DNA of 32,168 bases from Candidatus Euphemobacter frigidus. GTDB taxonomy: Bacteria > Auribacterota > Erginobacteria > Erginobacterales > Erginobacteraceae. This document shows, piece after piece, positions 1 to 32,168 of this stretch. The DNA lies in the NCBI GenBank assembly GCA_030765805.1, contig JAVCDH010000042.1, positions 1 through 32,168 on the forward strand, given 5' to 3'. The notes beneath the pieces were generated by a model. The model was not told where the DNA came from. It did no database searches and saw only the letters and a program-made list of their open reading frames with translations. Each line of letters opens with the position of its first letter. Position 1 is the first letter of the stretch. Made by a program: the position numbers and the translations under genes.

Positions 1-162
1 TTTAATAGACTCATAGGAGAATATAGCGGCTATAATAAGCGGGTAAGTGGAGTTTGTTTTTGAAAAAAGGGAAATAAATAGACGCTATAAAATCGCTGCG
101 CAAGGCGGCAGGGATCTTCCGAACTTATTTCGGGAGTTCAAACATATTAGACGCTTTATTTT

Positions 163-933
163 TTAACAACCAAGCTCCTCCCGAATCAACTCCGCGACTT
201 TGCGGCCGCTCTTCAGCATTCCCCCGAAGATCGGTCCCATCCGGAAGCCGCCGCTGACATTGTTGGCCGCCATCCCGGAGACATAAAGGCCCGGATAGAG
301 CATCTTGGTATCTTCAACCGTAGTGACCTCCCCTTTCTCCACCCACATCGGGCGCTCACCCATGATCCCGCCGGTGGCGGTCTCGATCTTGATGCCAGCC
401 TTCCGGGTGGCCAGCTCGGCGATCTCACTGGGATGACCGGTGCTGTCCAGGACGACTCTTGCCGTGATAACCAATGGATCGACGTGCATCTCGAGACTGG
501 TGATGGGGGTCCAATTAATGACCACCCCCGCCACCCGCTCATCTTTTAACACAATATCCTCTACGCTGATCGCATTGAAGAATGAGGCCCCGGCCCGACA
601 AGCACCGAATATCAACCCACTGGCCAGCTCCACCGCGTCCACAGTGTAATACCCGTCACCGGCGGAATGATAGCCCACCCCGAAATCATCCAGGATAGGA
701 AACGCGTCATCCCGGACCGCCACTTCATTGAAGAACATGCCCCCACCCCAGATCCCCCCGCCCGGGGCCAACTTCCGTTCGAAGATCGCGACCTTTCGGC
801 CGGAAGCGGCCAGATCATGAGCCGCCACCATCCCGGATGGTCCGGCCCCCACCACCACGACATCGACCGATAGGTTGGCCTGCAGCTTCTCAAAGTACTT
901 CTGAATAATCGCTCTGGAAATCTTCTCTTCCAT
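163..933 (-). CDS. thi4: Thi4-family thiazole synthase (sulfide-using type)
   Basis: Makes the thiazole moiety of thiamin from NAD, glycine and a sulfur source; a soluble cytoplasmic enzyme. The 256-residue protein has the Rossmann FAD/NAD-type motif GAGPSG at residues 29-34, the Thi4 signature [15 protein letters not shown] at about 55-69, an STGH motif at 164-167 and the C-terminal [13 protein letters not shown] segment. Yeast-type suicidal Thi4 has a donor cysteine eight residues after the TGH motif. By eye this position is Ala175 here, and the only cysteines are Cys112 and Cys256. That fits the archaeal/anaerobic class that uses free sulfide. It is the last gene of the minus-strand sulfur operon, about 110 bases after nadA. 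The start ATG at 933 is preceded by TAGGAGACAGAAATA. Family assignment is secure; the sulfur source is inferred from the missing cysteine. Confidence 0.93.
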
Positions 934-1037
934 TATTTCTGTCTCCTAAAATATTTCTCCGAAAATTGTCATCAACTAAGTTCTATCATTAAATACACCA
1001 GTGTTGTTCCTATCTCCCGAGGTTCTCGGGGTCTCCC

Positions 1038-1072
1038 ACTGCCTACTGCTTACTGCCTACTGTCCACTGCCC
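1038..1072. repeat. Heptanucleotide tandem repeat across the nadA stop codon
   Basis: Five contiguous 7-base units on the plus strand: actgcct, actgctt, actgcct, actgtcc, actgccc. The invariant core is actg followed by a C/T-rich triplet. The array covers the nadA stop codon (1043-1045) and its last nine codons. It resembles short tandemly repeated repetitive (STRR) heptamers known from other bacterial genomes; function is unknown. Confidence 0.85.
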
Positions 1073-1975
1073 ATCAACCATCGCGTCGACGGCCCGGCGC
1101 GCACGGCGGCGGATCTCCTCCGGCACTACTATTTCAAACTGTTCCTCTTCTAAAGACCGGAGAACTTTCTCCAGGGTTATCTTTTTCATATCCACGCAGA
1201 GGGCCTTTGGGTTAGCCGGGTAGAAACGTTTATCCGAATTCTCACGGCGGAGGCGGACCAGCATATCGACCTCCGTCCCCACGATAAACTCCTCGCGGTC
1301 AGACTCGCGCGCCACCCGCACCATCCCCGAGGTGGAGAGAGCCTCATCGGCCAGATCTATGACCTCCGGGGGACACTCGGGATGAACCATTACCAAAGCA
1401 TGCGGATGTAGTCTTCTCTGTTCAACAACGGCTTCCGGAAGGATATCCCGGTGAACCGGGCAGTATCCATGACATAAAATTAGCGCCCGGCCGGTCTTCT
1501 TCATTACATACGCTCCCAGGAACTTATCGGGAACAAATATTACCTCCCGGTCTCGGGGGAGGGACGCTACCACATCAACCGCGTTGGCGGAGGTGCAACA
1601 TATGTCGGTCTCCGCTTTCACCGCGGCGCTGGAATTGACGTAGGCCACTACTATCGCGCCCGGGTGCTCGGATTTGAGATCCCGCAGGTTTTCTGCTGTT
1701 ATCATATCGGCCATCGGGCAGCCCGCGGCGGGATCCGGAATTAGAACCAGTTTCTCCGGGGCGAGAATCGCGGCCGTCTCGGCCATAAAACTAACCCCGC
1801 AGAAAACTATCACCGCGGCATCGGTCGCCGCGGCGCGCCGGCTTAAGTCAAGAGAGTCGCCCAGAAAATCGGCCACTTCCTGGATTTCCGCGGTCTGATA
1901 ATTATGGACCAGGATAACGGCTTTCCGCTTCTTCTTCAGCTCTTCAATCTTCTTGATGATGCTCTGATTGGACAT
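1043..1975 (-). CDS. nadA: Quinolinate synthase NadA
   Basis: Condenses iminoaspartate with dihydroxyacetone phosphate to give quinolinate for de novo NAD synthesis; a cytoplasmic [4Fe-4S] enzyme. From the ATG at 1975 the protein has 310 residues, typical for the family. The three expected cluster cysteines are visible as Cys86 (AGCPMAD), Cys172 (CHGYCPVH) and Cys260 (ALCVDMKK), together with the LVHNYQ motif near residue 23. An in-frame upstream start at 2011 was rejected because the ATG at 1975 has AGGAAGG eight bases upstream. The gene overlaps the end of iscU by 32 bases, suggesting translational coupling. The extreme C-terminus and stop codon lie inside a heptanucleotide tandem repeat, so the last residues (about DGQWTVGSKQ) look repeat-derived. 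No L-aspartate oxidase gene is visible in the window. Confidence 0.96.
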   Translation of the reverse strand: MSNQSIIKKIEELKKKRKAVILVHNYQTAEIQEVADFLGDSLDLSRRAAATDAAVIVFCGVSFMAETAAILAPEKLVLIPDPAAGCPMADMITAENLRDLKSEHPGAIVVAYVNSSAAVKAETDICCTSANAVDVVASLPRDREVIFVPDKFLGAYVMKKTGRALILCHGYCPVHRDILPEAVVEQRRLHPHALVMVHPECPPEVIDLADEALSTSGMVRVARESDREEFIVGTEVDMLVRLRRENSDKRFYPANPKALCVDMKKITLEKVLRSLEEEQFEIVVPEEIRRRARRAVDAMVDGQWTVGSKQ

Positions 1976-2366
1976 CAGCCATACCTTCCTGTTTCGCGCG
2001 ATATTCTTCAATCGCCGCTTTCAGTGCGTCCTCAGCTAGCAGGGAACAGTGCATCTTGGCCGGAGGGAGGCCGTCCAGGGCCTCGGCTACCTTCTTATTG
2101 GAGATAATGATCGCTTCTTCCAGGGTCTTTCCCTTGACCATCTCGGTGACCATGGAGCCGACAGCGATGGCCGCCCCACAACCAAAAGTCTGAAAACGAA
2201 CGTCGGTTATTCGGTCATCCTTCACTTTCAGATAGAGCTTCATAACATCGCCGCAGACAGGATTGCCGACCATGCCGACCCCGTCGGGAACTTCGATCTC
2301 TCCTACATTTCTGGGGTTATTAAAATGGTCCATGACCTTATCGCTGTATGGCGCTTCGATGTTCAT
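1944..2366 (-). CDS. iscU: IscU/NifU-type Fe-S cluster scaffold
   Basis: Scaffold on which [2Fe-2S] and [4Fe-4S] clusters are assembled from sulfur delivered by the cysteine desulfurase. The 140-residue protein shows the three conserved ligand cysteines and the neighbouring aspartate: Cys38 and Asp40 in GNPVCGDVM, Cys63 in FGCGAA, and Cys107 in KMHCSLLAEDA. It starts with the typical YSDKVMDHFNNPRNVG. It is a single-domain scaffold without the C-terminal Nfu domain of full NifU. The ATG at 2366 has GGAGG eight bases upstream. It lies 23 bases downstream of nifS and overlaps nadA, so scaffold, desulfurase and a cluster-dependent client enzyme are cotranscribed. Confident by motifs and context; whether to name it IscU or NifU is a convention. 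Confidence 0.95.
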   Translation of the reverse strand: MNIEAPYSDKVMDHFNNPRNVGEIEVPDGVGMVGNPVCGDVMKLYLKVKDDRITDVRFQTFGCGAAIAVGSMVTEMVKGKTLEEAIIISNKKVAEALDGLPPAKMHCSLLAEDALKAAIEEYRAKQEGMADVQSEHHQED

Positions 2367-2389
2367 GCAATCTGCCTCCGAGAGATGGA

Positions 2390-3559
2390 TTAGCTACCCT
2401 CTTCCGGGTGGAAGGGAGATATCTCCCGCAACCGCCGGACCACACCGGCCAGTATTGTTATGGTATAATCTATTTCCTTCCGGGTGTTCTCACGGCCGAG
2501 CGAGAAACGAATCGAGCCCTGGGCCAGGACGCCCGGAACACCCATCGCGCTCAGCACATGGGACGGCTCCGGCTCGTCCGAGGTGCAGGCGGATCCAGTC
2601 GAGGCCGCGATCCCCTCTGTCTCCAGGCCCAGCAGGATGCCCTCTCCCTCCACGAACTCAAAGCTCATGTTCAATGTATTCGGGAGAAGGAGATCGGGTG
2701 CGCCGTTGCGCTTGACGTTAGGAATCTTCTCCAGGATACCGCTGCGGAGCCGGTCTCTCAACAGGCGAAGACGTTCCCCTTCCGTCTCCAGTTCATCGAT
2801 CGCCAACTCGCAGGCCCGCCCGAAACCGACGATGCCGGCAACATTCTCGGTCCCCGGGCGGTTCCCGCCTTCATGATGTCCTCCGTAGACCAGAGGGCGG
2901 ACGCGCGTGCCCGAGCGGATGTAAAGCACACCCACTCCTTTGGGACCGTAAACCTTGTGGGCGGAGAAGGAGGCAAGATCCGGCTTCAGGGCCTGAACTG
3001 AGAATGGAATCTTCCCCAAGGCCTGGATCGCGTCGGTGTGAAATGGAACCCGGTGGACCCGGGCCAGTTCGCCGATCTCCTCGACCGGCTGGATCACCCC
3101 GGTCTCATTATTGGCCGTCATAACCGTGATCAGGATAGTCTCCGGCCGGATACTTCTCTCCACTTCCGCCGGGTCCACCAGCCCTTCCCGGCTGACGGGG
3201 AGATAGGTAACCTCAAATCCCTGCTCCTCCAGAAAACGGCAGACATGGAGAACGGCATTATGTTCCGTCGCCTGCGTGATGATATGATTTCCCTTCTCTT
3301 GCCGGGAGAAGGCTATCCCCTGGATAGCCAGATTATCGGCTTCCGTCCCGCCGCCGGTAAAGATGATCTCGGACGGCTCGGCTCCGATCGTGGAGGCTAC
3401 TTTCCGGCGGGCCTCATCGACATATCCACGGGCTTGTCGGCCGAAGAAGTGGATACTCGAAGGATTGCCGGGTACTCCCCGGTAGAGATCAAACATAACC
3501 TCGAGCACCTCTTTCCGGACCGGGGTGGTGGCGTTGTTGTCAAGATATATTTTTTCCAC
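2390..3559 (-). CDS. nifS: Cysteine desulfurase NifS/IscS (group I)
   Basis: PLP enzyme that takes sulfur from L-cysteine as an enzyme persulfide and passes it to the IscU scaffold. With the GTG start at 3559 the protein has 389 residues, the usual family length, and begins MEKIYLDNNATTPV. The PLP lysine is Lys202 in SFSAHKVYGPKG, the PLP-binding histidine is in ATEHNAVLH near residue 100, and the persulfide cysteine is Cys325 in STGSACTSDEP, the mobile-loop form of group I enzymes. A longer ATG-like reading from 3637 was rejected because its extra 26 residues are unlike the family and fall inside the upstream ferredoxin gene. The GTG lies one base after that gene's TAA, indicating coupled translation. 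Confidence 0.95.
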   Translation of the reverse strand: MEKIYLDNNATTPVRKEVLEVMFDLYRGVPGNPSSIHFFGRQARGYVDEARRKVASTIGAEPSEIIFTGGGTEADNLAIQGIAFSRQEKGNHIITQATEHNAVLHVCRFLEEQGFEVTYLPVSREGLVDPAEVERSIRPETILITVMTANNETGVIQPVEEIGELARVHRVPFHTDAIQALGKIPFSVQALKPDLASFSAHKVYGPKGVGVLYIRSGTRVRPLVYGGHHEGGNRPGTENVAGIVGFGRACELAIDELETEGERLRLLRDRLRSGILEKIPNVKRNGAPDLLLPNTLNMSFEFVEGEGILLGLETEGIAASTGSACTSDEPEPSHVLSAMGVPGVLAQGSIRFSLGRENTRKEIDYTITILAGVVRRLREISPFHPEEGS

Positions 3560-3560
3560 T

Positions 3561-3968
3561 TTAAAAGTGCACTTCCATCGCCCCCATCGGACAGGCGGGG
3601 ATGCAGAGTTCGCATCCGATACAGGCGTCCTTATCAAAACGGACTTTCTGGGTATTGGGATCCTTGGTCAGGGCCTCGGTGGGACAGATGGTGACACAGG
3701 CTCCGCAGTCAGTACAAAGGTCCTCGTTCCAGGTTACGTCCTGGCTGAGCGGCTGGACAGTGATGTTCAGGCTCTTCAGGTAAACAATGGCATCTTTATA
3801 CTGCTTATTCCCACCCTTCAATCCCAACACCATAATACCCACCTGGCGGGGGGTAATATTGGCTCTCAGAATGTTACATTCAAGATCGTATTTTTTCACC
3901 AGCCGACTGATGGTAGGCTCGCTGACCAGATCTCGAGGAAAATGAAGTACTATTCTTTTGGATATCAT
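3561..3968 (-). CDS. NIL-domain protein with two [4Fe-4S] ferredoxin motifs
   Basis: A 135-residue fusion. Residues 1-75 form a NIL (NifS/MetN-associated, ACT-like) domain and residues 80-130 form a bacterial 2[4Fe-4S] ferredoxin domain. Both CxxCxxCxxxC clusters are complete: Cys85/88/91/95 and Cys116/119/122/126, each followed by proline. This is the known partner architecture of DUF39 homocysteine synthases (the Methanosarcina MA1822-MA1821 pair), where the ferredoxin is thought to deliver electrons or sulfur during homocysteine formation from aspartate semialdehyde. The start ATG at 3968 has GGAGGT five bases upstream. It sits directly after hcyS and is followed without a gap by nifS, which supports a sulfur-transfer role. 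The precise redox or sulfur-carrier role is inferred from family and position. Confidence 0.93.
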   Translation of the reverse strand: MISKRIVLHFPRDLVSEPTISRLVKKYDLECNILRANITPRQVGIMVLGLKGGNKQYKDAIVYLKSLNITVQPLSQDVTWNEDLCTDCGACVTICPTEALTKDPNTQKVRFDKDACIGCELCIPACPMGAMEVHF

Positions 3969-4039
3969 TGTCTACCTCCGGTGGGCTGCGCGACAGCTTT
4001 AACTTTTGGATTCCAACTCGATACAATCTTCGAGCAAGG

Positions 4040-5245
4040 TTATGTTATAGGCCTTTCCTTCAGAGGATGATACGAATAGCCACTACCGGGGCCCGGAAAT
4101 TCTCCCACCCTTTCGGTCAGAAAAAATCTCCCTTCCTCAATCCAGCTCTTCAGGATCGAGGCGATCTTTATGGCCCGGGGATAACTGGAGAGGGAAGCGG
4201 TAGGAACCTGTTTATCCCGTACTCGGATTGTACCGCTCTTCAGTTGTGCGTAATTGACGGTCCCCAGATCTCTCATTCGGCCCTGGGGATAATCACGGCC
4301 GTAGTCCACGATCCGGGTCGAGAGTTTCTCGTCCGGAAGGGCCGCATGGCGGCAGATCTCCTCGTTGAGAATCGGGATCGGCACACCAACACCGACCACC
4401 ATTGTGGCCCCGTATCCCGTGAAACTGGCCCCTTTCAGCCATTCCGGGCTCATCTGCTTGAGATCGCCGATCAGGGCCGCTGTTCCCGCCGGAGCCGTCG
4501 GTACGCCGTTTCGGTTGGTTTTAACCGAGGTATTATGCTGGGTTCCCCACCAGGCGATATATCCCACCCCACCTCCCAGGAAAACCCTGGTCCCGATCCC
4601 AATGGTCAGAAAGCCGGGGTCTTTCAGGAGCGGTGAGAGCTGCCCGGCGCTGCAGTAATTGGCATTGCCCAGATTCGGCTTTAAGATTCCCATATAGGTA
4701 TAGATAACCCGGTCGGATAGATTCACCGCCACGTTGTAATTCTGATAGATGTTACGGGGATTGAAGAGGACCGCTTCATTCATATCCCGGATACTCAACC
4801 AGGTGGAGAGTTCTTTGCGGGGATAACAGTCGGTTCCATAGGCGGTAGCGGTGAAACGGAGATCCTGGCCGGCCACCAGGTCTTCGATCGCGTGGCCGCC
4901 ACCGTAGGCAAATTTCCCGGGATATATCTTGTTCCGGGGATCACTATCGGGAAGCGCGCCGGCCCCGATGAAGAAATCGCCCGCGGCCAAGCCGGTATAG
5001 ACGGGAATATCGTTTAAATAGGCTTTTCCTCCCCCCAATTTTATCTTGGGCTTGGGCTGCCCGATATTGAAGTAGGCCCCGGAAGAGCACATCGGCCCCA
5101 TGGTACCGGTCGTTACCACATCGACTGTCTGAGCGGATTTCGAGACCCCCTTCTCCTCTACCAGGCCGATAAGTTCCTCAACGGTAACTACCACTGCCTT
5201 TCCCTTTTTGATCTTATCGTTGATTTCAGCGATGGTTTTACTCAT
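4040..5245 (-). CDS. hcyS: DUF39 homocysteine biosynthesis protein (HcyS-like)
   Basis: Family linked to making L-homocysteine directly from aspartate semialdehyde and sulfide-level sulfur in anaerobes and methanogens, bypassing O-acylhomoserine routes. The 401-residue protein covers the full family from VDVVTTGTMGPMCSSGAYFN to the KSWIEEGRFFLTERVGEFP tail. Cysteines in conserved-looking settings are Cys53 (GPMCSSG), Cys140 (GTDCYPRKE) and Cys198 (NANYCSAGQ), one or more of which may carry a persulfide. The start ATG at 5245 has AGGAGATATAG immediately upstream. It is the first gene of the six-gene minus-strand operon, followed 71 bases later by its NIL-ferredoxin partner. Family identity is strong; the biochemical role comes from work on archaeal homologues. 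Confidence 0.93.
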   Translation of the reverse strand: MSKTIAEINDKIKKGKAVVVTVEELIGLVEEKGVSKSAQTVDVVTTGTMGPMCSSGAYFNIGQPKPKIKLGGGKAYLNDIPVYTGLAAGDFFIGAGALPDSDPRNKIYPGKFAYGGGHAIEDLVAGQDLRFTATAYGTDCYPRKELSTWLSIRDMNEAVLFNPRNIYQNYNVAVNLSDRVIYTYMGILKPNLGNANYCSAGQLSPLLKDPGFLTIGIGTRVFLGGGVGYIAWWGTQHNTSVKTNRNGVPTAPAGTAALIGDLKQMSPEWLKGASFTGYGATMVVGVGVPIPILNEEICRHAALPDEKLSTRIVDYGRDYPQGRMRDLGTVNYAQLKSGTIRVRDKQVPTASLSSYPRAIKIASILKSWIEEGRFFLTERVGEFPGPGSGYSYHPLKERPIT

Positions 5246-5291
5246 CTATATCTCCTAAAGGACTTAGCTGCACAACTTATTTAATGTCTCA

Positions 5292-5320
5292 ATATTATCC
5301 TATTCCGTCAAATTGGTTAA
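5292..5320 (-). promoter_or_regulatory. Possible sigma-70-type promoter of the sulfur operon
   Basis: Read on the minus strand, TTAACC (5315-5320) and TAATAT (5292-5297) are separated by 17 bases and lie about 45 bases upstream of the hcyS start. Both hexamers match only four of six consensus positions in AT-rich sequence, so this is tentative. It falls in the 83-base gap after the NYN gene, which may alternatively read through into the operon. Confidence 0.3.
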
Positions 5321-5328
5321 TATATTCT

Positions 5329-5784
5329 TCAGTCATCTGATTCCATATCAAAAAGGCTGAGATAGCGCTCGATATTTCCCTGAGTTTCCCGTTCCGGTTT
5401 TTTTTCCTCCCATCCATGGGAATAAGAGGGCGTGATCAGGGAGAGAAATTCAGCGGTGCTTCTGCGTTGGGGTCGAAGATCGCGTACAGCCTGAACAATA
5501 TCTCGATCATCCGTTACCAGGATAATGGAACGGGGATGAGAACTTCCCTCGATCATGTCAATGATATACTGATCGGCGTTGTCAACGTAGACCGCGCTGA
5601 TCGAGGAAGTCAACCTCTCCCGCTGGATAGTAATGCTCCCCCGACTATCATAGACAATGGTCACCTCAACCTGTTTGCCTGAGAAATAAGCCTCGATCAG
5701 ACGGCGAAATCGCTCCCGGGCTGAATTGTCATGTCCCAGTTCATTAGATATTAATACATTATAACCGTCAATCAGCCATTTCAT
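5329..5784 (-). CDS. NYN-domain (YacP/PIN-like) putative ribonuclease
   Basis: A 151-residue protein of the NYN (YacP-like) family, a PIN-fold group that includes RNA endonucleases such as Bacillus Rae1. The acidic residues expected at a metal-binding site are visible: Asp6 in WLIDGYNVL, Asp46 in VYDSRG, an Asp in VDNADQYIIDMI, and the paired aspartates in LVTDDRDIV. The C-terminal 40 residues are charged and probably disordered, ending DMESDD. No signal peptide or membrane segment is seen. It lies upstream of hcyS in the same direction with an 83-base gap, and divergently from the DUF2089 regulator. The ATG at 5784 has no strong ribosome site. The substrate cannot be told from the sequence. 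Confidence 0.85.
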   Translation of the reverse strand: MKWLIDGYNVLISNELGHDNSARERFRRLIEAYFSGKQVEVTIVYDSRGSITIQRERLTSSISAVYVDNADQYIIDMIEGSSHPRSIILVTDDRDIVQAVRDLRPQRRSTAEFLSLITPSYSHGWEEKKPERETQGNIERYLSLFDMESDD

Positions 5785-5840
5785 TCGGGTTAAACCTACG
5801 GGGACGGTTGTTTCTATATCATTATTATTTAGCGCAGGTT

Positions 5841-5869
5841 AAACTATCCCCAAGATTGATCATAGTCAA
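5841..5869 (-). promoter_or_regulatory. Possible promoter of the NYN gene
   Basis: On the minus strand TTGACT (5864-5869) is followed after 17 bases by TAGTTT (5841-5846), about 57 bases before the NYN start. The -35 hexamer is good and the -10 is weak. The motif TTGGGGATA (5845-5853, minus strand) straddles the -10 region and recurs on the plus strand at 5971-5979 in front of the divergent gene. Confidence 0.3.
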
Positions 5870-5915
5870 CTGAAATTATTGATGATAAAAAAATCAAAAA
5901 TTAATATATTTTAAC

Positions 5916-5944
5916 TTGACTTTAATTTATTATAGGTTTATATT
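5916..5944 (+). promoter_or_regulatory. Strong sigma-70-type promoter of the DUF2089 operon
   Basis: TTGACT (5916-5921) and TATATT (5939-5944) are separated by exactly 17 bases and each match five of six consensus positions, in AT-rich sequence 41 bases before the DUF2089 start. It is the best promoter-like site in the window. Confidence 0.65.
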
Positions 5945-5967
5945 AATATTGTGATGAATAATATTAA
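5943..5967. promoter_or_regulatory. Operator-like inverted repeat over the -10/+1 region
   Basis: The arms TTAATATT (5943-5950) and AATATTAA (5960-5967) are perfect 8-base inverted repeats with a 9-base spacer, a centre-to-centre distance of about 17 bases. They overlap the end of the -10 hexamer and the expected transcription start, the usual place for a repressor site. Autoregulation by the adjacent HTH protein is an inference, and AT-richness raises the chance background. Confidence 0.4.
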
Positions 5968-5984
5968 CTTTTGGGGATATAATC

Positions 5985-6305
5985 ATGAGAGAAAAGAAGA
6001 GATGGATAGACCGGCTGGATGAAGAAGACCTGTCCTTCTTGAAGCGTTTTACGCTTGCTTCCGGTTCATTGAAAGCGGTCGCCCGGGTTTACGGCATCTC
6101 CTATCCGACCGTTCGTCTCCGGCTGGACCGTCTGATCGAGAAGATCAAGGTCATCGAGAGCATGGAGGAAGTCGGTCCGTTGGAACAACAGTTCCGTCTC
6201 CTTTATGCTGATGGAAAGATCGATCTCGCAATGTTAAAGGTGCTCCGTAAAGCCCATGAAAAAGAAAAGGAGGGAGAGAATGAGAACGCTGATAGCCACT
6301 CTTAG
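5985..6305 (+). CDS. DUF2089-family helix-turn-helix protein
   Basis: A 106-residue basic and acidic cytoplasmic protein matching the DUF2089 C-terminal family: RLDEEDLSFLKRFTLASGSLKAVARVYGISYPTVRLRLDRLIEKI. Residues 27-52 have the spacing of a sigma-factor-like helix-turn-helix, with GISYPTVRLRLDRL as the likely recognition helix, so a DNA-binding regulatory role is probable. The N-terminal zinc-ribbon of longer family members is absent. The middle contains an acidic helix and the tail is low-complexity (EKEKEGENENADSHS). It overlaps the following membrane protein gene by 26 bases, so the two are translationally coupled and likely work together, for example as a regulator and envelope sensor or effector. 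The promoter and operator-like repeat directly upstream suggest autoregulation. Confidence 0.85.
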   Translation: MREKKRWIDRLDEEDLSFLKRFTLASGSLKAVARVYGISYPTVRLRLDRLIEKIKVIESMEEVGPLEQQFRLLYADGKIDLAMLKVLRKAHEKEKEGENENADSHS

Positions 6306-7164
6306 CATCTTTATCCTCATCTCGTGCCCGGCCCTCTTCGGAGGAGAGACCATTCAGGAGATCACCTGGAGAGAATACAAGAGTCGGGGGGGAGCCGGTG
6401 AGGGAGAGGTCATTCGGCCGGAGGGCGAAGCCGGACCGTATGTCCTCGAATTAAAGAACCGGGAAGACAGAAGAAAGACCGCCCGGATCCTGATTATTAA
6501 AGAACCTGCTCTTACCATGGCGGATTACGCGATCAACGGTCAGGTTAAGTACCAGGGGGTGGAAGGCGACGGCTACCTCGAGATGTGGAGCGTCTTTGCC
6601 GACGGGAGCCGGTACTTCAGCCGGACGCTCGGTACCGGCGGACCGATGGAGAAGCTACACGGCTCATCCGGATGGAGAGATTTCGTGCTTCCATTCCGGA
6701 ACAAGCCGGGGAACCCTCCCCCCGAGAAACTTATTGTGAACGTGGTTCTCCCGGGACCCGGAACCGTCTGGGTCGGCCCGCTCCGGCTTGTGGAGTTAAA
6801 GCCGGGCGAGGACCCACTGGCCTTGCCCGGGCAATGGTGGACGGGCCGTTCCGCCGGGCTCTTCGGCGCGATCGCGGGCTCGCTTCTGGGCCTGACGGGA
6901 GGACTGATCGGCATCCTGGCGGGGAGAGGAAGAGCGCGCCGGCTGGTATTGAACCTTTTAACGTTAATACGGATTGCCGGGATCTGCGCCCTGCTGGCCG
7001 GGATTATCGCGATCATCCGGTCTCAGCCCTATGCGGTCTTTTATCCGTTATTATTACTGGGAGTGATCGCGGCCGGGGTCTCGTTTGGAGTCCGGCCGGC
7101 GGTGCGGAGACGGTATGTAGAACTGGAACTGCGGAGAATGCGCGCCCGGGATAGCTCTTATTGA
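6280..7164 (+). CDS. Exported-domain membrane protein coupled to DUF2089
   Basis: Not recognised as a named family. From the ATG at 6280, which has AGGAGGGAGAGA immediately upstream, it is 294 residues long; an in-frame start at 6256 lacks such a site. Residues 1-20 form a short signal-like segment containing LISC at 13-16, a possible lipobox. Residues 24-180 are a soluble, probably periplasmic beta-rich domain with a GWRDFVLPF segment resembling carbohydrate-binding jelly-roll modules. Three hydrophobic helices follow at about 193-215, 222-246 and 251-271, then a basic cytoplasmic tail rich in arginine. The gene overlaps the DUF2089 gene, implying a shared function, perhaps signal input from the envelope. 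Function remains unknown. Confidence 0.75.
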   Translation: MRTLIATLSIFILISCPALFGGETIQEITWREYKSRGGAGEGEVIRPEGEAGPYVLELKNREDRRKTARILIIKEPALTMADYAINGQVKYQGVEGDGYLEMWSVFADGSRYFSRTLGTGGPMEKLHGSSGWRDFVLPFRNKPGNPPPEKLIVNVVLPGPGTVWVGPLRLVELKPGEDPLALPGQWWTGRSAGLFGAIAGSLLGLTGGLIGILAGRGRARRLVLNLLTLIRIAGICALLAGIIAIIRSQPYAVFYPLLLLGVIAAGVSFGVRPAVRRRYVELELRRMRARDSSY

Positions 7165-7178
7165 GGAGAGCACAAAAT

Positions 7179-7206
7179 GGTTAAATGTGGGAGGGGCAAT
7201 TTAACC
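7179..7206 (-). terminator. Possible terminator between convergent genes
   Basis: A perfect 8-bp stem (GGTTAAAT at 7179-7186 pairing with ATTTAACC at 7199-7206) with a 12-base loop lies in the 62-base gap between the convergent genes ending at 7164 and 7227. Read on the minus strand it is followed by ATTTTGTG, a short U-run. The stem is AT-rich, so this is tentative. Confidence 0.35.
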
Positions 7207-7226
7207 CGAGGTGGCGCGGCCCGCTC

Positions 7227-7703
7227 TTATAAGCCCTCTCCTGATCGCTTATCCGGCCCATTCGGGGCTCGCACTATCACCCGAAGGCCTTTGACCTCGA
7301 TAACTTCCACCGGTGAATTCGCCGGGATGAACGCCCCCTCGGTAATCACCGAGACTCTCTTACCTCGAATCCGGGCGATCCCAGACGGCCTGAGCTGGGA
7401 GACGGAAGTCCCGAGGGAGCCGACCAGTTCGGCGTTCTCCCCACTTCCGGCTTGAAATCCATCCGACGAACGAGCCTCGCTGAAGAGAATTGTCTGCCGG
7501 GCTAACTTGGACCGGGGATTCTTCAAGGTCCGCAGGACAACGATCCAGAGCACGATGGATAAGAAGAGAAACGCCGCGATGGAGATAATGACCGCAACTT
7601 TAAAATGAGCCGGAGAGAGAGAACCATGCAAGATGATCAAGACCACAATAATAACAGCCAGTAAGACCAGTTTTGGAACCAGGATGATCGGGTGGTGGAT
7701 CAT
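7227..7703 (-). CDS. NfeD-like membrane protein with OB-fold domain
   Basis: A short NfeD-type protein (158 residues) of the kind that partners with stomatin/SPFH proteins in membrane microdomains. It has two N-terminal transmembrane helices at about 6-27 and 36-58, then a soluble C-terminal OB-fold of the NfeD family at about 90-148. The core is recognised by GSLGTSVSQLRPSGIARIRGKR, VSVITEGAFIPANSPVEVIEVKG and LRVIVRAP. No stomatin gene is in the window. The ATG at 7703 has AAGGAGGG eight bases upstream. It lies five bases after the DUF4380 gene and is the last gene of the GT2-GT4-permease-DUF4380-NfeD run. The family call is good; the role in this operon is unclear. Confidence 0.85.
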   Translation of the reverse strand: MIHHPIILVPKLVLLAVIIVVLIILHGSLSPAHFKVAVIISIAAFLFLSIVLWIVVLRTLKNPRSKLARQTILFSEARSSDGFQAGSGENAELVGSLGTSVSQLRPSGIARIRGKRVSVITEGAFIPANSPVEVIEVKGLRVIVRAPNGPDKRSGEGL

Positions 7704-7708
7704 TGTTC

Positions 7709-8660
7709 TTACCCTCCTTTATCTCTCTTTTGGTTATCGGCAACTGGCGACATAATCCGGAGAGTGGGCCGGAGGATCGCTTCTATCTCCTCTTCATCGT
7801 CGGAAGGCAGCGCAACATTGTCGAAAAGTTCCCACTCTTCCCGATGCTCGACCGCTCCCCCCGGCTCAAGAAAGGCCAGAGGAGAGAGGGTCTCCATCTC
7901 CAGCATGAAATCGTTGGTGTAAGTCTCGTATGATACACCGTAATCGGGATATCGCGCCTCGCAGATATGCTCATGCCGTTTCAGAAAGAGCCGATCCTGA
8001 TTAAGATAAGCCGCCCAGCCTTGCTCGTTGGGGATACCGATCTTAAAAGTGTTACTGATCGAGGAGTCCTGCCGAATGAAAATAAACCTCTCACCCCAGC
8101 GGACCCGGGGATCATTGAGCCGGGTGTAGGGCCAGAGGGAGATCAAACGGTTGGGGAGGAGTCCGGTATCCGCTCGGGGCTGGGGGATTATCTCCAGCCC
8201 ACCAGCCGCCATTACCGTAATAGCCCAGGCGGCAAGTTTGACCGGCCAGAGTCCCTGGTTGGTCAGCCGATGCAGAATAGCAACGCGGGAACCCGCAGGC
8301 TCGAGAGATATCTCCATCTCTTTCCGGATGCGCGTCCGGGGCTCAACCTCCTGCGTAACCGCTATGCCGCCCGGGAACTCCCGCCAAGCAACCTTCCCGT
8401 TGTCCGGCTGGGTAGGTACGGGGGTTGTCCTCCGGGCTGTGCCAGAGGCGATGACCCCCATACATCCGCCATTCATCCCCCCCGATCCTCCCCCGGTCTT
8501 TCTCAACCTCACAGAACATGTTAGGAGCGTCAGAAAACCCATAACGAATGACCCGGGGTCCGACATCGGTCGTCACCACGACCTCGACCAGCCCGTTGGT
8601 AAGCCGGAGGCAGTTCTTCCATCCCCCGCAAGTAAATTTCTCTATCCTTACCGCGCTCAT
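7709..8660 (-). pseudogene. DUF4380-family protein gene with a +1 frameshift
   Basis: The N-terminal part (8660 to about 8413) reads KNCLRLTNGLVEVVVTTDVGPRVIRYGF and WRMYGGHRLWHSPEDNPRTY, typical of DUF4380, a family with a galactose-mutarotase-like beta-sandwich. The reading then runs out of frame and ends at 8343. The family continues in another frame from QPDNGKVAWREFPGGIAVTQ to the stop at 7709. The whole interval is 952 bases, one more than 317 codons, and the shift maps to the GGG run at 8410-8412 (TACCCAG on the coding strand). Removing one base restores a 316-residue protein. The rest of both halves appears intact, so this is either a recent mutation, a sequencing or assembly error, or less likely programmed frameshifting. 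The ATG at 8660 has an AGGAGAGGA ribosome site. Substrate unknown. Confidence 0.85.
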
Positions 8661-8695
8661 CTTGCTTCCTCTCCTTAATAGCTTCCAGCTTTAGC

Positions 8696-9946
8696 TTACC
8701 TGAGCTTACTCTCCTTTCTCGCGCCCGGCAAGACCAGGTTTAAAACCACCCCCAAAATACCGGCCAGGCCGATCCCGGCCAGGGTGAAGCCGCCGATCTT
8801 AAAACTCATCCCCCCGATGCCGCAGACCAAGATCAAGGAACAGACCACCATGTTTCGTGGCTCCATCAGATCCTTCCCCGCTCTTACCAGGATGTTGAGC
8901 CCCACTACCGTGATGGCCCCGAAGAGGAGGAGCATGATACCTCCCATCACCGGAGGCGGGATCGTCCGAAGAAGAGCCCCTAACTTCCCCACGAAGGAGA
9001 TCCCGATCGCGAAGATAGCCCCCCAGGTCATAATCGCCGGGTTGAATATCCTGACCAGGGCCACCGCCCCGATGACTTCGGAATAGGTGGTATTAGGGGG
9101 ACCACCGAGAAAAGCGGCCGCGGTGGTCGCCAGACCGTCACCCAGCATGGTGTTCTGAATTCCAGGGTCTCTTATATAGTCACGACCGGTAACCGCGCCG
9201 ATCGCCACGATATCCCCGAAGTGCTCGATGGCCGGGGCGATAGCCACTGGTACGATATAGATAATCGCCTCCCAGTTCCAGCGGGGACAGACAAAGCCGG
9301 GGACCGCCAGCCAGGGGGCTTCCCTGACCGGAGTAAAATCCACCAGACCAAAGATCAGAGAGACCAGGTAGCCAACCGCGATACCGCAGAGGATGGGTAT
9401 CAACCGGATCAGCCCTTTGCCGAAAATTGTAACCAAAATACTGGTGCCGAGGGCGACCGCCGCCAGGAGGATCGCCGGGCCGGGATCCATACCTACGTCA
9501 CCTGACTTTCCCATCGCCATCTTTACGGCGTTCGGGGCCAGGATCAGGCCGATAACCATGATAACGGGCCCCGTAACGATGGGTGGGAGGATTCGGTGGA
9601 GGATGGCGCTTCCCTGCCACCGGATGAAAAAGCTGAGAAGTAGATAAAAAACTCCGGCCGCCGCAAGGCCGCAAAGAGTGGGGGGGATGCCCCATGTCTT
9701 CACCCCGTAGATAATCGGGGGGATGAAGGCGAACGATGAAGCCAGGAAGATCGGCACCTTCCCCCGGGTGACCGCCTGGAAGATCAGGGTCCCGATCCCG
9801 GCGGTAAATAACGCCACCCGGGGATCGAGCCCGGTGAGGAGAGGGACCAGAACCAGCGCTCCGAACGCAACGAAGAGCATCTGGGCGCCCACCAGCCCAT
9901 CCCGGAGGCGAAAGCGGTAATCCGCGGAATGAATGGGTGATGGCAT
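8696..9946 (-). CDS. uraA: NCS2 uracil/xanthine permease (UraA-like)
   Basis: A proton-coupled nucleobase importer of the inner membrane. From the ATG at 9946 it is 416 residues, with 12-14 hydrophobic helices over most of its length. Family hallmarks are visible: the EHFGD segment (Glu and His corresponding to the substrate-binding EHxG of UraA) and GGPPNTTYSEVIGAVALVR with the second binding-site glutamate. The resemblance is nearer to uracil than to purine members. A GTG start at 9979 would overlap the preceding gene in GTGA fashion but has no ribosome site, whereas ATG 9946 has GGAG seven bases upstream. It is placed between a glycosyltransferase and a DUF4380 gene, an unusual setting for pyrimidine salvage. 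The family call is firm; uracil specificity is inferred. Confidence 0.9.
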   Translation of the reverse strand: MPSPIHSADYRFRLRDGLVGAQMLFVAFGALVLVPLLTGLDPRVALFTAGIGTLIFQAVTRGKVPIFLASSFAFIPPIIYGVKTWGIPPTLCGLAAAGVFYLLLSFFIRWQGSAILHRILPPIVTGPVIMVIGLILAPNAVKMAMGKSGDVGMDPGPAILLAAVALGTSILVTIFGKGLIRLIPILCGIAVGYLVSLIFGLVDFTPVREAPWLAVPGFVCPRWNWEAIIYIVPVAIAPAIEHFGDIVAIGAVTGRDYIRDPGIQNTMLGDGLATTAAAFLGGPPNTTYSEVIGAVALVRIFNPAIMTWGAIFAIGISFVGKLGALLRTIPPPVMGGIMLLLFGAITVVGLNILVRAGKDLMEPRNMVVCSLILVCGIGGMSFKIGGFTLAGIGLAGILGVVLNLVLPGARKESKLR

Positions 9947-9975
9947 AGTTTCTCCGCTTGTAATTTTATAAGGAG

Positions 9976-11097
9976 TCACTTTGACTCGGCGGGCAACCCG
10001 ATCGATTCGAAGACCCGGGAGAGGCGACGCCCGAAAGCTTCCTCTGAAAACTCCCGGACCGCTCTCAACCGGCCTTCCTCTCCCAACTTCCTCCCCCGTT
10101 CCGGGTCCCGGAGGATAGTCAAAAGCGCTTCCGCGAGAGCCCCGGGTTCGCGACGCGGAACCAGCAACCCGGTCTCACCCTCGACTACCAGCTCGGGGAT
10201 GACCCCAACCGCGGTGGCCACTACCGGACATCCGCAGGCCATGTACTCACTTACCGCCCGCGAGTTCTCCTCGCTCCCGATTGATGAAGAGACACAGACC
10301 GCGGCGGAAGCGAGGAACCGCGGAATGTCTCCGCGGCGCCCGGTGAAGACAACCGCGTCCCCGATCCCTAACCGTTCCGCCTGTTCCTTCAGCCGGGCGG
10401 GCTGCCCGGCCCAGGGGTTTCCAACCAGCACCAGCACGGCGCGGGGAAACTCACGGCGGACGATCGCCATCCCCTCCAGAAGCAGGTCATGTCCCTTGAC
10501 CGGGGCCAGACGGGCCACTTTGACGATCAACTCCGCGTTATCCGGGATCCCCAACTCGTTGCGGAGTGTCCGGTCCGGAGAAGACGGCTTGAACTGCTCT
10601 ATATCAACCGGTGACAGGATCCGGTGGACGCGTTCCGGGGGAACCTTCAACCGCCGGGTGACCCAACCCTCAACCCGGGAAGATGAGACAAGTACCCCAT
10701 CGGTCAAACACCGGTAGAGGAAGCGGTTGCCGGGGTGGCCATAGGGACGTTTCGCCCCGCCCCGCAGATGCAGAAGAGGGACTCTCTTCCGGGCGGCCAG
10801 GGCGACCATGAGATGGGCGGGCGCCCGGGAGGAATGCAGGACATTGTAACCGCCCCGGCCGATCAGACCAGAGAGCCATCTCACGTCCCTGATAAAATCG
10901 AGGAACGACCGGGAAGGCGCCTTTCCCGGCAACTCGAGCAGCCGTGCGAAACCCGCTGCCGTCTGAGCCAGAACACTCTCCCGCGGCGCCACCACAGTCA
11001 CATCCATCCCCAGCGCCGCTTCCGCCCGGATCAGCCCGGCGGCATACTCCGTCTCTCCGTTCCAGCGGCTGGAGTGCGTGACGAGCAATGATTTCAT
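9976..11097 (-). CDS. Family 4 glycosyltransferase (GT-B fold)
   Basis: A retaining nucleotide-sugar glycosyltransferase of the GT4 type, 373 residues from the ATG at 11097. The N-terminal acceptor domain opens with KSLLVTHSSRWNGETEYAAGLIRAEAALG. The C-terminal donor domain contains the ARLAPVKGHDLLLEGM lysine-containing loop and the E-x7-E-like region SEENSRAVSEYMACGCPVVATAVGVIPELV. No membrane span is seen, so it is probably peripheral on the cytoplasmic face. The start overlaps the GT2 stop as ATGA, showing tight coupling. A longer in-frame start at 11130 was rejected because it lies within the GT2 gene and adds an atypical extension. LPS-core or exopolysaccharide assembly is likely from context; donor and acceptor are unknown. 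Confidence 0.92.
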   Translation of the reverse strand: MKSLLVTHSSRWNGETEYAAGLIRAEAALGMDVTVVAPRESVLAQTAAGFARLLELPGKAPSRSFLDFIRDVRWLSGLIGRGGYNVLHSSRAPAHLMVALAARKRVPLLHLRGGAKRPYGHPGNRFLYRCLTDGVLVSSSRVEGWVTRRLKVPPERVHRILSPVDIEQFKPSSPDRTLRNELGIPDNAELIVKVARLAPVKGHDLLLEGMAIVRREFPRAVLVLVGNPWAGQPARLKEQAERLGIGDAVVFTGRRGDIPRFLASAAVCVSSSIGSEENSRAVSEYMACGCPVVATAVGVIPELVVEGETGLLVPRREPGALAEALLTILRDPERGRKLGEEGRLRAVREFSEEAFGRRLSRVFESIGLPAESK

Positions 11098-11852
11098 TTT
11101 AAATTTTTCTTCTGTCTCTTCAACTCCCACAACTTCGCGTGTTTCTGGGCCACGTAGCAGGAAGAGAGGACAGCCGAGATTAGGCCGTGAGCTCCGTCCA
11201 GGAAGCCTATCCGTAAGATATAATTCTTAAAAAAGTTAAAGAGGGGATGGAGTAATATATTTGACGCGTGCCCCTTCCTCCCCTGCCGCAGATATCTTTG
11301 AGCTCCTTGTGTGGCATACTTCCGTGAATTAACGATGAATTCGTCGATGGTATGCAGAGTGTAGTGGTCGAGTCGGTGTTTAAAGACCCCGGCTCTGTCA
11401 TCCGGCAACAGAATCGGATGTATTTCAACATCACTGAAACGATAAGTATCTTTAAGAAAGAGGATGTTGTTCTGATCACGATTCCACCCCCCGTGCTTCA
11501 TCTCTCGCCCGAGAAAGAAACCACGGCGGAAGACACGGTATCTTCCATAACGGGGGTTTTTAAGCTCCTCCCGGATCTCGTCACAGAGCTCTTTCGGCAT
11601 CACTTCATCCGAATCGATGATCAGAATCCAGGGATGAGAAGCATGACTTATGGCCCGGTGCCTTTGAGACGTATCAGAAATATATTCATGCTGAAGAAAG
11701 ATATCAGCATATGGTTTCGCTAGTTCCACCGTCCGGTCAGTGCTAAAGGAATCGATCACAATCAGTTCATCAACCCAGCGTATACTTTGAAGGCACCGCT
11801 CAATCTCATTCTCGCGATTGAAACAGGTAACAACGCCACTTACTTTCTCCAT
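11094..11852 (-). CDS. Family 2 glycosyltransferase, LPS-core (WaaE/KdtX-like)
   Basis: An inverting glycosyltransferase of the GT-A fold, 252 residues. It opens with VSGVVTCFNRENEIERCLQSI, has VIDSFSTDRTVELAK in the nucleotide-binding region, and carries the metal-binding acidic motif as DSDE in WILIIDSDEVMPKEL. The later part, with HGGWNRDQNNILFLKD and HPLFNFFKNYILRIGFLDG, matches the subgroup containing WaaE/KdtX lipopolysaccharide-core glucosyltransferases. There is no clear transmembrane helix, though the amphipathic segment near residue 205-225 may bind membranes. The ATG at 11852 has GGAGG eight bases upstream. It is the first gene of the minus-strand GT2-GT4-permease run and is divergent from the ArnT-like pseudogene. 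The subgroup call is by resemblance. Confidence 0.88.
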   Translation of the reverse strand: MEKVSGVVTCFNRENEIERCLQSIRWVDELIVIDSFSTDRTVELAKPYADIFLQHEYISDTSQRHRAISHASHPWILIIDSDEVMPKELCDEIREELKNPRYGRYRVFRRGFFLGREMKHGGWNRDQNNILFLKDTYRFSDVEIHPILLPDDRAGVFKHRLDHYTLHTIDEFIVNSRKYATQGAQRYLRQGRKGHASNILLHPLFNFFKNYILRIGFLDGAHGLISAVLSSCYVAQKHAKLWELKRQKKNLK

Positions 11853-11960
11853 TAAAATTTCCTCCGTATAATTTTAATTAAGTATATAAAAATTTTCCCC
11901 CAGATATATACTAAATTTACAGTCTTGTCCATTAAACGGGTTGATCGTAGAATTTTAGAG

Positions 11961-12348
11961 ATGAAACCTTACCGCTCCATCTTCATCGGACTGGTGGTAG
12001 CCATGGCGATGATCACGGGAATCCATCATGATTACCTCTGGTCTCCGGACGAGCCGCGGGTGGCCGAGATCGCCCGGGAGACACTCATCGATGGGCATTG
12101 GATCACCCCCCATCTCTGCGGCCTTCCCTTTCTGGAGAAACCAGACCACCCCGGAGATTAACCGTCCGGATGAATTAAAGAAAATTCTCGGAAGTCAGGA
12201 GAAGGTTTATGTGATAATAGAACCGCGGATCTTCGAACCGATCTCGCGAGACCCGGCTCTAGCCGGGCTCTTTCAATCGACGCAGATTCAACATATAACC
12301 CGGCCGGATCCTTCACCCCGGCTAGTGCTGGTATCCAACCATGACTGA
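11961..12348 (+). pseudogene. ArnT-like glycosyltransferase remnant with large internal deletion
   Basis: The first 61 codons (MKPYRSIFIGLVVAMA ... LWSPDEPRVAEIARETL ... GLPFLEKP) match the N-termini of the intact ArnT-like genes at 15979 and 17624, including the DEPR and EKP active-site segments. After 12143 the frame hits a TAA at 12159. From about 12154 another frame reads EINRPDELKKILGSQEKVYVIIEPR to LVLVSNHD, alignable with the C-terminal domains of the same paralogues (for example NLGRLANILSGNDEVYDSVIVLLKR). Roughly 400 internal codons, all the remaining membrane helices, are missing. The 3' end still overlaps the next gene by eight bases (ATGACTGA), preserving an ancestral operon junction. 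It was presumably a fourth intact copy. Not expected to be active. Confidence 0.85.
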
Positions 12349-13081
12349 AAACCAGAAAAAAGTATCCATTATCAACAGAAAACTGTTGATCTATCTGATT
12401 GTCCCTGCTTTGATCAGTCTGATCTTTGTCTGGGGCTACTTCTTCGGTGATCTCCGGGTCCAGGAACTGGTTGCACCCCGGATTAACCGGGAGTACGGCC
12501 TGCTGGAAAACCTTCAGAACCTGGGCCTTCTGGCGCTGATCGCCCTGGCGGTCTATGGGTTAACCCGCAAGCGTTTGTGTTTTGAGATAGTGATCCTGAT
12601 CTGCATCTTGGCTGGGGGTATTTTTCTCTTTATGGAAGAGATCGATTACGGGCGTCTCCATTATCGCTATCTGAGCGGTGACCCCATTGACGACCGGGTA
12701 AAGGATGCCGAAGGTAAGGGGAGTGATTGGAATATCCACAACCAGGACAATATCAATCAGCTCTTTAAACGTACCCTTGACATGGGGATGATCGCCTTCT
12801 TTATCATCTTCCCCCTGGTTTCCTGGAAGAGTACCAACCGGTTGATCCGCTATCTCCGTCCGGATCCCTGGTTCATCCTGACCATGGTGACCATGCTGGC
12901 CGTCTCCCGGTACTCCAAGGCCTTGAATCGAGCCGGGTTGGGAATGGAGGGGGCTCTCCAGGCGAACACCGCCAAGTTCCGGGAGATAATCGTTTACTAC
13001 GTCTTTTTCATCTATCTTCTTACGTTTATCTTCCGGCGCAGATACGTTTCTAGATCGGAAATCCAGCAAATAAAGTATTAA
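12341..13081 (+). CDS. Polytopic membrane protein, EYGxxE / EEIDYG family (copy 1)
   Basis: A 246-residue inner-membrane protein with about six helices (near 15-35, 58-74, 80-98, 146-161, 176-190 and 215-232). Its motifs are EYGLLE at 51-56, MEEIDYGR at 98-105 at the end of the third helix, and IHNQDN at 132-137. The same motifs in the same order occur in the protein at 24536, so the two are paralogues despite low overall identity. I recognise this only as an uncharacterised family with an EEI(S,N,D)WG signature, found in glycan clusters. It overlaps the ArnT-like pseudogene by eight bases, and its paralogue directly precedes another ArnT-like gene. A role with lipid-linked sugar, such as flipping or presenting undecaprenyl-linked donors, is plausible but unproven. 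Confidence 0.8.
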   Translation: MTENQKKVSIINRKLLIYLIVPALISLIFVWGYFFGDLRVQELVAPRINREYGLLENLQNLGLLALIALAVYGLTRKRLCFEIVILICILAGGIFLFMEEIDYGRLHYRYLSGDPIDDRVKDAEGKGSDWNIHNQDNINQLFKRTLDMGMIAFFIIFPLVSWKSTNRLIRYLRPDPWFILTMVTMLAVSRYSKALNRAGLGMEGALQANTAKFREIIVYYVFFIYLLTFIFRRRYVSRSEIQQIKY

Positions 13082-13175
13082 TATTTCTGATGAAGAATTC
13101 GGAAATCAATCGCGGCCCGCTCCCCATTCCGTTATTAATAAAGAAAGGCAGGAGAAATAAAGGAGATTACCCGAT

Positions 13176-14663
13176 ATGAAAGCGATAATCCTGGCGGCCG
13201 GGAAAGGATCTCGACTTGGTGCAATCAGCAAGGGAAAACCTAAATGCCTGATCGATATAGAAGGCAACACACTGCTGGAAATCCAGATCAACACCCTCCA
13301 TGCCTGCGGTATCGATGATGTTTCAGTGGTCCGGGGATATGCCGGTGACAGGATCGATATTCCGGGATTGACGTATTTCGACAACCCCGATTACACCGAC
13401 ACCAATATACTCCACTCCCTTTTCTGCGCCCGTGAAGCGATGACCGGCCCCTTGCTGATCCTCTACTCGGATATCATCTACGAAGAACAGGTTGTCAGGC
13501 GCCTGGTTGAGGCGAGGCATGACATCGCGGTCGGGGTGATGGTCAACTGGAAGGACTCGACGCGACAGCGCAGCAAGATAGCTCTGGAAGAACTGGAGAT
13601 GGTGTATTTTGATTCTGAAAACCGGGTTCAAGAGATCGGGAAACGACTTACCGATGAATATGAAACCCGGGGACAGTTTATCGGGATGGTCAAATGCTCA
13701 CGGCGGGGCGCGGAGCTCTTAAAAAAAAACTATGATCGGATGGCAAAGTTCTACCCCGGTCAGGCAGACCTATTAAAAAAAGCCTGGATGACCGATATCT
13801 TCCAGGAGATGACCGAGTTGGGAGTGCCTCTTCACTGTGTCATCATTGAAAGAGGATGGATGGAGATCGATACCCCGGATGATTATGAACGGGCGTTGAC
13901 GGATACTCATTTCATTCGCCGTCTGGTAAAGATAACGACCGACTGGGACCAGCGGGCCAGGTTCTATGACCGTCTGGAATGGGCGGCCAAAAACCAGCTG
14001 CTCGATACCATTGTCGATATGGCCGGGATATCGAAAGAAGAGAAGGTCCTTGATCTGGGCACCGGTACGGGAAAGATTCTCATCGCCTCGAAGAAAGAAC
14101 AGCCTGATGCTGAATATTTCGGGATTGATATCAGCCGGTCCATGCTGGAAAAGATAGATCCCTCGTATGGATTTGACCTCTCCATCAAGGAGATGGAGGA
14201 CCTGCGCGGTTTCGCTGACGGGGATTTCGACGTTCTGACCGCCCGGATGGTCTTTCATCACGCCCGGAACCTTGAGAGAGCGATGGACGAAGTACACCGG
14301 GTCCTTAAACCGGGGGGAAGATTTATCCTCTGCGAGGGAAACCCGCCCGATCGTTACTCCCTCCCATTCTACGAGAGCATGTTCCGTTTTAAAGAGGATA
14401 GAATTACCTTTCTCCTCGATGATCTCGTCAATCTCCTGGGCCAGCGGGGATTTAAAAATATCACCTCCAGGACAGTGATATTGCGACAGATGAGTATGAA
14501 CAACTGGCTTGAGAATTCGGGGCTCCCATTTCGCAACATCGATATTATTCGAAAGATGCACTATGAGTGCGATGCCGGTATTCAAAAGGCCTATAACATG
14601 ACCGTCCGGGATGATGACATCCTGATGGATTGGAAATTTTCGGTGGTATCGGGGGTTAAGTAA
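13176..14663 (+). CDS. Nucleotidyltransferase-methyltransferase fusion
   Basis: A two-domain cytoplasmic enzyme of 495 residues. Residues 1-245 are a sugar/choline-phosphate-type nucleotidyltransferase, with LAAGKGSRLG at 7-15, KGKPKCLIDIEG at 19-30, metal-binding Asp99 in YSDII, and a second acidic site EIDTPDD at 230-236. It resembles LicC/PntC-type cytidylyltransferases that activate small phospho-compounds. Residues 255-495 are a class I SAM-dependent methyltransferase, with motif I VLDLGTGTGK at 291-300, FGIDIS near 316 and HRVLKPGGRFILCEG near 374-388. The ATG at 13176 follows AGGAG by about ten bases. Only three bases separate it from the polyol-phosphate transferase gene, so a CDP-activated, possibly methylated group is probably passed to that enzyme. 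The actual substrate is unknown; a phosphocholine-like or O-methyl polyol phosphate product is an inference. Confidence 0.85.
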   Translation: MKAIILAAGKGSRLGAISKGKPKCLIDIEGNTLLEIQINTLHACGIDDVSVVRGYAGDRIDIPGLTYFDNPDYTDTNILHSLFCAREAMTGPLLILYSDIIYEEQVVRRLVEARHDIAVGVMVNWKDSTRQRSKIALEELEMVYFDSENRVQEIGKRLTDEYETRGQFIGMVKCSRRGAELLKKNYDRMAKFYPGQADLLKKAWMTDIFQEMTELGVPLHCVIIERGWMEIDTPDDYERALTDTHFIRRLVKITTDWDQRARFYDRLEWAAKNQLLDTIVDMAGISKEEKVLDLGTGTGKILIASKKEQPDAEYFGIDISRSMLEKIDPSYGFDLSIKEMEDLRGFADGDFDVLTARMVFHHARNLERAMDEVHRVLKPGGRFILCEGNPPDRYSLPFYESMFRFKEDRITFLLDDLVNLLGQRGFKNITSRTVILRQMSMNNWLENSGLPFRNIDIIRKMHYECDAGIQKAYNMTVRDDDILMDWKFSVVSGVK

Positions 14664-14666
14664 GGT

Positions 14667-15851
14667 ATGCAGACTAAAAAAAACATAGTCTACTTCTCCC
14701 GGGAGAGCGTGGTCTTCTTCACCTACATGTTGCCCATCTGGAAGAAGACCGGCGGAGTGTTTGTCACCGAATCGGAATCCCTTTATAATTATGTAAAAAC
14801 CAATTACCCGTTAATTGAAAGTTACCTGGATAAACGGAAGAATCTGGCCCGCTACCAACCCGGGGCAGTCGTCTTAGCCGGCGATGAGCGAAAAATCCAT
14901 CCTAAATATAAACTCGTGCAGGTATTTCATGGTCTCGCTGATAAAAAGGGTGTGTATGATAAGAACAACTTCAAAAATCGGGAAAGCATATTTTTCTTAA
15001 TAAGTCGCTTTATAGAACATCATCTGCCCGCGTGTTTTAAAAAGTTCAGCCTTTTGAGTGATGATTTATGGCACCCTTTTAAGCTATTACATTTGGACAA
15101 GCTTATAAAAGATAGAAATAGCCTCCTCTGCTTAACTGGAAAACATATGGAAGAAAAATTGAGGTCCATAAATGTTCTGACTGATAACAACTGGGCAGCA
15201 GTCGGATTCCCGCGACTGGACGTCTTGGCCAACAATGAATTATCACGAGATAAAATTGTTAAGGAACTTAAACTCAACCCGGATCAACAGACAATTATCT
15301 ATGCGCCAACCTGGCACGGAGTCGGCAGGATCAACCTTAGTTCTATCCCCGACCTGGGTTTGGAAGTCTGTCAAGCGGCCGGCAGCGAGGTGAACTTCAT
15401 CTTCAAACCTCATCCCAACGTCATCGCGAATGATGAATTCCCGGAAGCCATGGAAAAAATTGCTGAGTACATAAAAAAACATTCGAACTGTTTTTACCCC
15501 GATCCCAATATCGATCCAATCCCCCTGATGTATATATCGGATCTGATGATAACGGATTTCTCTTCGGTCGCGGTCGACTATCTCGCTTTTGATAAACCCA
15601 TGGTATTCATTGATCATCTTGGAGAGAGATGGTCCGACCACGATCTGGTGGAAGTTTGGGTGCGGGAGGCGGGGGAGATAGTGCGGGACCCGGACCAACT
15701 TCGGCCGGCAATTCAAAAGTGCCTGGCTAATTCATTGGACAGATCAGAGATACGGCAAAAATTTCGCGACTATTTCTTTTATTCTCTGGACGGCAAAGCA
15801 TCGGAGCGAGCGGCAGAAGCCATCCTCGAACTTGCCCGGATGGAGCAGTAA
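14667..15851 (+). CDS. CDP-glycerol glycerophosphotransferase family protein (TagB/TagF-like)
   Basis: A 394-residue transferase of the family that moves polyol- or alditol-phosphate groups from CDP-linked donors onto envelope glycans. Signature segments are VFHGLADKKG near 87-96, PTWHG at 214-218, KPHPN at 247-251, and the end motif SDLMITDFSSVAVDYLAFDKPMVF at 291-314. There is no transmembrane helix; such proteins act on the cytoplasmic face of the membrane. It follows the NTase-methyltransferase fusion with a three-base gap, the expected pairing of donor synthesis and transfer. The stretch at about 14930-15210 is clearly richer in A and T than neighbouring genes, hinting at separate acquisition. 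In a lipid-A-making bacterium it would decorate LPS or capsule rather than teichoic acid. Donor and acceptor are unknown. Confidence 0.9.
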   Translation: MQTKKNIVYFSRESVVFFTYMLPIWKKTGGVFVTESESLYNYVKTNYPLIESYLDKRKNLARYQPGAVVLAGDERKIHPKYKLVQVFHGLADKKGVYDKNNFKNRESIFFLISRFIEHHLPACFKKFSLLSDDLWHPFKLLHLDKLIKDRNSLLCLTGKHMEEKLRSINVLTDNNWAAVGFPRLDVLANNELSRDKIVKELKLNPDQQTIIYAPTWHGVGRINLSSIPDLGLEVCQAAGSEVNFIFKPHPNVIANDEFPEAMEKIAEYIKKHSNCFYPDPNIDPIPLMYISDLMITDFSSVAVDYLAFDKPMVFIDHLGERWSDHDLVEVWVREAGEIVRDPDQLRPAIQKCLANSLDRSEIRQKFRDYFFYSLDGKASERAAEAILELARMEQ

Positions 15852-15916
15852 GCGTTATACGAGAAATAAGCAGACAATCCAGCTGAATGCAGGTTTAATG
15901 GTCCGAACATTCCGAC

Positions 15917-15959
15917 GCTAATGATACAAAACACGTACGACGTGTTTTGTATCATTAGC
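15917..15959. repeat. Perfect 20-bp inverted repeat (hairpin) between operons
   Basis: The arms at 15917-15936 and 15940-15959 are perfect reverse complements of 20 bases with a 3-base loop (ACG). The repeat sits in the 127-base gap between the polyol-phosphate transferase and the first ArnT-like gene. No U-run follows on either strand, so it is not a classical intrinsic terminator. It could be a factor-assisted terminator, an mRNA stabiliser or a small mobile-element relic. Confidence 0.9.
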
Positions 15960-15978
15960 ATTGAAATGCGCAGAATAA

Positions 15979-17634
15979 ATGAAGAATGAAAGTTCAATCC
16001 CGTTCTGGGTTATCCTGCTTGTTCTGGCGACCCTGGCAGTCGGGGTGGGGGGGCATGAAGTCTGGACCCCGGATGAGCCGCGGGAGGCGGCGATTGCCCG
16101 ATCGATCTTCTCCAGCCGAACTTGGCTGATCCCGGAGCTGGGCGGCCAGCCCTTCGTGGAGAAACCCCCCCTTTACTACTGGGTCTCGGCCCTGATGATG
16201 CGCTCTTTGGGAGCAATCATCGGACCCACGACCGCGGCTCGCGCCACCTCCGCCCTCTGCGCCGCGTTGACACTGCTGGTGACTTGGTTGGTGGTCAGAA
16301 GATCCTGGGGACGGTTCCGGGGATGGGCTGTTCTCTTAATCCTGGGGACGATGTTCGGTTTTGTCCGGGCCGGCCACTGGATCATCATCGACCCTCTCCT
16401 GATGCTGCTCATCTCCGCGTCCGTCCTGCTCCTCTTCCTGGGGCTGGACCGGGAACGGGATACCGCGCTCCTGGCCGGTTACTGCATGGCCGGATTGGCT
16501 TTTCTGACCAAGGGGTTTGTTGCCTGGATGCTGCTTTTCCTTCCCTGGGGGCTGCTCGGCGGTCTATATTTTCGGTCCATCCGCCGCCGGCCGGGACTCC
16601 ACCTGGCCGGACTGCTGCTTCTGCTGGGGCCGCCGGCAGTCTGGATGGGAGCCTTCTACCTCCAGGCCGGCCCGGAACTCTGGCGGGAGTGGTTCATCGA
16701 CAATCAGATCGGCCGGTTTACCGGCGGGTCGGCGCACCTGGGGCATATTAAAGGCCCCTTCTATTACCTCTGGATGCTCCCCCTGATACTCCTCCCCTGG
16801 ACCCCGGCTCTGATCGGCTGGGCTGTCGCCCGCGGCTGGAGAAGCCGGCCCGGCCAGAGCGGAGAGGGCCGGAACCTCCTCTTTCTCTCACTCGCCTGGG
16901 GATTGGGTGGAGTGCTCCTCCTCTCGCTGGCCGGGACCAAGCGGGAGGTCTATCTCTATCCGCTCCTGCCGGCATTCGCGATTATGACCGCTGCTGGCTT
17001 CGCGACGATCCCCCGCTGGTCCGGGGTAGTCATCCGGGTCCTCTGCGGCATCTTCTTACTGGTGCTGCTCGTCTTCTCATTCTTCATCCTGGACTGGGAA
17101 GCCGGGAGTCTTACCACGGCCGTGGGGATCAATCTTCCGGTTCTGCTCTGCGCCGGAGCCGGGATTATCTCGTTCCTCTATCTGAAGAAGAGGCCGGTGG
17201 CCCAGACCGCCGCGGTGGCCTCCCTCTTTTATATCGCCGCGAGTCTCACGGCGATGCCGGTCCTCGATAAGGTCTGGAGCTACCGGCCGATGACCGGGGT
17301 ACTGGCAGCGGCCATACCGGCAGAGTTCCGGGACCGAGTCTGTGTCTGGGGGAATGATGAGACGACCCAGGCGGTCTTCTCTTATTATCGGGACATCACG
17401 CTCCCGATGATAAAAGATCCGATCCGGGTAACCACCATCCTGAAAGGTGAAGATCCGGCGTTCGACCTGATCGTTATCCCCCGGCTGGGTGAGTTCGAAG
17501 AGTCCAACCCTTTTGCCCCTTCCTGGAAAACTCTCGCCCGGGCCGGAAAGGGGCGGCGGCGCGTCTTTTACTTGATTACGAAAGATGAGGAGAACACTAA
17601 AAACGGATTACCGGAGTCGATAAATGGAAATTAA
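15979..17634 (+). CDS. ArnT-like / GT39-family membrane glycosyltransferase (paralogue 1)
   Basis: A polytopic inner-membrane transferase of the protein-mannosyltransferase/ArnT superfamily, which uses polyprenyl-phosphate sugars and acts on the periplasmic side. The 551-residue protein (ArnT of E. coli has 550) has an N-terminal helix, then the first periplasmic loop with the catalytic-type acidic residues in WTPDEPREA (Asp32, Glu33) and GQPFVEKPPLYYW (Glu61, Lys62). About a dozen hydrophobic helices follow, and a soluble C-terminal domain starts near residue 435. The gene is the first of the arn run and overlaps the next paralogue by 11 bases. The ribosome site is weak. It may transfer Ara4N or another undecaprenyl-linked sugar to lipid A, LPS or protein; three paralogues here suggest different acceptors. 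Confidence 0.9.
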   Translation: MKNESSIPFWVILLVLATLAVGVGGHEVWTPDEPREAAIARSIFSSRTWLIPELGGQPFVEKPPLYYWVSALMMRSLGAIIGPTTAARATSALCAALTLLVTWLVVRRSWGRFRGWAVLLILGTMFGFVRAGHWIIIDPLLMLLISASVLLLFLGLDRERDTALLAGYCMAGLAFLTKGFVAWMLLFLPWGLLGGLYFRSIRRRPGLHLAGLLLLLGPPAVWMGAFYLQAGPELWREWFIDNQIGRFTGGSAHLGHIKGPFYYLWMLPLILLPWTPALIGWAVARGWRSRPGQSGEGRNLLFLSLAWGLGGVLLLSLAGTKREVYLYPLLPAFAIMTAAGFATIPRWSGVVIRVLCGIFLLVLLVFSFFILDWEAGSLTTAVGINLPVLLCAGAGIISFLYLKKRPVAQTAAVASLFYIAASLTAMPVLDKVWSYRPMTGVLAAAIPAEFRDRVCVWGNDETTQAVFSYYRDITLPMIKDPIRVTTILKGEDPAFDLIVIPRLGEFEESNPFAPSWKTLARAGKGRRRVFYLITKDEENTKNGLPESINGN

Positions 17635-19321
17635 CAGTAAAAAAAGAGGCCGGGGTGCGGGAGGCAGCAAGATACCGGCATGGGTGATCCTGATCTGCCT
17701 GGCCACGCTGGTCTTCGGGATCGCCGGACACGCGCTCTGGACCGCCGATGAGCCCCGGGAGGCGGAGATCGCCCGGGAGATGGCGGCGGGCGGCTCCTGG
17801 GTCATCCCCCACCTGGCGGGAGTTCCTTTTGTCGAGAAGCCGCCCCTCTATTACTGGCTCTCGGCCCTGGCAATGATGACGGCAGGGAAGATAGTCGGAA
17901 CAACGGTCGCGGCACGGGCAATCGCGGCGCTCTGCGGAGCCTTAACCCTCTGGATTCTCTGGCTGGTTCTTCGGGAATACCTGGGGCGATACCGGGCGCG
18001 GGCGGCGGTTCTTATCCTGACGACCATGGCCGGCTTCTTTCAGGCCACTCACTGGATATTGATCGACCCCCTTCTGATGCTGCTGGTCACCGCGGCCGTC
18101 CTCTTTTTCTTCCAGGGCTTCGACCGGGACCGTCCTTCTCTCCTGCTCGGAGCGTATCTCGCGGCCGGTTTGGCCTTTCTGACCAAGGGCTTCGTCGCCT
18201 GGGGCCTCCTGGCCGTCCCCTGGGGCTGCCTGATGGTTCTCTATTTCAGGGAGATTGCCAAGAGGCCACTCCTCCACCTGGCGGGGATCCTCCTCCTGAT
18301 CGGGCCCGGGCTGGCCTGGGCCGTGGCTTTCTATTCCCGGGGCGGGCCGGAGTTATGGAATGAATGGTTCATCAACAATCAGATCGGCCGTTTCTCCGGA
18401 CAGACGACCCATTCTCATGAACGCGGGATGCTCTACTATCTCGGGGTCGCGCCTATCCTTCTTCTCCCCTGGACCCCGCTCCTTCTCGGCGGGATCCGCC
18501 GCCGGAGCCGGGATAGGATCGAAGAGGCGGAATCAGGGGGACAGGCACTACTCAAAGTAGCCCTGGCCTGGGCTCTCGGAGGACTTATTCTACTCTCCCT
18601 GGCCAGTACCAAGCGCGGTATCTACCTCTATCCGTTGCTGCCCGGCTTCGCGTGTCTCGCGGCCTTCTCTCTTAATAAGAACCCCTACTGGGTGGAGGTG
18701 GTCTACCGGTTCCTCTGCCCTATCCTAGTCCTTCCGTCCCTTCTCCTCTCTCTGGTTATTTCGGGCCGCCTCCTCTCTCTAATTCCCCCGACACTGACCT
18801 GGAAAGGGACCGGCATTGGGCTGGACTTCAATCCTATCGTCATTATTCTGGCAGTCGCGGGGATATTCGCCCTCGTTCGTTTCAAGAACAATCTCCTTCC
18901 CCGGGTCGCGACAGTCAGCGGTCTACTCTATCTGACCGTCATCTTCGCGGTCTTCCCCCTGATCGACGCGGAGAAGAACTACGAGCCGGCCACCCGGCGT
19001 CTGACCGCTGCCATCCCAACGGAAGGCCGGGGCCGGGTCTGCGGGTGGTATACGGACGAGACCATCCGGGCCATCTTCTCATATTATACCGGGTTGACCC
19101 TGATCGACCTGCGTGATAAAGTAAATCCTGAAAAAAATCTGGGCCGTCTGGCCAATATTCTCAGCGGGAATGACGAGGTCTATGACTCAGTCATCGTATT
19201 GCTAAAGAGAGATAGAGAGTTTCCTCCGAAAGGGATGCCGGAGGCCTCATTTCAGATTGTCAAAGAGGAAAAAATGGGCCGGAATCGCCGGCTATTGTTG
19301 CTGACCGGGCAGAGAAAGTAA
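17624..19321 (+). CDS. ArnT-like / GT39-family membrane glycosyltransferase (paralogue 2)
   Basis: Tandem paralogue of the preceding gene, 565 residues, with recognisable similarity along its whole length (for example WTADEPREAEIAREM, PFVEKPPLYYWLSAL, LAGLAFLTKGFVAWG, ILLLPWTPLLLGG). The active-site-type residues are Asp42 and Glu43 in DEPR, and Glu71 and Lys72 in EKPP. The N-terminus carries an extra basic stretch, KKRGRGAGGSK, expected to be cytoplasmic. It begins inside the end of paralogue 1 and ends 15 bases before arnB, so it is in the arn transcript. Its N-terminus is also the closest match of the three genes to the deleted pseudogene at 11961. Family assignment is firm. Which paralogue is the true lipid A Ara4N transferase cannot be decided from sequence alone. 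Confidence 0.9.
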   Translation: MEINSKKRGRGAGGSKIPAWVILICLATLVFGIAGHALWTADEPREAEIAREMAAGGSWVIPHLAGVPFVEKPPLYYWLSALAMMTAGKIVGTTVAARAIAALCGALTLWILWLVLREYLGRYRARAAVLILTTMAGFFQATHWILIDPLLMLLVTAAVLFFFQGFDRDRPSLLLGAYLAAGLAFLTKGFVAWGLLAVPWGCLMVLYFREIAKRPLLHLAGILLLIGPGLAWAVAFYSRGGPELWNEWFINNQIGRFSGQTTHSHERGMLYYLGVAPILLLPWTPLLLGGIRRRSRDRIEEAESGGQALLKVALAWALGGLILLSLASTKRGIYLYPLLPGFACLAAFSLNKNPYWVEVVYRFLCPILVLPSLLLSLVISGRLLSLIPPTLTWKGTGIGLDFNPIVIILAVAGIFALVRFKNNLLPRVATVSGLLYLTVIFAVFPLIDAEKNYEPATRRLTAAIPTEGRGRVCGWYTDETIRAIFSYYTGLTLIDLRDKVNPEKNLGRLANILSGNDEVYDSVIVLLKRDREFPPKGMPEASFQIVKEEKMGRNRRLLLLTGQRK

Positions 19322-19336
19322 CAATCCCGAAATAAT

Positions 19337-20497
19337 ATGAGAGCGACATTTTTACCGTTTTCACAACCCGCGATCAATCAGACCGATATCGACGGGGTGG
19401 TGGAAGTCTTAAAATCTGGGTGGATCACCACCGGCCCCAAGACCGCGGCTTTTGAGGAAGCTTTTCGTGCGTACCTGGGAGCCGGGTACAGCGTATCCCT
19501 CTCATCCGGCACCGCCGGCATGCATCTGGTCCTGATGGCCCTGAAGTTATGCCCGGGGGATGAAGTCGTGACCCCTTCCATGACCTGGGGTTCCACGGTC
19601 AACTTGCTCACCATCCTGGGACTAAAACCCGTCTTCGCCGATATCGATCGAAAAACCCTGATGGTGACCCCGGAATCGGTCCGGAAGGTTCTGACCGAAA
19701 AGACCAGGGCTATTATCCCGGTTCATTTCGCGGGAGTTCCGGTTGACCTCGATCCCCTGCGGAAAATAGCGGATGAACATAACGTAATAATGATCGAGGA
19801 CGCCGCCCACGCCCTGGGAACCCGCTACCGGGGGGAACCGATCGGAAAGACCGGGACCGCCGTCTTCAGTTTTCATCCGATCAAGAACATTACCACGGGC
19901 GAAGGCGGAATGGTCGCCACCGACGATGAGGGGTTGGCGGAGAAGGTCCGAATTCTGAAGTTCCACGGGCTGGCTAAAGACGCCTGGCAACGCTACAGCC
20001 GGAACGGAAAAGTTCAGGTAGAGATCATCATGCCCGGATTCAAGTATAATCTGACCGATATCCAGTCTTCCCTGGGTCTGACCCAGTTGGCGAGAGTAGA
20101 TGAGTTGAATACTAAACGGGGGGAACTTGCGGCTCTCTACGATCAGCACCTTGAAGGGCTTGAGGAAATTATCCATCCCCGAGCCCCGGAGTATCCCCAT
20201 CAGAACAGCCACCATCTCTATATCGTATTGCTGGACCTGCGCCGGGTGACCGTCACCCGGGATCAGTTTCTCGAAGAACTGAAGACAAGAAATATCGGGA
20301 CTGGAATCCATTTCCGGCCGGTCCATACTCAGGATTACTACCGGGAGGTGGCGGGATACGGAAGAGGACTTCTCCCGGAGACGGAGTGGGTCGGCGACCG
20401 TCTCTTCTCCCTCCCGCTCTTCCCCGCAATGACCGAGCAGGATGTCAAAGATGTGGCGGAGGCCATTAGGGATACCTTAAATGTGGTTAAGAAATAA
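19337..20497 (+). CDS. arnB: UDP-Ara4N aminotransferase ArnB
   Basis: PLP-dependent aminotransferase of the DegT/DnrJ/EryC1/StrS family that converts UDP-4-keto-pentose to UDP-4-amino-4-deoxy-L-arabinose, using glutamate. The 386-residue protein shows QPAINQTDIDGVVEVLKSGWITTGPK at the start (7 bases longer than shown here is unnecessary for the call), the SSGTAGMHL phosphate-binding region near 57-65, the cofactor-contacting IEDAAHALG at 153-161, and the PLP lysine Lys183 in SFHPIKNITTGEGGM. It stands at the head of the conserved arnB-arnC-arnA-arnD order, 15 bases after the second ArnT-like gene. Length and motifs match enterobacterial ArnB. Context makes the ArnB call much better than a generic DegT call. 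Confidence 0.94.
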   Translation: MRATFLPFSQPAINQTDIDGVVEVLKSGWITTGPKTAAFEEAFRAYLGAGYSVSLSSGTAGMHLVLMALKLCPGDEVVTPSMTWGSTVNLLTILGLKPVFADIDRKTLMVTPESVRKVLTEKTRAIIPVHFAGVPVDLDPLRKIADEHNVIMIEDAAHALGTRYRGEPIGKTGTAVFSFHPIKNITTGEGGMVATDDEGLAEKVRILKFHGLAKDAWQRYSRNGKVQVEIIMPGFKYNLTDIQSSLGLTQLARVDELNTKRGELAALYDQHLEGLEEIIHPRAPEYPHQNSHHLYIVLLDLRRVTVTRDQFLEELKTRNIGTGIHFRPVHTQDYYREVAGYGRGLLPETEWVGDRLFSLPLFPAMTEQDVKDVAEAIRDTLNVVKK

Positions 20498-20512
20498 ACC
20501 AATGGATTATCC

Positions 20513-21514
20513 ATGCGCAAAATGACTGAATACAACAAACTTAATCCAAAATCCGTATCCGTTGTCGTCCCGGTTTACAACGAGAAAGAAAACCTCCCTG
20601 CGTTCATCGGGAGGACGATGGAGGTCCTGGATGGCTTGGGCTGTCCGGTCGAGTTAATTCTGGTCGATGATGGGAGCCGGGACGGTTCTCCAGCCATCAT
20701 CAGTGAAGCAGCCAAACAGCATCCGGGCCGGATTACCGGGATCTTCTTCAACCGCAATTACGGACAGCATACCGCGGTTATCGCGGGGCTTTCAGAGAGC
20801 AGAGGAGAGATCGTCGTCACACTCGATGCCGATCTCCAGAATCCTCCGGAGGAGATCCCGAAACTGGTGGCCAAAGCGGATGAGGGATATGATGTGGTGG
20901 GGACAGTAAGAGTCGGACGCCAAGACTCGCCTTTCCGGAAGCTGTTTTCCTGGTTGATCAATCAGGTAACTGCGAAAACGACCGGGGTGCGGATGAAGGA
21001 TTACGGCTGCATGCTCCGCGCCTATAGCCGGCCCGTGGTCGATGCTATCCTCCAGTGCCCCGAGCGAAGCACCTTCATCCCGGTCCTGGCTAATACCTTC
21101 GCCGATAAGACCGCTGAGATCGAGGTCGCCCACGCCGAGCGGCCGGCCGGGGAATCGAAGTACAACATCTTGAAGCTCATCAACCTGCAGTTCGATCTCC
21201 TGACCAGCATGACGACCTTTCCTCTTCGCCTGTTGAGTTTTATCGGTGCGATCATCTCGCTGATCGGGATCGGGTTCGGCCTCTTTCTCTTGATTATGCG
21301 TCTTCTGGCCGGCCCGGATTGGGCGGCCCAGGGCGTCTTCACCCTCTTCGCCATCCTCTTCTTCTTCGTCGGCGCCCAGTTCATCGCCATGGGACTGATC
21401 GGGGAGTATGTCGGTCGGATCTACCAGGAAGCCCGGGGGCGCCCCCGCTACTTCGTCCGGGAACGAGTCGGTGCTTCTTCCCTTCCTGATATAAAAATTA
21501 ACAGTTCAACTTAA
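20513..21514 (+). CDS. arnC: Undecaprenyl-phosphate Ara4FN transferase ArnC
   Basis: Transfers 4-deoxy-4-formamido-L-arabinose from UDP to undecaprenyl phosphate at the inner membrane. It is a GT2-family enzyme of 333 residues. The catalytic domain has VSVVVPVYNEKENLPAF near 15-31, VDDGSRDGS at 51-59 and the DADL metal site at 105-108 (LDADLQNPPEEIPKL). Two C-terminal transmembrane helices lie at about 242-266 and 277-300, ending in the family signature GLIGEYVGRIYQEARGRPRYFV. An alternative start three codons downstream (ATG at 20522) is equally possible since neither has a clear ribosome site. It is flanked by arnB (15-base gap) and arnA (17-base gap). Function follows from motifs plus conserved gene order. 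Confidence 0.94.
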   Translation: MRKMTEYNKLNPKSVSVVVPVYNEKENLPAFIGRTMEVLDGLGCPVELILVDDGSRDGSPAIISEAAKQHPGRITGIFFNRNYGQHTAVIAGLSESRGEIVVTLDADLQNPPEEIPKLVAKADEGYDVVGTVRVGRQDSPFRKLFSWLINQVTAKTTGVRMKDYGCMLRAYSRPVVDAILQCPERSTFIPVLANTFADKTAEIEVAHAERPAGESKYNILKLINLQFDLLTSMTTFPLRLLSFIGAIISLIGIGFGLFLLIMRLLAGPDWAAQGVFTLFAILFFFVGAQFIAMGLIGEYVGRIYQEARGRPRYFVRERVGASSLPDIKINSST

Positions 21515-21531
21515 ATGGAAAGTAAAAAACA

Positions 21532-23520
21532 ATGAAAGCGGTTGTTCTTGCCTACCACACTATCGGCTGTACCGGGATCGAGGCTCTCCTCCGGCATGGT
21601 TATGATATTCAGGCCGTCTTCACTCACCGGGACGACCCGGATGAAAACATCTGGTTCCGGTCAGTAGCGGAACTGGCAGCAAAGCAGGGGCTACCGGTCT
21701 ACGCGCCGGATAACATCAATCATCCTCTCTGGGTAGCCCGGATAAAAGAATTAGCGCCGGATGTCATCTTCTCCTTCTACTACCGGAAGATGATATCGAA
21801 GAAGATCCTCGAGATCCCGACCCAGGGCGCCCTCAACCTCCATGGCTCGCTTCTGCCCCGGTACCGGGGCAGGTCTCCCATCAACTGGGTCCTGGTTAAC
21901 GGGGAGACGGAGACCGGTGTCACCCTCCACTACATGACGCCCCGGCCGGATGACGGGGATATCGTGGCCCAAAGATCATTTCCCATCTCCGGGGATGATA
22001 CGGCACTTGATCTTTTCGAGAAAGCCGTTTCCGCCTCCACGGAAGTGCTGGACGAAACCCTCCCCCTGATCGAGAAGGGGACGGCACCGCGGACCCCCCA
22101 GGATCATTCACAGGCGACCTACTTCGGGGGACGCAAGCCGGCCGATGGGAAGATAGACTGGTCAAAACCGGCCCGGGAGATCAACAATCTGGTCCGGGCC
22201 GTTACCCATCCCTTTCCGGGCGCGTTTACCCTCAAAGGAGATCAGAGAGTTTTCGTCTGGAAGGCCCGGGTCGTCCCTGATAACCAGGATGCGAAACCGG
22301 GAACTGTAATCTCGGTCGATCCGCTCACCGTAGCCTGCGGTGAAGATACCCTGGCCATCAGCCAGGCCCAGCCGGAGGGCTTGGTCCCGATGACCGGACG
22401 CCAGACGGCGGAGGAACTCGGGCTGGTCCCCGGATCGAGGCTCGGCCATATCGATCGGACGTTACTCTCCCCCTTCAAGCCGACTCGGATCCTGATCCTG
22501 GGTGTGAGCGGATTCATCGGTAATGCCCTGGTGGAACGGTTGATCGAGGAAGAAAAGTATGAAATATACGGGATGGACCTGCAGTCCGACAATATCGAGC
22601 GGTTCATCGGGCGCCCCCGTTTCCATTTTGTCGAAGGCGATATCAGCATCAACCGGGAGTGGATCGAGTATCATGTCCGGAAGTGCGACGTCATTCTCCC
22701 CCTGGTCGCGATCGCGACCCCGATCGAGTACGTCCGCAACCCTCTCCGGGTCTTTAAGCTGGACTTCGAAGAGAACCTGCGGATCGTCCGTTACTGTTCC
22801 CGCTTCAACAAGCGGCTGGTCTTTCCCTCCACCTCGGAAGTTTACGGGATGTGCCCGGATGAAGAGTTTGATGAGAACCGGAGCAACCTGGTCACCGGTC
22901 CGATCCGGATGCAGCGCTGGATCTACAGCTGCAGCAAACAGCTCCTCGACCGGGTCATCTGGGCTTATGGGGTGCAGGAGGGGCTCAGCTTCACTCTCTT
23001 CCGTCCGTTCAACTGGCTGGGCCCCCGGCTGGACAGCCTCGATTCCGCCCGGATCGGCAGCTCCCGGGCGATCACCCAGTTAATCCTGAACCTGGTCAGC
23101 GGAACGCCGATTCAGCTGGTCGACGGCGGATCGCAGAAACGGTGTTTCACCGATATCCGCGACGGCATCGAGTGTCTCTTCCGGATCATCGAAAATAAAG
23201 ACGACCGCGCCACCGGTCAGATCTTCAATATCGGCAACCCAGCCAACGAGGCCAGCATCCGGGAACTGGCGAAGATCGTAACCGAACAGTTCGATCGGCA
23301 CCCATTGCGGAAGCTTTTTCCGCCTTCCGCGGGGATGATAGAAGTCGAGAGCGGCCGCTATTACGGGAAGGGCGGCTACCAGGATGTCACCCACCGGCGG
23401 CCTTCCATCCGCAGTGCTGAAAAGAAACTGAATTGGAAGCCGGAGATCTCCCTCGATGAGGCGATCCGCTCCACTCTTGACTTTTTCATGCGGGAAGCGG
23501 CGGAAAAACTTAATTCATAG
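21532..23520 (+). CDS. arnA: Bifunctional ArnA: UDP-Ara4N formyltransferase / UDP-GlcA decarboxylase
   Basis: Two-domain cytoplasmic enzyme; 662 residues against 660 in E. coli. Residues 1-300 form the N-10-formyltetrahydrofolate-dependent formyltransferase, with the catalytic Asn102 and His104 in [13 protein letters not shown] and the aspartate at 140-141 in [10 protein letters not shown]. Residues 315-655 form the NAD-dependent oxidative decarboxylase, with the Rossmann motif [14 protein letters not shown] near 324, [11 protein letters not shown] with the catalytic Ser/Glu pair, [17 protein letters not shown] with the Tyr-equivalent region, and [17 protein letters not shown]. The C-terminal half closely resembles the enterobacterial protein, and nothing needed for either activity appears missing. 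It lies between arnC and arnD with gaps of 17 bases. The UDP-glucose dehydrogenase that supplies UDP-glucuronate is not in this window. Confidence 0.97.
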
Positions 23521-23537
23521 ATCGGATCGGAATAATA

Positions 23538-24440
23538 ATGAACCGAGGTATGGATGTTGGTTTAAGAGTTGATGTCGATACCTACAACGGCACCCGCGAC
23601 GGGGTTCCCTCCCTCCTGGCGACCTTTTCCCGGCATGAGATCCGGGCAACCTTCTTCTTCTCCGTCGGTTCCGATAATATGGGGCGGCATATCTGGCGGC
23701 TTCTGCGGCCGAGTTTCCTCACCAAGATACTGAGAAGCAATGCCGGAAGCCTCTATGGATGGAATATCCTTCTCCGGGGCACGTTCTGGCCGGGGCCGAA
23801 GATCTCCCGGGTTCTCTCCGAACCGCTTCGGCAGGCGGAGCGATCCGGCCACGAGATCGGTCTCCACGCCCGGGACCACCACCGATGGCAGAAGCGCGCG
23901 GGGAGGCTCACCGTTGAAGAGATTGCCGGAGAGCTACAAAAAGGCTCGAAGATAATTGAAGATTGCACCGGGAGGGGACCGGAGTGCTTCGCCGCCCCCG
24001 GCTGGAGGGGCACCGTCAACCTCCTCCGGGTCGAGGAGGACCGCGGACTCCGCTACGGCAGTGACTGCCGGGGGAGAAGCATCTTTCTTCCGATTGTGAA
24101 CGACCGGACGATCGCCGTCCCCCAGGTACCGGTGACCCTCCCTACTTACGATGAGATTATCGGAAGGCACGACCTGACCGACCGGACCTACAATGAATAT
24201 CTTCTCTCACTGATAACTGAGGGGGGGCTCAACGTCCTGACCATCCACGCCGAGGTGGAAGGGATGAGCCGGAGCGGGCTCTTTGAAGATTTTCTCCGGC
24301 GCGCGAGGGCCCGCAACCTCGCCTTCGTCCCCCTCGGTACTCTTCTCCCGAAGAATACCGCTTCCCTCCCAGCCGGTGTCATGGAGAGGGGCTCGATCCC
24401 CGGTCGGGAAGGTTGGGTGGCGGTCCAGGGCAAAGGTTAG
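23538..24440 (+). CDS. arnD: Ara4FN-phosphoundecaprenol deformylase ArnD
   Basis: Removes the formyl group from undecaprenyl-phosphate-linked Ara4FN so the amino sugar can be flipped and transferred. The 300-residue protein is a NodB-type polysaccharide deacetylase homologue, with the metal-binding start VGLRVDVDTYNGTRDGVPSLL, FSVGSDNMGRHIWRLLRP, IGLHARDHHRWQ with the histidine pair, AAPGWRG, RYGSDCRG, VTLPTYDEIIGR, LTIHAEVEG and the closing GSIPGREGWVAVQ. All of these have direct counterparts in E. coli ArnD. There is no signal peptide; the enzyme works at the cytoplasmic face. The ATG at 23538 is used here, but the ATG at 23550 (MDVGLRVDV) would also fit the family N-terminus. It follows arnA by 17 bases. 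Confidence 0.95.
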   Translation: MNRGMDVGLRVDVDTYNGTRDGVPSLLATFSRHEIRATFFFSVGSDNMGRHIWRLLRPSFLTKILRSNAGSLYGWNILLRGTFWPGPKISRVLSEPLRQAERSGHEIGLHARDHHRWQKRAGRLTVEEIAGELQKGSKIIEDCTGRGPECFAAPGWRGTVNLLRVEEDRGLRYGSDCRGRSIFLPIVNDRTIAVPQVPVTLPTYDEIIGRHDLTDRTYNEYLLSLITEGGLNVLTIHAEVEGMSRSGLFEDFLRRARARNLAFVPLGTLLPKNTASLPAGVMERGSIPGREGWVAVQGKG

Positions 24441-24474
24441 ACAGGATTATTAAAAAATTAAAATTTTGACAGGA

Positions 24475-24508
24475 TAACAGGATAAAAGGGATGGTTTCTA
24501 TCCTGTTA
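24475..24508. repeat. 10-bp inverted repeat upstream of the second EEINWG gene
   Basis: TAACAGGATA (24475-24484) and TATCCTGTTA (24499-24508) form a perfect stem with a 14-base loop, within the gap after arnD. The left side also shows direct repetition of the short word acaggat (about 24441, 24469 and 24477), an intergenic repeat word I associate with other bacterial genomes. It may attenuate or process the transcript before the downstream genes. The next likely start codon is at 24536, outside the hairpin. Confidence 0.6.
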
Positions 24509-24535
24509 AAAGTACTTTGGGGGTTTGAACGAAAG

Positions 24536-25309
24536 ATGAGAGCCACGAATGATAACAATATGGAACTACCGCCGGCGGTCTGGCTCGGCTTCCCGATCGT
24601 CAGCCTGCTGATAATCTGGCTCTCGCCGCTGCTGGGCTACCCCCGGTGGAAGGGGCTTATGACCGGCGAGTATGGATTCGTCGAGAGCGCCACCTTCGTC
24701 ATCCTGCTCCCGGTCATTGTTCTGGCGGGGGTTCTCAGCGCGCGCTTCCTCCGGTTTCCGGTACTCCCCCGCCGTCCGGCTCTGATCATGGCCGCCGTGA
24801 TGTTGTTCTCTTGCCTCGCGGCCTTCTACTTCGCGGGGGAAGAGATTAACTGGGGACAGATCTGGTTCGGCTGGAAGACGCCGGAAGAGTGGGCCGCCAT
24901 AAACTACCAGCAGGAGACCAGTCTTCACAATATCGAGGGGATGAGCATCTTGAACAATATCCCCCGGCTGATGATGCTGATCGCCACCATTATCGGTGGG
25001 ATCATCCTCCCGCTGCTTCTCCTGCGTTGGCGGCGGAAACCCGGAGTCGACCGGAAAATATGGTACTACCTGATTCCATCCTGGCGAATAATCCCGGCCT
25101 CCCTGATCGCCGCCTGTATCTCCATCCCGGCCAAGTTCTTCGGGAAGGGGTCCGACGAGAATCTAATCCCGGCCGACTACACCTACTCATATATGGCCTT
25201 TGTGGCCAACGGTGGGGAGATGAAAGAATACGGCTTCGCGCTGGTGATGCTTCTCTACATCCTCGGCATCTATCTCCTGGTCAAAGCCCAAACCAGGGAA
25301 CGTTGTTGA
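24536..25309 (+). CDS. Polytopic membrane protein, EYGxxE / EEINWG family (copy 2)
   Basis: A 257-residue inner-membrane protein with about six helices, starting with VWLGFPIVSLLIIWLSPLL. The shared family motifs are EYGFVE at 45-50, GEEINWGQ at 101-108 at the end of the third helix, and TSLHN near 128-132; the same motifs occur in order in the protein at 12341. A longer start at 24491 lies in a hairpin loop without proper ribosome-site spacing, so ATG 24536 is preferred, although its own site is weak. It occupies the place between arnD and the third ArnT-like gene (two-base gap to the latter), where an Ara4N flippase function is needed and ArnE/ArnF are missing. It is longer than the small multidrug-resistance-type ArnE/F and unrelated in motif. 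A flippase or ArnT-partner role is a hypothesis only. Confidence 0.8.
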   Translation: MRATNDNNMELPPAVWLGFPIVSLLIIWLSPLLGYPRWKGLMTGEYGFVESATFVILLPVIVLAGVLSARFLRFPVLPRRPALIMAAVMLFSCLAAFYFAGEEINWGQIWFGWKTPEEWAAINYQQETSLHNIEGMSILNNIPRLMMLIATIIGGIILPLLLLRWRRKPGVDRKIWYYLIPSWRIIPASLIAACISIPAKFFGKGSDENLIPADYTYSYMAFVANGGEMKEYGFALVMLLYILGIYLLVKAQTRERC

Positions 25310-25311
25310 CT

Positions 25312-26985
25312 ATGAGCAACACGGAAAAGCGATGGCGATGGGGGGAGATGCTCCTTATTCTCACCGCCGGATTCCTCCTCTTCTGGGCCGTGGGTGATCG
25401 CGGGCTCTGGGCGGCGGAAGGGAGGTGGGCCGAGATCAACCGGGAGATGTTTTTAAGCGGTGACTTCTTCCATCCCACCATCAACGGCGAGCCCTACTTC
25501 GACAAACCGCTCCTGACCTACTGGCTGATCTCCCTGGTCGCCCTGGTCACCGGTTCTTTGAATGAATGGAGCGCCCGGATTCCCAGCGCCCTCGCCGCAC
25601 TCGCCGCGGTCTGGGTCACCATGAGGCTGGGACGGCGGCTCTGGTCACCCCGGGTCGGCCAGATCGCCGGGTGGTTTCTTCTGACCGGTTACGGGTTTCT
25701 CTTCTGGTCCCGGACCGCCACCGCCGAATCTGAGAACCTGCTGGCCGTCATCCTCTGCGTCGCCTGGTACTGGGCACGGCGGGACCGGCCGACCTTCACC
25801 ACCTTCTTCGTATTCTGGCTGATCGCTTTTCTGGGCGCCCTGACCAAGGGTCTGACCGCGGTAGTGGTTCCGGTCCTGGCAATTCTCCCCGATCTCCTCC
25901 GGCGGGGCCGCTGGCGGGTACTGCTCAAACCCGCTCACATTCTGGCCCTGGTCCTGGGCGTCATGATCTACCTGGCACCGTTTGTCTATGCCTCTCTCAC
26001 CCGCCCCGACTACGGCTCCAGCGGCCTGACCCTGGTCTTTGAGGAGAATATCCTGCGCTATTTTAAGCCCTTTGATCACAGAGGCCCGATCCACACATAT
26101 CTCTATCAGATCCCGCTCCTCTTCCTCCCCTGGACCCCCCTCTTCCTGGCCGCGGTGGCGGGAACACTGGCCGGCTGGAAGAAGCTGGACGAGAAGACCC
26201 GCTGGCTGATCCAGGCAATAGCCCTGATCTTTCTCTTCTTTTCTCTCTCCGGCTCCCGCCGGAGCTATTACATCCTCCCGATCCTTCCCTTCATCGCCCT
26301 CTGGACCTCTATCTTCATCGTGAGGATGAAAGACATCCGGCTGGAGAGATATCGGAGGTGGGGGATCGGCATCCAGGGTATCCTCCTGGGATTAATTGCG
26401 GTCACGGCCCTGGCAGGACCTCTCGTCTGGCCTCTCGTGAGATCGAAGATTGATTTTGTCCCGCCACCGCATCTTTTGATGACAATCTTCATCCTCGGCG
26501 TCTCGGCCGTTATCCTGGGAACGGCAACTCTAAAAACCGGCACCGCCCGCGGGGTTGACCGTCTTCTTACTCCCTTGATCGCGGCGGCGGCGGTTCTTTT
26601 AGGCGGATACTTCTGCTTCCTTTTCCCGGCCTTTGATATCTATCGGACCGAGCGTTCATTCGCCCTGGAACTGCGAAGAAAGACCGCCGGGATTTATCCG
26701 GAAGCGATCGCCTTTTACCCGGACGTCAGATCGAATATGATCTTCTACCTGGGAAAGAAGCGACCGGTCCGGGTCTTCAACGAGGATGAAACGGAAGAAC
26801 TCGTCTCCTTCCTCGTCAATACCCCTTCCGGTGTGATCATCGCCAAACGTAGATACCATGACGTGATTATCCCCCTCATCCCGAATGGAACCAAAAGAAC
26901 CGCCACTCTCCAGGAGACAGTCCATCCCTGGGAATCGAAGAAGGCTCCCAAACGGAGGGTCGCGTGGTTTTTCACCCGGAAGTAA
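25312..26985 (+). CDS. arnT: ArnT-like / GT39-family membrane glycosyltransferase (paralogue 3)
   Basis: A 557-residue polytopic transferase in the arnT position of the operon, after arnD. The start is ATG 25312, two bases after the previous stop; the open frame extends upstream to 24889, but that part overlaps another gene and is not protein-like. The first periplasmic loop reads GLWAAEGRWAEINREMFLSG and PYFDKPLLTYW, close to E. coli ArnT around LWQPDETRYAEISREML and YFEKP. However, the usual Asp-Glu pair is Ala35-Glu36 and the Glu-Lys pair is Asp64-Lys65. A dozen hydrophobic helices and a soluble C-terminal domain follow. By position it is the best candidate for lipid A Ara4N transfer, but the active-site changes differ from paralogues 1 and 2, so the gene symbol is tentative. 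Confidence 0.85.
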   Translation: MSNTEKRWRWGEMLLILTAGFLLFWAVGDRGLWAAEGRWAEINREMFLSGDFFHPTINGEPYFDKPLLTYWLISLVALVTGSLNEWSARIPSALAALAAVWVTMRLGRRLWSPRVGQIAGWFLLTGYGFLFWSRTATAESENLLAVILCVAWYWARRDRPTFTTFFVFWLIAFLGALTKGLTAVVVPVLAILPDLLRRGRWRVLLKPAHILALVLGVMIYLAPFVYASLTRPDYGSSGLTLVFEENILRYFKPFDHRGPIHTYLYQIPLLFLPWTPLFLAAVAGTLAGWKKLDEKTRWLIQAIALIFLFFSLSGSRRSYYILPILPFIALWTSIFIVRMKDIRLERYRRWGIGIQGILLGLIAVTALAGPLVWPLVRSKIDFVPPPHLLMTIFILGVSAVILGTATLKTGTARGVDRLLTPLIAAAAVLLGGYFCFLFPAFDIYRTERSFALELRRKTAGIYPEAIAFYPDVRSNMIFYLGKKRPVRVFNEDETEELVSFLVNTPSGVIIAKRRYHDVIIPLIPNGTKRTATLQETVHPWESKKAPKRRVAWFFTRK

Positions 26986-27081
26986 AATCAGGGGGCATAG
27001 GAGTCGCGGTCTCAGGAATCAAGTCCACCATTTACTCTACTTCTCTCTTCCACATCGATCTCGTGTCTCTTAACTGCATGG

Positions 27082-27130
27082 TTGACTTGCGGATGAAAAA
27101 GAGCTATTGGTATTCTCCATCTGGAGAATA
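27082..27130 (+). promoter_or_regulatory. Possible promoter with adjacent palindrome before the epimerase gene
   Basis: TTGACT (27082-27087) is followed after 17 bases by TATTGG (27105-27110), a good -35 with a weak -10. Directly after it lies a 20-base palindrome with arms TATTCTCCA (27111-27119) and TGGAGAATA (27122-27130), at the expected transcription start. It could be an operator or a short 5' hairpin. The rest of the 177-base gap 26986-27162 shows no other feature. Confidence 0.4.
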
Positions 27131-27162
27131 GAAAGACATTTTATTTATTAAGGAGCACCACT

Positions 27163-28278
27163 ATGAAGATACTTTGCACCGGCGGGGCCGGGTTTATCGG
27201 GAGTTTCCTGGTCGATGAGCTGATCAGGATGGGCCATGAAGTCAGGATCTACGACAATATCGAACCTCAGGTCCACCCCGGAGGAGAAGTCCCGGATTAT
27301 CTCAATAAAGATGCTGAATTTATCCGGGAAGATGTCCTCAACTATGACGCCCTGGCTAAAGCGGTTGAGGATGTGGATATTATCTGCCATGACGCTGCGA
27401 TGGTCGGGGTCGGCCAGTCGATGTACCAGATCAAGCGTTACATGGAGACCAACACACTGGGGACGGCCAACCTCCTCGATATTCTGGTCAACCGGAAGAA
27501 CAAGGTCCGTAAACTCATCGTGGCTTCTTCCATGAGCACCTACGGCGAAGGGGCATATCTCTGCCCGGCTTGCGGCCCCGTCTCACCTCCCCTCCGGCCG
27601 GTTGAACAGATGGACCGGGGTGACTTTGAGGTCCATTGCCCGAATTGCGGCGAGATCGTCCAGGCGATCCCCACCCCGGAGAGCAAGTTTCAGGAGATCA
27701 ACTCCTACTACGCCCTGGCCAAGAAGGACCAGGAAGACATGGTCATGCTCTTCGGCCAGACCTACGGCCTGCCGGTCATCGCCCTGCGCCGCTTCAATGT
27801 CTTCGGCCCCCGCCAGTCCCTCTCCAACCCTTATACCGGGGTGGCCGCCATCTTCATGAGCCGCTTGATGAATGATCACCGGCCAATCGTCTTCGAGGAC
27901 GGACTTCAGAGCCGGGACTTCATCTCGGTCCATGATATCGTCCGGGCCAACATCATGGTGATGGAGAGCGAGAAGGCGGACCAGCAGATCTACAATGTCG
28001 GCGCCGGCCGCCAGATCACCGTCCTGGAGATCGCTCAAACCCTCGGCCGCTTACTCGGTAAGGATATCGAGCCCGATATCGTCGGGAAGTTCCGCAAGGG
28101 CGATGTCCGCCATTGTTTCGCGGATATCAGCAAGATCAAGGGTAATCTCGGCTTCGAGCCGCGGGTAAGCCTGGAAGACGGTTTCCGGGAACTGATCGAG
28201 TGGAGCAAGAACACCAGTGCCAACGACATGGGTGACCGGGCGACGGAGGAACTGAGGGAGAAAGGACTGGTCGGCTAA
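27163..28278 (+). CDS. NAD-dependent sugar epimerase with zinc-ribbon insert
   Basis: An extended short-chain dehydrogenase/epimerase (371 residues) acting on nucleotide sugars in the cytoplasm. The Rossmann motif GGAGFIG is at 7-13, the catalytic serine lies in ASSMSTYG at 121-128, and the catalytic Tyr183-xxx-Lys187 is in SYYALAKKDQED. The unusual feature is an insert after STYGEGAY carrying two CPxC pairs, Cys134/Cys137 and Cys159/Cys162, expected to bind a structural zinc. Such inserts are known in a subgroup that includes dTDP-L-rhamnose 4-epimerases (WbiB-like). The ATG at 27163 has AAGGAG seven bases upstream. It follows the arn run on the same strand but has its own promoter-like region. 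It probably supplies a sugar for LPS O-chain; the substrate is not certain. Confidence 0.88.
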   Translation: MKILCTGGAGFIGSFLVDELIRMGHEVRIYDNIEPQVHPGGEVPDYLNKDAEFIREDVLNYDALAKAVEDVDIICHDAAMVGVGQSMYQIKRYMETNTLGTANLLDILVNRKNKVRKLIVASSMSTYGEGAYLCPACGPVSPPLRPVEQMDRGDFEVHCPNCGEIVQAIPTPESKFQEINSYYALAKKDQEDMVMLFGQTYGLPVIALRRFNVFGPRQSLSNPYTGVAAIFMSRLMNDHRPIVFEDGLQSRDFISVHDIVRANIMVMESEKADQQIYNVGAGRQITVLEIAQTLGRLLGKDIEPDIVGKFRKGDVRHCFADISKIKGNLGFEPRVSLEDGFRELIEWSKNTSANDMGDRATEELREKGLVG

Positions 28279-28287
28279 ATAAAGAAT

Positions 28288-28329
28288 GAACGTCGAACAT
28301 CGAACGTCCAACTTCGAACTTCGAACGAA
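28288..28329. repeat. Heptanucleotide tandem repeat, left of the S9 peptidase gene
   Basis: Six 7-base units: gaacgtc, gaacatc, gaacgtc, caacttc, gaacttc, gaacgaa. The consensus is gaacNtc. The array lies between the epimerase stop and the peptidase start, ending 11 bases before that start. Related units occur in the opposite orientation at 30318-30352 on the other side of the peptidase gene. Confidence 0.85.
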
Positions 28330-28340
28330 AAAAAGCCGGT

Positions 28341-30260
28341 ATGATAGCTCCTTACGGTTCCTGGAAATCCCCGGTCACTACCGATCTGATCGCCTCCCGG
28401 ACCATCGGGCTGGATGAGATCGTCCTCGACGGTAAGGATATCTACTGGCTCGAGTCCCGGCCCGGTGAGGCCGGACGGTGCGTCATCGTGCGAAGAAGCC
28501 CCGATGGAACGATCTCCGACGCACTTCCTCCACCCTTCAACACCCGGAACCGGGTTCACGAATACGGCGGGGGAGCTTATACCGTCCATCGCGGCGTAAT
28601 TTTTTTCTCCAATCTGGATGACGGACGCCTCTATCGCCTGATCCCAGGTTCCCCGCCTAGTCCGATCACCCCGGCGGGAGATTACCGTTATGCCGATCTC
28701 CTCTTCGATCACCGGCGAAGATGCCTGATCTGCGTGCGGGAAGACCATACCGGAAAAGATGACCTGCCGGTCAACACGCTGGTCTCGGTGGACCCGGGGG
28801 GGAGTCGGGAGGTTAAAGTGCTGGCCGCGGGCAATGACTTCTACGCCTCTCCCCGGCTCCATCCCGACGGAGAAGAACTGGCCTTCCTCACCTGGAACCT
28901 CCCCAATATGCCCTGGGACGGAACGGAGTTACAGGTGGCCCGGTTGAAAGATGACGGCTCCCTCGACCCATGCAGATCGGTAGCGGGTGGGCGGGCGGAG
29001 TCCATCTTCCAACCGGAGTGGTCCCCGAACGGGCGGCTCTACTTCGTCTCCGACCGGAGCGGATGGTGGAATATCTACCGGGAGGGGGACGCGGCGGTGG
29101 AAGCGGTCTGCCGGCGTGAGGCCGAATTCGGGCTGCCGCAGTGGGTCTTCGGTCTCTCCACTTACGCCTTTGAGTCAGAAGAACTCATTATCTCTTCCTA
29201 CACCCAAGACGGTGTCGGGCGGATGGGTATGCTCAATCCGGGTTCGGGGAAACTGGAGGAGATAAAGACTCCATATACCTTGATCACCGGGATCCGGGCG
29301 CGGAACGGCAACGCCGTCTTCCTGGGTACCTCCCCTTCCCGCCCGGTCTCCGTAATTCGATATGACCTCGAGAGCCGGAAGATGGAGACTCTGAAAAGCG
29401 AAAGTGAGTTCGCTCTCGACCCCGGGTATCTCTCCCGGCCGGAAGCAGTCGAGTTTCCCACGGAATCCGGCCTCACCGCTTACGGTCTCTTCTACAGGCC
29501 GCGGAACCGGGATTACACCGCGCCGAAAGGGGAACTACCGCCGCTTCTGGTCTTTACTCACAGTGGGCCGACCTCCGCTACCACCACCGCCTTTAACCTG
29601 AAGATCCAGTTCTGGACCAGCCGGGGCTTCGCGGTGCTGGATGTGAACTACGGCGGGTCCACCGGCTATGGCCGGGAGTATCGAAGGCGTCTCTACGGCC
29701 AATGGGGAGTGGTGGATGTGGACGACTGCGTGAACGGCGCGAGCTTTCTGGTCAGACAAGGGCTGGTTGACAGTAAACGGTTGATCATCCGGGGAGGGAG
29801 CGCGGGCGGTTACACTACGCTCTGCGCCCTCACTTTCCGGAATGTATTCAAAGCCGGGGCCAGCTACTACGGAATCAGCGAGCTGGAGTCATTGACCGGG
29901 GACACCCATAAATTTGAGTCGAGATACCTTGACCAGTTGATCGGGCTCTATCCGGCTCGCCGAGACCTCTACCTCGAGCGCTCACCGATCAACTTCACGG
30001 ACCGGCTCTCCTGCCCGGTCATCTTCTTCCAAGGGCTGGACGACCGGATCGTCCCTCCGGCCCAGACGGAGATGATGGTGAAGGCGCTGCGAAAGAAAGG
30101 CATCCCGGTTGACGTGATCTTCTTTGAAGGGGAGCAGCACGGCTTCCGGCGGGCGGCAACCATAAAACGATCTCTGGACGCTGAGCTTTACTTCTACACG
30201 CGGATCTTCGGTTTCCCATTGGGGGAGGAGATTGAGCTGGTGGAGATTGAGAATCTTTAA
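28341..30260 (+). CDS. S9-family (prolyl oligopeptidase-type) serine peptidase
   Basis: A 639-residue cytoplasmic peptidase of the S9C (dipeptidyl/acylaminoacyl peptidase) type. Residues 1-360 form a beta-propeller-like domain (FQPEWSPNGRLYFVSDRSGWWNIY is a typical blade), which filters access to the active site. Residues 370-625 form the alpha/beta hydrolase domain. The triad is Ser487 in RGGSAGGYTT, Asp568 in GLDDRIVPP and His600 in GEQHGFR; NYGGSTGYGREYR near 436-448 is also characteristic. No signal peptide is present. It is the only gene between two inverted heptanucleotide arrays and has a weak ribosome site, so it may be expressed independently of the epimerase 62 bases upstream. It probably degrades short peptides and is not obviously linked to glycan assembly. 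Confidence 0.93.
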   Translation: MIAPYGSWKSPVTTDLIASRTIGLDEIVLDGKDIYWLESRPGEAGRCVIVRRSPDGTISDALPPPFNTRNRVHEYGGGAYTVHRGVIFFSNLDDGRLYRLIPGSPPSPITPAGDYRYADLLFDHRRRCLICVREDHTGKDDLPVNTLVSVDPGGSREVKVLAAGNDFYASPRLHPDGEELAFLTWNLPNMPWDGTELQVARLKDDGSLDPCRSVAGGRAESIFQPEWSPNGRLYFVSDRSGWWNIYREGDAAVEAVCRREAEFGLPQWVFGLSTYAFESEELIISSYTQDGVGRMGMLNPGSGKLEEIKTPYTLITGIRARNGNAVFLGTSPSRPVSVIRYDLESRKMETLKSESEFALDPGYLSRPEAVEFPTESGLTAYGLFYRPRNRDYTAPKGELPPLLVFTHSGPTSATTTAFNLKIQFWTSRGFAVLDVNYGGSTGYGREYRRRLYGQWGVVDVDDCVNGASFLVRQGLVDSKRLIIRGGSAGGYTTLCALTFRNVFKAGASYYGISELESLTGDTHKFESRYLDQLIGLYPARRDLYLERSPINFTDRLSCPVIFFQGLDDRIVPPAQTEMMVKALRKKGIPVDVIFFEGEQHGFRRAATIKRSLDAELYFYTRIFGFPLGEEIELVEIENL

Positions 30261-30317
30261 ATTAAAATTTTTCTTTGAAAAATTTCAATGCGGTTGACGT
30301 GGCCTGCTCCCGGGTGC

Positions 30318-30352
30318 GTTCGACGTTGGAAGTTGGACGTTCAACGTTGGAC
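30318..30352. repeat. Heptanucleotide tandem repeat, right of the S9 peptidase gene
   Basis: Five clear 7-base units: gttcgac, gttggaa, gttggac, gttcaac, gttggac. Decayed units (attcatt, cgttctt, tcgtcct, tcgtccc) continue to about 30380, the stop of the hydrolase gene. The reverse complement gives gtccaac/gtcgaac words, the same family as the array at 28288-28329 but in inverted orientation. Confidence 0.85.
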
Positions 30353-30380
30353 ATTCATTCGTTCTTTCGTCCTTCGTCCC

Positions 30381-32000
30381 TCACTTAGTTACCGGTATAT
30401 CACCTTCGAGACCAAAGTATATCCGGGTTAACCCGGGGACGGACCAGAGGCCGCAGTCCTGCCGGAAGATCCCGATATTGCTGGTCCCGTCACCGTCATA
30501 ATCAGCGATAACCGGGTAGTCAACGCACGTCCCGTAGTAGATCCGGGAGACTTCCCGGATCGCCCAGAGCCCGGAGCAGGGGCGGAAGATGGCCATATCC
30601 CATCGGCCGTCTTCATCATAATCCCGGGGCAGGGGCCAGTCGCCGTCGCTGCCGAAATAGACACGGGGTCCACCGCGGACCGCCCAGAGTCCGGAGCAGG
30701 GCCGGAAGACGGCAATGTCGGCGGCTCCGTTGCCATCGTAGTCACCGGGCACGGGCATATCTCCTGTCCCGGCGAAGTAGATCCGTGTAACCCCCCGGAC
30801 GGCCCAGAGTCCGATCTCGTCCCGGAAGATGGCGATGTCGGCGCATCCGTTGCCGTCGTAGTCGGCGGAGACCGGGAAATCGCCATCGGCGCCGAAGTAG
30901 ATCCGGGAGATCCCCCGGATCGCCCAGAGACCGGAGCTCGACCGAAAGATAGCCGGGTCGGTCGTCCCGTCGCCGTCGTAATCTCCGGAGACCGGAAGGC
31001 CGATCCCGCCGCCAAAGTAGATCCGGGTAATCCCCCGGATTGCCCAGAGCCCGGAGGTCTGGCGGAAGACGGCGATATCGGAGGTCCCATCCCCGTTATA
31101 GTCTCCCGACTCCAGGAGGAAGCCGGGCTGCTCGACCGGCGGCCCGCAGGTGGGGGTGGGAGAAGGGGTGGGAGATGCCAGCAGGCCCTGGAGAGCGTTG
31201 AACCAGTTCTCCGCCATCACCTCGTACCCGGCGATGTTGGGATGGGTGGCGTCATACATCAGCGATATTTTCGCCTCCCCGGTCCCGCTGTCGTAAAAGT
31301 CATCCCAGTTATCGGTGAACCAGAGCGCGTAGCCGGAGAGATTCTCCTCCAGGCTCTGGTTGTATAAGCCGATCGCTATCGTCCCCCGGTCATCTTCCAG
31401 AAGATTGGGTATAAAGGCCGAGACAATGACCTTCGGGTGGCTGCCGTCACCGTTGAGGTGAGCGTTCACCAGGTCGACGCACGACTGCATCTCCCAGGTG
31501 GTCTCCTCGATAATCTCCACGATCGTCCAGAAGGTCGCCCCGGCCAGGTCGTTACCTCCAACCATGAGCATAACGTAATCAGGGTCTTCGGAGAGGGCGT
31601 CCGGCCCGGAGAGATCGTCGATCACATCCTCCGCCTTGTAGCCGTTCACCCCCTGGTTATCGATCGCGAAACTTCCGGGTCCGTATTCCGCCTCTAACAG
31701 GGCCGATAGTCGCGCGGGATAAGTATTCTCATCGTCGGCGTAAGGATAACCATGAGTTACGCTGTCACCCAGACAGACGATAAGCGACACTTCGGCCGAC
31801 GGTGTCGGCGTCGGGGAAGCAGCCAACCGGCTGAACCGAGCATTCCGAACTGGAGCAGAATACAGCTTGGTGCCGGAGAAGTTGATCCAATCCGAGAAAG
31901 TGCCCGATCCCGGCATGGATTGACCGCATACCGGCGCGGTCAGGAGAGACAGCCCGATAATACATACCGGTAACCGTATCCATTTGATCTGTTTGCTCAT
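30381..32000 (-). CDS. Secreted SGNH/GDSL hydrolase with six C-terminal repeats
   Basis: A 539-residue exported protein from the ATG at 32000, which has AGGAGAATAATATTTG upstream; a TTG one codon earlier is less likely. Residues 1-28 are a signal peptide (WIRLPVCIIGLSLLTAPVCG). An SGNH hydrolase domain spans about 70-275: block I GDSVTHG, block III GGNDLA, and block V DATHPN with the catalytic Asp and His. Pro/Thr linkers (ASPTPTPSAE and ASPTPSPTPT) frame it. The C-terminal 242 residues are six repeats of about 40 residues with consensus DYDGDG--DIAIFR--SGLWAIRG-TRIYFG--GD-PV, likely a calcium-binding beta structure or propeller of FG-GAP/VCBS type. SGNH enzymes are usually esterases, for example removing acetyl groups from glycans. 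Substrate and surface attachment are unknown. Confidence 0.93.
   Translation of the reverse strand: MSKQIKWIRLPVCIIGLSLLTAPVCGQSMPGSGTFSDWINFSGTKLYSAPVRNARFSRLAASPTPTPSAEVSLIVCLGDSVTHGYPYADDENTYPARLSALLEAEYGPGSFAIDNQGVNGYKAEDVIDDLSGPDALSEDPDYVMLMVGGNDLAGATFWTIVEIIEETTWEMQSCVDLVNAHLNGDGSHPKVIVSAFIPNLLEDDRGTIAIGLYNQSLEENLSGYALWFTDNWDDFYDSGTGEAKISLMYDATHPNIAGYEVMAENWFNALQGLLASPTPSPTPTCGPPVEQPGFLLESGDYNGDGTSDIAVFRQTSGLWAIRGITRIYFGGGIGLPVSGDYDGDGTTDPAIFRSSSGLWAIRGISRIYFGADGDFPVSADYDGNGCADIAIFRDEIGLWAVRGVTRIYFAGTGDMPVPGDYDGNGAADIAVFRPCSGLWAVRGGPRVYFGSDGDWPLPRDYDEDGRWDMAIFRPCSGLWAIREVSRIYYGTCVDYPVIADYDGDGTSNIGIFRQDCGLWSVPGLTRIYFGLEGDIPVTK
30384..31109 (-). repeat. Six 120-bp in-gene tandem repeats (40 residues each)
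   Basis: Units on the minus strand span 30990-31109, 30870-30989, 30750-30869, 30630-30749, 30510-30629 and 30384-30509 (the last includes two extra codons). Every unit begins with the D-Y-(D,N)-x-(D,N)-G acidic motif and contains FR, GLW and a Y(F,Y)(G,A) step. The units are alike at the DNA level without gaps, which indicates expansion by duplication. Confidence 0.9.
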
Positions 32001-32022
32001 CAAATATTATTCTCCTAATAAT

Positions 32023-32031
32023 AGTATACCA
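32023..32031 (-). promoter_or_regulatory. Extended -10 promoter candidate of the SGNH hydrolase gene
   Basis: On the minus strand TGGTATACT (32023-32031) combines the TGn extension with a good -10 hexamer (TATACT), 22 bases before the start codon. No clear -35 hexamer is seen at 17 bases, as expected for an extended -10 site. Confidence 0.4.
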
Positions 32032-32106
32032 CAAAACACAAGCAAAAGCCATGGCAACCGTTTACCCCGGCGGGAACACACTGGTACATGGTTTACCCCC
32101 TGGGTC

Positions 32107-32161
32107 CCCCCCTGCCGCCCTGGAGGGAGGCCGTAGGCCGACCGGAAGGGCGGCAGGGGGG
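32107..32161. repeat. GC-rich inverted repeat at the window end
   Basis: The arms CCCCCCTGCCGCCCT (32107-32121) and AGGGCGGCAGGGGGG (32147-32161) are perfect 15-bp inverted repeats around a 25-base loop that itself contains the self-complementary GGCC-GTA-GGCC. The element can form a branched hairpin. No U-run follows within the window. It may be a REP-like intergenic element or the 3' end structure of an unseen gene. Confidence 0.8.
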
Positions 32162-32168
32162 AGCTTAA

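Follow-up and report, generated by a model that had tools for sequence, protein, structure and literature searches.

Where bacteria display phosphocholine or related groups on their surface, choline uptake or lipid methylation is the usual explanation. Several cytidylyltransferases acting on small phosphorylated compounds have been described. LicC of S. pneumoniae is a CTP:phosphocholine cytidylyltransferase with solved structures (1jyk/1jyl), and Cj1416 of Campylobacter is a phosphoglutamine cytidylyltransferase. In the nucleotidyltransferase PntC, the residues Arg15, Lys25 and Lys153 and a metal Asp were demonstrated or proposed to be important, and Glu104 was placed near the amine and equated with D105 of LicC (PMC6697681). 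The phosphoglycerate cytidylyltransferase CpgD, which is COG1213-type, activates a small non-sugar phosphate destined for an envelope component, the sphingolipid CPG2 (PMC12275187). Here, a locus is described in which a nucleotidyltransferase of this kind and a methyltransferase form one protein, encoded next to a TagF/TarL-like phosphotransferase.

Layout and occurrence of the fusion gene

The fusion gene occupies positions 13176-14663 of the forward strand of the window, that is, the whole stretch of 32,168 nucleotides analyzed. The open reading frame runs from an ATG to a TAA ending at 14663, encodes 495 aa and is preceded by AGGAG (13161-13165, same strand), a probable ribosome-binding site. 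Residues 1-245 (13176-13910) form a nucleotidyltransferase (NTP) domain of the LicC/PntC/Cj1416 type, assigned by Pfam (NTP_transf_3, aa 3-126, 1.9e-17), profile search and residue mapping. A linker of 11 aa (aa 246-256; 13911-13943) leads to a SAM methyltransferase (MT) domain (aa 257-495 plus the stop; 13944-14663), assigned by Methyltransf_11 (aa 292-385, 8.8e-19; 68.4 bits against a cut-off of 21.2), alignment A1 and standalone relatives. AlphaFold prediction of the fusion from a two-sequence alignment gave a pLDDT of 34.8. Three bases separate the fusion stop from the ATG of the transferase gene at 14667. The initial annotation had described a protein joining a LicC/PntC-like nucleotidyltransferase to a SAM methyltransferase, encoded three bases ahead of a CDP-glycerol-type transferase; Pfam, the profiles and recurrence in two other genomes bear out the fusion, and the reading frame coordinates and the PF04464 assignment bear out the spacing.

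The fusion is no artefact, being conserved at full length in two other genomes. A single uninterrupted frame was found in the window genome (G000), in a Candidatus Aminicenantes genome (G059; L001/L042) and in G828 (L114), which came up among the relatives of G059. The full-length fusions of L001 and L114 are 61-67% identical to the window protein and have no internal stops, and the linker aligns without gaps across 3/3 fusions. Codon comparison of the three genomes gave a dN of 0.18-0.28 in both halves; dS was saturated throughout the NTP and MT comparisons, which leaves dN rather than dN/dS as the readout of constraint. The identity, the similar dN of the two halves and the gap-free linker together indicate constraint on the fusion. 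In G828, an enolase gene (L114, 6608-7909) lies immediately 5' of the fusion, perhaps by chance.

Among 44 genomes searched in its own phylum, the window genome was the only one to carry the full fusion, and a scan of 84,980 species, which detects close relatives only, matched the fusion only at L001. The group of G059 is larger than the phylum of the window genome, which suggests that the fusion moved between phyla. The halves also occur separately in other genomes, as NTP alone, NTP behind a PEP mutase and MT alone. A search of open-licence full text for nucleotidyltransferase-methyltransferase fusions returned nothing relevant, and the combination, absent from the literature so covered, appears to be a new pairing of known domain kinds.

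Residues and genomic neighbors of the two halves

The best solved relatives of the NTP half by profile were LicC (1jyk, 4.3e-22, 81.9 bits) and PntC (6pd1, 1e-16, 64.3 bits). Sugar-1-phosphate enzymes scored below both, and LicC 1jyk was the best solved relative by sequence too (1.6e-10). The family signature G-x-G-(T/S)-R-x4-8-P-K is present as G9-K-G-S-R13 ... P22-K23, together with a metal Asp (D99) and a C-terminal Glu-x-Asp (E230-I-D232). Residue mapping placed PntC Arg15, Lys25, Lys153 and the metal Asp D106 on R13, K23, K156 and D99 of the window protein, and E230 and D232 match E216 and D218 of LicC. In the MAFFT alignment LicC was shifted by one column at D105-A-D107, and D99 was taken for the metal Asp on the strength of its alignment with PntC D106. 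Profile ranking and residue mapping thus agree with the earlier proposal of a LicC/PntC-like rather than a sugar-1-phosphate nucleotidyltransferase; the predicted activity, and the expected reaction, would be the transfer of CMP from CTP onto a non-sugar phosphate.

The positions linked to substrate choice differ from both models. In the alignment with PntC, Tyr97 replaces the amine-contacting acid (Glu104 in PntC, D105 in LicC), which removes the PntC residue associated with aminoethylphosphonate. Of the LicC residues for phosphocholine specificity, D105 is thereby replaced as well, and a Glu aligns with W136 in a stretch that is unsurely aligned. When 31 NTP domains were placed in a tree (rooted at the midpoint purely for display; L114-L117 not among the rows), they separated into parts of 15 and 16 rows with 98/95 support, and Tyr97 is common to the whole 15-row group. 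This group holds the window fusion, L001, and GlpT/PgtP-linked, PEP-mutase-fused and Cj1416-like rows; the last label was given from neighboring amidotransferase-like and PEP-synthase-like genes read by eye, Cj1416 itself not being compared. The NTPs that are paired with PF04464 genes fall in the other, 16-row part of the tree. A GlpT/PgtP-like transporter accompanies sister genes of the NTP half, and the window genome gave weak matches only to such a transporter (best 38.8 bits against a cut-off of 407.75). Two NTP sisters (L115, 7717-8826; L116, 1677-2852), read from sequence, have an apparent N-terminal helix-turn-helix, and genes resembling a GlpT/PgtP transporter and a porin lie nearby.

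The MT half carries the SAM motif DLGTGTG, RMVFHH and its own C-terminal NNWLENSGLP; the G-x-G motif and the Methyltransf_11 match above cut-off identify it as a class I SAM methyltransferase. The top profile matches were two uncharacterized bacterial proteins, BH2331 and YcgJ, at about 85 bits and near full length. Next came the phosphoethanolamine N-methyltransferases (PMT; 3uj6, 4r6w, 5wp5), which outscored the other solved methyltransferases with a known function; they reached 52-53 bits, in a match confined to the SAM domain and ending at about profile position 180. N-methylation would be slightly favored over O-methylation for this reason. The position aligned with the amine-binding Asp of PMT, which we take to be D128 in PfPMT, is Met358 in the window protein; the aligned chain 4r6w has Ala there and is presumably a mutant. 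Of the methylation options raised at the outset, N-methylation toward phosphocholine is weakly supported, as Tyr97 and Met358 replace the amine-contacting acids.

Both halves point to CDP-alcohol chemistry, to judge from the neighbors of their separate relatives. Standalone MT relatives lie 65 bp (L023), about 150 bp (L066) and about 1 kb (L024) from a CDP-alcohol phosphotransferase gene, and NTP sister genes lie 68 bp (L022) and 2.6 kb (L115) from one. The phosphotransferases of L066 and L115 are full-length homologues (6e-32). For a fourth standalone MT relative (L068), no such gene was present within the stretch read. That relative, at about 5863-7902, follows a serine palmitoyltransferase-like gene. 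The independent proximity of each half to CDP-alcohol phosphotransferases, given as raw counts over few loci, is the main argument that the halves would serve one pathway.

The adjoining transferase and the surrounding region

The gene at 14667-15851 (forward strand, ATG start) encodes a single-domain TagF/TarL-like phosphotransferase of 394 aa, assigned by PF04464 (Glyphos_transf, 8e-32; 111 bits against a cut-off of 22.1), profiles (matches to 8qoy, 8va1 and 3l7i) and invariant columns. The catalytic His-Gly is found as the invariant H88-G89, which falls on TagF residue 444 in the profile alignment, and H249, D292 and SS299-300 are also invariant. Among relatives of this transferase in other genomes, a LicC-like gene directly adjoins it in 9/19 loci (gap of at most 82 bp or overlap); this is a raw, uncontrolled count and not a probability, since the LicC-like profile was built from A2 and four of the counted neighbors, which gave it part of its training, and contig ends truncate some of the loci. 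The pairing logic of a PF04464 transferase with a LicC-like gene recurs. Conservation of this particular neighbor did not hold: a PF04464 gene is absent beside the fusions of L001 and L114, and a search of the G059 genome for a homologue of the transferase gave no match at E 0.001. The exact trio of NTP, MT and transferase is window-specific. In two loci (L087 and L091), the surroundings look by eye like LPS-core-like glycosyltransferases. In L090 (4453-6270, reverse strand), a single protein joins a LicC-like NTP to a CobD-like (threonine-phosphate decarboxylase) domain, and its gene directly adjoins a PF04464 gene; this protein has a Glu at the position of PntC E104, and CDP-ethanolamine as its product would be a guess.

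The GC content falls to 43-53% at 11001-16000 (~11.0-16.0 kb) against 60-65% in the flanks. Besides the fusion and the transferase, this stretch holds a glycosyltransferase and a membrane protein, and from its composition alone the region looks acquired. A perfect 20-bp inverted repeat with a 3-base loop (15917-15959) lies between the transferase gene and an arn-type (lipid A L-Ara4N) cluster; the fold of 15905-15978 as RNA gave -34.1 kcal/mol (z -8.3), and no second copy of the repeat was found elsewhere in the window. A single operon of the fusion/transferase pair with the downstream arn genes was considered and dropped because of the hairpin and the sharp GC step between them. The arn-type cluster begins with two ArnT-like genes in tandem (15979-19321), followed by ArnB-, ArnC-, ArnA- and ArnD-like genes. 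It fits an LPS-bearing diderm, in line with the envelope context first assumed for this genome. Upstream, a short ORF at 12028-12348, perhaps a remnant, ends in what resembles by eye the C-terminal region of an ArnT-type protein.

Proposed route, alternatives and comparison with known systems

Our preferred reading, to which we give about an even chance, is that the fusion makes a donor: a small phospho-alcohol (or phosphonate) would be activated with CTP, methylated and transferred to an LPS-type glycan. The NTP half would move CMP from CTP onto X-P, the phosphate or phosphonate of a small non-sugar compound X that is probably an amino-alcohol or polyol, to give CDP-X (or CMP-X). The MT half would methylate the X group with SAM, before activation or on CDP-X, and the PF04464 product would shift the methylated X-phosphate from its CDP carrier to an envelope glycan, most likely the LPS core or O-chain. 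The substrate class, the order of steps and the acceptor are what we infer. A more specific version is doubtful at present: the CDP conjugate itself might be methylated after CTP activation, which would place methylated phospho-groups (e.g., N-methylated aminoethyl phosphates) on LPS-type glycans with no need to take up choline, to phosphorylate it by choline kinase or to methylate phosphatidylethanolamine. Searches of open-licence full text returned nothing relevant on CDP-N-methylethanolamine in bacteria, and no usable precedent was found in the literature for CDP-2-glycerol in pneumococcus. Several observations speak against the preferred reading: no kinase or precursor enzyme adjoins the fusion, the transferase gene is missing beside it in L001 and L114, the NTPs paired with PF04464 genes elsewhere belong to another clade, and Tyr97 and Met358 stand in for the amine-recognition acids.

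The same CDP-alcohol evidence can be read in another way. The methylated CDP-alcohol could serve a membrane CDP-alcohol phosphotransferase, as a phospholipid head group or compatible solute, with the PF04464 gene as an unrelated glycan gene in the same island. We regard this as possible, though with a good deal less confidence. It accounts for the proximity of both separate halves to such enzymes and for the missing PF04464 gene at 2/3 fusion loci, and G059 encodes elsewhere a long phosphotransferase of that subfamily (296 bits). The window genome has only one weak match to the subfamily (34.5 bits), and the PF04464 gene, which shares the low-GC stretch with the fusion, starts three bases past its stop; both points count against this reading. 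Phosphonate tailoring, in which the fusion would activate and methylate an aminoalkyl- or hydroxyalkyl-phosphonate in a PntC-like manner, draws on the PEP-mutase fusions among the NTP-group relatives, whose gene clusters also hold genes like those for phosphonopyruvate decarboxylase and AEP transaminase. It is improbable, as phosphonate genes adjoin the fusion in 0/3 loci and no PEP mutase scored above cut-off in the 94.67% complete window genome (best 21.4 bits against 31.5).

A route like that to O-methyl phosphoramidate (Campylobacter Cj1415-Cj1418 type) would make the NTP half a phosphoglutamine cytidylyltransferase and let the MT half add the O-methyl group. Cj1416-like NTPs, with glutamine amidotransferase-like and PEP-synthase-like neighbors by eye, do share the 15-row group and Tyr97 with the window protein, and one of their clusters (L028) also has a methyltransferase; they form their own clade (100/99) excluding the window protein, an amidotransferase or kinase gene lies beside 0/3 fusions, and the route seems very unlikely. 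Equally remote is a chance fusion of halves with unrelated reactions. The rarity of the fusion (three genomes found) would suit it, and its preservation across separate phyla, with the gap-free linker and similar constraint in both halves, argues the other way.

If the donor-making reading is true, one protein combining a cytidylyltransferase with a methyltransferase of its own would produce a methylated donor by itself, and it lends itself to direct expression and assay. Short PF04464 transferases are repeatedly found beside LicC-like genes, which offers a handle for predicting unusual phosphate modifications across a wide range of uncultured bacteria.

Compared with described systems, the NTP half shares family and catalytic residues with LicC, which has no methyltransferase; LicC D105 corresponds to Tyr97 here, W136 is unmatched and D192 is unsurely placed in the alignment. 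PntC and the PEP-mutase-NTP fusions belong to the same nucleotidyltransferase family, and the latter are among the nearest NTP relatives (PMC6697681). PntC-type fusions carry a PEP mutase or transaminase, whereas the window protein carries a C-terminal methyltransferase in a genome where no PEP mutase scored above cut-off. Cj1416 is placed in the same wider NTP group through Cj1416-like genes, which have Tyr97 and differ in forming a separate clade; the fusion has no adjoining phosphoramidate pathway genes. CpgD is likened to the window NTP by description rather than by sequence, and it has no fused methyltransferase. The MT half matches PMT over part of its length, with Met358 in place of the amine-binding Asp, and BH2331 and YcgJ score much higher. 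TagF, TarL and Cps3D share PF04464, the HG motif and the SS motif with the window transferase, which differs from them in its short single-domain form and would use a CDP-alcohol donor, as predicted here.
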